From Lactobacillus crispatus (lineage in GTDB: Bacteria > Bacillota > Bacilli > Lactobacillales > Lactobacillaceae), in NCBI RefSeq assembly GCF_018987235.1, contig NZ_CP072197.1, positions 372,001 through 436,000 of the forward strand: a DNA stretch of 64,000 nt. Reading direction: 5' to 3'. Shown piece after piece: positions 1 to 64,000 of the stretch; the stretch's first letter is position 1; each line of letters opens with the position of its first letter. The notes beneath the pieces were generated by a model. It was not told the DNA's origin. It ran no database searches and saw only the letters and a list, made by a program, of their open reading frames with translations. Both the position numbers and the translations under genes were made by a program.

Positions 1-8
1 TGTTAGCC

Positions 9-1433
9 GTGAGAGTTTATAATACACTGACGCGTAAAAAAGAAGAATTTAAGCCATTAGTTCCAGGACATATCAGCATGTATGTCTGTGGACCAACGGT
101 GTATAACTATATTCACATTGGTAATGCCAGAAGCGCAATTGCTTTTGACACCATTAGACGCTATTTTGAATATAAGGGTTATGACGTTAAGTATGTTTCT
201 AACTTTACTGATGTTGATGACAAGATGATCAACGAAGCGAGAGCTGAAAAAACGACTGTACCCAAATTGGCTGAAAAGTTTATCAATGCTTTTTTGGCTG
301 ATACGACAGCGCTAAACATTGAGACGGCGACTTTGCATCCCCGTGCAACTCATGAAATTAATGACATTATCACTTTTGTTAAAAGCCTAATTGACAATGG
401 CTATGCTTATGAAGTAGACGGCGATGTTTATTATCGTGCCAAAAAGTTTAAGCATTACGGTCAGTTAAGTGATCAAAATATTGAACAGCTTGAAGAGGGT
501 GCTTCAGAGCACATTAACGATACAGAACAAAGCCGCAAAGAAGATCCAATCGATTTTGCTTTGTGGAAGGCGCAAAAGGAACCCGATGAAATTGCTTGGG
601 ATTCACCATGGGGCAAGGGACGGCCAGGCTGGCATATTGAATGTTCTGTCATGAGTACCAAATATTTAGGCGATACGATCGATATTCATGGTGGTGGTCA
701 AGACCTTGAATTTCCGCACCATGAGAATGAAATTGCACAAAGTGAAGCTAAGACCGGGAAAAAGTTTGTTAATTATTGGCTGCATAACGGTTTTGTAACT
801 GTCGGTAAAGATCAGGAAAAGATGTCTAAATCACTGCACAATTTCGTAACAGTGCACGATATTTTAAGGGAAGTTGATCCGCAAGTACTGCGCTTCTTCA
901 TGGCTAGCGTACAATATCGCCGCCAAATTAACTATTCTGCTGAAAATTTAGCACAAGCAGCTACAATTTTAGATCGCTTTAAAAATACTTTGACTAATAT
1001 TAATTACCGTCTAGCAGATGATACAGCTAGTGAAGAATCAGCCGAATTAGCACAGGCGATTATGGCAACTAACGAAAAATTTGAACAGGCGATGGACGAT
1101 GACTTTAATGTCCAAAATGCTTTAACAGCTATCTATGATTTGTTGCCTGTAGTCAATGCCAACGCTAATGCTGCTAGAGCTGACAAGCAAGAATTGCAAA
1201 AGTTTAAAGAGAAATTAGCTAGTTGGTTATTAGTGTTTGGCGTGGATACTAATAAGCTTTGCGTTAAAAATGCTGGCTCCAATGACGATGAAATTGACGC
1301 TTTAGTTAAAAAGCGTGATGAGGCTCGAGCAAATAAAGATTGGGCAACTAGTGATCAAATTCGTGATCAATTAAAGGAAATGGGGATCACTATTCAAGAT
1401 ACCCCACAAGGAACTAGGTGGACTCGTGACTAA
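9..1433 (+). CDS. cysS: cysteinyl-tRNA synthetase
   Basis: Class I aminoacyl-tRNA synthetase that charges tRNA-Cys in the cytoplasm. The HIGH-type signature is visible as YIHIGNAR near residue 37, and the KMSKS loop as KMSKSLHN in the middle of the protein. The zinc-site context ([22 protein letters not shown]) is present. At 474 residues it has the usual family length. The GTG at 9 is taken as the start, but the frame is open to the window edge, so the true start may lie upstream. The stop overlaps the next gene, mrnC, by 8 bp, indicating an operon. Confidence 0.95.
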
Positions 1434-1869
1434 AATAAAAAAACTAACGGAAGAGGATGTTAATCCGGATACTTTAAATGGACAAACTTTAGCCTATTTA
1501 GGGGATGCAGTGTATGAAGTAATTATTCGCAGACACCTAGTTAAAGGCGGTATCGTTAAACCACAAGTATTGCAGCGTGAAGCGACTCACTATGTTTCAG
1601 CTAAAGCACAAGCTGCGTTGGTAACTAAGATGCAAGATGAAGAAATGTTAACGGATGATGAATTAGCTGCTTTTCGTCGTGGACGTAATGCTAAAAGTCA
1701 TACTAAGGCTAAGAATACTAGCTTGAAAACATACCAATTATCAACAGGCTTTGAAGCAATGATTGGTTATCTTGATTTACTGGGGAAAAATGATCGAGTG
1801 GCAGACTTAAGCAAGTGGTGTATTGATACTGTAGAAGAGGACGGGCTGAAAAATTATGACTTCAAATAA
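1426..1869 (+). CDS. mrnC: Mini-ribonuclease 3 (23S rRNA maturation)
   Basis: A 147-residue RNase III-like catalytic domain without a dsRNA-binding domain, as in MrnC, which trims 23S rRNA precursor ends in Firmicutes. The motif [16 protein letters not shown] near residue 22 carries the acidic RNase III signature. The GTG start lies inside the end of cysS, and the stop overlaps the start of rlmB. The order cysS-mrnC-rlmB is the conserved Firmicutes arrangement and supports the assignment. Confidence 0.93.
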
Positions 1870-2611
1870 AGATTTTGTCTTTGGACGCCATGCCGGACTT
1901 GATTATTTAAAAACACAAAGTGCCGACAAGATTAATAAGGTTTTTTTGCAACACGGTGTACAAGAAGAATTTGCTAATCAAGTTTATAGTTTAGCTAAAA
2001 AAAAGCGTTTAGTTGTTCAAGACGTGCCTAAAAATAAGCTTGATCGTTTGGTTGCTGGTGGCAATCACCAAGGTCTAGTTTTAGCAATTTCTAGCTTTGA
2101 ATATGCAGATTTAGATCAATTGCTGGACAAGTATGATGCAGAAGGTAAAGAACCATTTTTATTAATGTTGGATTCTATTGAAGACCCTCACAATCTGGGA
2201 TCAATTTTGCGTTCAGCCGATGCTACCGGCGTTGACGGGATCATTATTCCTAAGCGTCACGCGACTGGCTTAACTTCGGTAGTAGCTAAAACATCTACAG
2301 GAGCAATTGATTATGTGCCAGTAGCGCGCGTTAATAATTTAGTTCAAACTACTAAAGAACTGAAGAAACGCGGTTACTGGGTCTTTGGAACTGATATGGC
2401 AGGTACTGATTATCGTGAATGGAATGCCCAAGGCAAGACTGTACTGGTAATTGGTAACGAAGGTAAAGGCATCGCCCCATTACTTAAAAAGCAGATGGAT
2501 CAAACTATTACTTTGCCAATGGTTGGTCACGTACAATCCTTAAATGCTAGTGTGGCAACCGGGGTATTGCTTTATCAAGCTTATAATAGTAGAAATCCAT
2601 TAGTAAAATAA
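1856..2611 (+). CDS. rlmB: 23S rRNA (guanosine-2'-O-)-methyltransferase RlmB, TrmH/SPOUT family
   Basis: SPOUT-class RNA 2'-O-methyltransferase of 251 residues. An N-terminal L30e-like substrate-binding domain (FGRHAGLDYLK) is followed by the trefoil-knot SAM domain with its three motifs: SIEDPHNLGSILRSAD, VIGNEGKGI and SLNASVA. The ATG at 1856 overlaps mrnC by 14 bp. It is the last gene of the operon, followed by a strong terminator. The family modifies G2251 of 23S rRNA. The exact target is inferred from family and context. Confidence 0.92.
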   Translation: MTSNKDFVFGRHAGLDYLKTQSADKINKVFLQHGVQEEFANQVYSLAKKKRLVVQDVPKNKLDRLVAGGNHQGLVLAISSFEYADLDQLLDKYDAEGKEPFLLMLDSIEDPHNLGSILRSADATGVDGIIIPKRHATGLTSVVAKTSTGAIDYVPVARVNNLVQTTKELKKRGYWVFGTDMAGTDYREWNAQGKTVLVIGNEGKGIAPLLKKQMDQTITLPMVGHVQSLNASVATGVLLYQAYNSRNPLVK

Positions 2612-2615
2612 ACAG

Positions 2616-2651
2616 AAAGTAGACAAAAGTGTGAGTTTTGTCTACTTTTTT
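2616..2651 (+). terminator. Rho-independent terminator after rlmB
   Basis: A perfect 13-bp inverted repeat (AAAGTAGACAAAA / TTTTGTCTACTTT) with a 7-nt loop and a T run directly follows the rlmB stop. Confidence 0.93.
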
Positions 2652-2744
2652 AGATACATAAAGCTCATTTCTGTCCATTAAACATGTGTTTTCTTCTCAA
2701 ACTCAGGGGATAGTCTGTATTCTTTGAGGTGGAGGATAAATTGA

Positions 2745-3290
2745 ATGATTAATGAAGAGAAGCTGATTAAGAAAGTACGGGCAGGAGATGACCAAGCTTT
2801 AGAAAAATTGTTTCATTTATATGAGCCGTTAGTAAATTCAATCGTGAAGCAATTCTATTTGCATCATTATGATCGCAAAGATTGGGATCAAGAGGCAATG
2901 ATTGTTTGTTATGAAGCAGCACTAGTTTTCTCGCCTCAAAAGGGAAAATTTAGCAGTTTATATAAAACTAAATTGTTTAATCATGCACGGACCCTGGTAC
3001 GTTACAATATGGCACGTCGCAGGCAAATCTATAGTCAATCGATTCCGCTAGAAAAGGCGGACATTCAAGGAAGCGTGAATGAACCATGCCGCTCTGAATT
3101 ATCGATTCCAGTTGATGAGACTTACAATAATTTTGTTAATAGCTTGTCACACGTTGAATTAATTGCATTATTAACCATAATTGGCGAGATAAGTACAGAG
3201 TATGCGATTGATCATCTAAATATTGAAGCAATGAAGCTGGTCAGAGCTCGAGCACGAACTTTACAGAAAATGCGGAAAGTGCTTTTTTGA
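2745..3290 (+). CDS. sigma-70 family factor, SigH/ComX-like
   Basis: A 181-residue protein with the plan of a short alternative sigma factor. Region 2 is KVRAGDDQALEKLFHLYEPLV...DWDQEAMIVCYEAALVF, and a C-terminal helix-rich region 4 ends RARARTLQKMRKVLF. The location after cysS-mrnC-rlmB is where SigH/ComX-type genes commonly occur in lactobacilli. A strong RBS (GGTGGAGG) precedes the ATG. It may direct competence or DNA-uptake genes, but region 4 is weakly conserved and no target promoter is visible here. The family call is firm; the role is inferred. Confidence 0.75.
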   Translation: MINEEKLIKKVRAGDDQALEKLFHLYEPLVNSIVKQFYLHHYDRKDWDQEAMIVCYEAALVFSPQKGKFSSLYKTKLFNHARTLVRYNMARRRQIYSQSIPLEKADIQGSVNEPCRSELSIPVDETYNNFVNSLSHVELIALLTIIGEISTEYAIDHLNIEAMKLVRARARTLQKMRKVLF

Positions 3291-3353
3291 TAGCTGATCA
3301 AAAGAAAGTGCGGTATAATAAGTAATGTAGAATATTTTAGGAGGTAATTTAAG

Positions 3354-3572
3354 ATGGCAGACGAAATTATTAAGACTGCATTGTTAGACCGTCACATGAA
3401 GGAAGCTTTTGACTGGAGTGATTCAGATATGCCAGTTAGAGATGCCCTTTGGGACTACTTTATGGAAAAGAATGGTAGAGATACCATGAAGACGGAAGAA
3501 GATATGCTTCCATTTTTGAAAGACTCAGACGATAAAATCGAAGCCTTCGTTAACGAAAATCTTAAGAAGTAA
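3354..3572 (+). CDS. small acidic conserved hypothetical protein
   Basis: A 72-residue soluble, acidic protein ([20 protein letters not shown]...) with no signal peptide or membrane segment. A good RBS (AGGAGG, 11 nt upstream) and two downstream hairpins show a self-contained transcription unit. A TATAAT sits at 3314-3319, but no well-spaced -35 is seen. I do not recognise a function. Confidence 0.75.
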
Positions 3573-3602
3573 ATCCGACTAAAAAACAATGTTCTACGCA
3601 CC

Positions 3603-3626
3603 GTGGTCACGCATAGTTTTGACCAC
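3603..3626 (+). other. hairpin preceding the 3631 terminator
   Basis: A perfect 7-bp stem (GTGGTCA / TGACCAC, 10-nt loop) without a T run, 5 nt upstream of the true terminator. It may stabilise the 3' end of the small upstream mRNA. Confidence 0.5.
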
Positions 3627-3630
3627 TAAG

Positions 3631-3660
3631 ACAGCTACCTTCTCCGGTGGCTGTTTTTTT
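3631..3660 (+). terminator. Rho-independent terminator
   Basis: A 9-bp stem (ACAGCTACC / GGTGGCTGT, one T-G pair) followed by eight Ts ends the small hypothetical gene. Confidence 0.88.
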
Positions 3661-3688
3661 ATACTAAAATTAAGAAAGAATTTTAAAG

Positions 3689-5197
3689 ATGAAATATATA
3701 ATTGGCATAGACATAGGAACTACTGCGACTAAAGGTGTGTTGTATGGCGAAGATGGAAGTGAAGTAGCTAAATTGGCAATTTCCTATCCATTGATTCAGG
3801 AAGAAGCGGGGCAGGCTGAAGAAGATCCACAGCTTATTTTTGACGCGGTACAGAAAATGATTTATCAATTAAGTCAGAAAGCATCTGGTAAAATTTTGGC
3901 AATTTCTTGGTCTAGTCAGATGCACAGCTTAATTGGCTTAGGTGAAAATAATGAGTTACTGACAAACAGCATTACTTGGGCAGATAATCGTAGTAGTGAT
4001 GTAGTGCAGCGGGCAAAAAAGTCGGGCTGGGCAAGAATGATTTATCAGCAAACGGGGATGCCGCCACATCCGATGGCACCAGTGTATAAATTGCTGTGGC
4101 TTAAAGAAGAACAGCCAACACTTTTTGCACAAGTAAAAAAATGGATTAGTATCAAAGAATATATTATTTGGCGCTTAACTGGAAAAATATTAACTGATAC
4201 AACTATGGCTGCTGGCAGTGGAATGATGAATTTAAAAACGCTGACCTGGGATGAAAAGATATTGGCTCAGATTGGGCTAGATCAAGCTCAATTGCCGACA
4301 ATTGCTGATCAACAATCTACTGTGGGTAAAATTATTCCAGAATATCGTGCTAAATTGGGTTTAAATGATGAAACTCAAATCGTTTTGGGCGCAAGCGATG
4401 GGTATTTGTCAACGATTGGTGTCGGCGTTTTGGATGAGAAAGATTTTGCATTGAATGTTGGCACTTCTGGTGCGGTTAGAGTAATTGCACCGAAGGCAAT
4501 TGTTGATCAAAAGAATCGCTTTTTCTGTTACCCTGTTGACGCCAAACATTATTTGCTTGGCGGCCCTGTAAATAATGGTGGAATTGTGTTCGATTGGGCC
4601 AGAAAAACAATTTTTGGCCCAGATGAAACGGCAGAGTACGTCTTAAATGTGGCACAAACTGCTCCGGCTGGAAGTAATGGATTGTTGTTTCATCCTTATC
4701 TTGGTGGTGAACGAGCTCCAATTTGGAATGCTCAAGCACGTGGATCTTTTGTTGGCTTGACGCGAAATCACACTAAACCGCAGATGGCTAGAAGTGTTTT
4801 GGAGGGAATTGTTTTTAACTTGCTTGGCGCCTCTCAAGGATTGCTTGATCAAGTGGGACAGCCTCAAGCTTTACGTGTTACTGGTGGCTTTGTGCAAAGT
4901 GATTTTGTTAGACAATTAATCGCGGACATTTTTAACTTACCAGTGATTGTAATTAAAAATGAGCAGTGTGGTACCCTAGCAGCTATGTTTTTAGCTAAAA
5001 CTGCATTAGAAGATAAGCCAGACCTGGAAAAGATTAAAAAGCGTACTGCCGAAAGCCAAGTTTATTTTCCAAATCCCCAAAATGTAGCGATTTATCAAGA
5101 ATTGATTCTCGTTTATCGAAAAATTGAGCATGAACTTGAAGCCTCTTATGAAGATTTGGCTCAGTTTCAAGATAAGCATCCACAGAAATTTGAGTAA
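3689..5197 (+). CDS. gntK: gluconate kinase, FGGY carbohydrate kinase family
   Basis: A 502-residue FGGY kinase that phosphorylates a sugar or sugar acid with ATP, most likely gluconate for the pentose phosphate/phosphoketolase route. The N-terminal IGIDIGTTATKG is the phosphate-1 motif. The central LGASDGYLSTIGVG and C-terminal LRVTGGFVQSDFVRQLIADIF are the adenosine-binding and FGGY signatures. It stands alone without a gluconate permease next to it, so the substrate is inferred from overall resemblance to GntK of lactobacilli. Xylulose or another sugar is possible. Confidence 0.85.
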   Translation: MKYIIGIDIGTTATKGVLYGEDGSEVAKLAISYPLIQEEAGQAEEDPQLIFDAVQKMIYQLSQKASGKILAISWSSQMHSLIGLGENNELLTNSITWADNRSSDVVQRAKKSGWARMIYQQTGMPPHPMAPVYKLLWLKEEQPTLFAQVKKWISIKEYIIWRLTGKILTDTTMAAGSGMMNLKTLTWDEKILAQIGLDQAQLPTIADQQSTVGKIIPEYRAKLGLNDETQIVLGASDGYLSTIGVGVLDEKDFALNVGTSGAVRVIAPKAIVDQKNRFFCYPVDAKHYLLGGPVNNGGIVFDWARKTIFGPDETAEYVLNVAQTAPAGSNGLLFHPYLGGERAPIWNAQARGSFVGLTRNHTKPQMARSVLEGIVFNLLGASQGLLDQVGQPQALRVTGGFVQSDFVRQLIADIFNLPVIVIKNEQCGTLAAMFLAKTALEDKPDLEKIKKRTAESQVYFPNPQNVAIYQELILVYRKIEHELEASYEDLAQFQDKHPQKFE

Positions 5198-5200
5198 AAC

Positions 5201-5226
5201 AAAAAAGACGCATTGCGTCTTTTTTT
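5201..5226. terminator. bidirectional terminator between convergent genes
   Basis: AAAAAAGACGCA and TGCGTCTTTTTT form a 12-nt inverted repeat with A and T runs on either side. It serves both the + strand kinase gene and the - strand DXS-like gene. Confidence 0.9.
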
Positions 5227-5243
5227 CATAGATTGATTAACTA

Positions 5244-6989
5244 TTAAGCATTTTCAATATCTTCAACAATCTGATCAACTGTCATACGATTGTCTTTCAA
5301 AATTTCTTTCAAAGGTACTTGATCAGTATAGACACGTTTTTGGCCGTAGTTGAGTACTTTAATATCCTTGTCGCCAAGGTAGGAAGCTACTTTTTCACCA
5401 AAACCGCCGTCCAAAATATTGTCTTCAATAGTAACAATAACTTTGTTTTCTTGAGTCAATTTGTCTAAAGCGGCAGTGTCTAAAATATTAGCAGAAACTG
5501 GATTTACTAAGCTAGCACCTGTCTTTTCAGCCACCTTTTTACCTAGCATATCGTACATATCACCTAACGCTAAAACAGCAACATCTTTACCTGGTTTAAT
5601 GTCGTACTTGATTTCTGAATAGTCAACAGCAGTAATTTCTTTACCTTCAGGAACATCTTTGGTAGGCATCTTAATTGCTACAGGATGCTTCTTTTGCTTA
5701 ATAGCCCATTCCATCATTGCCTTTTCTTCGGCTAAGTTAGTTGGAGCAAGGTAGATCCAGTTAGGCAAGTTAGAAATCATTACTTGATCAAACACACCTA
5801 GGTGAGTCTTACTTGTGCCAGAAATCCCACCACCAGCAACCATCATTACAACTGGTAAATCATTAGCGGCAACATCGTGTGATAATTGATCAAATGCACG
5901 TTGCAAGAAGGTTGAATTTTCAAATAAAACTGGAGTTGCACCTTCCTTAGCCATTCCGGCAGCGAAGGCAACGGATTCTTGTTCAGCAATTCCTACATCA
6001 TGGTAGTTTTCAGGATATTTGTTTTTAATTCTGTCTAAGCCGAAAACGCCGGGAATTGCGGCATTGATAGCCATGATCTTTTCACCATTATTGATGTGAT
6101 CTTCAAGAACATCGAGTGCAATAGAGCTAGCGGTCGGACCTTCAGGCATTGCTACTGTCGTCTTGTCAGTCTTTAAATCGAATGGCATTACCCAGTGGTG
6201 TGCTTCTTCGTTGTCGATTGCAGGTTGATAACCTTTGCCCTTGAGAGTGTTGATATGAAGCAAAATAGGGTGATCAACATTTTTAACTGCTTTAAAAGCA
6301 TCGATCATTGATTGGATATCATTACCATCTGCGACATAACGGTAATCAAAGCCCATTGCAGTAAATGGATTTTCTTTGGTTTCACCATTAGAATCACGTA
6401 GTTTCTTTAAAGCAGTAACTAAGCCACCGACGTTATCATCAATTGACATCTGATTGTCGTTTACCACTACAACTAAGTTATGCTTTTCAATTGCAGCATT
6501 GTTTAGCCCTTCATAAGCAAGGCCACCGGTCATTGAACCATCACCAATTAAGGCCATGATGTTTTCATGTTTGCCCATTAAATCGCGTGCTTTAGCCATC
6601 CCAGTTGCTAAGGCAATTGAGGTAGATGTGTGACCGACGGCGTAATAGTCATATGGGCTTTCATCAGGGTTGCTATATGGAGTTACATCTTCATAGTGGT
6701 CTGGATCAAGCCAAGCGAGTGCACGTCCAGTTAACATTTTGTGCGGGTAAGTTTGGTGGGAAACATCCCAGACAATCTTGTCCTTTGGTGCATCAAAAAC
6801 ATAGTGATAAGCAATTGTAGCTTCAACGATTCCTAAGTCGGGACCTAGGTGACCACCTTCAGCGGCATCTTTTTCTAAGATTAGAGTCCTAATTTCACTG
6901 GCTAACTTTTCCATTTCTGGAAGAGATAATTTTTTTAAATCAGCAGGACCAGAAATTTTATTCAATAGATATTCAGGATGTTTATTCAT
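5244..6989 (-). CDS. DXS-like thiamine-diphosphate enzyme with altered substrate pocket
   Basis: A 581-residue transketolase/DXS-superfamily protein. The thiamine-diphosphate parts are intact: GGHLGPDLGIVE with the catalytic-region His, IALIGDGSMTGGLAYEGLNNA (GDG...N Mg site), and DVGIAEQESVAFAAG with the essential Glu. It is about 40 residues shorter than E. coli DXS. Positions that bind the glyceraldehyde-phosphate part in DXS are changed: YDQ is FDQ, DRAG is AGGG, GADGxTH is GTSKTH, and RYPRG is KMPTK. Lactobacilli normally make isoprenoids by the mevalonate route, so a true DXS role is doubtful. The RBS is AGAAAGGA. Confidence 0.8.
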   Translation of the reverse strand: MNKHPEYLLNKISGPADLKKLSLPEMEKLASEIRTLILEKDAAEGGHLGPDLGIVEATIAYHYVFDAPKDKIVWDVSHQTYPHKMLTGRALAWLDPDHYEDVTPYSNPDESPYDYYAVGHTSTSIALATGMAKARDLMGKHENIMALIGDGSMTGGLAYEGLNNAAIEKHNLVVVVNDNQMSIDDNVGGLVTALKKLRDSNGETKENPFTAMGFDYRYVADGNDIQSMIDAFKAVKNVDHPILLHINTLKGKGYQPAIDNEEAHHWVMPFDLKTDKTTVAMPEGPTASSIALDVLEDHINNGEKIMAINAAIPGVFGLDRIKNKYPENYHDVGIAEQESVAFAAGMAKEGATPVLFENSTFLQRAFDQLSHDVAANDLPVVMMVAGGGISGTSKTHLGVFDQVMISNLPNWIYLAPTNLAEEKAMMEWAIKQKKHPVAIKMPTKDVPEGKEITAVDYSEIKYDIKPGKDVAVLALGDMYDMLGKKVAEKTGASLVNPVSANILDTAALDKLTQENKVIVTIEDNILDGGFGEKVASYLGDKDIKVLNYGQKRVYTDQVPLKEILKDNRMTVDQIVEDIENA

Positions 6990-7101
6990 TATTATGTCCT
7001 TTCTAACAAGTAGTTACACTTATTATAGATAAGCAAAAATCAAAATAAAAATATTTAGTTGTAATTGAGCTCGATTACTTTTAGTAATGTAAATCAGATT
7101 A

Positions 7102-7131
7102 TTGACGTAGGAAGGGACAACAGTATAAAAT
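7102..7131 (+). promoter_or_regulatory. promoter for rpmG-secE
   Basis: TTGACG at 7102-7107 and TATAAA at 7124-7129 with 16 bp spacing (or TAAAAT at 7126 with 18 bp), about 45 bp upstream of rpmG. Confidence 0.7.
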
Positions 7132-7174
7132 ACTGAGTAAGTATGTGTTTTTATAAAAGTTTGGAAGTGAGATT

Positions 7175-7324
7175 ATGGCAGTGAAAAAAGCAGCCTTAGC
7201 CTGCAGTGTTTGTGGGTCACGCAACTACTCAATCACCGCAAGTAAGAATCGCACTCAGCGACTTGAACTTCAAAAGTTTTGCAAACATTGCGGTAAGAAG
7301 ACATTGCATAAGGAAACGAGGTAA
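7175..7324 (+). CDS. rpmG: 50S ribosomal protein L33
   Basis: A 49-residue L33. It begins [18 protein letters not shown] and holds two CxxC pairs (CSVC, CKHC), so it is the zinc-binding form. The order rpmG-secE-nusG is the standard one in Firmicutes. It is shorter than 60 residues, so simple ORF lists miss it. The RBS GGAAGTGAG precedes the ATG. Confidence 0.93.
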
Positions 7325-7333
7325 ATAAAGCTA

Positions 7334-7504
7334 ATGATTAAGTTTTTTAAGAGTGTTGGTCATGAAATGAAATTGGTTAAATGGCCATCCGCAAAGCAAA
7401 ATAGACGTGATACAGCAACTGTTATTACTAGTTCAATTTTATTTGCGGCATATTTAGGTGCACTTGACTGGCTCTTCACTTGGTTGACTCAAAGATTAAT
7501 GTAA
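7334..7504 (+). CDS. secE: preprotein translocase subunit SecE
   Basis: A 56-residue single-span membrane subunit of the SecYEG channel. The conserved amphipathic segment EMKLVKWPSAKQNRRDT precedes the transmembrane helix (VITSSILFAAYLGALDWLFTWL). It starts 10 bp after the rpmG stop, and nusG follows. The small size and position between L33 and NusG are typical. Confidence 0.92.
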   Translation: MIKFFKSVGHEMKLVKWPSAKQNRRDTATVITSSILFAAYLGALDWLFTWLTQRLM

Positions 7505-7537
7505 TTGCTAGCAGAATTAGAAATTATCAGCGATTCA

Positions 7538-7546
7538 TGCTATAAT
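7538..7546 (+). promoter_or_regulatory. extended -10 element upstream of nusG
   Basis: TGCTATAAT is a TGn-extended -10 with only a weak -35 (TTAGAA at about 7517). A transcript from here would begin a few bases before the 7562 hairpin. Confidence 0.45.
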
Positions 7547-7561
7547 ATTGACAGCTAAAAG

Positions 7562-7585
7562 AAAACCTCTGTGGGAGGTTTTTTT
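7562..7585 (+). terminator. Rho-independent terminator / leader hairpin between secE and nusG
   Basis: An 8-bp stem AAAACCTC / GAGGTTTT with a 5-nt loop running into seven Ts, 28 bp before the nusG start. It ends the rpmG-secE transcript or attenuates read-through into nusG. Confidence 0.8.
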
Positions 7586-7612
7586 GTTTACCTAAAATTT
7601 AAGGAGAAAAAT

Positions 7613-8170
7613 ATGGTCGAAACAGCACAAAAGAAATGGTACGTTTTGCATACTTATTCAGGCTATGAAGACAAGGTTAAGTCAGACTTGTTGTCACGTG
7701 CACAAAGCATGGGGATGCAAGACTACATTTTCCGTGTAATGGTTCCAGAAGAAGAAAAAGTAGAAACCGTTCGCGGCAAGAAACAAGAAATTGAAGAAAA
7801 GATTTTCCCAGGATATGTTTTAGTTGAAATGGTAATGACTGATGAAAGTTGGTTCATCGTTAGAAACACACCTAATGTAACTGGGTTCGTTGGCTCACAC
7901 GGTGGTGGTTCTAAGCCATCACCACTTCTTGATGAAGAAGTAACGCGTTTGCTTAAGAATCAAGGTCAACCTGCTAAGAAACCAGTAGCTAACTTTGATA
8001 TTGGCGAATCAGTAACTATTACTGAAGGTGCATTTAATGGCATGGTAGGTAAGATTACTGATATTCAACCAGATAAGTACAAATTATACGTATCAGTTGA
8101 CATGTTTGGTCGTGCGACTACTGCTGAACTTGATTATGATCAAGTTAAGAAGCTTGACGAAAACGAATAA
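7613..8170 (+). CDS. nusG: transcription termination/antitermination factor NusG
   Basis: A 185-residue NusG. The NGN domain (KWYVLHTYSGYEDKVKSDL...FPGYVLVEM...VRNTPNVTGFVG) is followed by a KOW domain (GESVTITEGAFNGMVGKITDI). The frame is open upstream to a GTG at 7571, but the ATG at 7613 has the RBS AAGGAG and gives the normal family length. It binds RNA polymerase and controls pausing and coupling to ribosomes. Confidence 0.95.
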   Translation: MVETAQKKWYVLHTYSGYEDKVKSDLLSRAQSMGMQDYIFRVMVPEEEKVETVRGKKQEIEEKIFPGYVLVEMVMTDESWFIVRNTPNVTGFVGSHGGGSKPSPLLDEEVTRLLKNQGQPAKKPVANFDIGESVTITEGAFNGMVGKITDIQPDKYKLYVSVDMFGRATTAELDYDQVKKLDENE

Positions 8171-8235
8171 TATTTAGAATTTTTAGTTGTAATTGTACCC
8201 AAACGATGTTATTCTAATACGGTACGTTTATTATT

Positions 8236-8274
8236 GTGGGAGGAGAAAAAAGGAAAATTCTCCATTTTAACCGC
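8236..8274 (+). promoter_or_regulatory. probable ribosomal protein L1 binding site in the rplK leader
   Basis: GTGG (8236-8239) can pair with CCGC (8271-8274). Inside it GGAGAA (8242-8247) pairs with TTCTCC (8258-8263), leaving GA on one side and ATTTTAA on the other. This outer stem, asymmetric loop and inner stem is the plan of the L1 autoregulatory mRNA site. The same plan recurs before rplA. Confidence 0.6.
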
Positions 8275-8300
8275 ATCACGGAATCAAGGAGGTTTTGACC

Positions 8301-8726
8301 GTGGCAAAGAAAGTTATTAACGTAGTTAAGTTACAAATCCCAGCTGGCGCTGCTACCCCAGCACCTCCAGTTGGTCCTGCATTGGGTCAAGCTGGTATTA
8401 ACATTGTTGGTTTTACTAAGGACTTCAATGCTAGAACCGCTGACCAAAAGGGCATGATTATCCCTGTAGTTATTACTGTATATGAAGATCGTTCATTCGA
8501 ATTCATTACTAAGACTCCACCAGCACCAGTTCTTTTAAAGCAAGCTGCTAAGATCCAAAAGGCTTCTGGTGAACCTAATACCAAGAAGGTTGGTAAGGTA
8601 ACCAAGGACCAAGTTAAGGAAATTGCCGAGACTAAGATGAAAGACCTTAACGCTGCTGATGTTGAAGCTGCTATGCGCATGGTTGAAGGTACCGCTAGAA
8701 GTATGGGTATCGAAGTCGAAGACTAA
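8301..8726 (+). CDS. rplK: 50S ribosomal protein L11
   Basis: A 141-residue L11 with the N-terminal [20 protein letters not shown] stretch and the [13 protein letters not shown]-terminus. An in-frame TTG lies at 8295, but the AAGGAGG at 8286-8292 is only 2 nt from it and 8 nt from the GTG at 8301, so GTG is the start. L11 forms the GTPase-associated centre with 23S rRNA and L10/L12. Confidence 0.96.
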
Positions 8727-8751
8727 TCCTGTTATTTAGGTAATAAATTAG

Positions 8752-8783
8752 GTGGGAGAGTTAAGAGAAGCTCGTTTGACCAC
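8752..8783 (+). promoter_or_regulatory. probable ribosomal protein L1 binding site before rplA
   Basis: GTGG (8752-8755) pairs with CCAC (8780-8783), and inner GAG (8758-8760) with CTC (8771-8773). GA lies on the left and GTTTGA on the right of the asymmetric loop. The layout matches the element before rplK. Confidence 0.6.
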
Positions 8784-8803
8784 ATATACAAGGAGGAAAT
8801 CAC

Positions 8804-9496
8804 ATGCCAAAGCATGGTAAGAAATATTTAGATGCTGCCAAGAAGGTAGACTCAAATAAATTATACTCAGTAGCAGAAGCTATGAAACTTGTTAAGGAAA
8901 CTTCATACGCAAACTTTGATGCTACTGTTGATGTAGCTTACAACTTAAGCGTAGATCCTAAGCAAGCTGACCAACAAATTCGTGGTTCTATCGTTTTACC
9001 AAATGGTACCGGTAAGACCCAAACCGTTGTAGTATTTGCTGAAGGCCCACAAGCTGATCAAGCTAAGGCTGCAGGTGCTGACTTTGTTGGCTCAGATGAC
9101 TTGGTAGAAAAGATCCAAGGCGGCTGGTTAGACTTTGACGTTGTAGTAGCTACTCCAATGATGATGGCTAAGGTAGGTCGTTTAGGTCGTATTCTTGGAC
9201 CTAAGGGCTTAATGCCTAACCCTAAGACTGGTACTGTTACTATGGATATCGAAAAGGCTGTTAAGAATGTTAAGGCTGGTCAAGTTGAATACCGTGTTGA
9301 CCGCCAAGCAGCTATTCACACTCCTATTGGTAAGGTATCATTCACTGAAGACCAATTAGTTGAAAACTTTGACGCATTACGCGACGTTATCTTACGTGCT
9401 CGTCCAGCTTCAGCTAAGGGTCAATACATTAAGAGTGTTGCTGTTTCAGCAACCTTTGGCCCAGGGATCAAGCTTGATCCATTAAACTTGGACTAA
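8804..9496 (+). CDS. rplA: 50S ribosomal protein L1
   Basis: A 230-residue L1 containing the signature region around [21 protein letters not shown] and the C-terminal [21 protein letters not shown]. It binds 23S rRNA in the L1 stalk and, in many bacteria, represses its own mRNA. Two leader elements that fit this are seen at 8236 and 8752. Start ATG with AGGAGG upstream. Confidence 0.96.
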
Positions 9497-9512
9497 TTTA
9501 AAATAGACTATT

Positions 9513-9541
9513 AAAAGCCTCGCTATTGCGAGGCTTTTTTC
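9513..9541 (+). terminator. Rho-independent terminator after rplA
   Basis: AAAAGCCTCGC / GCGAGGCTTTT stem with a 4-nt loop and T run ends the rplK-rplA unit. Confidence 0.93.
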
Positions 9542-9547
9542 TATTCA

Positions 9548-9577
9548 TTGACCTATTATTTTCGAACATGGTATCAT
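9548..9577 (+). promoter_or_regulatory. promoter of the pst operon
   Basis: TTGACC (9548-9553) and TATCAT (9572-9577) with 18 bp spacing, about 40 bp before pstS. No clear Pho box was recognised. Confidence 0.65.
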
Positions 9578-9615
9578 AAATTGAACTTACAAATCTATAT
9601 ATTAAGGATAATGTC

Positions 9616-10482
9616 ATGAAAAAGCATTCTATTGGAAAACTAGTCATTATGTTGGTGCTAATGCTAGCTTTTGTTACGGGCTGTGCTAATAATGGTTCTA
9701 AAATCACTATTGTTGGTTCAAGTGCAATGCAGCTTTTAGCAGAACAAGCGGGTAATGATTATCGCTTAAGTCATCAAGACAGCAACATTGTCGTGCAGGG
9801 TGGAGGATCAGGTACAGGATTGAGCCAGGTTCAAGCTGGTGCAGTCCAGATTGGAACCTCTGATGTTTTTGCCGAAACACAAAAGGGAATTGATGCCAAG
9901 AAACTTCGTGATTATAAAATTGCAGTAGTTGGTATTGTTCCAATTGTTAATAAGGGTGTAGGTGTGAAAAATGTTTCGCAAAAGCAATTGAAACAAATCT
10001 TCACTGGTAAATTAACGAATTGGAAGCAACTAGGTGGCAAAAATGAAGCCATAACTGTGATCAATCGTTCTAAGGGAAGTGGTACTAGATCTGCTTTCGA
10101 AGATATAATTTTACAAGGAACAAAACCAGTTAAGTCGCAAGAACAGGACTCTAACGGTGCCGTTAAAAAGATTGTTAATTCAACGCCTGGTACGATTAGT
10201 TACTTGTCCTTTCCTTATGCTCATGATACCAATATTCAAAAGTTGAGTATTAATGGGGTAAAGCCAACTAACAAAAATATTACTACTAATAAGTGGAATA
10301 TTTGGTGTTATGAGCACATGTACACTAAGGGTAAGCCCAACAAACAAACTAAAGCGTTTATTAATTATATGTTAGGTGAAAAAGTACAAAAAGATCTTGT
10401 ACCTAAGATTGGGTACCTTAGTATCAATGAAATGAAAGTAACTCGTAATAGCAAGAATCAAGTTACACAAATAGGAAAATAG
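9616..10482 (+). CDS. pstS: phosphate ABC transporter substrate-binding lipoprotein
   Basis: A 288-residue extracytoplasmic phosphate-binding lipoprotein. The N-terminus has a hydrophobic signal and the lipobox VTGC, with lipidated Cys at 23. Phosphate-contacting motifs VGSSAMQ, GGGSGTG and RSKGSGTRSAFE are visible. It is the first gene of pstSCABB-phoU and has its own promoter. Confidence 0.95.
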   Translation: MKKHSIGKLVIMLVLMLAFVTGCANNGSKITIVGSSAMQLLAEQAGNDYRLSHQDSNIVVQGGGSGTGLSQVQAGAVQIGTSDVFAETQKGIDAKKLRDYKIAVVGIVPIVNKGVGVKNVSQKQLKQIFTGKLTNWKQLGGKNEAITVINRSKGSGTRSAFEDIILQGTKPVKSQEQDSNGAVKKIVNSTPGTISYLSFPYAHDTNIQKLSINGVKPTNKNITTNKWNIWCYEHMYTKGKPNKQTKAFINYMLGEKVQKDLVPKIGYLSINEMKVTRNSKNQVTQIGK

Positions 10483-10485
10483 TTC

Positions 10486-11481
10486 ATGGATAAGAAGGAT
10501 AAATTAAAGGAAGTTGTTGATCAAGCAATTGCTAGTCAACACGTTCCACACGTTAAATTAAAAAAGATGGGTCCGACTAGTGTTGATATTGATAAATTAA
10601 CCAAGCCATCTAAAGAGACTCATCAAGAATATTGGGGCAAGGGTTTAACTTACTTGGCAATTGTTTTGATTATTGTCTTAGTTGTCTCAATTATCGGCTT
10701 TGTCGGCTATCACGGCTTGGCTACTTTTGTCAGCGATCATGTTAATGTCTTTCACTTTTTGACTTCAACTGATTGGGACCCGGGCGAGGGCAAGAATCAT
10801 GTTGGTGCTGCGGTAATGATCGTTACTTCGTTCTTAGTAACTCTTTTAGCAGCATTGGTAGCCACCCCGTTTGCAATTGCAATAGCTCTTTATATGACTG
10901 AATATTCATCTAAAAAGGGTGCCAATTTCTTACAGTCAGTGACTGAATTATTAGTTGGAATTCCGTCTGTAGTTTATGGTTTCTTGGGATTAACTATCAT
11001 CGTGCCTGTGATTAGAAAACTATTTGGTGGAACAGGTTTTGGTATTTTAGCAGCTACGTTGGTGTTGTTCGTTATGGTTTTACCAACAATCACATCATTA
11101 ACGGTTGATAGCTTAAAGGCTGTACCAAGTCATTTTAGAAAAGCTTCAATGGCCTTAGGTTCTACGCATTGGCAGACTATTTATCATGTTGTTTTGCGAG
11201 TTGCTACGCCTAGAATTTTGACGGCGGTAATCTTCGGAATGGCAAGGGCCTTCGGTGAAGCTTTAGCCGTACAAATGGTTATCGGTAATGCCGTCTTGAT
11301 GCCATACAATTTGGTCAGTCCATCAGCAACATTAACTAGCCAATTAACTAGTCAAATGGGAAATACGGTCATGGGAACTTTGCCAAACAATGCATTATGG
11401 TCATTAGCATTATTGCTTTTAATTATGTCTTTGGTATTTAATTTCCTAGTTAAGTTAATTGGAAAGAAGGGACAAAAGTAA
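10486..11481 (+). CDS. pstC: phosphate ABC transporter permease PstC
   Basis: A 331-residue membrane subunit with a cytoplasmic N-terminal extension of about 60 residues, then six predicted helices. The EAA loop lies around KASMALGSTHWQTIYHVVLRVATPRILT. It starts 3 bp after the pstS stop and pairs with PstA to form the phosphate channel. Confidence 0.94.
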   Translation: MDKKDKLKEVVDQAIASQHVPHVKLKKMGPTSVDIDKLTKPSKETHQEYWGKGLTYLAIVLIIVLVVSIIGFVGYHGLATFVSDHVNVFHFLTSTDWDPGEGKNHVGAAVMIVTSFLVTLLAALVATPFAIAIALYMTEYSSKKGANFLQSVTELLVGIPSVVYGFLGLTIIVPVIRKLFGGTGFGILAATLVLFVMVLPTITSLTVDSLKAVPSHFRKASMALGSTHWQTIYHVVLRVATPRILTAVIFGMARAFGEALAVQMVIGNAVLMPYNLVSPSATLTSQLTSQMGNTVMGTLPNNALWSLALLLLIMSLVFNFLVKLIGKKGQK

Positions 11482-11482
11482 T

Positions 11483-12370
11483 ATGGATGCAAAAAAGAAA
11501 GATAAATTAGCTACGGCGATTATCTATATTTTGGTAGGAATTGTTGTATTAATTTTGGCCGGTATCCTAGGTGATATCTTGATTACAGGTATTCCACATT
11601 TGTCCTGGCACTTTTTGAGTTCTGAAGCCTCATCATACCAAGCTGGTGGTGGGGTACGTGATCAACTTTTCAATTCAATTTATTTGTTAATTTTGACTAC
11701 TATTATCTCCTTACCAATTGCTTTAGGAGCAGCAATTTATCTAGCAGAATATGCTAAAGATAATTGGGTGACCAATTTGATTAGAACTACAATTCAAATT
11801 CTTAGTTCATTACCATCAATTGTAGTTGGCTTATTTGGTTATTTATTGTTTGTAGTTCAATTTGGCTTTGGTTTTTCAATTATTTCTGGTGCTTTAGCTT
11901 TGACCTTCTTTAATTTGCCAATTTTAACTAGCAATATTGAAGAAGCAATAAAGGGCGTCCCACAAGATCAACGTGAAGCAGGATTGGCTTTAGGATTATC
12001 TAATTGGAAAACTATTCGCGGGATTGTTTTACCCGCTGCTCTTCCCGGAATTTTAACTGGAATTATTTTGAGTGCGGGCCGAATCTTCGGGGAAGCTGCC
12101 GCTTTGATCTATACAGCGGGACAAAGTGGATCAACAGTCAATTATGCGGACTGGAATCCATTTAGTCCAACTAGTCCACTTAATGTAATGCGGCCAGCCG
12201 AAACATTGGCGGTCCACATTTGGAAAGTAAATACTGAAGGAATTATTCCTGATGCCACGATTGTTTCAGCAGCTACTTCAGCGCTCTTGGTTATTGTGGT
12301 AATCGTATTTAATTTAGGTGCACGTTATTTAGGCAATAAATTGTACCGCAAGTTAACTGCAGCTAAGTAG
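11483..12370 (+). CDS. pstA: phosphate ABC transporter permease PstA
   Basis: A 295-residue permease with the EAA motif REAGLALGLSNWKTIRGIVLP and six membrane segments. An upstream in-frame TTG at 11459 lies inside pstC. The ATG at 11483, one base after the pstC stop with AAGGGA about 10 nt upstream, is preferred. It partners PstC. Confidence 0.93.
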   Translation: MDAKKKDKLATAIIYILVGIVVLILAGILGDILITGIPHLSWHFLSSEASSYQAGGGVRDQLFNSIYLLILTTIISLPIALGAAIYLAEYAKDNWVTNLIRTTIQILSSLPSIVVGLFGYLLFVVQFGFGFSIISGALALTFFNLPILTSNIEEAIKGVPQDQREAGLALGLSNWKTIRGIVLPAALPGILTGIILSAGRIFGEAAALIYTAGQSGSTVNYADWNPFSPTSPLNVMRPAETLAVHIWKVNTEGIIPDATIVSAATSALLVIVVIVFNLGARYLGNKLYRKLTAAK

Positions 12371-12378
12371 GTGAAATA

Positions 12379-13173
12379 ATGCAAGATTTAAAACCTAGCT
12401 ATATTAAAACTTTTGCAAATGATGATTTGGAATTATCAACTGAAGATTTAAGTGTTCTTTATGGCGGTAAGGTACAAAAATTATTTGATGCCAGTCTTCA
12501 ATTTAAAAAGAACACGATTACAGCTTTGATCGGTGCTTCGGGTTCAGGTAAATCAACATTTTTACGTTCATTAAATCGAATGAATGATCGAGTAGCAACT
12601 GTTAACGGAAAAATCTGGTTTCATGGTTTAGATGTGAATAAGCCTAATATCAATGTTTATGAATTAAGAAAAAACATTGGCATGGTTTTTCAGCGGCCTA
12701 ATCCATTTCCTAAATCAATTAGAGAAAATATTGTTTATGCTTTGAAGGCAGATGGACATAAGGATCGGGCAGAACTTGATCGAGTTGTAGAAGAAAGTTT
12801 GCGTGCGGCTGCTTTATGGGATGAAGTTAAAGATAAGCTGGATAAAAGTGCATTAGCATTGTCGGGTGGTCAACAACAGCGTTTATGCATTGCTCGTGCT
12901 TTAGCTGTTAAGCCAGAAATTTTACTACTGGACGAACCTGCCAGCGCTTTGGATCCTGTTTCTACTTCTAAACTGGAAGATACCCTTAAGCAGTTGAGGA
13001 GTAAGTATACTATGATTATGGTAACTCACAACATGCAGCAAGCCTCAAGAATTAGTGATTATACTGCATTCTTCCATTTAGGACATGCAATTGAATATAA
13101 TTCAACGGCAGAGATCTTTACTAATCCTAAGGGTAAGATTACTGAAAACTATATTCAGGGAAGTTTTGGATAA
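12379..13173 (+). CDS. pstB: phosphate ABC transporter ATPase PstB (first copy)
   Basis: A 264-residue ABC ATPase with Walker [11 protein letters not shown]-loop, signature [16 protein letters not shown], Walker [13 protein letters not shown] and the switch His in MVTHNMQQA. An N-terminal extension of about 15 residues distinguishes it from the second copy. Two tandem pstB genes are common in lactobacilli. The copies are related but clearly divergent, so this is an old duplication. Confidence 0.93.
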
Positions 13174-13174
13174 A

Positions 13175-13930
13175 ATGACAACAATAATTTCAGCAAAAGA
13201 TGTACATCTAAGTTATGGCAATTATGAAGCACTGCACGGGATCAGTCTTGATTTTAAGAAAAAAGAATTAACAGCTTTGATCGGTCCAAGTGGTTGTGGT
13301 AAATCTACTTTTTTACGCTGTCTTAATCGAATGAACGATGACATCGAAAACATTAAGATCACAGGTGAAATCAAGTTTGAAGGCCAAGATATCTATAATT
13401 CTAAAATGGATTTGGTCAGTCTACGTAAAGAAGTCGGCATGGTTTTTCAACAGCCAACCCCATTCCCGTTTTCCGTATATGACAATGTGGCTTATGGCTT
13501 AAAAATTGCTGGTGTTAAAGACAAAGAGCTAATTGATCAGCGGGTAGAAGAGAGTCTTAAGCAAGCTGCTATTTGGAAAGAAACAAAGGACAATTTAACT
13601 AGAAACGCTCAAGCATTTTCAGGAGGACAGCAGCAAAGAATTTGTATTGCTCGTGCGTTGGCTGTTAGACCTAAAGTTGTTTTATTAGATGAGCCCACAA
13701 GTGCGCTTGATCCAATTTCAAGTAGTGAGATTGAAGAGACACTGATGGAACTAAAGCATCAGTATACTTTTATTATGGTGACTCACAATTTGCAGCAAGC
13801 AGGACGAATTTCTGATCAGACCGCCTTTTTGATGAATGGCGATTTGATTGAAGCTGGTCCAACTGAAGAAATGTTTATTGCACCTAAGAAACAAATCACA
13901 AGTGATTATCTTAACGGTCGTTTTGGTTAA
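13175..13930 (+). CDS. pstB: phosphate ABC transporter ATPase PstB (second copy)
   Basis: A 251-residue ABC ATPase with Walker [10 protein letters not shown], signature [16 protein letters not shown] and Walker [13 protein letters not shown]. The frame stays open back into the first pstB, but the ATG at 13175, one base after the previous stop, gives the normal length and begins [20 protein letters not shown]. Coupled translation with the first copy is likely. Confidence 0.93.
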
Positions 13931-13947
13931 AATTTTGAGGTAAAAAG

Positions 13948-14625
13948 ATGCACGAAATATTTTTGGATGAACTGAAAAAATTAAATACACAATTTATGGA
14001 AATGGGTGTCCTCGTCAACGATGATATTGACCATGCTACCCGTGCTTTTGTTGATCATGATAAAAAGACTGCGCAGTCAATGGTTGATGATGAAGAAAAG
14101 ATTCCTACAGAATCAATTGATATTCAAAAGCAAGCCTTAAAATTAATGGCCTTGCAGCAACCGGTAGCTACTGATTTTAGAGTTGTTATCAGTATTTTAA
14201 AGGCCACTACTGACTTGGAGCGAATTGGTGAAAATGCTATGAGTATTGCTCTGGAAACAATCAGAGTAAAAGGTAATCCTCGTATTCCAGAAGTTGAAGA
14301 AATTATTTCTAATATGACACATAATGTGCGACATATGTTAATTCAAGTTTTAACTGCTTACGTGCAAGATGATGAAAAAATGGCACGTGAAGTGGCTAGT
14401 CGTGATAGCATGATTGACCACGACTATGTAAGAGCTCGTCAATTGATCGTTGATGGAATTGAAGATGATCCTTCGCGTGCAATGGCTTCATCAAGCTATT
14501 TTGTAGTTACCCGTTTACTTGAACGAATCGGTGACCACATTGTTAACTTGGCTAGCTGGGTGGTTTATAAAACTACGGGTGAACTAGAAGAACTATCTAA
14601 TTCAACTGAAAGTGAAACGATTTAA
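13948..14625 (+). CDS. phoU: phosphate transport regulator PhoU
   Basis: A 225-residue, all-helical PhoU with two three-helix repeats. The metal-binding E/DxxxD-type motifs are seen in TTDLERIGENAMSIA and TRLLERIGDHIVNLA. It modulates Pst activity and signalling to the PhoR kinase. It is the last gene of the operon, followed by a terminator. No phoPR genes are in the window. Confidence 0.94.
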   Translation: MHEIFLDELKKLNTQFMEMGVLVNDDIDHATRAFVDHDKKTAQSMVDDEEKIPTESIDIQKQALKLMALQQPVATDFRVVISILKATTDLERIGENAMSIALETIRVKGNPRIPEVEEIISNMTHNVRHMLIQVLTAYVQDDEKMAREVASRDSMIDHDYVRARQLIVDGIEDDPSRAMASSSYFVVTRLLERIGDHIVNLASWVVYKTTGELEELSNSTESETI

Positions 14626-14629
14626 ATAA

Positions 14630-14657
14630 AGTACCGTAAAAAGCGGTGCTTTTTTTG
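14630..14657 (+). terminator. Rho-independent terminator after phoU
   Basis: AGTACCG / CGGTGCT stem (one G-T pair), 7-nt loop, and a run of seven Ts. Confidence 0.85.
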
Positions 14658-14675
14658 TAATAAAAAACAGTTGAT

Positions 14676-15393
14676 ACGCGTGGTGCTAGTTAAATCGTTC
14701 TAGACAATATGCCATATTATAAGCTAAAATAGCTATTTCTAGCCGCTGTTGAAAGCCTACTGGACTTCTTGCTCGATTATTCTCAGCGTTGTAATAACTA
14801 AGCAAAGAAAAGTCGCTTTCAATGCTTCTTCTAATTGCCATCATCGCTTACTATTGCGTGGACCTTGAAGCCATAATAATAGACTTTCTTGGTTGCTTTA
14901 TAACCAATATCAGCTACGCCCCGAAAGATCTTGACACGATAATTGCGAACAGGCTGGGAAACTGGCACTGGGAAACTATCAATAATCAAAAATTCTCCAG
15001 CTGTCTTTACTTCTTGATTCCAAGCCTGACGGATACAACGAATTAGAGGCAAGAGCATTCGAGCTCGACGGTTAAAGCGAGAATGAGATAAGCCAACGAA
15101 GAATTTACAGAATCTTCGTTGAGATTCAATTCCAATTTCAGTTTGCCAAATGAGCATCGCTAAGATAGAACTATCAGGAAGCTTGGTCTGATCAACATTT
15201 TTACGATGTTTAAGTCCATCAGGCGCATAAAGCTTATACAGCGAGCGACAAATCACATTTAACCGATTAAAACTAACTTGTAAATGGTGAGAAAAACGCT
15301 TAAGCTTGAGATAGTTCAATTAGATCAGACTCTTTTCTATTTAAATTACTTACAACTTTTATTAACTAAAACGATTTAACTAGCACCACGCGT
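14676..15393 (-). mobile_element. IS982-family element, internally deleted (718 bp)
   Basis: Both ends carry the same terminal repeat, ACGCGTGGTGCTAGTTAAAT, as the full 965-bp copy at 50203-51167. The body is collinear with that copy but lacks 247 bp. No clear target duplication flanks it (TTGAT left, ATAAT right). It cannot make a transposase itself but keeps both ends, so it could be moved in trans by the full copy. Confidence 0.88.
14686..15319 (-). pseudogene. transposase remnant, IS982 family
   Basis: On the minus strand the first 160 or so residues match the intact transposase at 50213-51070, up to VHAIVSDDG. The reading frame then jumps to MAIRRSIESDFSLL and the C-terminal part, in a different frame. 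About 82 codons (247 bp) are missing, and the frame is lost because 247 is not a multiple of three. The junction lies at a short GATG repeat that is present at both edges in the intact copy, so a repeat-mediated deletion is likely. Confidence 0.85.
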
Positions 15394-15400
15394 ATAATTA

Positions 15401-15679
15401 ATGAATATTTCAAAAACTGTATTGGCGTTATACCAAACAATTATTGGTGAAAAACAGAAACGCTTAATTAAGACAGCAGATGCTTATTTGGACATTAACT
15501 ACGGTGATAAAGTTTATCAGATAATTGATCAAGTTAAGGAACGTAATATTCCGATTTTGTCTTTTGGGGATACAGCAGATCAAAACAATACTTACTCAAA
15601 CTACACTGTTTTTGGCAATGATCGAGTAGACGAGATGGTGGATAAAATTAATGAAATCATCAATAACCAAAATAAATAA
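15401..15679 (+). CDS. hypothetical protein, possibly 5'-truncated by the IS element
   Basis: A 92-residue frame (MNISKTVLALYQTIIGEKQK...) of ordinary, charged composition without signal or membrane segment. The ATG lies only 8 bp after the IS982 end and has no Shine-Dalgarno sequence. Either the original start and promoter were lost with the insertion, or the gene is a remnant. Not recognised. Confidence 0.5.
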   Translation: MNISKTVLALYQTIIGEKQKRLIKTADAYLDINYGDKVYQIIDQVKERNIPILSFGDTADQNNTYSNYTVFGNDRVDEMVDKINEIINNQNK

Positions 15680-15688
15680 AATTATCTT

Positions 15689-15717
15689 TTGCATTTTACA
15701 GCAAAGCTTGCTATAAT
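15689..15717 (+). promoter_or_regulatory. promoter of rplJ-rplL
   Basis: TTGCAT (15689-15694) and TATAAT (15712-15717), spacing 17 bp, with a TG one base before the -10. Transcription should start near 15724, at the head of the L10 leader. Confidence 0.85.
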
Positions 15718-15724
15718 AATTAAC

Positions 15725-15840
15725 TGTAAATTCTACCTAAGACTCGGGTGGCATGACGCCTCAAAATCCCGCCGAGGCCAGAAGATGATGAAGATTTTTA
15801 TGCTCCATGTCTTTCGGCATGGAGCTTTTGCTTTTTTTAG
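15725..15840 (+). promoter_or_regulatory. ribosomal protein L10 leader with intrinsic terminator
   Basis: The segment has the Firmicutes L10-leader hallmarks. ACTCGGGTGG and CCCGCCGAGG form the protein-binding helix region. It is followed by GCTCCATG / CATGGAGC (15802-15825) and a T-rich tail ending at 15838, an intrinsic terminator hairpin. L10(L12)4 binding is expected to favour termination before rplJ. A short frame at 15689-15886 overlaps it and is not a gene. Confidence 0.82.
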
Positions 15841-15882
15841 GCCTTATAGAATTTATCAATGTGATCATGGAGGTGAAATAAT

Positions 15883-16395
15883 TTGAGTAAAGCTGCTATT
15901 GCTGAAAAAGAAAAGTTCGTTGATGCATTTGCTGAAGAACTTAAAGCTGCTAAGGCAATCTTGGTAATTAACTACCTTGGTTTGACTGTTGAAGAAGTTA
16001 CTAACATGCGTAAGGAACTTCGTGATAACGATGTTAAGATGAAGGTTATCAAGAATACCTACTTAAGACGTGCTGCTGCTAAGGCTGGTATCGAAGGTCT
16101 TGATGATACTTTTGTTGGACCAACTGCTGTTATCTACACTGATAACGCTGATGACGTTACTGAACCTGCACGTATCGTTTCTAAGTACGAAGATGACTTT
16201 GACGTTATCGAAATTAAGGGTGGTATGCTTGAAGGTAAGTTGACTTCTAAGGATGAAATCAAGGAACTTGCTGCTATCCCAGGCCGCGAAGGTTTGCTTT
16301 CAATGCTTGTTTCTGTATTACAAGCTCCTGTACGCGACTTCGCATATGCTGTTAAGGCTGTTGCTGAATCTAAGGATGAAGACTCAGCTGAATAA
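15883..16395 (+). CDS. rplJ: 50S ribosomal protein L10
   Basis: A 170-residue L10, the base of the L7/L12 stalk. The start is TTG at 15883 behind GGAGGTGA. It begins MSKAAIAEKEKFVDAFAEEL and includes the conserved NTYLRRAA region. It is controlled by the leader at 15725-15840 and co-transcribed with rplL. Confidence 0.96.
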   Translation: MSKAAIAEKEKFVDAFAEELKAAKAILVINYLGLTVEEVTNMRKELRDNDVKMKVIKNTYLRRAAAKAGIEGLDDTFVGPTAVIYTDNADDVTEPARIVSKYEDDFDVIEIKGGMLEGKLTSKDEIKELAAIPGREGLLSMLVSVLQAPVRDFAYAVKAVAESKDEDSAE

Positions 16396-16447
16396 TAAAG
16401 AAATTTATATTTAATATCTAAATTCTAATTTTTCGGAGGATACTTAA

Positions 16448-16810
16448 ATGGCTTTAGATACTGATAAGATTATTGAAGAATTGAAGGGTGCTACCATCCT
16501 TGAATTGAACGACCTTGTAAAGGCTATTGAAGACGAATTTGACGTTACTGCTGCTGCTCCAGTTGCTGCTGCAGGTGCTGCAGACGCAGGTGCTGCTAAG
16601 TCAGAATTCGACGTTGAATTGACTGAAGCAGGTCAAGAAAAGGTTAAGGTTATTAAGGCAGTTCGTGACATTACTGGTCTTGGCCTTAAGGACTCAAAGG
16701 ACCTTGTTGATGGTGCTCCTAAGAACGTTAAGGAAGGCGTTTCAGAAGACGAAGCTAACGACATCAAGGCTAAGCTTGAAGAAGTTGGTGCTACTGTAAC
16801 CCTTAAATAG
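16448..16810 (+). CDS. rplL: 50S ribosomal protein L7/L12
   Basis: A 120-residue stalk protein. An N-terminal dimerisation domain, an Ala/Gly-rich hinge ([17 protein letters not shown]) and the C-terminal factor-binding domain ([26 protein letters not shown]) are all seen. RBS GGAGG. Last gene of the rplJ-rplL unit. Confidence 0.97.
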
Positions 16811-16834
16811 TTACAGCCCAACTGGGCAACTATG

Positions 16835-16872
16835 AATAAGCTCTTTGCTATGTGCGAAGAGCTTATTTTTTT
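16835..16872 (+). terminator. Rho-independent terminator after rplL
   Basis: AATAAGCTCTT / AAGAGCTTATT stem and a T run. A small GCCCA/TGGGC hairpin (16816-16827) precedes it. Confidence 0.93.
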
Positions 16873-16886
16873 GTATAATTAAATTT

Positions 16887-17729
16887 ATGATGAAAGATAT
16901 AGAAAGAAGACTAACGCCATATCAATGGGTAATGGCCATTTTAGCTATTATTTCGATTTTTTTGATTATTTTAGATTTTGCTGCGGTTATTAATATTGAT
17001 GAACCGACTAGTAAATGGTTCTGGATCAATAGTGCAATTGTAGTATATTTTGCAATTGATTACTTTCGTGGCTTACATGCAGCAGAAGACAAGAAACTAT
17101 ATTTCAAAACTCACATTTATGACTTGCTGAGTATTATTCCAATGGGGTTATTGTTTATCAGCTTAAATATTTTTAATTTATCTGGGCTGGTATCAGATTT
17201 GCGGCTTTTGCGTTTGATTCGATTAGCTGGTTTGATGGGAAAATTACGTAATATTTTTCATACTAATGGCCTACTCTATGTAATCTTTTTTACAATTACA
17301 TTTTTGTTGGTAGGAGCGGAAGCATTCGCAATCACTGAACATGTAACGCTGGATACTGCTTTTTGGTGGGTCATTTCAACAGCTTCTACTGTCGGTTATG
17401 ATGCAATTTTTGGCAAAACAATTCCACCGCATAGTATTGTAGGAAAATTCGTTACATTAGTAATGATGCTTTTAGGAATTGGAATAGTTGGTATGTTAAC
17501 GTCATCGATTACTTCGTATTTGATGAGGAGAACGAATGGCGCGAATACGTTAAAAACGCATGATAATATTCAATTAATTTTGAAAAAGCTTGATAATTTA
17601 GAAAAGCAAAACAAGGATTTGGCTGATCAAAACAAAAAGATGCAAGCACAGATTAATGAATTGAAAGATGTACAGAATACAACGGAGCTGCATAAGATAA
17701 AAGAATGGTTTGAGAAAAAGAAAGGTTAG
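16887..17729 (+). CDS. voltage-gated-type potassium channel with C-terminal coiled coil
   Basis: About 280 residues with a six-segment Kv-like plan. Helices start near WVMAILAIISIFLIIL and WFWINSAIVVYFAIDYF. An S4-like stretch LRLLRLIRLAGLMGKLR has Arg at every third position, followed by S5, a pore loop and S6. The filter reads STVGYD, not the classic TVGYGD. The last 60 residues form a coiled coil. A TATAAT at 16874-16879 lies only 8 bp before the ATG with no RBS, so the mRNA may be leaderless. A second ATG is at 16890. Confidence 0.8.
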   Translation: MMKDIERRLTPYQWVMAILAIISIFLIILDFAAVINIDEPTSKWFWINSAIVVYFAIDYFRGLHAAEDKKLYFKTHIYDLLSIIPMGLLFISLNIFNLSGLVSDLRLLRLIRLAGLMGKLRNIFHTNGLLYVIFFTITFLLVGAEAFAITEHVTLDTAFWWVISTASTVGYDAIFGKTIPPHSIVGKFVTLVMMLLGIGIVGMLTSSITSYLMRRTNGANTLKTHDNIQLILKKLDNLEKQNKDLADQNKKMQAQINELKDVQNTTELHKIKEWFEKKKG

Positions 17730-17734
17730 TTAAA

Positions 17735-18355
17735 ATGAGTGAAGAAAAAAATCAAATGTATTTTGCGACTGATCCTACTGCCAAGCATGATCAACATGTT
17801 GTTGATTATCATGTGGATAATATTGATTTGAAATTCACAACAGACGCAGGTGTCTTTTCTAAAATGAGGGTTGATTATGGCTCAGGCGTATTGATCAAGG
17901 CAATGAAAGATGTTGTTTTTCCTAAGGATAATATCTTGGATGTTGGTACCGGTTATGGTCCGATTGGTTTATTTGCGGCTAAGTTTTGGCCTGATCAAAC
18001 TGTAGATATGGTTGATGTAAATGAGCGTGGATTAAGCTTGGCAAAGCAGAATGCACAAGTTAATCACATAGATAATGTAAATATCTATTCCTCTGATTGT
18101 TATGAACATGTGGATAATGATAAAAAGTTTGGTCTAATATTAACAAATCCGCCTATTAGAGCAGGAAAAAAAGTGGTTAATGAGATTTTACTGGGAGCAA
18201 ATGAGCATTTGGTTAATGGCGGTATCTTATTAGTAGTTATTCAGAAAAAGCAGGGAGAACCTAGTGCGCGTAAGCTGATGACCAATACATATGGTAATTG
18301 TGAAATTTTAACAAGAGATAAAGGCTATTATATCTTAAAATCAACTAAGAAATAA
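17735..18355 (+). CDS. class I SAM-dependent methyltransferase, RsmC/YbxB type
   Basis: A 206-residue Rossmann methyltransferase. SAM motif I is ILDVGTGYGPIGLF, and the catalytic motif IV is LILTNPPIRAGKKV, as in RsmC-type enzymes that methylate guanine N2 of rRNA. The N-terminal half of full-length RsmC is absent, as usual in Firmicutes (YbxB). It starts 5 bp after the channel gene. The rRNA target is inferred. Confidence 0.85.
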   Translation: MSEEKNQMYFATDPTAKHDQHVVDYHVDNIDLKFTTDAGVFSKMRVDYGSGVLIKAMKDVVFPKDNILDVGTGYGPIGLFAAKFWPDQTVDMVDVNERGLSLAKQNAQVNHIDNVNIYSSDCYEHVDNDKKFGLILTNPPIRAGKKVVNEILLGANEHLVNGGILLVVIQKKQGEPSARKLMTNTYGNCEILTRDKGYYILKSTKK

Positions 18356-18370
18356 CTAAATAAAAAATGC

Positions 18371-18418
18371 TTGAAAGTACTATTAAATAAGCATTAGACT
18401 TTATAAAAGTGCTTTCAA
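18371..18418. repeat. long inverted repeat between two genes
   Basis: TTGAAAGTACT (18371-18381) and AGTGCTTTCAA (18408-18418) pair over 11 positions with one G-T pair and a 26-nt loop. There is no T run. The right arm overlaps a possible -35 for the next gene (TTTCAA at 18413, TATAAT at 18436, 17 bp apart), so it could be an operator rather than a terminator. Confidence 0.5.
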
Positions 18419-18482
18419 AACTGGATTTATCCTCGTATAATAATCTTGTAAATATCAAGAGTATGTGAAGAGGATAATTATT

Positions 18483-18665
18483 ATGAAAAAGGCTTGGAAA
18501 TACATTGTTGCAGTATTGATTGTAATTGTTGGTGTGTTTATGTTAGGTATGATTTCCGGTGATAACGAGACTGCTGCTCCAGCTGGAATTGCTGCATTAT
18601 ACTTGATCTTGTCAGGAATCTTTTTCTACCACAACTTTAGAAATCGTAACATTGAACCATTGTAA
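18483..18665 (+). CDS. small two-helix membrane protein
   Basis: A 60-residue protein with two predicted transmembrane helices (YIVAVLIVIVGVFMLGMI and GIAALYLILSGIFFY) joined by a short loop. An upstream GTG at 18465 is in frame, but the ATG at 18483 has AAGAGGA before it and is preferred. It has its own promoter and terminator. Function not recognised. Confidence 0.7.
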   Translation: MKKAWKYIVAVLIVIVGVFMLGMISGDNETAAPAGIAALYLILSGIFFYHNFRNRNIEPL

Positions 18666-18670
18666 AAAGT

Positions 18671-18700
18671 AAGCAGCTAGTCGCAAATAGCTGCTTTTTT
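18671..18700 (+). terminator. Rho-independent terminator
   Basis: AAGCAGCTA / TAGCTGCTT stem, 8-nt loop, T run. Confidence 0.92.
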
Positions 18701-18739
18701 GATACAATAAATAAAAACGATGAATTGAGAAGTGATAAA

Positions 18740-19240
18740 ATGCTGTCTGGCGAAGATAAAAGGAAATACATGCAATTAGCCATTGACCAGGCAAAAGAAG
18801 CTGAAAAGCAAGGAGAGGTGCCGATAGGGGCAGTTGTTGTTGATCCTGATGGCCGCGTAGTTGGTACTGGATATAACAGGCGTGAACTTGATGAAGATGC
18901 TACCCAACATGCAGAAATGATTGCGATTAAAGAAGCTTGCAGTAAGTTAGGCATGTGGCGCTTAATTGACTGCAGCTTATTCGTGACTTTGGAACCATGC
19001 CCGATGTGTGCAGGGGCAATTATTAATTCTAGAATAAAAGACGTTTATTTCGGTGCACTTGATCCAAAAGCCGGAGCTTGTGGATCAGTTGTGGATTTAT
19101 TTAGCGTAGAAAAATTTAATCATCATCCGCATGCAATTCGTGGACTGTATCGTGATCAATGTGCACAAATGCTAAAAGATTTTTTCAGAGCGATTCGTGA
19201 GAAACAAAAAGCAGCTAAATTAGCTCAAAAAGAAGTATAA
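18740..19240 (+). CDS. tadA: tRNA adenosine(34) deaminase
   Basis: A 166-residue zinc cytidine-deaminase-fold enzyme that makes inosine at the tRNA-Arg wobble position. The zinc and catalytic motifs HAEMIAI and PCPMCAGAI are intact, as is the GACGSVVDLF segment typical of TadA. An in-frame TTG at 18725 exists, but the ATG at 18740 with GAGAAGTG upstream fits better. SRP RNA and dnaX follow, the standard Firmicutes order. Confidence 0.93.
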   Translation: MLSGEDKRKYMQLAIDQAKEAEKQGEVPIGAVVVDPDGRVVGTGYNRRELDEDATQHAEMIAIKEACSKLGMWRLIDCSLFVTLEPCPMCAGAIINSRIKDVYFGALDPKAGACGSVVDLFSVEKFNHHPHAIRGLYRDQCAQMLKDFFRAIREKQKAAKLAQKEV

Positions 19241-19295
19241 AATCAGTAATTTTTAAAACAAGATGCTGGTAATATTTACTGAAATACGTTAACAT

Positions 19296-19381
19296 AGTTG
19301 TTGGGCAATGTTTGACCTCTGAATTGTGTCAGGACCGGAAGGTAGCAGCACTAAGGTTGTTCAGGCATGTGCCTTTTTTGT
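19296..19381 (+). ncRNA. ffs: small signal recognition particle RNA (4.5S-type)
   Basis: The conserved SRP domain IV is recognised in GTCAGGACCGGAAGGTAGCA (19328-19347), with the GGAA tetraloop and the asymmetric AGCA side. The location between tadA and dnaX is standard. The 3' end carries AGGCA/TGCCT and a T run that can end transcription. Ends are approximate. Confidence 0.9.
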
Positions 19382-19393
19382 TAGAATATTAAC

Positions 19394-19428
19394 AGCTCTT
19401 AGCTCTTCGAGAGCTAGGAGCTTTTTTA
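19394..19428 (+). terminator. Rho-independent terminator before dnaX
   Basis: A near-perfect hairpin (AGCTCTTAGCTCT / AGAGCTAGGAGCT, TCG loop) followed by six Ts, between SRP RNA and dnaX. Confidence 0.88.
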
Positions 19429-19445
19429 CTTAGGAAAGAGAATTT

Positions 19446-21251
19446 ATGGCTTATCAAGCGCTATATCGTAAGTGGCGGCCGCGGACTTTTGACAGTGTGA
19501 TTGGTCAAGAAGCGATTACCGATACCTTAAAAAATGCGATTAAACGTGGTAAGGTTTCCCATGCGTTTCTTTTCGCAGGACCCCGCGGAACTGGTAAAAC
19601 ATCTTGTGCTAAGATTTTTGCTAAGGCATTGAATTGTACTAATTTGCAAGATGGTGAACCATGCAATGAGTGTGCTAACTGTATTGCAGCTGATCAAGGT
19701 TCAATGCCAGATATCATGGAAATTGATGCCGCTTCAAATAATGGGGTTGATGAAATTCGTGAAATTCGCGATAAGGTAAAATATGCTCCAACGGAAGGTA
19801 AATACAAGGTATATATCATCGACGAAGTTCATATGTTGTCGATGGGAGCTTTTAATGCTTTGCTGAAGACATTAGAAGAGCCACCAGAGCATGTAGTATT
19901 TATTTTAGCAACGACTGAATTGCAAAAAGTGCCTGCGACGATTATTTCTAGAACGCAGCGCTATAATTTTAAGCGAATTTCCAAAGAAGACCTTGAGAAG
20001 AGAATGAAATACATTCTTGATCAAGAAAATATTAAATATGAATATAAAGCTTTAGCAGTCATTGCTCAAGTAGCCGATGGTGGGATGCGGGATGCTCTTA
20101 GCATTTTGGATCAACTGTTGAGTTACGAGAAGGAAAGCGTCAACTATGATGATGCTTTGCAGATTACAGGCTTTGCAGATCGAGAAAATATTGAAAAAAT
20201 TCTTTTAGCTTTGTTAAATCAGGATGCAGGTCAAGCCTTGCAGCTTACACAAGATGAGTTGGCTAAAGGAGCTAGTTCAAAAAACATTTTAGATGAAATC
20301 ATCGATCTAACTACTAAGAGTTTATTAATCGTCAAAACCGATGAAAATAAACAGGAAACTTTTTTAACAAAAGACTTTATTGAAAAAATAAAGAGCGTTT
20401 CTACAGATAGTTATTATCGATTGATTAATTTGGCTAATAATGCTTTGAATGATTTACGCTATACTAATCAGCAACAGATACCACTGGAAGTGTTCTTAGT
20501 AGAAGCAAGTAGTCCTGCACCAGTGCAGACAAGCGCTGCCCCAGCTAAGACAACACCAGCTCAACCTGCACAAGGTAATACTGATTTGCAGGCTGAACTA
20601 GCAGCGTTGAAGAAGCAAGTCGTTGATTTAACACAAAAACTTAGTGAAGTATCCAATAAGCCAAGTTTATCAACAAATCAGGTATTTCACTTGGATACTG
20701 CGGTACCTAAAGTGGCTCCTAAGCCTGCTGTTAAACCAAAAGAGAAGCAAACTAAAAAGCCGGTTAGAAAAGTTAAAAAAACTACGGCAGAAAATCGCAA
20801 ACAAGTATATCATGTTCTTGAAAATGCTACTCGAAACGATTTAGAGACAATTAAGAATGTCTGGCCTGATTTACAATCTGTTTTAGCTGTCTCTGAAAAA
20901 GCACTGCTTGATGTATTAGAACCAGTGGCTGCTAGTCCTGAACAAGTTGTCATGAAATGCAAATATACTTTATGGTTTGAAAATGCGAGCGCAGATAATG
21001 ATCTGTTAGGGCGCTTAACGGACTATATTGAAAAGTTTGCTAAACATTCTTACGGCATTGTCTTGGTGCCAGATAACGATTGGCTGGCAGTTAGAAAAGA
21101 ATTTGTTGAAAGCCATAAGGATGAGCTACTTGCTAAGAAAAAGCAACAGATTGAGATTCAAGAAGAAAAGTCAGATGAACCAGAAGTTGATCCAGAAGTG
21201 ATTAATAAGGCAAAGGATCTTTTTGGGGATGCAGTCAATATTAAAGACTAA
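19446..21251 (+). CDS. dnaX: DNA polymerase III subunits gamma/tau
   Basis: The 601-residue clamp-loader ATPase. P-loop GPRGTGKTS, the four-Cys zinc module around CTNLQDGEPCNECANC, Walker B IIDEVHML and sensor ATTELQKVPATIISR are seen in the first 180 residues. Domain III follows, then a Pro/Ala/Lys-rich linker (about 360-450) and the C-terminal tau region. First gene of the dnaX-ebfC-recR-yaaL group, which here is split by a pseudogene. Confidence 0.95.
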   Translation: MAYQALYRKWRPRTFDSVIGQEAITDTLKNAIKRGKVSHAFLFAGPRGTGKTSCAKIFAKALNCTNLQDGEPCNECANCIAADQGSMPDIMEIDAASNNGVDEIREIRDKVKYAPTEGKYKVYIIDEVHMLSMGAFNALLKTLEEPPEHVVFILATTELQKVPATIISRTQRYNFKRISKEDLEKRMKYILDQENIKYEYKALAVIAQVADGGMRDALSILDQLLSYEKESVNYDDALQITGFADRENIEKILLALLNQDAGQALQLTQDELAKGASSKNILDEIIDLTTKSLLIVKTDENKQETFLTKDFIEKIKSVSTDSYYRLINLANNALNDLRYTNQQQIPLEVFLVEASSPAPVQTSAAPAKTTPAQPAQGNTDLQAELAALKKQVVDLTQKLSEVSNKPSLSTNQVFHLDTAVPKVAPKPAVKPKEKQTKKPVRKVKKTTAENRKQVYHVLENATRNDLETIKNVWPDLQSVLAVSEKALLDVLEPVAASPEQVVMKCKYTLWFENASADNDLLGRLTDYIEKFAKHSYGIVLVPDNDWLAVRKEFVESHKDELLAKKKQQIEIQEEKSDEPEVDPEVINKAKDLFGDAVNIKD

Positions 21252-21257
21252 AGTACT

Positions 21258-22010
21258 ATGAGCAATGATTATAATATTAAAGTTTTAAATAAAGAAACAA
21301 CATTACAGATCTTACTAGAAGATCATAATTCTAGCTGGTTCGCTAAAAGAGCTCCTGTTAGAAGGCAGCAATCGCCGTTTATTAGTAGGATTATCTGATG
21401 TTTTTGAAAAGTTAGATCGCTATAATGATTATTGCCGTAATTTTTATCAAAATAGTTTCTTCCCGAATAATCATGACTTGTTAAGAGAAGTTGAATTGCA
21501 ATACAATGTATACGTTTCTACTTTCTTTTCACGGCCATATATTGATTTAGTAGATAAAAGTCACGCTAAAGATTATTTTGCTAAAATGAAACAGCTTTGG
21601 CAGGATCATGATCTTTTAATTGTAGAAGGTAAATATAGTCGCTCAGGCGAAGGCATGACTTGTTTTCTAATGCTAGATCAATTAGTAGACTCATTTGTCC
21701 GCCAACTAATGCATATAGTCGCAAAAAAGTTATTGAAGATGAAATTATTAAAAATGCAGCTAATAGGTTGATTTTACTGATGTTAGGTCCTACTGCAAAA
21801 GTGATTGTGGCTGATTTGATAGCTCAGCTTAATAATCAAATGATTGATATAGGGCACATCGATTCAGAATATGAATGGATGAAAATGGGCGTAACTAATA
21901 AGGTGAAGATACCGCATAAGCATACTGCTGAGTTTAATTTTGATGATAAACAAGTTAAACTAGAGAAAGATGACAATTTTGATAAGCAGATTATTAGTAT
22001 AATAGAATAA
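21258..22010 (+). pseudogene. GT-D fold (SP_1767-type) glycosyltransferase, frameshifted
   Basis: Three fragments in two frames together resemble the GT-D glycosyltransferase family: MSNDYNIKVLNKETTLQILLED, then ELLLEGSNRRLLVGL through DLLIVEGKYSRSGEG, then LFSNARSISRLICPPTNAY and LILLMLGPTAKVIVADL to the end. Frame is lost near an AAAA run at about 21345. It is lost again at about 21654, where GGCATGACTTG looks like GGCAATGACTTG minus one A. The RFGDGE motif of the family is not recognisable. It sits between dnaX and ebfC, normally adjacent. Confidence 0.78.
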
Positions 22011-22025
22011 TAAAGGAGAAAAATT

Positions 22026-22361
22026 ATGAGTAGAAGACCTAATTTTGGTGGTATGGGCATGGGCGGCATGAACATGCAACAAATGATGAAGCAAGCTAAG
22101 AAGTTGCAAGCACAAATGGCAGAAGAGCAGGAAAACATTACTGCTCAAGAATTTACTGGTAAGTCTGCCGATGATTTAGTAGTAGCTACCTTTACTGGTG
22201 ACCGCAAGTTGAAGGACATCAAGATTGATAAGGAAGCAATTGATCCAGACGACCCAGATATGTTACAAGATTTGGTAATTGATGTGGTTAACAAGGGCTT
22301 GGCCAAAATTGATGAGGCAACTCAGGCAAGCTTAGGTAAATACACGAAAGGTTTGATGTAA
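22026..22361 (+). CDS. ebfC: YbaB/EbfC family nucleoid-associated protein
   Basis: A 111-residue small DNA-binding protein. A Gly/Met-rich N-terminus, a long helix ([19 protein letters not shown]) and the [19 protein letters not shown] core fit the family. It is co-located and translationally coupled with recR, whose TTG start directly follows its stop. RBS AAAGGAG. Confidence 0.93.
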
Positions 22362-22961
22362 TTGCAATATCCATTACCAATTGCTCATTTAATTGATGCT
22401 TATATGAAGCTACCTGGAATCGGTGAAAAAACGGCGACTCGGTTGGCTTTTTATACGATGGATATGCCTGATCAGGATGTCGATGATTTTGCTAAGTCTT
22501 TAGTTCAAGTAAAAAAAGACATTCATCAATGTCCGATCTGTGGCAATATTACCGAAAAAGATGTCTGTGATATTTGCTCTAATCCTAATCGCGATCAAAC
22601 AACTATTATGGTAGTTGAACAACCAAAGGATTTGATGGCTTTTGAGGAAATGGGCGAATATGACGGACTTTATCACGTGCTTCATGGTGTTCTTTCACCA
22701 ATGGATGGAATTGGACCAGAAGAGATCAATATCAAGTCTTTAATTACGCGTTTGCAAAAAAATGATGCTGTTAAAGAAGTGATTTTGGCGCTTAATTCAA
22801 CTCCAGAAGGCGAATCAACTGCGATGTATATCAGCAAATTAATTAAGCCAGCTGGTATTAAGGTAACTAGATTGGCCGCTGGTTTGTCAGTTGGTAGTGA
22901 CATTGAATATGCTAATTCCATTACTTTAAAGCGCGCAGTGCAAGGAAGAACGGCATTATAA
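22362..22961 (+). CDS. recR: recombination mediator RecR
   Basis: A 199-residue RecR of the RecFOR pathway. The N-terminal helix-hairpin-helix ([16 protein letters not shown]), the Cys4 zinc finger (CPICGN...CDIC) and the Toprim domain ([14 protein letters not shown]) are in order. The TTG start at 22362 abuts the ebfC stop without a separate RBS, so coupled translation is likely. Confidence 0.95.
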
Positions 22962-23200
22962 TGGCTAATAAAAAGCAAGCAAAGATCAAAGCAATGGGTG
23001 ATCAAAAGTTGGTAGCCGAGATTGAAAAGCTACAAAATCAAATTGCATTAGAGCAAGATCTCGATCAAACAACTTTAGATTTATCCGAAGATAATTATGT
23101 GCAAAATCGAATCTTAAAGGCAAAGTATACTTTTTTGTATAATGAAGCTCGTCATCGAGGCACAAGATTTAGTGGTATTACTAATGCTATTACCCAGTAG
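22961..23200 (+). CDS. yaaL: YaaL-like DUF2508 family protein
   Basis: A 79-residue helical protein of the small family found after recR in Firmicutes. The conserved tail is ILKAKYTFLYNEARHRGTRF. Its ATG overlaps the recR stop (TAATG). The downstream terminator has been split by an IS3 element. Function unknown. Confidence 0.85.
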   Translation: MANKKQAKIKAMGDQKLVAEIEKLQNQIALEQDLDQTTLDLSEDNYVQNRILKAKYTFLYNEARHRGTRFSGITNAITQ

Positions 23201-23214
23201 AAAAAGACCGAATA

Positions 23215-24696
23215 TGTAGTGACCCTCGAAATTCGGACATGAATCTCGAGGGTTTTACTATGTCTAAACTAACTAAAAAGGATAAAATTCATATTTTTGA
23301 AGAATGGACTTTAGAAAATAAACGTGGAACGTACTTAAGTAAGAAATATGGTATCAGAAGAGAAAAGGTAAATTATCTAATAAATTTAATTAAAATTCAT
23401 GGCTTATCAGTACTTGATAAATCTTATACGCATTACTCAAAAGAGTATAAAGAACATGCCATAAAAAGAGTGCTTTTAGGAAATGAATCGATTAATGCAG
23501 TAGCACTTGATCTAGGTTTGCCTGGTAATGGTATGTTAAGCAATTGGATTCGCTCTTACAAAGAAAATGGATATAATGTCGTTATCAAGAAGAAAGGACG
23601 ACGAATCCATGAGCAAGAAAGAGTTAAACGAATTAGAACGGCTCAAGCAAGAAAACGCCAAGTTGCGTCGCCAGAATTTAAAGCTTACTGTCGAAAACGC
23701 ATATATAAAAAAATTGGATGCCTTGGTTCAAAAAAGAAAGAGCCAACCAAAACAGAAATAGCACAAGCTGTTACCGAATTGAGGCATGAACTGGGGCTCG
23801 CAGTAAAGAAGATCATTGAAATTATTAACGCTAATGAAGATCTGCCGCACATCTCGCGCAGTAACTACTATGACGTTTATACTCGTGAGGATAAGGATCA
23901 AGTTCATCATAGTGATGTGATGATGCGCATTCGGGAGATCTATGATGAGATTAAGAATCGTTATGTTGCCCCAGGTTATCGTCGTATTACACATATTTTG
24001 CATCGTGAAGGCTATCAGATTAATCGTAAAACTGTTAATCGTTTAATGCGCAAAATGGATTTGTACGGTTATGTGATGAAGCGTAGACATCCATATAGCA
24101 GCTATCAAGGAGATATTAAAGGCAGAATCAAACCAGACTTAATTAAACGCAAATTCTTTGCTTTAAGACCGAATATGAAATGGTATACCGATATTACCGA
24201 ATTCAATCTAAGGGGTAAGAAACTCTATTTATCACCTATCATTGATGGCTGCGGACGTGATATCGTTGCTTATAATATTTCTCGTCATCCTAATCTGAAA
24301 CAAGTGATGTCAATGTTGGATGATGCTTTTAAAACTAATCAGGCACTAAATGGTTTAATCTTTCATACAGATCGAGGCTGGCAATACCAACACAAGGCTT
24401 ATCAACATGAACTAGCTATTCGCGGTATTGAACAAAGCATGTCTAGAAAAGGCTGTTCTCCAGATGATGGCTTAATGGAGGGCTTCTTTGGCATTCTCAA
24501 ACGTGAAATGTTCTATGGTCAGGAGAAGAAATATGCTTCACTTGACGAATTAGAGCAAGCTATCAGAAAATATATAGACTATTACAATACGGAAAGAACT
24601 AAGGATAAACTAAAAGAACTTACTCCGATAGAATATCGGAATAAGTCCTTAGTCGCATAATATCAATAAAGTGTCCGAAAAATGCGGGTCACTACA
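23215..24696 (+). mobile_element. IS3-family (IS150 group) insertion sequence, 1482 bp
   Basis: The ends read TGTAGTGACCCTCGAAATTC on the left and, inverted, TGTAGTGACCCGCATTTTTC on the right, continuing into CGGACA on both sides. Both are flanked by a 3-bp ATA duplication (23212-23214, 24697-24699), as expected for IS3. CCCTCGA (23223-23229) and TCGAGGG (23246-23252) form a hairpin just before the transposase start. Confidence 0.93.
23260..24660 (+). CDS. IS3-family transposase, OrfA and OrfB in one frame
   Basis: The HTH part of OrfA (MSKLTKKDKIHIFEEWTLEN...) and the DDE domain of OrfB (WYTDITEF, LIFHTDRGWQY, SRKGCSPDDGLMEGFFGILK) lie in one continuous frame. Usually OrfA and OrfB need a -1 frameshift. 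The leucine-zipper end of OrfA is found in another frame (about 23600-23758: KELNELERLKQENAKLRRQN). The fused protein therefore reads about 50 residues of the zipper region out of frame. Start is taken at the ATG 23260; an in-frame ATG is at 23239. Confidence 0.88.
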   Translation: MSKLTKKDKIHIFEEWTLENKRGTYLSKKYGIRREKVNYLINLIKIHGLSVLDKSYTHYSKEYKEHAIKRVLLGNESINAVALDLGLPGNGMLSNWIRSYKENGYNVVIKKKGRRIHEQERVKRIRTAQARKRQVASPEFKAYCRKRIYKKIGCLGSKKKEPTKTEIAQAVTELRHELGLAVKKIIEIINANEDLPHISRSNYYDVYTREDKDQVHHSDVMMRIREIYDEIKNRYVAPGYRRITHILHREGYQINRKTVNRLMRKMDLYGYVMKRRHPYSSYQGDIKGRIKPDLIKRKFFALRPNMKWYTDITEFNLRGKKLYLSPIIDGCGRDIVAYNISRHPNLKQVMSMLDDAFKTNQALNGLIFHTDRGWQYQHKAYQHELAIRGIEQSMSRKGCSPDDGLMEGFFGILKREMFYGQEKKYASLDELEQAIRKYIDYYNTERTKDKLKELTPIEYRNKSLVA

Positions 24697-24787
24697 ATAT
24701 TGGTCTTTTTTTATTTTGAATAAATAAAAAATAGTAGGACTGTTAATCTCTATGAAACTTCTGTAGAATAGACATATGGAGGATTTT

Positions 24788-25426
24788 ATGAGAGGTTATT
24801 TTGTTAGTTTTGAAGGCCCTGATGGCGCCGGGAAAAGTACAGTTTTAAAAGAAGTATTGAACCAAATTGGTTCAGAGCTTAAGACACAATATCTTGTGAC
24901 GCGTGAACCAGGCGGTTCAAAAATTGCAGAAAAAATTCGCGACATTATTTTAGATCCTGCTAACGACAAGATGGACAATAAGACCGAAGCGCTTTTATAT
25001 GCTGCATCACGTAGTCAGCATGTGGAAGAGATTATTCGTCCAGCTTTAAAGGAAGGCAAAGTCGTATTTTCAGATCGCTATGTCGATAGTTCTTTAGCTT
25101 ATCAAGGAGCGGGACGTGATTTAGGAATTCAGGAAGTTAAGCAAATTAATGATTTTGCAACGGATAAATTAGATCCTGATCTTACTTTTTTCTTAGATCT
25201 TGATCCTGAAGTAGGGTTAAAACGAATTGAAAAGCTGCGTCCGGGTCAGGAAGATCGTTTGGAACAAGAGAATCTTGCCTTTCATAAAAAGGTTTATGCC
25301 GGTTTTCTCAAGGTAAAAGAGACGTATCCTGAACGCTTCGTAACTGTTGATGCTACGCAGCCAATTGATCAGGTAGTTGCTCAAGTTATTGCAACATTAA
25401 AGCAAAGAATGCCAGAGTTATTTTAA
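24788..25426 (+). CDS. tmk: thymidylate kinase
   Basis: A 212-residue dTMP kinase. P-loop [11 protein letters not shown], the [12 protein letters not shown] motif and the LID region [16 protein letters not shown] are seen. An in-frame ATG at 24776 overlaps GGAGG, which serves as the RBS for the ATG at 24788, so the latter is the start. A possible extended -10 (TGTAGAAT at 24762) lies upstream. First gene of tmk-darA-holB-yabA-rsmI. Confidence 0.95.
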
Positions 25427-25438
25427 GGATTGATTTAG

Positions 25439-25759
25439 ATGAAGTTAGTAATTGCAATTGTGCAAAAAGAAGACTCTAATGATTTACAACGGGCCTTTGT
25501 TCAAAATGATTTTCGTGCTACTAAGTTAGCAACTTCAGGTGGTTTTTTAAGTCAAGGAAATACTACCTTTTTAGTAGGTTGTGATGACGATAAAGTAGAC
25601 GATGTATTAAAGATTATTAAGGAACAGTCTCGAGCAAGAGAGGAAATTGCAACACCACATATGGTTTCAACTGGGTATGAAATTACACAGCCTTTGAAAG
25701 TGACAGTCGGTGGTGCAACTTGTTTTGTTGTTCCAGTTGATGAGTTTAAACGCTTCTGA
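25439..25759 (+). CDS. darA: cyclic-di-AMP receptor, PII-like (DarA/PstA family)
   Basis: A 106-residue PII-like protein (former DUF970/YaaQ). It begins MKLVIAIVQKEDSNDLQRAF and carries the TKLATSGGFLSQGNTTF loop typical of c-di-AMP-binding PstA/DarA proteins. The position between tmk and holB is conserved in Firmicutes. It is likely a signal-sensing protein; its partner is not shown here. Confidence 0.9.
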   Translation: MKLVIAIVQKEDSNDLQRAFVQNDFRATKLATSGGFLSQGNTTFLVGCDDDKVDDVLKIIKEQSRAREEIATPHMVSTGYEITQPLKVTVGGATCFVVPVDEFKRF

Positions 25760-26616
25760 TGATTGATCTTAGTAATGTTGGGAAAAAGCAAACCCAATTT
25801 TTAAAAAGAGCATATGACCAAAAAAAGTTAGCTCATAGTTATCTTTTTGTTGATAGCGATGAGGCACGGGCATTGAATACTGCATACTGGCTAGCTTGTT
25901 TGTTTAATTGTACTGGTGAAAATAAGCCGGATGGCAGCTGTCAAAATTGTCGGCAAATTTTGTCAGGTAACCACCCAGATGTATTGCTAGTAGCGCCTGA
26001 TGGAAAACAGACTCTAGGGATTGATCAAATTCGTCCCTTAAAAGAAGAATTAGCCAAAAGCCCAGTTGAAAGTACTCGCCGTTTCTTCTTTATTAATGAA
26101 GCACAAAAGTTAACTTTAGCTGCAGCAAACGGATTATTAAACTTACTAGAAGAACCAGTAGCGCCAGTAGTTACGATTTTGATTACTAACAATAGTGATC
26201 AGATTTTACCAACGGTGCGTTCACGGACCCAGATCATTAATTTTGACAATGGTGAGAGGGCTAGTGATAGGACTGCAGTCTTACTGGGGAATGGTTTTTC
26301 AAAAGCAGAGATTGAGGAACTGGGTAATCTTGATAAATGGAATCAGGCAATTAAATATTTTTATCAAGAAATGCTGGAACACAACAGCTTAGCACTTGTC
26401 AGTGCACACAAGCTAGCTGCTGATGCTAAGCTAGTGTCAGAGCAGGGTTACATCTTGCTTCAGTTAAAATTATTGGCCGAGCAAGATTTGCGTAATCCTG
26501 CTAAAAGAATAATGGCGGCGACAATGCTTAAGAATTTAATTGAAATAGACAAAATGCGTTTGAGTAACGTAAATTTACAAAATGCGTTAGATTATCTCGC
26601 CTTAAAATGGAAGTAG
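25759..26616 (+). CDS. holB: DNA polymerase III delta' subunit
   Basis: A 285-residue clamp-loader subunit. The AAA+ fold is kept, including HSYLFVDS at the P-loop position, which is degenerate as usual for delta'. Cys residues around CTGENKPDGSCQNC match the zinc module, and sensor 1 is seen in ITNNSDQILPTVRSRTQ. The ATG overlaps the darA stop. Confidence 0.92.
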   Translation: MIDLSNVGKKQTQFLKRAYDQKKLAHSYLFVDSDEARALNTAYWLACLFNCTGENKPDGSCQNCRQILSGNHPDVLLVAPDGKQTLGIDQIRPLKEELAKSPVESTRRFFFINEAQKLTLAAANGLLNLLEEPVAPVVTILITNNSDQILPTVRSRTQIINFDNGERASDRTAVLLGNGFSKAEIEELGNLDKWNQAIKYFYQEMLEHNSLALVSAHKLAADAKLVSEQGYILLQLKLLAEQDLRNPAKRIMAATMLKNLIEIDKMRLSNVNLQNALDYLALKWK

Positions 26617-26625
26617 GTGTTTAGA

Positions 26626-26976
26626 TTGGATCCATATTCAAAACTGAAAAAGATTGAAGAAACAACAGAAAATATGACCAAGACGATTGCCAGCTTGGAA
26701 AATGATATTTTAGAAACATTAAAAGAAAACACGGAGTTGAAGGTAGAAAACCAATTACTCCATGAGAAGCTGGACAAGTTAACGGCAAATCAGCCTGCAC
26801 CTGAGACTAAAACGCAGAGTGGCTTGGAATCATTAAAGAAGATTTATGATTCAGGGTACCACATTTGCAATATGTACTATGGCTCGCATCGTGATCCAAG
26901 TGCAGATTGTATGTTTTGTCTTGATATTTTGGACAATTTTGGCGAAAAAAAGGGCAAGAAAAAGGACGGTAGATAA
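26626..26976 (+). CDS. yabA: replication initiation control protein YabA
   Basis: A 116-residue protein with an N-terminal coiled coil (MDPYSKLKKIEETTENMTKTIASLEND...) and a C-terminal zinc module (HICNMYYGSH...DCMFC), as in YabA, which restrains DnaA by binding DnaN. A GTG at 26617 is in frame, but TTG at 26626 begins the conserved DPYSKL and has AGGTG upstream. Genes around it are replication-related. Confidence 0.9.
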   Translation: MDPYSKLKKIEETTENMTKTIASLENDILETLKENTELKVENQLLHEKLDKLTANQPAPETKTQSGLESLKKIYDSGYHICNMYYGSHRDPSADCMFCLDILDNFGEKKGKKKDGR

Positions 26977-27827
26977 TGAAACGTCAAAGCAGTTATGCAA
27001 AAGATGAAGGAAAGCTTTATTTAGTGCCAACTCCGATTGGTAACTTGGAAGATATTACTATTCGCGCTAAAAAAGTTTTAACCGATGCAGATTATGTAGC
27101 CGCAGAAGATACAAGAACTAGTGGGATTTTACTGGAAAAAATTGGGGTTCATAATAAAATGATCTCTTTTCATAAGTATAATTCCAAGGAGCGGGCGCCG
27201 GAATTGATCAAGTTGATGAAGGAAGGTGCTGTGATTGCCGAGATTAGTGACGCGGGGATGCCCGTGATTTCTGACCCAGGTTATGTATTAGTACAAGAAT
27301 GCATTAAGCATGATATTCCGGTTGTACCACTTCCTGGTCCAAATGCTTTTTCAACTGCTTTGATTGCTTCCGGTTTTAATCAGCCATTTACTTATTATGG
27401 CTTTTTACCAAGAAAATCATCGGAACAGAAGACCTATTTTGCACAGATGCGCGATAATAGAGCAACATCAATTTTTTATGAAGCCCCGCATCGTCTAGCA
27501 AAAAACCTCAAAACATTGGCTAGTGTGCTGCCAAAAGATCGTCAAATTGTAGCTGCACGTGAACTGACCAAAATCCACGAAGAGTTTATCCGGGGTAGTG
27601 TGGAAGAAGTTACGAATTACTTCAATGAGAATGCTCCACGCGGGGAATTTGTGATTCTAGTTTCACCTAATACAGAAGCGCCTAAGCAACTATCTTGGAC
27701 AGAATTAATTGACTTAGTTAATGACTTGGTTGAAAAAGGTGAATCCAAGAAAGATGCAATTAAACAGGTAGCCAAGCAGCATCATGTTTCTAAGAATGAA
27801 TTGTATGATCAATATCACCAGGACTAA
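26976..27827 (+). CDS. rsmI: 16S rRNA (cytidine(1402)-2'-O)-methyltransferase RsmI
   Basis: A 283-residue tetrapyrrole-methylase-fold enzyme. Motifs LVPTPIGNLEDITIRA, AAEDTRTSGILL, ISDAGMPVISDPG and PLPGPNAFSTALIASG are characteristic. It modifies C1402 of 16S rRNA together with RsmH. Its ATG overlaps the yabA stop. Confidence 0.94.
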   Translation: MKRQSSYAKDEGKLYLVPTPIGNLEDITIRAKKVLTDADYVAAEDTRTSGILLEKIGVHNKMISFHKYNSKERAPELIKLMKEGAVIAEISDAGMPVISDPGYVLVQECIKHDIPVVPLPGPNAFSTALIASGFNQPFTYYGFLPRKSSEQKTYFAQMRDNRATSIFYEAPHRLAKNLKTLASVLPKDRQIVAARELTKIHEEFIRGSVEEVTNYFNENAPRGEFVILVSPNTEAPKQLSWTELIDLVNDLVEKGESKKDAIKQVAKQHHVSKNELYDQYHQD

Positions 27828-27829
27828 TT

Positions 27830-28564
27830 ATGAAATATACCGAAGAATATCAAATTGAATTTAAAGATTGTGATGAAAATCGCCGATTAAAGTTACCAGC
27901 ACTAGTTGATTTGATGATGCAGGTTTCTGAGCATCAATTAAGTCAAGGTGGTGCTGGGACTGATGACTTGGTTAAGCGTGGTCTAGGCTGGGTCGTTACT
28001 CAATATCATTTTGAGATTAAAGACCTGCCTAAACCGGGTGATCAAGTTATTCTAAGTACTGAAGCTAGCGGCTATAATCGTTTTTTTGAGTATCGTGATT
28101 TTGGCGTTAGTACGCAAGACGGTAAGCCATTAGTGACTGTAAAAAGCCAGTGGGTAATGCTCGACTTGAAGAAGCGGCATATGGTGCCAGCCGATACTAA
28201 AATGATGGAAGATTGGGGTGCACCACTACTTAAAAAGATGCCACGTTTTCCAAGATTGCGTCCGCAAACCGAATACGAGCAAAAGCGTTCATACCGTGCG
28301 CGTTACGATGACTTAGATACTAATCATCATGTAACTAATAGTCATTATTTCAGTTGGTTTGTTGATATGTTGGATCGTAACTTTTTAAAAGAACATATTG
28401 TTACAGCAATTGATATTAAATTTGATAAAGAAGTTCATTATGGTGAGAGTATAAATTCTTGCATGGACTTGGTTCAATATGATATTATGACTACGTCTCA
28501 TGCAATTGAAGCAGAAGATGGGACAGTTAAGGCTGTCTGTGAATTAAGTTGGCGTGTGATATAG
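27830..28564 (+). CDS. acyl-ACP thioesterase
   Basis: A 244-residue double-hotdog thioesterase of the bacterial FatA/FatB type, which releases fatty acids from acyl-carrier protein. RRLKLPALVDLMMQVSEHQ in the first domain and DLDTNHHVTNSHYFSWF in the second are the recognisable stretches; the latter carries the Asn-His catalytic motif. It starts 2 bp after rsmI. Confidence 0.88.
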   Translation: MKYTEEYQIEFKDCDENRRLKLPALVDLMMQVSEHQLSQGGAGTDDLVKRGLGWVVTQYHFEIKDLPKPGDQVILSTEASGYNRFFEYRDFGVSTQDGKPLVTVKSQWVMLDLKKRHMVPADTKMMEDWGAPLLKKMPRFPRLRPQTEYEQKRSYRARYDDLDTNHHVTNSHYFSWFVDMLDRNFLKEHIVTAIDIKFDKEVHYGESINSCMDLVQYDIMTTSHAIEAEDGTVKAVCELSWRVI

Positions 28565-28614
28565 TAACAACATGACGCTATCAGTTGTTTTTAATTATGG
28601 GAGGAATCGGTCAA

Positions 28615-29133
28615 ATGAATACAAAGAAAATTTTACGAACGGATTTACAGCAACTAGTCTTTTTAGGTATTGTTGTTTCAATGAAAATTATTCTAAGTCA
28701 GTTTTCTTTTGGTCCAGTAATGGTTAAAGTGGGACTGGGTTTCATTGGGAGTGTGCTATTAGGATATCTCTTTGGTCCGCTCTGGGGAACAATTGGCGGT
28801 GGAATTAGTGATTTAATTTCATCTGCACTTTTTGGCAATCAAGGTGGCTTTTTCATTGGTTTTACTTTAACAGCAATGGCAGGCCCATTTATCTACGCCC
28901 TGTTTTTATATAATAAGCCAGTTAAAATTTGGCGGATTATTGCTTCTACTATTCTGGTGACTGTAATTGTCAATATTGGCATGAATACCTTATGGCTACA
29001 TATTATGTATGGTATCAATTTCAATGCGGCTTTGATCCAACGTTTACCTAAGGAGACGATCGTTCCTTGGATTCAAATGGTTATCAGCTACTTTGTTTTA
29101 CAAGCCGTTTCTCGTGTTAAAATAAAAAAGTGA
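28615..29133 (+). CDS. folT: folate ECF transporter S component
   Basis: A 172-residue, six-helix S component (FolT type) that gives folate specificity to a shared ECF energy module encoded elsewhere. The segment FGPVMVKVGLGFIGSVLLGYLFGPLWG is characteristic. The frame is open to 28585, but GGGAGGAA precedes the ATG at 28615. A weak hairpin (AACAAC/GTTGTT plus Ts, 28566-28592) separates it from the thioesterase gene. There is no room for a THF riboswitch. Confidence 0.85.
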   Translation: MNTKKILRTDLQQLVFLGIVVSMKIILSQFSFGPVMVKVGLGFIGSVLLGYLFGPLWGTIGGGISDLISSALFGNQGGFFIGFTLTAMAGPFIYALFLYNKPVKIWRIIASTILVTVIVNIGMNTLWLHIMYGINFNAALIQRLPKETIVPWIQMVISYFVLQAVSRVKIKK

Positions 29134-29153
29134 TTTAAAGCGAAAAGAGAAAA

Positions 29154-29897
29154 ATGTATAAAATGAAAATTTTAAGTGTTTCGACAGCTACTAATCATTT
29201 GAGCGTGGCCTTGAATGATGGTCAACAAATTATTGTTGAGAAAAATGAACGAGATGAGCGTAATCATAGCGAACATCTTGATCCTTTGATTGATGAAATC
29301 TTAAAAGATAATGATTTAAGCTTAAAAGATATTGATCGTTTTGCAGTTGCTATTGGGCCAGGTTCTTATACTGGACTAAGAATTGGAATCACTACTGTTA
29401 AGATGTTTGCCAGCATTTTAGATAAAGAGGTTGTAGGAATCTCAACTTTACAAGCTTTGGCTAAAGGCGTTCAAGAAGACGCTTTGGTAATTACTGGTTT
29501 AGATGCAAGAAATGACAATTATTTTGCGGCCGGTTATTTAAGCGGTGCTGTACCAGAGAATGTCATTCCAGACGGTCATTACAATATCGACGTTTTAATT
29601 AAGGCGATTCAAGATTATGCGGCCAAGCATGAAGTTAAGAAAATTGTTTTTGTGGGCTCAGGTCTTGAAAAGCAAGATGAAAAATTTAAAGCTTTGAATA
29701 TTCCATATGTTTATGGAACTGAAGAAGAGAATGTCATCCATGCTGGGCTAATTGGACAATTAGCTGAAAATGCGGTTCCAGTTGATCCAGATAAATTATT
29801 GCCAAGTTACTTGCGTCGAACTCAGGCTGAAGTAGACTGGCATAAAAAGACAGGCAAACCATTCGAGCCAGATAGTCATTATGTTGAAGAAGTTTAA
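29154..29897 (+). CDS. tsaB: tRNA threonylcarbamoyladenosine biosynthesis protein TsaB
   Basis: A 247-residue TsaB, an ASKHA-fold partner of TsaD in making t6A37 of tRNA. LSVSTATNHLSVAL at the N-terminus and IGPGSYTGLRIG are diagnostic. Start ATG at 29154; an alternative ATG at 29163 gives a shorter N-terminus. Adjacent rimI and tsaD form the classic trio. Confidence 0.93.
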   Translation: MYKMKILSVSTATNHLSVALNDGQQIIVEKNERDERNHSEHLDPLIDEILKDNDLSLKDIDRFAVAIGPGSYTGLRIGITTVKMFASILDKEVVGISTLQALAKGVQEDALVITGLDARNDNYFAAGYLSGAVPENVIPDGHYNIDVLIKAIQDYAAKHEVKKIVFVGSGLEKQDEKFKALNIPYVYGTEEENVIHAGLIGQLAENAVPVDPDKLLPSYLRRTQAEVDWHKKTGKPFEPDSHYVEEV

Positions 29898-30453
29898 TCA
29901 ATTTTTCCATCAACAGTTAAATCGGATTGATATGAGTTTAACCCCGTTTATTGCGAATGTAAACGGTAAGAGACTACAAATTATGCAAGCTACAGATGAC
30001 AATATTCCTGACCTGCTTGTATTAGAGGAGCAAGTTTATTCAGGTCGGACACCGTGGAATAAGTTTTCATTTGAGCGAGAACTAGAGAAGCGGCATAATT
30101 GTCTTTATTTGGTAGTGTATTATGAATCGATGCTAGTTGCATTTATTGGTGCGCGTTTTACTCCAGAAGAGACGCATATTACTAATATTGCAGTAGCGCC
30201 GGCTTTTCAAAATATGCATATTGGTCGTTACTTAATGCAATTGATTATTGATCGGGCGCGTGAAAATGACAGTGATTGCGTTAGTCTAGAGGTAAGAGTA
30301 GATAATGAGATTGCCCAAAAGCTATATCGTTCCTTAGGTTTTGAAGGTACCTTCATTCGTAAAAACTATTACCATGATACTCATACCGATGCTATGAACA
30401 TGGTTTTATGGTTAAAACCACATCAGATTAAAAGAAAGAAGTTTACGTTTTGA
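29881..30453 (+). CDS. rimI: ribosomal-protein-alanine N-acetyltransferase
   Basis: A 190-residue GNAT enzyme. Motif A is ITNIAVAPAFQNMHIGRYLMQ, and the tail SLGFEGTFIRKNYYHD is typical. It overlaps tsaB by 17 bp if the ATG at 29881 is used. An internal ATG at 29932 would give about 173 residues. It acetylates the N-terminus of S18 in E. coli; the target here is inferred. Confidence 0.88.
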   Translation: MLKKFNQFFHQQLNRIDMSLTPFIANVNGKRLQIMQATDDNIPDLLVLEEQVYSGRTPWNKFSFERELEKRHNCLYLVVYYESMLVAFIGARFTPEETHITNIAVAPAFQNMHIGRYLMQLIIDRARENDSDCVSLEVRVDNEIAQKLYRSLGFEGTFIRKNYYHDTHTDAMNMVLWLKPHQIKRKKFTF

Positions 30454-31497
30454 GTGAAAAAAAATGTTCGCATTTTAGCTTATGAGAGTTCTTGTGATGA
30501 AACTTCCACTGCTGTCATTAAAAATGGGCGTGAGATTGAAAGCTTAATCGTAGCAACGCAGATTAAGAGTCATCAACGCTTTGGTGGTGTAGTCCCTGAA
30601 GTTGCTAGTCGTCATCATATTGAAGTGGTTAGTCAGATTACTAAAGAAGCTTTGGCTGAAGCTAATTGTACTTGGAAAGATATCGATGCAATTGCTGTGA
30701 CTTATGGCCCTGGCTTAGTTGGTGCTCTTTTAATTGGTGTAAGTGCAGCTAAGGCTGCTTCAATGGCAACGGGTATTCCTTTGATTGGTGTTGATCATAT
30801 TATGGGGCACATTATGGCAGCTCAACTAAAAGATGAGATTGAATATCCAGCTCTTGCATTACAGGTTTCAGGTGGACATACTGAAATAGTTTTACTTAAG
30901 GATCCTGTTCATTTTGAAATTATCGGTGATACGCGCGATGATGCTGCTGGCGAAGCATACGATAAGATTGGTCGTGTTCTTGGGGTAAACTATCCAGCAG
31001 GTAAAACTATCGATGCCTGGGCTCATGAAGGCAAGGATACCTTTAACTTCCCACGAGCAATGATGGAAGATGATGACTATGACTTCTCATTCTCAGGTTT
31101 AAAGTCAGCTTTTATTAACACTTGTCATCATGCTGATCAGATTCATGAAAAGTTGAATAAGTATGATCTGGCTGCAAGTTTTCAAGCAGCAGTAATTGAT
31201 GTTTTGGCTCATAAAACAATTCGCGCAATTAAGCAATATAAGCCCAAGACCTTTATCATGGGTGGTGGAGTTGCTGCTAACCATGGCTTACGTGATCGCA
31301 TGAGTGCAGAAATTGCTAAACTACCTAAGGCAGATCAACCAAAGGTGATTTTACCAGATATCAATCTTTGTGGTGATAACGCTGCGATGATTGGTGCTGC
31401 TGCATATAATCTTTATAATGATAATCAATTTGCGGATTTGACTTTGAATGCTGATCCATCATTGGAATTGCCATATGCTAAGAGCATGTTGAATTAA
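30454..31497 (+). CDS. tsaD: tRNA N6-adenosine threonylcarbamoyltransferase TsaD
   Basis: A 347-residue Kae1/Gcp enzyme that transfers threonylcarbamoyl to A37 of t[17 protein letters not shown], the metal motif [22 protein letters not shown] and [13 protein letters not shown] are visible. The GTG start directly follows the rimI stop. It ends the tsaB-rimI-tsaD unit. Confidence 0.95.
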
Positions 31498-31520
31498 ATA
31501 GAATAACTTTTTAAATCAAA

Positions 31521-31552
31521 TACCTAGAACGATTATTTCTAGGTATTTTTTA
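31521..31552 (+). terminator. Rho-independent terminator after tsaD
   Basis: TACCTAGAA / TTCTAGGTA stem with a 7-nt loop, followed by Ts. Confidence 0.92.
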
Positions 31553-31632
31553 TTATGTAATAACATATATGTTGACTTATGCAATTGTATTCTTTATTAT
31601 CAATTGTGTAAGCAATATGTTATTACATAATA
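31551..31632 (+). promoter_or_regulatory. deoC operon promoter bracketed by two inverted operators
   Basis: The promoter is TTGACT (31572-31577) and TATTAT (31595-31600), 17 bp apart. TATTATGTAATAACATAT (31551-31568) lies upstream, and its exact inverse ATATGTTATTACATAATA (31615-31632) lies downstream. Each contains TATGTwATwACATA, itself a near-palindrome, so these look like two repressor sites. The GntR-type regulator at 33337, last gene of this operon, is the likely binder. Confidence 0.8.
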
Positions 31633-31647
31633 GAAGAGGCTTAAATT

Positions 31648-32361
31648 ATGAAATACACTTTAGATGATTTTGCTAGATTAATTGATCACACCAATTTACA
31701 TGCGGATGCAACGCAGGCGGACATGAAAAAGCTTTGTGATGAGGCGAAAAAGTATCACTTCAAGATGGTGGCGATTAACCAAGTGCAGTCTAAGTTCTGT
31801 GCTAAGCAATTAAAGGGCACGGATATTGATACAGGTGCTGCGATTGCTTTTCCTTTAGGACAACAGACGATTGAATCAAAAGTTTTTGATACGAGGGATG
31901 CAATCAAAAATGGCGCTAACGAAATTGATTACGTCATTAACATTACCGAATTAAAGGCTAAGAACTACGATTATATTAAGCGAGAAATGACTGAAGTGGT
32001 TGCTGTTTGTCATGAGCATCATATTCCATGCAAAGTAATTTTTGAAAACTGCTACTTAACTAAGGATGAAATTAAGAAGCTGGCTGAGATCGCTAAAGAA
32101 GTTAAGCCTGATTTTATTAAAACTTCCACTGGCTTTGGGATATCTGGCGCTAAGGTTGAAGACGTCAAGTTAATGAAGTCTGTGGTTGGCGATGATGTTA
32201 AAGTTAAGGCAGCCGGCGGCATTCGCAACAGTGATGACTTTTTAGCCATGGTTCGGGCAGGTGCCGATCGAATTGGCTGTTCTGCCGGTGTGAAGATTTA
32301 CGAAGCATTAAAGCGGCGGATGGAAGATGATCATGTGGACAGTATTGAGATTGAACGTTAG
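31648..32361 (+). CDS. deoC: deoxyribose-phosphate aldolase
   Basis: A 237-residue class I aldolase that splits deoxyribose 5-phosphate to acetaldehyde and glyceraldehyde 3-phosphate. The Schiff-base Lys lies in DFIKTSTGF and the second active-site Lys in [12 protein letters not shown]. It leads an operon with an oxidoreductase and a GntR regulator. This is not the usual nucleoside operon, so the operon substrate may be another sugar. Confidence 0.92.
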
Positions 32362-32369
32362 GAGAAAAA

Positions 32370-33344
32370 ATGGAGTTAGGAATCGTTGGTAGTGGCCAGA
32401 TTGTTCATGATTTTTTATCTGCAAGTAATCAAATGCAGGATGTAGAACTAGTGGCAATTTCTACTTTAGCTAGGTCAAAAAGCGTGGCAGAGGGATTAGC
32501 CCAAAAGTATCAAATTAACAAAGTCTACACAGACAATGAGGCAATGTTTGCAGCTAGCAACATTGATACGGTTTATATTGGCGTGCCTAATTCACTGCAT
32601 TTTTCCATTGCTAAAGAGGCTTTAGCAGCTGGTAAAAATGTTGTTTGTGAAAAGCCTTTAGTTGAAACTAGTGAGCAAGTAAAAGAGCTTAAAAAGATAG
32701 CGGATGAGCACCATGTGTTGCTGTTTGAAGCCATGACCGTTCTTTATCTTGAAAACTATTTCCACTTAAAAGAAGATCTGGAAAAGATTGGCAAGGTTCA
32801 TGTTGTAGCTTTAAATTTAACGCAGATTTCTAGTCATTATTCAGAATTTTTAGCTGGTGTGCATATCCCTAAGTTTGACCGCAAAATGGGTGGCGGAGCC
32901 TTGATGGATATGAACATCTATAATATCAATTTCTGTGTCAGTCTGTTTGGTCAGCCAAAGAAGATCACATATTTGCCAACGATTCAGCACGATACCGATA
33001 CGTCAGGAATTTTGAATTTAAGCTATGACGATAAGCAAGCTAGTTTAATTGCGGCTAAGGATGCTGTGGGCCCTACCCGGTCATATATTGAAGGCGAGAA
33101 GGGCTTAATTTATTTCGATGGCCCATTAAACGTGCTACCTGATTATTACGTTCAGATAGGTAAAGAAGAGGCTAAACGCTATAACTTCAATAAATATAGT
33201 CACCGCATGATTAGTGAGTTTAATTATTTTGCTCAAAAGATCAAGAATCATGATCAACAAGCAGCAGACGAAGCCTATGAGCATAGCTTGAATGCGATTA
33301 TCGTTTTGGAAAAGGCACAGGAGTTTTTACCTAAGAATGACTAA
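32370..33344 (+). CDS. Gfo/Idh/MocA family oxidoreductase
   Basis: A 324-residue NAD(P)-dependent dehydrogenase of the sugar and inositol type. The Rossmann motif is GIVGSGQIVHDF, and the EKPLVE signature is at about residue 95. The substrate is not evident. Being co-transcribed with deoC under a GntR-type regulator suggests catabolism of a sugar derivative. Confidence 0.85.
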   Translation: MELGIVGSGQIVHDFLSASNQMQDVELVAISTLARSKSVAEGLAQKYQINKVYTDNEAMFAASNIDTVYIGVPNSLHFSIAKEALAAGKNVVCEKPLVETSEQVKELKKIADEHHVLLFEAMTVLYLENYFHLKEDLEKIGKVHVVALNLTQISSHYSEFLAGVHIPKFDRKMGGGALMDMNIYNINFCVSLFGQPKKITYLPTIQHDTDTSGILNLSYDDKQASLIAAKDAVGPTRSYIEGEKGLIYFDGPLNVLPDYYVQIGKEEAKRYNFNKYSHRMISEFNYFAQKIKNHDQQAADEAYEHSLNAIIVLEKAQEFLPKND

Positions 33345-34047
33345 GGCGAAATATCAGGAAATCGAAGAGATTTTATGTAAACAGATAACTGATGGCGGTT
33401 ATCAAGTGGGTGATTTGATTCCTAAAGAAATAGAGCTTGCAGCTAAGTATCAGGTATCCCGTCCGACGATTAGTCATGCAGTCCAGGATCTGGTTAATCA
33501 GGGGTATTTAGAACGTCGCAAGCATGTGGGAACAATTGTCAGACAAACGAAAATTGCGCAAGAATTTACTCATGTGATTCAAAGCTATGATCGTGAGATG
33601 AAGCAAAAGGGGTTAACTGCTCAGACTCAAGTACTTTATTTTAAAAAAGTCAAGCCCACAGAAGATGTAAAACAAGCCTTAAAGCTAAAGGAAAACGATG
33701 AGGTTTATAAATTAACGCGTTTGCGTTCGGCTGATGGTAATCTTAATGTCGTGGTTACAACATATTTACCGGTAAAACACTTGGCTAATTTTGAAGAGAT
33801 CGATTTTTCAATTCAGTCGCTTTATCAAGAATTGAGGAAAAGAAATTTGCCGGTTGTCCATGTGAAGCGAAAATTGGAAGTTAAAGCTGCTAATGAAATG
33901 ACGGCGGATTTATTAGATATTAAAGAGCAAGATCCGGTATTTTATTTTCATACTTATGGCTATACCAAGAATGAAGTTCCGATTGAGTATTCGATTGCCA
34001 CATATCGTGGGGATGAGAACTACTTTTTGATTGATTTAAAAAAATAA
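33337..34047 (+). CDS. GntR/HutC family transcriptional regulator
   Basis: A 236-residue regulator. The N-terminal winged helix (GDLIPKEIELAAKYQVSRPTISHAVQDL) is followed by a UTRA ligand-binding domain. The frame is open to 33292, but the ATG at 33337 gives the expected N-terminus. It overlaps the end of the oxidoreductase by 8 bp. It probably represses this operon through the sites at 31551-31632. Confidence 0.88.
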   Translation: MTKAKYQEIEEILCKQITDGGYQVGDLIPKEIELAAKYQVSRPTISHAVQDLVNQGYLERRKHVGTIVRQTKIAQEFTHVIQSYDREMKQKGLTAQTQVLYFKKVKPTEDVKQALKLKENDEVYKLTRLRSADGNLNVVVTTYLPVKHLANFEEIDFSIQSLYQELRKRNLPVVHVKRKLEVKAANEMTADLLDIKEQDPVFYFHTYGYTKNEVPIEYSIATYRGDENYFLIDLKK

Positions 34048-34053
34048 AGGGGG

Positions 34054-34100
34054 GGGTAGATGATCGACAATTTTATGTGAAGATCATTACCCTTTTATTT
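34054..34100 (+). terminator. Rho-independent terminator after gntR
   Basis: GGGTAGATGATC / GATCATTACCC stem (one unpaired G) and a T-rich tail. Confidence 0.85.
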
Positions 34101-34120
34101 TTAGTAATTTTTATCTAAAG

Positions 34121-34561
34121 GATAGTCCAGAAAATCCTGAAACGCCTCAGAAACTTGAAGAGCCGCAAAAGCAAAATCCAGAAGTTCCTAACAAAGACTA
34201 TAAACATTTAATTGAGCATAAGTCACGTAAAGTGGAGAATAATGATAAGAAGGAGAAAGTAAGAACAGTAGCTAAAAAACATTTGACCAGTTCAAATAGA
34301 CCAGCTAAGGCCGAAACATCTAACAGAAGTAACGGGCCTAAGTCTGAATTGTTAATGAAGAGGATTAAGTAAAATAATGTTCCTAAGTCTATGGTTAATA
34401 ATTCTCATAGTACAGCTATAGATAATAAGGCTAAAACTAATGAAGAAACTTTACCACAGACTGGTGAAAAGAGTAGTAAGATTGGTATTATTCTAGGGTT
34501 ATTGACTATATCGCTAGCAAGTTTGTTTGGACTTGGTAAAAAGGACAGAAAAGAGGATTAA
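34121..34561 (+). pseudogene. 3' remnant of an LPxTG surface protein gene
   Basis: One frame encodes a Pro/Glu-rich linker (DSPENPETPQKLEEPQKQNP...), a Lys-rich stretch, an in-frame TAA at 34370, and then a complete sortase signal: LPQTGEKSSK, a hydrophobic helix (IILGLLTISLASLFGLG) and a KKDRKED tail. No start, signal peptide or adhesive domain remains. The tail closely matches that of the intact surface protein that follows, so this is the stump of a paralogue. Confidence 0.85.
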
Positions 34562-34599
34562 GTAATTTAATTAGAATGAAAGATTCACTTGATTAGAAG

Positions 34600-34644
34600 A
34601 AGCATTCCTACAGATGAGAAATCTGTAACAGGGATGCTTTTTTA
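34600..34644 (+). terminator. terminator after the LPxTG remnant
   Basis: A long imperfect hairpin (AAGCATTCCTACAGAT ... ATCTGTAACAGGGATGCTT) and a T run. A decayed version of the same hairpin (GCATCCCT / AGGGATGC, 39938-39969, no T run) follows the intact paralogue. Confidence 0.82.
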
Positions 34645-34785
34645 TTACCATCAAGTAAAAATTGTTATTTCACTCTTTTTCAGAATTCTAAGTATATTTT
34701 ATTAATCTCTGGTAGTACAATGATCGTATAAGACATAAGATAAAATTGAGGACAATGCCTTTGTTATTTTTAGGGAGTGATAGAG

Positions 34786-37700
34786 ATGCGTGAGAGGAAA
34801 AATCATTATTCTATTAGAAAATTAACAATTGGAGTTGCAAGTGTCTTAATTGGGATTAGCTTTTTCGGGATCAAAGCTGATACAGTTCAAGCGGAAACCA
34901 GCAATTCTAATGAATCAATTTCTCAAGAGAGTGAACAAACTAACGCCAATACTTCTGAGTCGGCTCAAGATATTAAACCAGCTACTACAGAAAGACAAAA
35001 TGCTGATAAGTCGCACGTCGTAGAAGCCAAGGCAGAAACCACTGCTGATAGTCCGTCTAATTCTACTACCAGCAATGTGCAAGAAGATAGAACTGATCCA
35101 GCTGCTAACCGAGATAAAATTGGCAAAGAGGCTCCATCTGCGAGTGCTACTTTTGGCAAAAACAGTACATTAACTATTGATCATGGTCAGCTCGATGAAA
35201 AGCAAAAGACTGCTAAATTAACTATGAATTCAGCCAACTTTCAAGCTGGTGACACTTATACTATTACCATTCCTAAGAAGGGTGGTCTGAGTTTAGGAAC
35301 AACCGATGTAGCAGTTTTGGCTCCTGTTTTTGGGAAGACTACTTTTACTGAAACTATCGATTATTACAAGATCGAAGATCATTTCATTAATGGTGGCACT
35401 ATTACTCAAAACATTAATCTGCATTATGATCAGAATATAAATCCCTTAGCCTCGATGACTAATACGATTACAGTTGATACTACGGGTTCTGCAGAAAAGC
35501 ATGCCAGCTTGAAGGTTATCGCAATCGGTAAAGAGCCTGAATTAAGCGCAGATTTAGTTCATGTTCCCCAACCTATCATTAACGGACAAGAATTTACGAC
35601 CCGTCCTGCTTTAACCTTGGGGACACCACTGAAGGACTTTAATCAAGTTGATCTGAACTTAGCCTTGGATAAGAATTACAAGTTAACTAATATTACTTTG
35701 AACGATGAAGATCAGTCATTAGTTCTAACCCCTGATCAATTAACGATTGACGCCAATAATGTAGCTCATATCGTGTTAAATGAAGAACAGATCACTAGCT
35801 TATTAAAGGGGCAGTCAAATCACTTTAACTTTAAGATAACCGGCCACTTCGATATTCCGGCAAGTGATTTTGTTAATAAGAAGTATCATGCTAAGTTCTT
35901 AGATAAAGATAAATCAACTATTTCGGGTACGATGGTTAATGTGACTACTAAGCCTAGCCATATAGGGACCATTACCGGTACAGGCGTTGATGACTTAACG
36001 ATTTATCCAACTGTGAAAGATATTGATTGGGCGGCCACGGTAAATTATTTAACGGAATATACTGCCCATGATAAAGATAATCCAGGCAAGGACACTAGTG
36101 GAGTTATGGTTGTTGATGGCAAGGCAAGTTCTACTACTGATATGCATTACTTTACGCTCAGCAATCAATCGACGGTGGATATAACAGATGCTAACCTAAC
36201 CGTTGACCTGCCTGATGGATATAATGTTCCGGCAACTTTAACTTTGTCAGAGAATACAATCTATCAAGATCAAGATCCAGATAATATTAATTTTATCGTT
36301 AGCTACGTTGATGGTACTTCCGCAGTGATTACCCCTGACCAATTTGGCAATACTTTAACATTTCACGTAACTCCGAATAAGAAAATCAGATCATTGAACG
36401 TACGAATAGCCCAATGGAATCCAGATGTTGAATATGATCTGTCATCTAAGCACGGCACTTATTCTAAGACCTACGCTAATGGCCAACCAGTACTAGTTGG
36501 CGATCTTTTGACTACCAAAACGACTTTGTCTTCACCTAGTTTTAATGGTGAAGTGATGATGCCAATGACAACGGTCATTGATCGGCTGGTTAATAAAGTT
36601 AAGGAAGCCACATTTACCGCTGTATATCCATTTTTACCTAATCAGACTAGTACGGTGCCCGGCGAGAAAAATGCCGGTAGCCTGACTTATGAAACCTGTG
36701 TATCAAATAATGGGCATCCAATGTTGAAGCATCCAATTACCTATATTATGGTGCCTGATAATGCGGAAGTTGCCGATCTGTCAAAAGTTACAGTTAAATA
36801 TTCAGGAGCATATGTAGACTATCAGCCACTATTGACACCAAAGTCAGTGTCTGTAATTACGGTAGATGGTCATCGCTTTGTTAAGTGTGACTGTTCTAAC
36901 TATGACTTGCTAGAAGACGGACTGAATGTGACAGTTCCTTACTCAAATGCTCCAGACGTGCAGAATTCAACTAAGCCAAGTGTCTTCTTCACGGTTGCTG
37001 ATAACCTTAAGAACGGTAATCTGAATGAGCCTGATCACACTGTTGCTCAGGCTCTAAAAGGCTTGGTACAAAAAGAAAAGATTGATACTAGCAAAGTTGT
37101 TTATAATGGCTCAATAGGCGTTTACTCAGGTTCTTGGATAATTAATACTGTTGAGGGAATGTCATCTGCCACTATGGTCTCAGGGAATACCTCAGGTATT
37201 TCAACTTTAGCTACGCAGGATGTACATGGAATTAATCCAGATCAAATGAAGATCTATGGTTCAATCATCAATGCCACTAATAATCAGATTGCTAATGCTT
37301 ACCAGATTATCAACATTCCTGATAGGCAAGATAAGGTTAGTCAATTCACGCCAACGATGTCCGGGCAGGCTAGCTTAATCGATGCCGTCAATGGCACGGA
37401 TTTATCGAGTGCTGGTGAGTTGCTGTATTCCACTGCGTTGACAGATTTGAATAACGCACAAGCTGCAGCTGCTGATGGGCACTGGCTAACGGCAGATCAG
37501 ATAACTAATTGGTCCAAGGTCAAGTCAGTCATGCTCAAGTTTGATAGTAAAGCTTTACCAGGAAAGACTTCAGCCCGGGTTGAGATTCCTTTAGTAGATA
37601 AAGACATCTATCAACATGTTGGCAAGAGCATTAGCGTTTCAAGTGCTATCTTTAGTGAAAACAAGGCTTCTAGCAATAGCAATTTGCCTAACTTGACTAT

Positions 37701-39906
37701 TTTACCGGGGAAGCCTGCTTCAGCTAAGCTGACGGTGACTGGACAAGCAAAGGTTAACGTCAAGGTGCATTACAAAGATGATCAAGGCAATAATCACTAT
37801 GTTGATCTGCCAGATCAGGCTAAGACTTATCACGAAGGTCAAGATATTATGAAGCCAGAAGACTTCATGACTAAGAATAGCGACTTGACTGATGCTGATC
37901 GTATCTTGTTGCCTGCTGGCATAGTAATCAATTGGGCAGCGGGACCAACTATTCAGAACTCAGATGCTCAATATGCAGCTGGTTATCAAAATGGAACAGC
38001 TGCTTTTGATCAAACTGTTGCTCCAGATTTTGATGGCGATACATTAATCTATGAAGGCGCATTTGCTAAACCAGTAACTGATACACATAAAGTTACGCGG
38101 ACGATTAAGTTTGTTGATCAAAATGGAAAACAGATTTATCCCGATGTTGCCCAACATTCTATTGAGTTCACCAGATCAGGCTTTGAAGATCCATTTACAC
38201 ATAAGATCGCGTGGGCTGAAATTCCTGGCAGCGATATTTTGCCTCAATACCAAGTACCGAAAATAGATGGCTATACGCCTGATGAGAGTCAGGTTGCACA
38301 AGCTACTGTTAAATTTGGCGATCCAGATAGTGCTATAACTGTAACGTATAAAGCAAATTCACAGGTAATTAAAGTTAACTTTATCGACGACACTACAGGT
38401 GAGACACTTAATAGTAAATCATTAGATGGTATAAGCGATGCAGATGCTAACTACAATACTAAGGCCGATATTAACAATTATGAAAAGCAACATTATGTTT
38501 TGGTAAGAGATAGCAGTGATGGACAAGATTTGATTTTTGATCATGATGATCAGGCAACGCAATCATATGATGTCCGCTTTACCCACGATACCAAGCCAGA
38601 TAGTCGTCAAGATACTGTCACTCGTACGATTACCTACACTGGTGCTGGAAATAAGACGCCAAGTGCTGTAACGCAAAGCGTTCACTTTACTCAGGCAGGA
38701 ACTAAAGACTTAGTGACTGGTAAGACGAAGTGGAACGATGTAGCTGATCAGAACTTTGTCTCGGTTGGTACGCCAGAAGTAGCAGGCTATACGCCTGATA
38801 AGAGTCAGGTTGCACAAGCTACTGTTAAATATGGCGATAAGGACACTACAGTTACTGTCACCTATGTGGCTGATAAGCAACAAGCAAAGTTGCGCTTCTA
38901 TGACGATACCGCGAAGAAATTCATCGATGCCGCACCTGTTCTTGATGCTAGTGGCAAGACTGATGCCCAGGTAGGGTTCACCATTCCAAACAGCTATGAC
39001 TTTAGCAAGTACAACTTTGTCAATGTGACAAAGGGCGCTGATCCTGAATCTACTGACCAATTAGCAGGCGCTGATTTATCAGCTGTTCAATACGGCAAGT
39101 ACGATACGGATGACAAGAAGGATCAGGTCTTCGTTGCTCACTTTACTCATAAGATTAAGGCAATTAATGAAAAGGTAACGGTAAACGAAACCATTCATTA
39201 TGTCTATGAAGACGGTAGCAAGGCTCATGATGACTATCAAGCAACGCCGTTGGTATTCACGAAGACAGGGACCAAAGACTTGGTAACCGGAGAAGAAAAG
39301 GCAACTTGGACGAAATCACAAAAGTTCGCCGAAGTTGCATCCCCAGAAATCCCAGGCTACACTCCAGATCAAGCCGTGGTACCTGCAGTAGAAGTAGCTC
39401 ATGGCGACAATGATGTAGTAAGAACGGTAACTTACAGCAAGAATATTGAACCACAAGAGCCAACTACTCCAACTGACAATCCAGTAACGCCTAAGGCACC
39501 TGAAGAGCCACAACAGCCTGCGACTCCGGATGATAATTCTGACGTTGTACGCCCACACTCTGATAATTCACCTCAAAAGAAGCAGGATAGCAAGCAGACC
39601 AACAAGACTACTGAAGTTAATAAGACTGTTAAGAGATCTTCAACTGTGAAGCCTAAGGCTACAGCTATTACTAAGCGTAATGGAACTAAGGTTCAATTAG
39701 CTACAAAGGACGCTTCAAAGCAGAGTAATCCTAAAGCTGTAGTTAATAGCACTAGTACGACGGTTGTTAACAATAAAGGCGAAAAGAAAGCTGAAACTTT
39801 ACCACAGACGGGTGAAAAGGACAATAAACTAGGTATCTTAGGATTATTGACTCTGTCGCTAGCAAGCTTGTTTGGATTTAGTGAGAAGAAAAAGAAAGAG
39901 GACTAG
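34786..39906 (+). CDS. YSIRK-signal, LPxTG-anchored mucus-binding-type surface protein
   Basis: A 1706-residue cell-wall protein. YSIRK (residues 8-12) opens a signal peptide likely cut after VQA (about 36). A Ser/Thr/Glu-rich region and a large N-terminal part come next, then three Mub/MucBP-type repeats beginning near 1103, 1279 and 1464 (each with GYTPD and a TVTY end). A Pro-rich wall spanner follows, then LPQTG at 1672-1676 with helix and basic tail. GTG at 34777 is in frame, but AGGGAG (34772-34777) positions the ATG at 34786. Host mucus adhesion is inferred. Confidence 0.92.
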   Translation: MRERKNHYSIRKLTIGVASVLIGISFFGIKADTVQAETSNSNESISQESEQTNANTSESAQDIKPATTERQNADKSHVVEAKAETTADSPSNSTTSNVQEDRTDPAANRDKIGKEAPSASATFGKNSTLTIDHGQLDEKQKTAKLTMNSANFQAGDTYTITIPKKGGLSLGTTDVAVLAPVFGKTTFTETIDYYKIEDHFINGGTITQNINLHYDQNINPLASMTNTITVDTTGSAEKHASLKVIAIGKEPELSADLVHVPQPIINGQEFTTRPALTLGTPLKDFNQVDLNLALDKNYKLTNITLNDEDQSLVLTPDQLTIDANNVAHIVLNEEQITSLLKGQSNHFNFKITGHFDIPASDFVNKKYHAKFLDKDKSTISGTMVNVTTKPSHIGTITGTGVDDLTIYPTVKDIDWAATVNYLTEYTAHDKDNPGKDTSGVMVVDGKASSTTDMHYFTLSNQSTVDITDANLTVDLPDGYNVPATLTLSENTIYQDQDPDNINFIVSYVDGTSAVITPDQFGNTLTFHVTPNKKIRSLNVRIAQWNPDVEYDLSSKHGTYSKTYANGQPVLVGDLLTTKTTLSSPSFNGEVMMPMTTVIDRLVNKVKEATFTAVYPFLPNQTSTVPGEKNAGSLTYETCVSNNGHPMLKHPITYIMVPDNAEVADLSKVTVKYSGAYVDYQPLLTPKSVSVITVDGHRFVKCDCSNYDLLEDGLNVTVPYSNAPDVQNSTKPSVFFTVADNLKNGNLNEPDHTVAQALKGLVQKEKIDTSKVVYNGSIGVYSGSWIINTVEGMSSATMVSGNTSGISTLATQDVHGINPDQMKIYGSIINATNNQIANAYQIINIPDRQDKVSQFTPTMSGQASLIDAVNGTDLSSAGELLYSTALTDLNNAQAAAADGHWLTADQITNWSKVKSVMLKFDSKALPGKTSARVEIPLVDKDIYQHVGKSISVSSAIFSENKASSNSNLPNLTILPGKPASAKLTVTGQAKVNVKVHYKDDQGNNHYVDLPDQAKTYHEGQDIMKPEDFMTKNSDLTDADRILLPAGIVINWAAGPTIQNSDAQYAAGYQNGTAAFDQTVAPDFDGDTLIYEGAFAKPVTDTHKVTRTIKFVDQNGKQIYPDVAQHSIEFTRSGFEDPFTHKIAWAEIPGSDILPQYQVPKIDGYTPDESQVAQATVKFGDPDSAITVTYKANSQVIKVNFIDDTTGETLNSKSLDGISDADANYNTKADINNYEKQHYVLVRDSSDGQDLIFDHDDQATQSYDVRFTHDTKPDSRQDTVTRTITYTGAGNKTPSAVTQSVHFTQAGTKDLVTGKTKWNDVADQNFVSVGTPEVAGYTPDKSQVAQATVKYGDKDTTVTVTYVADKQQAKLRFYDDTAKKFIDAAPVLDASGKTDAQVGFTIPNSYDFSKYNFVNVTKGADPESTDQLAGADLSAVQYGKYDTDDKKDQVFVAHFTHKIKAINEKVTVNETIHYVYEDGSKAHDDYQATPLVFTKTGTKDLVTGEEKATWTKSQKFAEVASPEIPGYTPDQAVVPAVEVAHGDNDVVRTVTYSKNIEPQEPTTPTDNPVTPKAPEEPQQPATPDDNSDVVRPHSDNSPQKKQDSKQTNKTTEVNKTVKRSSTVKPKATAITKRNGTKVQLATKDASKQSNPKAVVNSTSTTVVNNKGEKKAETLPQTGEKDNKLGILGLLTLSLASLFGFSEKKKKED

Positions 39907-40050
39907 ACAGTTTAGGTAAAATTTGAATATTGAAAAAGCATCCCTGCAGATGATTGCGAATAGGGATGCCAAAATAATTTGTGAAATAGCTGCACTGTCT
40001 ATGTGTAGCTATTTTTGCTTCAGAAAAAATAATAGGGCTATATGAGAAAG

Positions 40051-40086
40051 ACCGGGTACTATCAATAGCGGTAGTGCCTGGTTTTT
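40051..40086 (+). terminator. Rho-independent terminator
   Basis: ACCGGGTACTATC / GGTAGTGCCTGGT stem (two mismatches) with a T run, between the surface protein gene and the convergent oxalate locus. Confidence 0.7.
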
Positions 40087-40137
40087 GATTGGTAAAATGA
40101 TTAAAGGCAGTGTAAGTTTTCCACCATTTTCAGACTT

Positions 40138-40713
40138 TTATTTTATATTAGAGTAGCACTTTGAGAGACTAACTCTAGTTGGCTTGCCGTCGGGGGTTCC
40201 AGTGGAATCCATTAAGCCTGAGAGTGCTTGAACGATAGTATCGTAAGCAGCTTGCTTAGACCAAGGACCATATTGACCAAAACCAGAAATTGAAGCAAAA
40301 ATCAATTTAGGATATTTCTTAACCATTTCTTCGGGATCAAAACCTAAACGGGTCATGATACCAGGACGGAAGTTTTCTACTACTACGTCGGCTTTAGAGA
40401 TCATTTTTTCTACTAAGGCATGGTCCTTAGGATCTTTTAAATCTAAGGCGATTGATTCCTTGCCTGCGTTACAAATTCTAAAGTATTCGCTAGAACCATC
40501 TGCGATATATGGCCCCATGTGACGCGTGTCATCGCCTGTTTTTCTTTCGATATGAATTACCCGGGCACCACTATCTGCGAGCATTCTGGTGCAGGTAGGG
40601 GCTGAGAGGACGTGGGTAAAGTCAATAACGAGCATCCCGCTTAAAGGATAAGGTTTGTTTTTATCTAAATGACTGTTTTTTGCTTCTAGCTCAGCATAAT
40701 TAGGTTCTGTCAT
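40138..40713 (-). pseudogene. CaiB/BaiF CoA-transferase, truncated
   Basis: 191 residues of the N-terminal CoA-binding half of a class III CoA-transferase: SGMLVIDFTHVLSAPTCTRML, ADVVVENFRPGIMTRLG, SISGFGQYGPW and AYDTIVQALSGLMDSTG. It ends abruptly after GKPTRV in unrelated residues (SLSKCYSNIK); the usual length is about 400. Its last part covers the same family position as the start of the frc fragment but differs in sequence, so it is a second transferase, not the missing end of frc. Confidence 0.82.
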
Positions 40714-40737
40714 AGTTGTACGCTTTCTATTTTAAAA

Positions 40738-40769
40738 AGAAAAAGCTGTTCGAAGTGAACAGCTTTTTG
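40738..40769 (-). terminator. terminator after frc remnant
   Basis: AAAAGCTGTTC / GAACAGCTTTT stem flanked by A and T runs, able to work on both strands. Confidence 0.85.
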
Positions 40770-40784
40770 ATGAGAATAAATTAA

Positions 40785-41684
40785 TTATTCACCCTTGATA
40801 ACTTCAGTACGTGGATTCTTAGGACCTTGAGCCTTAGAAATTACGCCTTCTTCAGTCAATTTTTCGATTTGATCTGGATCATAACCAAGTGAAGCTAAAA
40901 TTTCCTTGTTGTTTTCACCAAGATCTGGAGCACGCTTGTAGTTAGAAAGTGAGAATGGCAAACCAATAGTCTTGAACTTACCACGGTTACCACCTTGGTC
41001 GATGGTTACGATAGTACCATCCTTGTTCAAGTCCGGGCCATTTTCAATTTCGTGCCAGTCAAGAACTGGACCTACAGGAATACCAGCAGCACCAAGCTTC
41101 TTAGTTAATTCATACTTGTCGTATTGCTTAGTGTAGCTTTCAATTAATGGGTAAATTTCTTCCTTGTGTAATTGACGGTTGTGCCAGCCATCAAAGCGAG
41201 GATTAGTAATCCATTCTGGGTGACCCATAGTGTTGGCAATTGCTGCCCAGCTCTTGTCACTGTTTTGGATAACGATGTAAACATAAGCGTTAGGATTAGT
41301 TTCCCAACCTTTAGCCTTGTAAGTCCAACCGATAACTTGGCCACCTTCAGTGTTCTCAGCACGAGGAATTGCCTTGCCCCATTTCCAGTTAGGGTAAACA
41401 GCGTAGTGAGGAAGGGCACCTAAGTTGTCTAACATGATTTGGTTACGCAACTTGATACGGCAGAGGTTCAATACAGCGTCTTGCATTGACTGGTGAACAA
41501 AAGTACCTTCACCGGTGTGTTCACGTTGAAGAAGGGCAGCTAAGATACCAATAGTAAGGTGCATCCCTGGGTTTGAGTCACCTAAAGTAGCAGCTGATTG
41601 AGTAGGAACGTTGGCTTTGCCTTCGTTCCAACCAGTAGCAGAAGCAGCACCACCAGCAGATTGAGCAACTGGTTCAAAGAAGTG
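40785..41684 (-). pseudogene. frc: formyl-CoA:oxalate CoA-transferase, 5'-deleted
   Basis: About 300 C-terminal residues of Frc, from FFEPVAQSAGGAASATGW to the end. LGDSNPGMHL, which carries the catalytic Asp, and AVLNLCRIKLRNQ are intact. The first 145 or so residues, with most of the CoA site, are gone. The open frame extends upstream to 41726, but those residues come from oxc read out of frame. The fragment directly adjoins the cut end of oxc. Confidence 0.88.
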
Positions 41685-42825
41685 AGATGACTTTCTTACC
41701 AGTTTCAACAGCTGCAGCAATGGCATAACCTAAGCCGACACCCATTACGCCCCAAGTACCAGTATCAAGACGGTGACGAGGTTTTTGCATGCCGATTAAG
41801 TTACGACCGATGTCCAAAGTGTTGGCACCTTCACTTACGATGTAAGTATCTGGATGCTTTTGCATTAAGTCATTGATGGGTTCAATCGCACTGTAAAAGC
41901 CTAAAGTTGGCTTAGCTTCTGAAGCAGCAATTCTTTTAGCAAATTTTTCATTGTTAGCTTCACAGGCATTCTTAATTGAATCTAGCCAGTCTTGAGGGGC
42001 CTTAACGTCAGCTTTTTCAAGGGCTGCGTTTAGTTTTTGCAAAACAGAGGTAATGTCACCTTGTAATGGGGCATCGATCTTTCTGTTTGAGTCAAATTCA
42101 GTAGCGTCAATATCGACTTGAACAAACTTAGCGTCTTCATTAAACAATGGAGCCTCACCATTTGAAAGCATCCAATTAAGCCGAGCACCGATTAATAAGA
42201 CTACATCGGCTTGACCTAAAGTAAATGGATGAGCTGAAGCAGCTGATGATGGTGAGTCATCTGGTACAACGCCTTTAGCCATTGACATCGGCAAAAATGG
42301 AATACCAGTCTTAGTAACTAATTCTCTGACTTCTGCTTCACTTCTAGCATAAGCTGAGCCCTTACCTAGGATAATAGCAGGGTGTTTAGCGTTCTTTAAT
42401 AATTCAACAGCACGTTCAACACGATAAGCTGCTTTACATAAAGGTTTAGCAACATTGTATTGATCAAGTCCTTCATAGTCTCCACGGTCGAGGTCGATGA
42501 TATGACGATCTGATGAACCTGAGATCATAATCATTGGGAAGCAATTCTTAGTGGCTTCTGCTAAAGCAGTTAAACCATTTAAGAAACCAGGAGCAGAAAT
42601 TGTTAAGGCTACACCAGGCTTGTCGGTAAGAAAACCAGCAGCAGCGGCTGCGTCTACAGCTGCATCTTCTCTTCTAAATTCATAAAACTTCATACCCTTT
42701 AATTTAGCTAAACGTGCAAAGTCAGTAACTGGAATGCCGACAACACCATACATGTTGTTTAAACCGTTTGCTTGTAAAGCATCGATTAAAAGTGCAGCAC
42801 CAGTAAGTGATACATCTTGTGTCAC
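41674..42825 (-). pseudogene. oxc: oxalyl-CoA decarboxylase, 3'-deleted
   Basis: 383 of about 570 residues of the thiamine-diphosphate enzyme Oxc. The pyrimidine-binding domain (FYEFRREDAAVDAAAAAGF, with the catalytic Glu) and the central domain are present. The frame ends after ETGKKVIS, just before the GDG...N diphosphate-binding motif. Start is GTG at 42825. A deletion of roughly 1 kb joined the middle of oxc to the middle of frc near 41684. Confidence 0.88.
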
Positions 42826-42950
42826 GAAAAAAATTCTTTCAAAAAATCACCAAATGCTTATGTTTATGCATTTCAAAACCAAGATACACCTCTTGAATTG
42901 TATATACAGGCATAATTGAATAATAAGGTACGTTATTTTAATATACGTAT

Positions 42951-42991
42951 ATAAAAATAAGCAAGTCCTAATATATTAGAACTTACTTATT
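42951..42991 (-). terminator. terminator after the ABC-F gene
   Basis: AATAAG / CTTATT, AAGT / ACTT and the palindrome CTAATATATTAG stack into one long hairpin with two mismatches. The A run at its left gives a T run on the minus strand. Confidence 0.7.
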
Positions 42992-42997
42992 ATACTT

Positions 42998-44920
42998 TTA
43001 TTCAAAATTGTCCATTTCTTCGATTGCCTTTTCCCAGGCAGAATTTGCTTCATCTAATTTCTGTTGTACATCAGAAAGCTGTTCTTGCAGTGGCCCCAAT
43101 TTATCAAAGCTTGAAGCAATTTCTGGATTGGCCATTTCGGTTTGGATTTCTTGCTCTCGTTCTTCAAGCTGTTCAATTTGTTTTTCTGCATTATCAATTG
43201 CACGCTGCAACTTTCTCTTTTGAGAATCACGTTGCTTTTGCTCTTGGTAAGAAAGTTTTTGCTGGCTAATTTGTTTGCTTGGCTCGACTTCTGTCTCAGC
43301 GGCACTATTTTCAGCCATAGCTGCTTGTTTTGCCTTCTCATCAAGATAATAAGAATAATTGCCATCGTAGACTTTAGCATGCCCATCGCGAACTAAAACA
43401 ATCTTATTAGCTAGTTGATTGATAAAGTAACGGTCGTGGGAAACAAAGAGCAGGGTACCATCAAAGTCTTTTAAAGCTTTTTCTAGTACTTCTTTTGCTT
43501 CGATATCTAAGTGGTTAGTTGGTTCATCCATCAGTAAGAAGTTATCATGCTCAAGTGATAAAACAGTTAAAGTTAACCGTGCTTTTTGTCCACCAGATAA
43601 TTGACCTACCGTTTTATCAATGTCTTTAGCTGTGAATAAAAAGCTGGCTAAGATTGACCGTACATCGCGTTCAGGCATGGTTTTGTGACGATCCCAAACA
43701 GTATCCAATACAGTCTTAGATGGATCTAGTCCTTGTAATTCTTGGTCGTAATAACCAATCTCAAGGGATGCGCCATACTTAATTGAGCCACTCTTGGGCG
43801 TTAATTGCTTCATAATAGTCTTAAGCAGGGTAGATTTACCGATTCCATTTGGTCCAATGATCGCGACGCGATCTCCTTTATTAATCTGGAAGGAAATATC
43901 TTTAACCATGGTTTTATCGGGATAACCAATCGTCAAATCGTTGAAAATTAATACTTCCTTGCCAGAAGGATGATCGCTTGAAAAATGAATCCGTACCTTA
44001 TTTTTATGTTTAGGTGGAGTAATCCGCTCAATTTTTTCTAGTTTTTTACGCCGACTTTGTGCACGCTTAGTGGTAGTTGCTCGAACCAAGTTTTTTTGGA
44101 TAAATTCTTCATCTTTTTTGATTTCAGCTTGTTGCTTTTCATAAGCGGCTTCTTGGTCTTTATCACGTTGCTCGCGCTGCATGACATAGGCTGAATAGTT
44201 GCCCTTAAAAGCAGTTAATTTACCAAATTCTAGTTCAAAAATTTGGGTTGCTAAATGATCTAAGAAATATTGGTCGTGGGAAACCACGAGGATTGCACCA
44301 CTGTAATTCTTTAAAAATCCTTCCAACCAATCTAGGGTATCTAAATCTAAGTAGTTAGTTGGCTCGTCCAATAACAACAGAGCAGGTTTGCGTAAAAGTA
44401 ATTTAACGAAAGCTAACCGTGTTTTTTCACCACCGGATAAACTACCAATCTTTTTCTGCCAAGTACCTTCAGGAAACTTAAATCCATTTAAGATACTCTT
44501 GATATCAGATTGATAAGTATAACCGCCTTTTTGTTCAAAGTTGAATTGCTTTTGATCGTATTGCTTAAGCAATTCTTGATCTTCAGGATGATCTGCAATT
44601 TTTTCTTGTAGTTGGACTAAGCTTTTTCCTTCCCTTATTAAAGGAGCGAAAACGGTTTCCATTTCATCCCAAATGGTTTTATTTTCATCTAATGCATTTT
44701 CCTGAGCGATATAACCAACATCAATGCCTTTATTAACTGTAAATTCGCCGTGAGTTGGTTCTTGCTCACCTGTCATTATTTTTAACAGGGTAGTCTTACC
44801 AACCCCGTTAGGACCAACTAAGCCGATTCTGGCATTGGAATCGATTGAAAAATTAACATTTTTGAATAATGTGTTGGCCCCAAATTGTTGTTCTAAATCG
44901 TGTCCTTGTGCAATAATCAT
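42998..44920 (-). CDS. ABC-F family ATPase (YdiF/Uup-like)
   Basis: A 640-residue soluble protein with two ABC domains. Walker A motifs are GPNGVGKTTLLK and GPNGIGKSTLLK, signatures LSGGEKTRLAF and LSGGQKARLTL. A charged linker of about 80 residues joins them and a C-terminal coiled coil (EKQIEQLEEREQEIQTEM) follows. No membrane domain. Such proteins act on the ribosome in translation or antibiotic protection. The subgroup is not certain. RBS AGGTGA before the ATG. Confidence 0.9.
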   Translation of the reverse strand: MIIAQGHDLEQQFGANTLFKNVNFSIDSNARIGLVGPNGVGKTTLLKIMTGEQEPTHGEFTVNKGIDVGYIAQENALDENKTIWDEMETVFAPLIREGKSLVQLQEKIADHPEDQELLKQYDQKQFNFEQKGGYTYQSDIKSILNGFKFPEGTWQKKIGSLSGGEKTRLAFVKLLLRKPALLLLDEPTNYLDLDTLDWLEGFLKNYSGAILVVSHDQYFLDHLATQIFELEFGKLTAFKGNYSAYVMQREQRDKDQEAAYEKQQAEIKKDEEFIQKNLVRATTTKRAQSRRKKLEKIERITPPKHKNKVRIHFSSDHPSGKEVLIFNDLTIGYPDKTMVKDISFQINKGDRVAIIGPNGIGKSTLLKTIMKQLTPKSGSIKYGASLEIGYYDQELQGLDPSKTVLDTVWDRHKTMPERDVRSILASFLFTAKDIDKTVGQLSGGQKARLTLTVLSLEHDNFLLMDEPTNHLDIEAKEVLEKALKDFDGTLLFVSHDRYFINQLANKIVLVRDGHAKVYDGNYSYYLDEKAKQAAMAENSAAETEVEPSKQISQQKLSYQEQKQRDSQKRKLQRAIDNAEKQIEQLEEREQEIQTEMANPEIASSFDKLGPLQEQLSDVQQKLDEANSAWEKAIEEMDNFE

Positions 44921-45013
44921 AATTTTTCACCTAACCACTATTCTACCATATAGCGCAAATTGTTTGTTTTTAAGTTAAATATGTGAAAAAATGATGATTT
45001 GTGAAAAAGATAC

Positions 45014-45046
45014 TTGCATAAGTACTATCATAGCAGGTATGATAGT
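45014..45046 (+). promoter_or_regulatory. rex promoter overlapped by a palindrome
   Basis: TTGCAT (45014-45019) and TATGAT (45038-45043) with 18 bp spacing. The perfect inverted repeat ACTATCATA-gcagg-TATGATAGT (45024-45046) covers the spacer and -10, an operator-like position. It does not match the Rex consensus. Confidence 0.6.
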
Positions 45047-45094
45047 AGTGCTTGACTGTACATTCACAAACATTTAAGTTTGGAGGGTTCCTAT

Positions 45095-45739
45095 ATGGAA
45101 AAAATAAAAATCCCAAAAGCAACGGCAAAAAGATTACCATTATATTACCGTTATTTGATTATTTTAAATGAAGAAGGCAAAGATAAGGTTTCTTCAACTG
45201 AGCTGTCAGAGGCAGTTCAAGTAGATAGTGCTTCAATTAGAAGAGATTTTTCATACTTTGGTGCGTTGGGAAAACGTGGCTATGGATATGATGTAAAGAA
45301 TTTATTGAGCTTCTTCAAGAAAATTTTGAATCAAGATACTTTAACTAATGTTGCTTTAATAGGTGTAGGTAATCTGGGACGGGCGCTGCTTAATTACAAC
45401 TTTAAGCGCAGTAATAATATTCGAATTTCCTGTGCTTTTGATATCAATAAGGAGATTACTGGTCGTATCTTAAGTGGTGTCCCTGTTTATGACATGGACG
45501 ACTTAAAGCAACAACTAAGTGATCAACAGATTACAATTGCAATTTTGACAGTTCCTTCAACAGCTGCTCAGAAAACTACAGATGAAATGGTTGATGCGGG
45601 TGTAAAGGGAATTATGAACTTTACTCCGATTCGTTTATCAGCTCCAGCTGATGTGCGAGTACAAAATGTAGACTTAGCAACCGAATTGCAAACGTTGATC
45701 TATTTCTTAGATAGTGATAAGGAAGATAAAGAAAATTAA
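45095..45739 (+). CDS. rex: redox-sensing transcriptional repressor Rex
   Basis: A 214-residue Rex. The N-terminal winged helix ([16 protein letters not shown]...[14 protein letters not shown]) precedes a Rossmann NAD(H) domain ([16 protein letters not shown]). It represses fermentation and redox genes when NADH is low. The frame is open from a TTG at 45080, but GGAGG precedes the ATG at 45095. Confidence 0.94.
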
Positions 45740-45760
45740 CAGAGGTATGAATTATCTTTG

Positions 45761-45803
45761 AAATCATTCATTTACGGTTGGGTCGTATTTGAATGATTTT
45801 TTT
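45761..45803 (+). terminator. Rho-independent terminator after rex
   Basis: AAATCATTCA / TGAATGATTT stem with a 19-nt loop and T run. A TATAAT begins at its end (45803-45808) and may serve the next gene. Confidence 0.82.
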
Positions 45804-45830
45804 ATAATGAAAATAAGAGGCAAAATTACA

Positions 45831-46652
45831 ATGAGAATAGGTTCAGCTTTAAAAAAAGAGAGATTACGCATGGGATTGACTCAAGATGAAATGATCCAAG
45901 GAATTATTAAAAAGAGTCATTATTCAAAAGTCGAGCGAAATTTAGAAGGGATTTCTGCTGATAGTTTATTTGAAATTCTGTTTGCTCACAATATTGATAT
46001 TGATAATTTCCTAGATCAAATAAAGGATGAATATAGGTCAGTTGAAGGCAAAAAAGCAATAAAGCTAAATCAAGAGGTTATAAAAGCTTTTAATGAATCT
46101 GCTACTAATAAAATGCAAGAAAAATTACATGATATTTTGCAATTAAAGGGTCAAACTATTTTTAAATATAGAGCTATTGTTTCTGTAGCTATTCTTAGTG
46201 GACAACTGAATTTATTGAGCCCTGATCTTAAAAAGCAAATTTTTTTGCAGTTTGCAAAGTATGATAACTGGTTTGAAAATGTGGATGCTTTACGCCTGCT
46301 TGCTAATTGCCTGCCTATTTTTAAGATAGAGCAATTGGACAACGTTATTAACCAACTACTTAGGCATTATTCTAAAAACAGAAGCTATTCAGAAAGAATG
46401 ATCGAACGGATTGCCATTATTTGTAATAATTACCTATACTATTGCTTTTATTCCAATGTCGAGGGGAAGAATATTAGTGCTTGTCTAAAGTTTTTAAGTA
46501 ATTTAGATTGTAGTTATCATTTTCTTTTTTATCATATTGCGGGAAAGTTTTATCTCAACTTATTTAAAGATGAAAAGAATGAAGCTAGAAAAATTAAAAA
46601 GCAGTTGATCTCTTATGGATATAAGAATTTAGTAAGTTCATGGAGGACGTAG
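45831..46652 (+). CDS. Rgg/GadR/MutR-type helix-turn-helix regulator
   Basis: About 273 residues. The N-terminal XRE helix-turn-helix is IGSALKKERLRMGLTQDEMIQG...SHYSKVERNLEGIS. The rest is helical repeats of the Rgg C-terminal domain, which bind short peptides in known members. The frame is open to 45789, but the ATG at 45831 begins at the conserved MRIGSALKKER. It sits 144 bp upstream of the small peptide gene, so it probably controls the cluster. Strongly AT-rich codon use compared with rex. Confidence 0.82.
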   Translation: MRIGSALKKERLRMGLTQDEMIQGIIKKSHYSKVERNLEGISADSLFEILFAHNIDIDNFLDQIKDEYRSVEGKKAIKLNQEVIKAFNESATNKMQEKLHDILQLKGQTIFKYRAIVSVAILSGQLNLLSPDLKKQIFLQFAKYDNWFENVDALRLLANCLPIFKIEQLDNVINQLLRHYSKNRSYSERMIERIAIICNNYLYYCFYSNVEGKNISACLKFLSNLDCSYHFLFYHIAGKFYLNLFKDEKNEARKIKKQLISYGYKNLVSSWRT

Positions 46653-46796
46653 TTTAGTAAGACGAAACTTTTGCAACAAATTTAATATTTGGAGTAATAA
46701 TTAGATTATCGTTAAAAAAGCGAGATGATAAATTTGATTTGGGAATTACCTATTATTGTAAATTGATTTTTTATAAAAGGAAAGAAGGTGAAAAAA

Positions 46797-46871
46797 ATGA
46801 GACTTGAAGAAGAAGTTGAATTTGGCCCGTACAATAAGCCAAATACTTGTAATTGTACTACAGCTTGTTAG
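46797..46871 (+). CDS. putative RiPP precursor peptide, 24 residues
   Basis: A short frame behind a strong RBS (AGAAGGTGA, 8 nt before the ATG). The N-terminal half is acidic (EEEVEFGP) and the C-terminal nine residues are NTCNCTTAC, with three Cys and three Thr. This leader/core layout, the regulator before it, the hairpin after it, and the ThiF-type enzyme and exporter downstream all fit a ribosomally made, modified peptide. The Cys residues are likely modification sites, but the chemistry is unknown. The peptide itself is intact although its enzyme gene is broken. Confidence 0.72.
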   Translation: MRLEEEVEFGPYNKPNTCNCTTAC

Positions 46872-46883
46872 ACTGTGATTTAC

Positions 46884-46950
46884 AAAAGACTGATGAAATA
46901 TGTTCAATGTCTTAATTTAATGATATTGAGATGTATTATCAGTCTTTTTT
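46884..46950 (+). terminator. attenuator-like terminator between peptide and enzyme genes
   Basis: AAAAGACTGAT (46884-46894) and ATCAGTCTTTT (46938-46948) form an 11-bp stem with an internal TCAAT/ATTGA helix and a six-T tail. It lies between the precursor and the modifying enzyme, allowing much more precursor than enzyme mRNA. Confidence 0.8.
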
Positions 46951-48550
46951 ACTTATAATGGAGAAAATAATGGAGAAATTAAAAACTAATCTGGGATTTT
47001 TAGGAAATAAGAAGGATAGAATTTATGTTAATATTCCAGGTATTGACAGTGATCTCTTAACTATTCGGGTAGATAATTATAAGAAAGCTTTTAAATATTT
47101 AACAGATATATCAATTAATGGCAAAAATCAAATAACAGATTCGATTTCAAAATCATATAATCAATTTTTGGCAAAGCAGAATTTACTTTATTTAGACTAT
47201 GATATTCAAAAGGAAAAGAATGTTAGAGCACTAAATTTCTTTAATAATATTTCACCGCTACCTAGTCGATATTCTATACAAGATAAATTTAAAAATTATA
47301 CTATTGCAATTATAGGATTAGGGACACTTGGTACTTCATTGTTACAGTACCTTATTCAATTAGGAATAAAAAATTTTGTATTAATAGATGGTGATAAAGT
47401 TGAGAAAAAGAATATTAGTCATCAAAGGTTTTATTCACTAGTAGATATTGGCAAAGCTAAGGTTAGTGTTTTAAAGGAAAAGCTTCCAACTATTTGTGAA
47501 AATATTAATGTAGTAGCTTGTAATAAATATTTATCCGAGAATAATTTATTTTCAAAAATAATTGACAAGAAACTGAATGCTGTATTTTGTGCTTTTGATA
47601 ATGCATGCTAATTCAGATATTTTAAGAGACATTTTTGATTACTGCCATGAAAAAAATATTATTCCATATATTGCGGGATATAAACGAGAAAGTGTTACAG
47701 CACAATTACTTTCGACTAGATCTATTAAAAGTCTTATTACTGAGAGTGATCAATATGACATTATAAAAGAAAATTCTGGTGTAGGGTATTTAGGAGATAT
47801 GGCTGCCATTTTATTAATAAGATTATGGCTACAAAGTATAGTTTCTTCTGCTGATTATGGTTGGGATTATTTAGAGTATAATTTGTTTTCTAATAAGCAG
47901 AGTTTAGTAGATAATAATGTACTGAATTATTATAAAATAGAAAGAAATACTACCTCTAATTTCTTTGATAAATATATTTTAAATCCTTATATTGATAAAT
48001 TATATAGTGAATATTTGAGAACATCACAAAATCAGTATAAATTTGAAATAAGTACATTGTTGAAAAAGTTTAAAAAGAAAAATAACTTTGTAGAAAATAC
48101 TGAGGAAAGACAATATGAAAAAATGTTGGACCACCTTACTATTTCATACAAAGATAAAATATATTCTATACAAGAATTTTATTATAAGGTCTTAGCAGAG
48201 AATCAGGTGCCTTTAAAAAAGTATAAAGAATTTTATCAGAAGTTATATAAGGTAAAAAGTAATGCACTAAATGTTTTAAAAGAGAAGCAGAAAAGAATTG
48301 CAAAAAAATACAGAAAATCTATTTCTAACTCTATTGAAGAAATCATTGATCCAATTGTAATCAATTTAAACGAATTATATTTTGAAAACAATAAGGTGGA
48401 TTTTATTAAGTATAATCTAAATTATAAGTATAATTATAAAATGTCATTAAATGATCAAATAGAAAAAATTTGCCGTCTTGATAATTTTTTACCAGGTTAC
48501 GAAATGACACAACATATTAAATATTTGTTTGATCATAATTTTATTGATAT

Positions 48551-49922
48551 GAGACTGTAAAATAGTTTGTGTAAGGATGAATGATTCCTTAAATTTATTT
48601 CTTTAAACATTAGAAAAAGGAGTTCCTTTCTCGTATGATTGGTTTGAACAAAAAAACACATACAGAAAGAAGAACTCCTTCATGAATGATTTTACCAAAG
48701 ATTTTGCTCAAGCTCTATTCAATCCAGACAAAATAAATGATTTATTGCGCAAAGAGCTACAACAGGCTGTTAATAACTTGCTAGAAGCTGAGTTGACTGC
48801 CTTTCTAGGCTATGATCCCTATGCCAGAAATGGCTGGAATACTGGCAATTCTAGAAATGGTGCTTATTTCCGCAAGGTTGATACCCAGTTTGGACCAATT
48901 GAAGTGCAAGTGCCTCGAGACCGCAACGGTCAGTTTCATCAGCACACGCTGCCTGACTACAAGCAGCACTCTGATGTTTTGGAAAGCACGATTATCAAGC
49001 TATACTCCAAAGGCGTAACTACCAGAGAAATCGCTGACTTGATTGAGAAAATGTATGGCAGTCATTATAGTCCAGCTCAAGTATCAAATATTTCCAAGCA
49101 GATGCTCCCCAAGATTGAGGCTTATCACAAGCGCAAGCTAAGCGACAAGTTTTTCTGTGTCTATTTGGATGCGACATACCTTCCTTTGCGCCGAGAAACG
49201 TTTGAGCGTGAAGCAGTATATATTGCCATTGGCATTAAACCTAATGGACATAAGGAAGTCATTGACTACTGCATTGCTCCTAGTGAGAACATTGAAGTTT
49301 GGACAGAGATGCTTCAAAACATGAAGTCCAGAGGCTTGAAGCAAGTTGAGCTTTTTCTTTCTGATGGTGTTGTTGGCATGAAAACAGCCTTGGCCAGGAC
49401 TTATCCTAAAGCTCATTTTCAACGCTGCCTGGTTCATGTCATGCGCAATATCTGCGCTAAAGTACGCGTCGACGATCGTGAAAAGATCATGAACGAATTC
49501 AAGCAGATACATCAACAGACAAGCAAAAAAGAAGCTGCAGCTGTCTTGCACAAATTCTATGCCAAATGGAATAAAGCTTATAGCCATGTCATCAAAGGTT
49601 TGAAGGAAATTGAGCCCGATCTGCTAGTCTTCTACAATTATCCCAAACAAATCAGAGCTTCAATTTATTCAACCAATATGATTGAATCCTTTAACAACGT
49701 CATCAAGCGTAAAGCTAAGCCTAAGGCAGAATTTCCAACTGAACAGTCGCTTGATGCATTTATTGGCATCCAGGCAATGAGCTACAATGACCGTTATTTC
49801 AATCGAATTCATAAAGGCTTTGGTCAGGTTCAGGACACCTTAGAATCCTACTTTGATTAAATAAATAATTAAAAAATCAATTTACGAGAAAGATCTATTT
49901 ACACAAAAGATTTGACAGTTTC
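48551..49922 (+). mobile_element. IS256-family insertion sequence, 1372 bp
   Basis: Terminal repeats read GAGACTGTAAAAT on the left and, inverted, GAAACTGTCAAAT on the right, both ending TTTGTGTAA. Flanked by the 8-bp duplication ATTGATAT (48543-48550, 49923-49930). It interrupts the ThiF/M3 gene, and removal restores the frame. AAGGAGTTC (48617-48625) pairs with GAACTCCTT (48672-48680) just before the transposase ATG. Confidence 0.95.
48682..49860 (+). CDS. IS256-family (Mutator type) transposase
   Basis: 392 residues with the Mutator-type layout: LLEAELTAFLGYDPYAR and GNSRNGAYFRKVDTQFG at the N-terminus, then the catalytic domain with YLDATYLPLRRE, LFLSDGVVGMKTAL and the CLVHVMRNI stretch, and SIYSTNMIESFNNVIKRK near the end with the catalytic Glu. 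It appears intact. No Shine-Dalgarno lies next to the ATG; the only AAGGAG is in the left arm of the leader hairpin. Confidence 0.95.
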   Translation: MNDFTKDFAQALFNPDKINDLLRKELQQAVNNLLEAELTAFLGYDPYARNGWNTGNSRNGAYFRKVDTQFGPIEVQVPRDRNGQFHQHTLPDYKQHSDVLESTIIKLYSKGVTTREIADLIEKMYGSHYSPAQVSNISKQMLPKIEAYHKRKLSDKFFCVYLDATYLPLRRETFEREAVYIAIGIKPNGHKEVIDYCIAPSENIEVWTEMLQNMKSRGLKQVELFLSDGVVGMKTALARTYPKAHFQRCLVHVMRNICAKVRVDDREKIMNEFKQIHQQTSKKEAAAVLHKFYAKWNKAYSHVIKGLKEIEPDLLVFYNYPKQIRASIYSTNMIESFNNVIKRKAKPKAEFPTEQSLDAFIGIQAMSYNDRYFNRIHKGFGQVQDTLESYFD

Positions 49923-50202
49923 ATTGATATTTCAAGAAATAATAAAAATTCTTTTACTATATTAAATCAAAGACAATTTGATATGAATACAGTTATTTCT
50001 TTTAAAAATGATATTTCAGGGCTTCTTAATATGGCACATGAAGTTGGCTTAAATTATTTCTCTTCATTTGTGTTAGATAAAAAAATAGTCGATAATTTCT
50101 CATCCTATACAAGGGAACTTTTTTCTTTTATGAATGAGATACTTATTTTATATAGTAGTAAAAATTGGAAAAGAAAGATTAGTTATAGAGAATTATTAGA
50201 AT

Positions 50203-51167
50203 ACGCGTGGTGCTAGTTAAATCTTTCTAGACAATAAGCCAAATTATAAGCTAAAATTGCAATTTCCAACCGGCTTTGAAAGCCTATCAGACTACGTGCT
50301 CGATTGTTCTCGGCATTGTAATAGGTCAGAAGCGAAAAGTCGCTTTCAATTGTTCTGCGAATAGCCATCAATTGATGATCATTGTGCTTTTTAGCTCCTG
50401 TCATATTTTTACGATATGGTGTCCAAAGTTCATAACCCATTTGTTTTAGCTGTTGATGCAGTTCTTTGCCTAAATAGCCTTCGTCGCCAAGAAGATAGTA
50501 ATTAGATGGATGTGCATTTTCCATCAGTTCAACTGTCTCCTTGGCATCATGAACTGATGCTTTTGTTACGACATAATCAAGAATGTAACCGTCATCGCTA
50601 ACAATGGCATGAACTTTGAAACCATAGAAGTAAATTTTCTTGGTGGCCTTATAACCAATGTTGGCATAACCGCGAAAAATTTTAGCACGATAGTTGCGAA
50701 TTGGTTGGCAAACAGGTACCGGAAAGCTGTCAATGATCAAGAAATGTCCATTCAGGTCAACCTTTTTATTCATTTCTTGCCGTATCTGATAAATCAATTG
50801 CAATAGCTGACGTGAACGCCGATTAAAACGTGAGTGTGATAAACAATTGAAACATTCACAGAATCTTCTTTGTGATTCAATTCCTGTCTTAGCTTGCCAG
50901 ATAAGTAAAGCCAAAATCAGACTGTCCGTAGTTTTAATTTGATCAATATTTCGCCGATGAGTAAACTCAGCCGGTGCATACAAACGATACCAGTGCCGAC
51001 AAATTATCACTAAATCTTTAAAACTAACTTGTAAATGGTGGCTAAAACGCTTAAGCTTAAGGCAGTTCAATCAGATCAGACTCTTTTCTATTATTACTAT
51101 TTACAAGTCGAGTCTAACAAGATTGGACTTTTTTATTAACTAAAACGATTTAACTAGCACCACGCGT
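50203..51167 (-). mobile_element. IS982-family insertion sequence, full copy, 965 bp
   Basis: Perfect terminal repeats ACGCGTGGTGCTAGTTAAAT at both ends and the 8-bp duplication ATTAGAAT (50195-50202, 51168-51175). It interrupts the ThiF/M3 gene in its 3' third, and removal restores the frame. The internally deleted relative is at 14676-15393. Confidence 0.95.
50213..51070 (-). CDS. IS982-family transposase
   Basis: 285 residues with the IS982 DDE layout: ESQRRFCECFNCLSHSRFNRRSRQ, FLIIDSFPVPVC with the first Asp, YYLLGDEGYLGKELHQQ with the second, and RRTIESDFSLLTYYNAENNRAR with the Glu. The reading frame is complete, so this copy may be active and could also mobilise the 718-bp derivative. 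Confidence 0.95.
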   Translation of the reverse strand: MNCLKLKRFSHHLQVSFKDLVIICRHWYRLYAPAEFTHRRNIDQIKTTDSLILALLIWQAKTGIESQRRFCECFNCLSHSRFNRRSRQLLQLIYQIRQEMNKKVDLNGHFLIIDSFPVPVCQPIRNYRAKIFRGYANIGYKATKKIYFYGFKVHAIVSDDGYILDYVVTKASVHDAKETVELMENAHPSNYYLLGDEGYLGKELHQQLKQMGYELWTPYRKNMTGAKKHNDHQLMAIRRTIESDFSLLTYYNAENNRARSLIGFQSRLEIAILAYNLAYCLERFN

Positions 51168-51604
51168 ATTAGAATATTTATATAGACAGATTTCTAATCC
51201 ATATTCAATTGATTTATATGAAGAAGGTATTTTTACAAGCAAAAACACCTTAGATTGGACTAGTATACTTTCTATTAGACGAAGTATCACACATAGGTTG
51301 AATCCTAATATTAAGTTTACTAATTTTGATGTAACTAACCTAAATATTGTCACAAATTTTGGAATTCTTTTTTCGGAGAGAAAATTGTATCTCTATCCAG
51401 AAATGTATTTAATAGCTTTCTTTTTAGTTCAAAAGTTTCTAGAAGAACCATTATTATATGAAAAGTTTATAAATTATTTGAGTCAATCGAATGACTTAGA
51501 ATATAATACGATATTAAATAAGGTATATGGAGAAACAGTGCAAGGAGCAATCAAAAAGGGTGGAAAAGCATTACTCTCTTTTTTAAGGAACTATGGTGTA
51601 GATA

Positions 51605-53179
51605 ATGGCAATTAAAATAGCTAAACCAATAACCACATTGATGTTTATTTTTCTTGCAATAATTCGGTCATGTCAAACGCTTTTCATTGCTTGGGTAGTA
51701 AAATTACTAATTAATTTTGCTACAGGTAAAAGTAGTGGTTTACTAAATATCGTTCTTTTAAGCACTTTTGGATTGTTCTTCTTTTTACTGTTTGATCTCT
51801 TGTATGAAAAGGTATATTCCAAGTTAATATTGGAAATAAACATGAAGATAAAATCTAGGGCAGCATTATGTTTAATCTTCAATCCAGATGTTGCAAAAGA
51901 TGTTGATACTTCATTTCTAACAAATGATCTTAAGCAAATTGAAATAAATAAAATCGCTTCAGAGTTGGAAATTATCACAAATATTATTCAGTTGACTTTA
52001 GCATTGATTTTTGCGTTATACAATTCTGCTTTGCTGACTATTATATTTCTTTTTGCATCTTTTATTCCAGGAATTTCACAGCGTTTATTTGGTATTCCAA
52101 TTGAAAAAAGTTCAGAAAAATGGGAGCAAAAAAACAGTAATTACACAGAAATTGTAAAAGAAACACAAAATATTTCTGAGACAGCCCGGCTATATAATTC
52201 ACGACAGAATATTTGGAATAGGTTTAGATCCGCAGCTTTTCGAATGGAAGAATCATTATTTAGGTTAAACTGTTTGCGTGGCTTTTCAAATGAAACAGTA
52301 GAATTACTTGCTTATGCTTTTAGCATGCTGATTCCTACTGCAGTTGGCGTGCTTTTAGTAAAAGAAAATAGTGTTACCTTAGGAACATTAATGATGATTA
52401 GTACCTTATCTAATAGTTTTGTCAATCCATCAATTTCAATTTTCTATTCGTTAAACAATATCAAGACAACCAAGCCAATGTGGGATAAGTTTACTAAGTT
52501 AAATGTAGTAACAAGTAAAAATAATCGCTTACCGTTTGGAAAATTCTCCGGGTTGACCTTGAAAAACGTATATGTTGAATTAGGAAATCATTCAATTATT
52601 AATAATCTTAGTTTAAATATTAAACAAGGTGAAAAGGTGCTATTAATGGCACCATCTGGTTGGGGTAAAACTACATTATTAAAGACTTTATTAGGCATAA
52701 TTCCAATCAAAAAAGGAAAATACTTATTAAATGGTAATGATGCCGAAAAAGAAAAAAGTGAAATTCATTTATATTTTAGTTGTATTAATCAACAACCTAA
52801 ATTATTAAATGATACGATTCTATATAATATAACTTTAGGAAATAAAATTTCAGATCATCAGTTAAAAAACATAGTTAATATTTCAGGGCTCGATACTCTT
52901 ATTCAAGAGAAAGGTTTGAACTATATTATAGGACAAGATGGAAAGAGGTTGTCTGGAGGTCAGAAACAAAGAATTGAGATTGCCAGAGCATTGTACTTTG
53001 ATCGATCAATTATTATTGCGGATGAAGCAACTTCAGCGTTGGACAATAGGCTTTCTCAGGAAATTCATGATGCATTGACTAACATTAAAGGTAAAACTAT
53101 TATTGAGGTAGCACACAAGATATCTGATAATGAAAAAAAGCAGTTCGATAGAATAATCGAACTAGATAAACTGAATTAA
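51605..53179 (+). CDS. ABC transporter with fused membrane and ATPase domains (peptide exporter)
   Basis: 524 residues. Six predicted membrane segments occupy the first 300, then an ABC domain with Walker A APSGWGKTTLLK, signature RLSGGQKQRIEIARAL and Walker B SIIIADEATSALD. There is no N-terminal C39 peptidase, so leader removal must be done elsewhere. The ATG overlaps the end of the ThiF/M3 gene by 11 bp, so the two were one operon. Likely exports the modified peptide and may give immunity. AT-rich like the rest of the cluster. Confidence 0.85.
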   Translation: MAIKIAKPITTLMFIFLAIIRSCQTLFIAWVVKLLINFATGKSSGLLNIVLLSTFGLFFFLLFDLLYEKVYSKLILEINMKIKSRAALCLIFNPDVAKDVDTSFLTNDLKQIEINKIASELEIITNIIQLTLALIFALYNSALLTIIFLFASFIPGISQRLFGIPIEKSSEKWEQKNSNYTEIVKETQNISETARLYNSRQNIWNRFRSAAFRMEESLFRLNCLRGFSNETVELLAYAFSMLIPTAVGVLLVKENSVTLGTLMMISTLSNSFVNPSISIFYSLNNIKTTKPMWDKFTKLNVVTSKNNRLPFGKFSGLTLKNVYVELGNHSIINNLSLNIKQGEKVLLMAPSGWGKTTLLKTLLGIIPIKKGKYLLNGNDAEKEKSEIHLYFSCINQQPKLLNDTILYNITLGNKISDHQLKNIVNISGLDTLIQEKGLNYIIGQDGKRLSGGQKQRIEIARALYFDRSIIIADEATSALDNRLSQEIHDALTNIKGKTIIEVAHKISDNEKKQFDRIIELDKLN

Positions 53180-53194
53180 TTGGCTATATAGAGC

Positions 53195-53228
53195 AAAAAG
53201 GGAGTAGGTTATGCTACTCCCTTTTTTT
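53195..53228. terminator. bidirectional terminator after the exporter
   Basis: AAAAAGGGAGTAG / CTACTCCCTTTTT stem with a 6-nt loop, A run left and T run right. It serves the exporter on the + strand and, before the intron arrived, scrR on the - strand. The group II intron starts 4 bp after the T run. Confidence 0.92.
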
Positions 53229-53231
53229 TAT

Positions 53232-55158
53232 GTGTGTCGGGCATGGAATTCATCTAGTTCAATGAAAGTTTGTACCACGGGTAGTTGTCACCAAGTGTAG
53301 TGAACCACAAGCTGGTAACGGTGACGTTATGAGTGAAGAAAGTGGCTAGCGAGTTTTCCGAGCCTACGTATAGAAACCTGGTCAGGCCAAATGGCGAATA
53401 AGACTGCCATTCAAGTCGAAGTCCCAAAGACAAACGTAAAGCCAAGACGGTAAACCAGGAGGCAGTGGAAAGCAAAAGATGAATGCCTTACCCCGAGAGA
53501 TCTTGCGGATAGGCAAGCCGAGCAAGCTTTAATATCAGCGATCGTAAGCCTGGTCGAAAAAGGTTAATCACGAGAAGTCAGCTGAGGTCATAGTAGCGAA
53601 GAGGGTCTTGTAATGAGACTGGATGCGAAGGACCTAATGTTTGTAAGAGCATATCCCGCTATAAGCAATGTTCAGACAGTCCGAATAAGAGGATAGCCTA
53701 GCACAAAGAGAACGTAGCTCTTTGATGGTGAAAGCAATTGGGATAATTCTGAATAAATCTACAAGTAGAATGGAGATATCACGAGATGAAATTAATTGAA
53801 CAGATTCTGAGTCAAAGCAATCTCAAAGAAGCGATTCGCAGAGTCAAAATCAATAAAGGCGCCCCTGGCGTGGACCGAAAGAGTGTTGATGAGCTTGATG
53901 CCTATTTTAAGAAGCATCAAACCGAAATCAAAGCCTCAATCATGGAAATGAAGTATCGCCCACAGCCAGTCAAACGGGTTTATATTCCCAAAGCCAACGG
54001 CAAGAAGCGGCCTTTAGGAATACCCACGGTCGTAGACCGGGTAATCCAACAGGCAGTAGCTCAGGTGCTGATGAAGATCTATGATCCTCATTTTAGTGAG
54101 CATAGCTATGGCTTTAGACCTAAACGCAGTGCCCATGATGCCATTGAGCAAGTCTTGGAGTACTTGGATGAAGGTTATCAATGGATAATTGATTTAGACA
54201 TTGAGAAATACTTTGACACGGTCAATCATGACAAGTTAATTTCAATAGTAAGAGAACGGGTAAATGACAAAACCACCCTCCATTTGATTCGAGCCTTCCT
54301 TAAAGCTGGAGTCATGGAAGATGGTTTGGTTAAGCCTAACAAGCTTGGCGTACCACAAGGCGAACCGCTTTCGCCAATCCTGTCCAACATCTATCTAGAT
54401 AAAATGGACAAGGAATTGGAACAGCGTGGCTTGCATTTTGTCCGTTACGCGGATGACTACAATATCTTTGTCAGAAGTGGAAAATCTGCCAAACGCGTGA
54501 TGAACTCAATTTCATTATGGCTGGCAAGAAAGCTGTTCTTAAAAGTCAACGCAACTAAAACCAAGGTTGTCAGACCAACTAAGAGCAACTTTCTAGGCTT
54601 TAGCTTTTGGAAAGGCGGTCAGCACTGGCAAGCAAAGCCAGGAGATGACCGCAAAACCAAGCTTTATGACAAAATCAGATTGCTTTTATGTCGTAAAAGA
54701 GCAGCGGCACAGCCTTTATCGCTAATATTTACTAAAGTAAATCAAGTGATTAGAGGCTGGATCAACTACTTTGGCATTGGCACAATGAATACTTTATGGA
54801 TAAATTTGGTCAATGGCTGCGGCATAAGATACGGGTGGTAATCATTAAACAATGGAAACGTCCTAGAAGAATATATACCAACTTGATGCGAATAAACAAG
54901 GCGTTAAAGTGCAACTTTAGTGATGAAGATATTAATAAAGTAGCCAATACGCGCTTAGGCTGGTATAGAAGAATCAACGGGACTATCATTAATTTCATGC
55001 TCAGCCCTAAAGTATTAGGGATCAAGAAAGCGGATCGACCAGGACTGGTCAATCCGCTGGAATACTATTTATCTCGTAGATAATTACAAATATAGCGCCG
55101 GATATGGAACCGTACGTCCGATGCAATGAGAGGGGCGAGCTTGAAAGCTCTACTCTAT
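53232..55158 (+). mobile_element. group II intron (IIC-like), about 1.93 kb
   Basis: It begins GTGTGTCGGGC (GUGYG-type 5' end), followed by about 550 bp of structured non-coding RNA, the LtrA-type ORF, and a 3' end with a domain V-like hairpin (GCCGGATATGGAACCGTACG near 55096) and domain VI before CTCTAT. It lies directly after a terminator hairpin, the target preferred by group IIC introns. End positions are estimated to within a few bases. Confidence 0.85.
53786..55083 (+). pseudogene. ltrA: group II intron reverse transcriptase/maturase, frameshifted
   Basis: The RT domain is intact: GAPGVDRKSVDELD, RPLGIPTVVDRVIQQAVAQVL, DLDIEKYFDTVNHD, GVPQGEPLSPILSNIYLDKMD and FVRYADDYNIF (YADD). At about 54793 a run of three Ts should probably be four. 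Frame 1 therefore goes astray after GIGTMNT and ends at 54841, while the maturase tail (MDKFGQWLRHKIRVVIIKQW...) continues in another frame from 54796 to 55083. No endonuclease domain follows, fitting class C. Confidence 0.85.
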
Positions 55159-56141
55159 GCCGTCGTGTCACTTTTAATCAATTTAACGGGTAAAACATAA
55201 TTCTTCTGTTTAAATTTCTGGTCTGGTTGTGCAATTCGCTCCAGGATTAAATTAACCAATAAAGTTGCGATATCGTGAATTGGTTGAGCAATTGTAGATA
55301 AATCTGAATGGTAAGTCTGAATTTGCTTAGTTCCATCAAAGCCGATTACTTTTAATTTATTAGGCACGTCAATGCCTAATTTTTTTGCTTCTTGTAGAAC
55401 TAAAATTGCAGTTAAGTCATCTGTACAAACTACGCCATCAGGCCGATCACTGACCAACATATCGTGAATTTGCATGTTTTTGATATTGGAAGAATCTGAA
55501 AAAGCAACCGAACGAATATGAGGCGTAAAATGATATTTCTTAGCCTCATCTAAATAAGCGTCTAGACGTTCATCAGTAGGATTGCCTTTTTTATGTTCAT
55601 TACCTAAAAAATAAATCTTTTGGCAACCAGCTTGCATTAGATCACGCACAGCTAATTGGATTCCTTGATAATTGTCGCAACTAACGATCGGAACATTATC
55701 GGACAATTTTCGGTCGAAGGAAACAATTGGCAAACCTAATTGTTGATACTCGTCAATCCCTAAATTATGAGCCCCAGCGATGATGCCATCTACCTGATTG
55801 GCTTGCAGCATCCGTAAATATTCGCGTTCCTTATTCTTATTTTGCCCTGCATTGCATAAAATTACTTTGTAATTTTGTTTAAATAAAGTAGTTTCGATAT
55901 CCTGCACTAATTCTGCGAAAAAAGGATTAGTAATTTCAGGAAAAATCAAACCTACTAATTTCATTTTCTTTCCTTGTAATGAGCGGGCAATAGAATTGGG
56001 ACGATAATTTAATTCCCGCATTGCGGCAAAAACTTTATCTTTAGTTTTTTGACTTAAATAGCCATGGTTGTTGATTACCCGCGAAACGGTAGTTACAGAG
56101 CAACCGGCTTTTTTTGCAACGTCGCTTAATTTTGCTGCCAT
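55155..56141 (-). CDS. scrR: sucrose operon repressor, LacI family
   Basis: A 328-residue LacI/GalR regulator. The N-terminal HTH and hinge (KLSDVAKKAGCSVTTVSRVINNHGYLS, RPNSIARSLQGKKMKLVG) are followed by a periplasmic-binding-protein-like domain. It is transcribed with scrB. It probably binds TATGTCAAACGATTGACATA-type operators in the scrB-scrA gap. Its last codon is immediately followed by the intron edge: the stop TAG uses intron bases, whereas without the intron it would read TAA. Confidence 0.92.
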   Translation of the reverse strand: MAAKLSDVAKKAGCSVTTVSRVINNHGYLSQKTKDKVFAAMRELNYRPNSIARSLQGKKMKLVGLIFPEITNPFFAELVQDIETTLFKQNYKVILCNAGQNKNKEREYLRMLQANQVDGIIAGAHNLGIDEYQQLGLPIVSFDRKLSDNVPIVSCDNYQGIQLAVRDLMQAGCQKIYFLGNEHKKGNPTDERLDAYLDEAKKYHFTPHIRSVAFSDSSNIKNMQIHDMLVSDRPDGVVCTDDLTAILVLQEAKKLGIDVPNKLKVIGFDGTKQIQTYHSDLSTIAQPIHDIATLLVNLILERIAQPDQKFKQKNYVLPVKLIKSDTTA

Positions 56142-56156
56142 AGTATCACCTGATGT

Positions 56157-57614
56157 TTAAAGAATTGTTTGCATTTGCCAAAGCTTGCCAGTGTAGTCAA
56201 TGTCTTGAGCAAACGCAATTTTTTTGTTGGTCTGATCGGCAAAGTAGCGTCCAGTCAATACCTTTTCACCATCATTAACGAATACTTCAATTAATGAATG
56301 ATCAACAAAGATATCAAGCTTGAGGTCATGATTTGGTGAAAGCGTAATAGCTCGACTTTCGCCATAATCAACTGCTACTTTTTGCCCAGCATGAGCACGA
56401 TCTAATACTAATTTACCATTTTTGGTATCGAAATTGAGCTGTAAACTGTTACTTAAGTCATTATTTGCAGCTAAATGTAAAGTGCCACTTTGGTTAGCCT
56501 TAATTGTTAATTCAAGTTCAAATTGTTGGCCGGCTTGATCGCTTACTACTTGATTAGATATGCTTGCTTCGTTTTTGCGGATACTGCTTATTGCCTTAAC
56601 TGGCGTTTGAATTAACTTGTCACTCTTTAGGTGGAGTTCCTTCACTTGACTCAAGCAGTTAGCCCAGTTTTCATCATCAGTAGGGTAAGTAGTGTCAGGC
56701 AAGCCAACCCAACTGACTTCGTAGGCATTACCATCTGGGGAGTTAAAGGCCTGAGTGGCATAAACATCGAACCCGTGATCCAAATTGTGTAATTTACCTG
56801 GATTAATTAACTTATGATTTTCCCAGTCAATATCATCAGCAATAACGTACATATTTGGGTAAATGTCATCATAAGCTGCTACTTTTTTGTCTAAACCCTG
56901 AGGACAGAAAATGACCACGACTTTGCCATCAACACGGACGATGTTGGGACACTCGATCATGTAGCCCATGTCTTCGTTGGTAAAGTCTAAGAAGCCCAAT
57001 TCTTCCCAGTTCTTTAGATCCTGAGACTTCCAAACGTCAATGTGACCGTGTTTTTCCTTTTTATCTTGGGCACCTAAAATTGCGTAGTAAGTGTCATTTT
57101 CTTTGATAATTTGGGGATCGCGAAAATGTTCGGTGATGTGATCTGGATTCTTAAATAGGATGGTTTTGTCTGAAACTTTATTATTTTTATCCATCCAAGC
57201 ACCGATTTGATAAGGAGTACGTACCCAATTTTCATCGCGGTGGTTACCGGTATACATGATGAAAAGCTTACCATCGATTTCGCGAGCAGAGCCAGAATAA
57301 GCTCCATGTGAATCAGCCATTGTGTCTGGTTCAATACCTAAGCCTAAGTTTTCCCAGTGAACCATGTCAGTTGATTTGAAGTGCCACCATGACTTTAGAC
57401 CGTGAACTGCGCCGAATGGATATGATTGATAGAAGAGGTGGTAAGCACCATCAAAGTAGGAAAATCCATTAGGGTCATTAATTAAGCCAGAAATAGGATG
57501 CAAATGATAGCGCATTTGGTAAGGTGAGTTTGCGGCTTGTGCTTGCAAATGCATTAATGTATCAGCGTCCCAATCTTGATAAGATAAGTAACGTTTTTCT
57601 CTTGTCCATTCCAT
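56157..57614 (-). CDS. scrB: sucrose-6-phosphate hydrolase, GH32
   Basis: A 485-residue GH32 enzyme that cleaves sucrose 6-phosphate delivered by ScrA. The nucleophile motif is GLINDPNGFSYF, FRDP is in EHFRDPQIIKEN, and the acid/base motif is YMIECPNIV. A C-terminal beta-sandwich follows. It lies 15 bp upstream of scrR on the minus strand. A near-perfect cre site (TGAAAGCGTTGTCT, 57628-57641) lies just before its start. Confidence 0.94.
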   Translation of the reverse strand: MEWTREKRYLSYQDWDADTLMHLQAQAANSPYQMRYHLHPISGLINDPNGFSYFDGAYHLFYQSYPFGAVHGLKSWWHFKSTDMVHWENLGLGIEPDTMADSHGAYSGSAREIDGKLFIMYTGNHRDENWVRTPYQIGAWMDKNNKVSDKTILFKNPDHITEHFRDPQIIKENDTYYAILGAQDKKEKHGHIDVWKSQDLKNWEELGFLDFTNEDMGYMIECPNIVRVDGKVVVIFCPQGLDKKVAAYDDIYPNMYVIADDIDWENHKLINPGKLHNLDHGFDVYATQAFNSPDGNAYEVSWVGLPDTTYPTDDENWANCLSQVKELHLKSDKLIQTPVKAISSIRKNEASISNQVVSDQAGQQFELELTIKANQSGTLHLAANNDLSNSLQLNFDTKNGKLVLDRAHAGQKVAVDYGESRAITLSPNHDLKLDIFVDHSLIEVFVNDGEKVLTGRYFADQTNKKIAFAQDIDYTGKLWQMQTIL

Positions 57615-57627
57615 AAATATGCCTCCA

Positions 57628-57811
57628 TGAAAGCGTTGTCTTTTTACATGTATTTTAAGTTAGTCTGAAAAATATGTCAAACGTTTAACAGAAAGAAAAA
57701 TACTTATTAATTCATAAGTAAATAAAAGAAATAAAGAATTTTATGTCAAACGATTGACATATTTTTTGAATGCGTTATCATAATTAGTGAATTGAGAATA
57801 AAACGTTTACA
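57628..57811. promoter_or_regulatory. divergent scrB/scrA promoters with ScrR operators and cre-like sites
   Basis: scrA promoter: TTGACA 57754-57759 and TATCAT 57776-57781, 16 bp apart. The operator TATGTCAAACGATTGACATA (57742-57761) covers its -35. scrB promoter on the minus strand: TTGACA (57675-57680) and TAAAAT (57652-57657), 17 bp apart, overlapped by the related TATGTCAAACGTTTAACA (57673-57690). Cre-like sites are TGAAAGCGTTGTCT (57628-57641) and ATAAAACGTTTACA (57798-57811). The layout suggests ScrR repression plus CcpA control on both sides. Confidence 0.85.
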
Positions 57812-57825
57812 TAGGAGGAATCAAT

Positions 57826-59775
57826 ATGGACCACAGAAAAGTGGCTGAACGAGTAATTAAAGACGTCGGCCGTGACAATATTATTGCCGGTGCCCACTGT
57901 GCTACTCGTCTGCGTTTAGTATTAAAAGATGATTCAAAAGTCGACCAAAAAGCATTGGATAATGATCCAGATGTTAAGGGTACTTTTAAAACCAATGGTC
58001 AATATCAAGTAATTATTGGGCCAGGGGATGTTAATGACGTTTATGATGAATTCATTAAAATCACTGGTTTGAAAGAATTATCAACCGATGATTTGAAGAA
58101 GGTTGCTGCAGAAGGTAAAAAGAAGAATCCAGTAATGGATTTCATTAAACTTTTGTCTGACATCTTTGTTCCAATCATTCCAGCCTTAGTTGCTGGTGGT
58201 TTGTTGATGGCTTTGAACAACTTCTTGACTTCACCAGGTCTGTTTGGACCAAAGTCAGTTGTTCAGATGGTACCGAATGTTGCTGGTATTTCAAGTATGA
58301 TTCAAGTTATGTCAGCAGCTCCGTTTATTTTTATGCCAATTCTAGTCGGAATGTCGGCAGCTAAACGGTTCGGTGCTAACCAATTCTTGGGTGCTACAAT
58401 CGGAATGATTATGACGACACCTGGACTCCTTGGTGCAAATCACTTCTGGGACATTTTTGGCTTGCATGTTGCGCAAACTAACTATCAATACCAGGTTATT
58501 CCAGTTTTAGTAGCTGTTTGGGTATTGTCAATTTTGGAAAAGTACTTCCACAAGCACTTGCCATCAGCTGTTGACTTTACCTTTACGCCACTTCTTTCAA
58601 TTATGATTACTGGCTTTTTGACTTTTACAATTATTGGGCCAGTCTTCAAAGGCGTATCAGATGGTATTACCAATGCTATCGTTTGGCTATATGACACTAC
58701 TGGTGCCTTTGGGATGGGTGTCTTTGGTCTTACCTATTCAGCTATTGTTACTACTGGGCTTCATCAAAGTTTTCCAGCGGTTGAAACTCAGCTTTTAGCA
58801 GCCTTTGCTAAGAATCCAGCCAGCTCTGGTGACTTTATCTTTGTTACCGCATGTATGGCTAACGTAGCTCAAGGTGCCGCAACTTTCGCTGTTTACTTCT
58901 TAACTAAGAACAAGAAGATGAAGGGCTTGGCTAGTTCATCAGGTGTTTCAGCACTTCTTGGTATTACTGAACCAGCACTTTTCGGTGTTAACTTGAAGTA
59001 TAAATTCCCATTCTTCTGTGCTTTAATTGGTTCAGGTGTAGCTGCTGCTTTTGCGGGCTTGATGCATGTTACTGCAGCCGCTCTTGGTTCAGCTGGTTTC
59101 TTAGGCTTCCTTTCAATTTATCCTAAGACTATTCCAATGTGGGTTGTTTCCGTATTAATTAGTTTTGCTGTTGCCTTCATCCTTACTTATGTTTATGGTA
59201 AGGGTCATTTGAAGGAAGAAGTTGCTGAACAAGATGTTCCAGTAAACGACGCAACTGATTATGCTGAAGAAACTCAAAAGGCTGAAAAGCTTGGTAAGGA
59301 ACAAATGGCATTAAAGGATGAAGTTATTGCTTCACCAGTTGATGGTACTCCTGAGAGTTTAACTAAAGTTAATGATCAAGTATTCTCTGCTAAGTTAATG
59401 GGTGATGGTGCAGCCGTTATTCCAAGTGATGGTACGATCTATTCACCAGTTACTGGTACTGTGACTATTGCTTATGAAACTAAGCATGCTTATGGCATTA
59501 AGTCAAACGATGGTGCAGAAGTATTGATTCACATTGGTCTTGATACTGTAAACCTTAAGGGCGAGCACTTCGAAAGTTTCGTTAAGCAAGGTCAAAGAGT
59601 TAACAAGGGCGATAAGCTCGGCACAGTTGACTTAGATGCTGTGAAGAAGGCAGGCTATGATACTACTGTCATGGTAGTAATTACTAATACTGCCAACTAT
59701 GCAAATGTTTCAAGAATTACTGATGCGGGTGACAAGCACGGCGACAAGTTGATTGCTGTTACTGCACACAATTAG
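57826..59775 (+). CDS. scrA: sucrose-specific PTS transporter, EIIBCA
   Basis: A 649-residue fused PTS permease. EIIB is N-terminal with its phosphorylated Cys in [19 protein letters not shown] follows with about ten membrane segments ([19 protein letters not shown] is the substrate-binding loop). EIIA is C-terminal with the active His in [14 protein letters not shown]. It imports and phosphorylates sucrose for ScrB. AGGAGG precedes the ATG. Confidence 0.93.
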
Positions 59776-59815
59776 TTTCTTCTACTCCTCTAGAAAAAAT
59801 TAAAACAATTAGAAT

Positions 59816-59852
59816 AAAAGACGCTAAGAAAGATTGTTTCTTGGCGTTTTTT
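59816..59852 (+). terminator. Rho-independent terminator after scrA
   Basis: AAAAGACGCTAAGAAA / TTTCTTGGCGTTTTTT hairpin with one T-G pair and a 5-nt loop. Confidence 0.92.
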
Positions 59853-59930
59853 AGTACTAAGTGTTGCACTTCAATTTTAAGTTTGAGTAAAATGTTCTCT
59901 ATAAAGAAAAACAAAGTGAGGGTATGTTTT

Positions 59931-60899
59931 ATGAAGTTAAAAAGTGGAGTTATTGGAGTATTAGTAACTGGATTAACTGTCTTTAGCATTAATCTAACTA
60001 GCTCTAAAATAAAGGCAGCGATAACAGTGCCTAATCCTAAGACAGATTATGTAGTTAAAACTACTTCTAATGTGTATAAGAGTAATGGTAAGAGGACCAG
60101 TTTTAAGACACGTGGTCAGATACAAACCGGTAATGTTCCAGTAATTGAATCACAACTATATGAAGGCAAGTTCATTAATGTGCAAGGAACTAAGACGATT
60201 AATGGTACTGCTTATTATAAGATCGGTCCTAACGCATACATTAAACAAAATAATGTTTTAAATTATGCTCAAGAAAAAGCAAAGCTTGAGGCATATCAGG
60301 CACAAGATGATGTGAATGATGATTCAGATCAGTCAACAGAATTAAGCTCTGATGATGTGAATTTTGACATAGCTTGGTATGACAATATTAATGAGGATCC
60401 ATCTCCAGCGATGTTCGATGATTCAGGATATCATAATAGAGTGATTAAGAATGCTCGTAAATTATTAGGCTATTTCACTTATGGAACAGGTGCATACCGA
60501 ACTAATTTTGGCAGTTGGCGTCATCCTAATAAAAACGGTTCAACTGATTGTTCAGGATTTGTGTGGATCGTAATGAAGAGAGCAGGATATCGTGTAGGAA
60601 ATGCTCCATTTTTTACTCTGCCAATGGAACGAGATGCTAAAAGTACTCATGGCTATTTGAAGAAAATTTCTGCCAAGAATATTCGCCCAGGTGATATTGT
60701 GATTGTTAATACTGGCAATGGTGTTGGTCAAAACGGACATGCAGCAATTGTTGATGGCAAATATGATGGTTGGGACACGCAAATTATTGAAGAGGGCGGC
60801 AACTTAGGTGTAGATGATGTGCACCGCTCTAGTTTAGGTAGCTCACTGAGCGATAAGCTGGCCAAAGGTCGAATCACTTATGCTCGCCCCGTTAAATAG
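59931..60899 (+). CDS. secreted NlpC/P60 cell-wall hydrolase
   Basis: 322 residues. The signal peptide is MKLKSGVIGVLVTGLTVFSI..., cut near KAA. Residues 40-110 form an SH3/SLAP-like wall-binding module (TTSNVYKSNGKRTSFKTRGQI), then an Asp-rich linker. The C-terminal NlpC/P60 domain has its catalytic Cys in STDCSGFVW and His in NGHAAIVDG. It probably cuts peptidoglycan stem peptides. The frame is open upstream, but the ATG at 59931 has GTGAGG and starts the signal peptide. Confidence 0.88.
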   Translation: MKLKSGVIGVLVTGLTVFSINLTSSKIKAAITVPNPKTDYVVKTTSNVYKSNGKRTSFKTRGQIQTGNVPVIESQLYEGKFINVQGTKTINGTAYYKIGPNAYIKQNNVLNYAQEKAKLEAYQAQDDVNDDSDQSTELSSDDVNFDIAWYDNINEDPSPAMFDDSGYHNRVIKNARKLLGYFTYGTGAYRTNFGSWRHPNKNGSTDCSGFVWIVMKRAGYRVGNAPFFTLPMERDAKSTHGYLKKISAKNIRPGDIVIVNTGNGVGQNGHAAIVDGKYDGWDTQIIEEGGNLGVDDVHRSSLGSSLSDKLAKGRITYARPVK

Positions 60900-60944
60900 T
60901 ATGCTCTATGCTATAATTTTGCTAATCAATAAAGGATAATAAGA

Positions 60945-61460
60945 ATGAAAAAGAACAGCACGCTTAAACATGTCTGGATTATGACGGCTGTCTATTGGGT
61001 AGTAGGTATTCTAAGTATTTTCTGGGGTAAGCTTGATCATACTTTTGCGTCTCAATTAAAAGAGATCAATAATATTTACGTGTTAGTTTTAATAATTATC
61101 TTAAGCTTGCCGCTACTTTTATCGCTGTTATTGTCGGTTAAAGTAAAAATGCCACGTTTGATCTGCAATCCACTAGTTGCTGTAATTTATCTATTAGTGG
61201 TAATTGCAGCAGGTGTAGCATATAACTTACAAAATATTATTGGCTACTTCTTCCCAATCATTCTCTTCATTATTATGGCGCTAGTTGCTGTTTTCTATGC
61301 TTTGGTTAAGACTTTTAGCAGCAGAAAAAGTGGTAAATATTTTTTTATTGATGGTAAAGATAAGAAAGAATGCCATGATTTCTGGGATGCTTATAAGAAG
61401 TACTATGTAATGGGATTAACTTACGGCATTATTGATGGTTTGATTACTGTAATTAGTTAA
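60945..61460 (+). CDS. four-helix membrane protein of unknown function
   Basis: 171 residues with about four transmembrane segments (WIMTAVYWVVGILSIFW, VLVLIIILSLPLLLSLLL, LVAVIYLLVVIAAGVAY, FFPIILFIIMALVAVFYALV) and a soluble C-terminal tail. RBS AAAGGA. Not recognised. It ends 20 bp before the first CIRCE element, which also acts as its terminator. Confidence 0.75.
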   Translation: MKKNSTLKHVWIMTAVYWVVGILSIFWGKLDHTFASQLKEINNIYVLVLIIILSLPLLLSLLLSVKVKMPRLICNPLVAVIYLLVVIAAGVAYNLQNIIGYFFPIILFIIMALVAVFYALVKTFSSRKSGKYFFIDGKDKKECHDFWDAYKKYYVMGLTYGIIDGLITVIS

Positions 61461-61481
61461 AAAAGTTAAGAAAAATCAAAA

Positions 61482-61508
61482 TTAGCACTCAATTGAAAAA
61501 AGTGCTAA
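61482..61508. promoter_or_regulatory. CIRCE element 1 (HrcA operator), doubles as terminator
   Basis: TTAGCACTC-N9-AAGTGCTAA, one mismatch from the CIRCE consensus. It lies upstream of the -35 and is followed by TTTTTTC, so it may also terminate the preceding gene. Confidence 0.88.
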
Positions 61509-61515
61509 TTTTTTC

Positions 61516-61544
61516 TTGCTTTTTTTCACAAAACAGTTTATTAT
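61516..61544 (+). promoter_or_regulatory. groES-groEL promoter
   Basis: TTGCTT (61516-61521) and TATTAT (61539-61544), 17 bp spacing, between the two CIRCE elements. Confidence 0.7.
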
Positions 61545-61556
61545 CATATTTGTAAG

Positions 61557-61583
61557 TTAGCACTTAGCAAATAAGAGTGCTAA
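61557..61583. promoter_or_regulatory. CIRCE element 2 (HrcA operator)
   Basis: TTAGCACTT-N9-GAGTGCTAA, one mismatch from consensus, at the transcription start region. Heat-shock control by HrcA is expected. Confidence 0.93.
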
Positions 61584-61641
61584 TGATTAATAAAGTAATA
61601 AAAAATATAATGAAGAAAATTAAACATAAGGGGGACTAAAC

Positions 61642-61926
61642 GTGTTACAACCAATTGGTGATCGCGTGATCGTTAAAGTTAAGAAAGAAGAAGAAGAAAC
61701 TGTTGGTGGCATCGTTTTAGCATCAAATGCTAAGAAGAAGCCAACTGAAGGCGAAGTTGTAGCTGTTGGTGAAGGTGCTTACGCATCAAACGGTGAAAAG
61801 ATTCCAATGGCTGTTAAGAAGGGTGACGTAGTTCTTTACGATAAATACTCAGGCACTGACGTTGAATACGAAGGTGAAAAGTACTTAGTCCTTCACGAAA
61901 AAGACATTTTAGCTATTGCTAAGTAA
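61642..61926 (+). CDS. groS: co-chaperonin GroES
   Basis: The 94-residue GroES cap. It begins [20 protein letters not shown] and carries the mobile loop [16 protein letters not shown]. Start is GTG at 61642 behind GGGGGA. Co-transcribed with groEL under CIRCE/HrcA control. Confidence 0.97.
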
Positions 61927-61976
61927 TTTAGTTAAAATTTCCAACGATAATTAAGTAAATTAAGGAGCATAGATAA

Positions 61977-63604
<1,628 letters not shown>

Positions 63605-63605
<1 letters not shown>

Positions 63606-63687
63606 TTATATATCTTAATGCTTTAGCATTTAGATATATAATTCTTGATTACGAAGTAATCAAGTTCATTTACAGTGCTTTAGCACT
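63605..63687. repeat. three consecutive hairpins downstream of groEL
   Basis: Hairpin 1: ATTATATATCT-t-AATGC / GCATT-t-AGATATATAAT with TTTA loop (63605-63642). Hairpin 2: CTTGATTAC / GTAATCAAG, loop GAA (63644-63664). Hairpin 3: AGTGC / GCACT, loop TTTA (63674-63687). None has a T run, so they are not classic terminators. They may stabilise the groEL mRNA 3' end. Confidence 0.7.
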
Positions 63688-63739
63688 AAACTTATGCACA
63701 AACTCTCACTCTAGTTCAAAAACAAATATAATTAGAATG

Positions 63740-63781
63740 ACTTCGAAGTTAAACAATCAGTTCAGCTTCGAAGTTTTTCTT
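63740..63781 (+). terminator. terminator of the groESL operon
   Basis: ACTTCGAAG (63740-63748) and CTTCGAAGT (63766-63774) form a stem followed by TTTTTCTTTTT. Confidence 0.8.
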
Positions 63782-63842
63782 TTTGTAGCGTATAATATTG
63801 TACGTAACTCTATCTAAAATACGAAATAGGAAAGAGACATAA

Positions 63843-64000
63843 ATGACGGAAAAAACAACTCCAATGATGGAGCAATATTACGAAATTAAAAAACAATATC
63901 CTGATGCCTTTCTTTTTTATCGCGTCGGAGACTTTTACGAACTGTTTGAAGATGACGCAGTTAAAGGTGCACAGATTCTTGAATTGACTTTAACGCACCG
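63843..64000 (+). CDS. mutS: DNA mismatch repair protein MutS (5' part only)
   Basis: The first 52 codons are in the window. [20 protein letters not shown], then [21 protein letters not shown], is the N-terminal mismatch-recognition domain, including the conserved Phe-x-Glu-like FYELF region. RBS GGAAAGAG. The gene continues past the window end. Confidence 0.94.

Follow-up and report, generated by a model that had tools for sequence, protein, structure and literature searches.

ThiF-like RiPP enzymes form a growing group of which few chemistries have been solved. These enzymes adenylate a carboxylate that is then attacked by a nucleophile (PMC12150305; PMC12250964; PMC12710340). In the GRC-type RiPPs of Streptococcus pneumoniae, the thiolactone former GrcB joins the C-terminal Cys to a Glu, in a pathway that also uses radical SAM enzymes (PMC12250964). 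In lactic acid bacteria, the Ind (IndF/IndP) and enterofaecin (EnfB) systems are TLAT (ThiF-like-adenylyltransferase) RiPPs with short precursors and transporters, and Ind has a separate peptidase (PMC12150305; PMC12250964). A fusion of E1 and M3 domains is not named in the titles and abstract openings of the literature searched, and a mention in Wang et al. 2024 (PMC11256085) is possible.

The DNA analysed here, referred to as the window, is a stretch of 64,000 nucleotides from Lactobacillus crispatus, in a genome consisting of one contig of 2.24 Mb. Our conclusion is that the block at 45831-53179 is most probably a TLAT RiPP cluster, set apart by a predicted E1-M3 fusion and by a precursor ending in PNTCxCxxxC.

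Layout, inactivation and transfer of the cluster

All the components named in a previous sequence-only reading of this DNA (an Rgg-type gene, a peptide frame, a hairpin, a ThiF/E1-like gene and an exporter without C39) were located in the block; they lie on the forward strand. A regulator gene (45831-46652, 273 aa) is followed by the 24-codon precursor frame MRLEEEVEFGPYNKPNTCNCTTAC (46797-46871) with its ribosome-binding site AAAGGAAAGAAGG, a hairpin with a T-run (46884-46948), the enzyme gene in four parts, and an ABC exporter of the permease-ATPase type (51605-53179, 524 aa), whose Pfam matches do not include a C39 peptidase domain. The AT-richness described for the block is real, the cluster gene pieces having 24-30% GC against 35-36% in rex and the so-called scrR and 37.3% in the whole window; the two IS elements inside the enzyme gene have 37.5 and 40.1%. 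As for the regulator, a regulator-like frame is present, but the Rgg label draws on weak matches: HTH_3 gives an E value of 0.0026 in the window, below its cut-off, the orthologue at the related locus L002 shows weak PDB matches (Lmo0325, 1.8e-4; a MutR-family protein, 0.0048; PrgX, 0.018), and no Rgg model is found among the Pfam or NCBIfam matches. It is described here as Rgg/MutR/PrgX-like.

The enzyme gene of the window is a pseudogene, interrupted by a frameshift with a stop near 47605 and then by two IS elements. Part A (46970-47611) covers the putatively RRE-like N-terminal region and the start of the E1/ThiF domain up to the premature stop after the frameshift, and part B (47604-48550; residues 211-526 of the database protein P0001, 99%) covers the remaining E1 domain and the start of the predicted M3-like domain. 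Part C (49923-50202, placed by its P0001 match) carries the degenerate zinc motif HEVGL, and part D (51168-51615; P0001 614-762, 99%) is the C-terminal end of the M3-like domain. The first element (48551-49922, forward strand), of the IS256 type, encodes a Mutator-family transposase at 48682-49860 (PF00872, 1.5e-109) and has the 8-base target repeat attgatat; the second (50203-51167, reverse strand) encodes a DDE_Tnp_1-type transposase at 50213-51070, from Pfam, and has the repeat attagaat. Both IS ends and the target repeats were read by eye. The four pieces match P0001, an intact protein from a sequence cluster with 122 members, at 98-100%, and its length is exactly the 762 aa previously reconstructed for the enzyme. 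At L002 the enzyme frame is unbroken and 92% identical to P0001; open long-enzyme frames were found at three loci, and open frames for the peptide, regulator and exporter persist in the window. The cluster is inactivated in this strain and intact in other genomes.

The cluster stands directly after rex in both the window and L002. Between the two, dS is 1.5 in rex and 0.13-0.43 in the cluster genes, so that the cluster looks much younger than rex, with the reservation that AT-rich codon use may depress dS; these values fit the acquisition by transfer that had been proposed. Further long enzymes were absent, at the thresholds used, from 295 genomes of the order and from 398 and 299 genomes of the phylum, the set of 398 giving one split-type relative (L061/L068), and the plasmid and phage collections gave 4 and 0 records, none of them spanning more than 17% of the enzyme. 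With antiphage E1 systems in view, three L002 proteins were compared with PADLOC: the enzyme matched only E1-E2-type models over its E1 part (best 2.6e-11), a BilD model gave a weak match (0.0019), and the other two proteins matched mad-type and HTH models.

A conserved short precursor is co-encoded with the enzyme

A Cys-ended short frame beside homologues of the enzyme was sought as a check on the sequence-only reading, and it was found upstream of the enzyme in 4/4 loci with a readable flank, a count that leaves out P0002, P0003, P0005 and P0006, which have no readable context. This pairing upholds the earlier view of a peptide natural-product (RiPP) locus. The precursor has 22-24 residues with the C-terminus PNTCxCxxxC-stop; besides the window copy it reads RLEEVEFGPYDKPNTCNCTTAC at L002 (GTG start), MVNKVKFGEHNRPNTCYCLSGC at L005/L069 (TTG start) and MKLRKKFNFNQRPNTCYCFQKC at L062, which belongs to another genus of the same family. 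Invariant positions are M1 (start codons being translated as M), F9, P15, N16, T17, C18, C20 and C24, and the last residue is Cys in every copy. Because the same tail recurs in 4/4 loci, the frame is beyond chance. The window and L002 frames are separated by three silent substitutions, a single N/D replacement, an in-frame gap of 3 bases and different start codons.

A profile of the four peptides, run against 397 genomes of the family, gave E values of 3.9e-15, 1.5e-14 and 2.1e-12 in G000, G007 and G332, the next match being at 6.3e-4. All three strong matches adjoin the long enzyme, and these genomes are the long-enzyme genomes of the family search (G020 came from a separate search only). At E values up to 1, 150 of the 397 genomes have at least one match, and the weak ones are taken as chance. 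The match in G516 (0.00218) was rejected, its letters looking like ordinary coding DNA, which by eye we take to be rpoB.

The hairpin reported between peptide and enzyme folds at -26.1 kcal/mol (z -7.35), and none of 200 shuffles was equally good. A hairpin with a T-run likewise separates the two genes at L002 (z -6.62); in the stretch tested at L062 folding was no better than in shuffles (z -0.84). The window hairpin, a putative leaky terminator or attenuator, escapes a simple terminator scan restricted to loops of 3-8. Related to the neighbouring genes, the Rgg-like regulator adjoins the peptide in the window and L002, and no regulator was recognised by eye among the frames of at least 90 aa directly upstream at L062 and L069. 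The best score of the L002 exporter is with GggC, which exports streptosactin, and lies far below the cut-off (183.9 of 750 bits); one relative has an MFS exporter in place of the ABC exporter. The flanks of the relatives were covered as frames, with a minority of them scanned against Pfam.

Enzyme domains and other ThiF loci

The E1 domain of the long enzyme (PF00899) is MccB-like over residues ~1-297. MccB is its best solved relative by sequence (2.6e-20), in agreement with the comparison first drawn from the DNA, and enzyme profile positions 60-238 are co-linear with MccB 67-241. The Gly loop, Asp, Lys and Asp are invariant in 7/7 aligned enzyme rows, and by analogy they would be the ATP/Mg residues. 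The N-terminal region may be RRE-like, as co-linearity with stand-alone RiPP-type E1s from residue 1 and with MccB from position 60 would suggest, but the predicted structure has pLDDT below 50 over residues 1-100.

The assignment as a ThiF/E1-like enzyme stands, but the sequence-only reading had overlooked a peptidase-like domain that makes up over half of the protein. In the structural model, residues ~300-762 are predicted to adopt an M3 oligoendopeptidase-F-like fold. None of the eight enzymes scanned has a Pfam peptidase match across its HExxH stretch, and two sub-threshold matches, M13 in P0006 (375-494) and C39 in P0004 (336-401), lie away from it. The zinc motif is HEVGL/HEIGL in P0001 and L002 and HExGH in 5/5 other homologues covering the site, P0004 (from a cluster of 66 members) among them; the window lineage, HE(V/I)GL, lacks the second His of HExxH. 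Long enzymes are ~30-46% identical, the closest pair excepted. The family also contains a second group of fused enzymes, ~600 residues long and accompanied by different precursors, one of which carries four tandem NDVNISGI-type cores; in this group 5/5 sequences have HExxH, with a Glu placed 18 residues beyond its first His. Since the profiles of the 762-aa and ~600-aa enzymes align only over residues ~30-284, that is, the N-terminal and E1 part, common descent of the HExxH domains of both groups is unsupported.

In two of the six stand-alone E1 loci read (L101 and L102, whose E1s are the best-scoring outside the window) a separate PepF-like protein is encoded one or two genes on. These ~560-residue proteins match oligoendopeptidase F (PDB 2qr4, 6.1e-23 and 2.8e-25) and NCBIfam pepF (1.4e-45 and 5.5e-45, below the cut-off), with no Pfam family, and their HExxH is broken, reading HESIG and HEISG. 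No PepF-like protein was seen by eye at the remaining four. A protein with HEFSH is present at L105. Cys is absent from the L101 and L102 precursors, which speaks against thiols as the general rule. At L106, another ThiF cluster, the precursor likewise ends in CxxxC (...SCNNNC); this cluster also has a frame that looks carrier-protein-like by eye and one for a protein resembling Lip_A_acyltrans (1.1e-4, slightly short of the cut-off). In 13/16 other ThiF loci (16 being those, out of 20 fetched, where the enzyme was recognised automatically), the enzyme has 5' of it, on its own strand, a short frame that carries a ribosome-binding site; this number may include chance frames.

Proposed chemistry, alternatives and comparison with known systems

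We lean, with moderate confidence, towards an inactivated TLAT-RiPP cluster with a leader clamp, activation of the Cys carboxylate, thiolactone formation, an M3 domain as holder or trimmer, and an exported signal or bacteriocin. The N-terminal domain would bind the leader and the E1 would adenylate the final Cys at its C-terminal carboxylate; the thiol of an upstream Cys, most simply Cys20, would then attack to give a thiolactone macrocycle, a five-residue CxxxC ring. The M3 domain would hold the short peptide and trim it where HExxH is intact, and in the window lineage it may be a non-catalytic peptide-binding chamber, or the leader may be removed elsewhere. The product would leave through the ABC exporter (MFS in one relative), and could be either a signal sensed by the Rgg-like regulator or a bacteriocin.

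A wider proposal is possible but rather doubtful: a one-protein maturase (clamp, E1 and M3 chamber) would make AIP-like five-residue thiolactones from CxxxC-COOH independently of AgrB, having spread among lactobacilli by transfer, with the M3 domain repeatedly losing its zinc site to become a peptide holder. If true, thiolactone signals could be made along a route that uses an E1 and dispenses with AgrB. The fusion of an E1 with an oligopeptidase fold, together with a tiny precursor with three Cys, offers a minimal two-gene test system for E1-made AIP-like thiolactones, and also bears on why peptidase folds persist after loss of the metal site.

The same kind of RiPP cluster with another chemistry (C-terminal amidation, an imide, a lactam, or nucleotidylation with a microcin-C-like N-P bond, the Cys residues serving in disulfides, metal binding or recognition) seems unlikely. 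Phosphoramidate, bicyclic, imide/amide and indolylamide products are reported for ThiF-like RiPP enzymes (PMC12150305; PMC12250964), CxCxxxC could bind metal, and Asn16 is invariant; however, the final residue is Cys in 4/4 loci, unlike the Asn of microcin C, and no further modifying enzyme was found in the scanned frames from rex to the intron.

It is quite improbable that the short frame encodes an Rgg-type pheromone that stays unmodified, with the E1-M3 protein processing an unrelated peptide substrate. The tail is rich in Cys instead of hydrophobic, in contrast to the short hydrophobic pheromones, and although an Rgg-like regulator adjoins the frame in the window and L002 and an ABC exporter is present, the pairing of peptide and enzyme persists at L062 and L069 where no adjacent regulator was seen by eye; the short frames of the 13/16 other ThiF loci, some possibly due to chance, also speak against it. 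A chance frame beside a decaying gene, to which the pseudogene and the abundance of short frames in AT-rich DNA might point, is hardly credible and was rejected on the conservation of the peptide in 4/4 loci and the three clean, enzyme-linked matches in 397 genomes, dN being moreover lower than dS in enzyme, exporter and regulator.

Returning to the thiolactone reading, the locus differs from TOMM/azoline RiPPs with an E1-like docking protein in that no YcaO cyclodehydratase partner occurs in the eight block frames scanned against Pfam. From oligoendopeptidase F and Pz peptidase A (M3) it differs by the HE(V/I)GL of the window lineage, without the second His, and by the fusion to E1. With the GRC-type RiPPs it shares a ThiF-like enzyme, a C-terminal Cys and an expected thiolactone (PMC12250964), but the same eight frames have no radical SAM enzyme and no Glu is conserved across the four peptides. 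In Ind the peptidase IndP is a separate M16 enzyme, whereas here an M3-type domain is fused, and the cores of Ind and enterofaecin (NWYFI, WIVI) are without Cys, unlike the present precursor. Should the CxxxC thiolactone proposal hold, the product would resemble staphylococcal AIPs (agr) in having a ring of five residues closed through a Cys thiol, the AIP ring size being that given in PMC12250964; AIPs are tied to AgrD and AgrB (PMC12250964), not to an ATP-dependent E1, and no AgrB was found among the scanned block frames. In comparison with MccB, the microcin C7 synthetase, the precursor ends in Cys instead of Asn, the M3-like domain is additional and the Arg of NLTRQ is His; both systems have in common a co-linear E1 with part of the N-terminal domain, a short precursor and an expected C-terminal activation.

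Group II intron beside the cluster

The peptide cluster is adjoined by a group II intron (window 53315-55083), inside which a reverse transcriptase frame is found (53786-54841); a separate frame of 95 codons follows.

Short frames and further proteins at other E1 loci

Frames resembling precursors of the second group of fused E1-HExxH enzymes (about 600 aa) are present in L066 (genome G037, 4783-4956) and L063 (G367, 6502-6582), one with four tandem cores of the NDVNISGIYK type and the other ending in DDIYISNIWK. In L065 (G069, 7787-8095) three frames of 11-14 codons with strong ribosome-binding sites, encoding MLTQTIEWHKI, MLRLVHRIGPPWFF and MLLKCIFFPITHYE, are located 3' of the exporter of an E1-HExxH cluster. 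The arrangement is split in L068 (G611, 2911-5467), where a separate HEFSH protein and an E1-like protein are encoded next to small Cys-ended frames. In two loci with stand-alone E1 proteins, a further protein is encoded between the E1 and PepF-like genes: that of L101 (432 residues, 3964-5262) bears a weak likeness to oligopeptide-binding proteins (SBP_bac_5, 8e-7, below the cut-off), and that of L102 (452 residues, 5798-7156) had no match in the Pfam scan.

ThiF loci with an acyltransferase or an agr-like pair

The ThiF cluster of L106 (G058, 3417-5861) contains a 41-residue precursor with the C-terminal end SCNNNC, an LpxL-like acyltransferase and a small frame that by eye reads as acyl-carrier-like; it is possibly a lipidated ThiF RiPP. 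In L121 (G228, 1756-4800 and 4990-5127) a 45-residue frame ending in KCECCT lies upstream of a ThiF-like gene, and immediately after that gene comes an agr-like pair made up of a GHKL sensor kinase and a LytTR response regulator; this locus may be an agr-like system based on an E1 enzyme.
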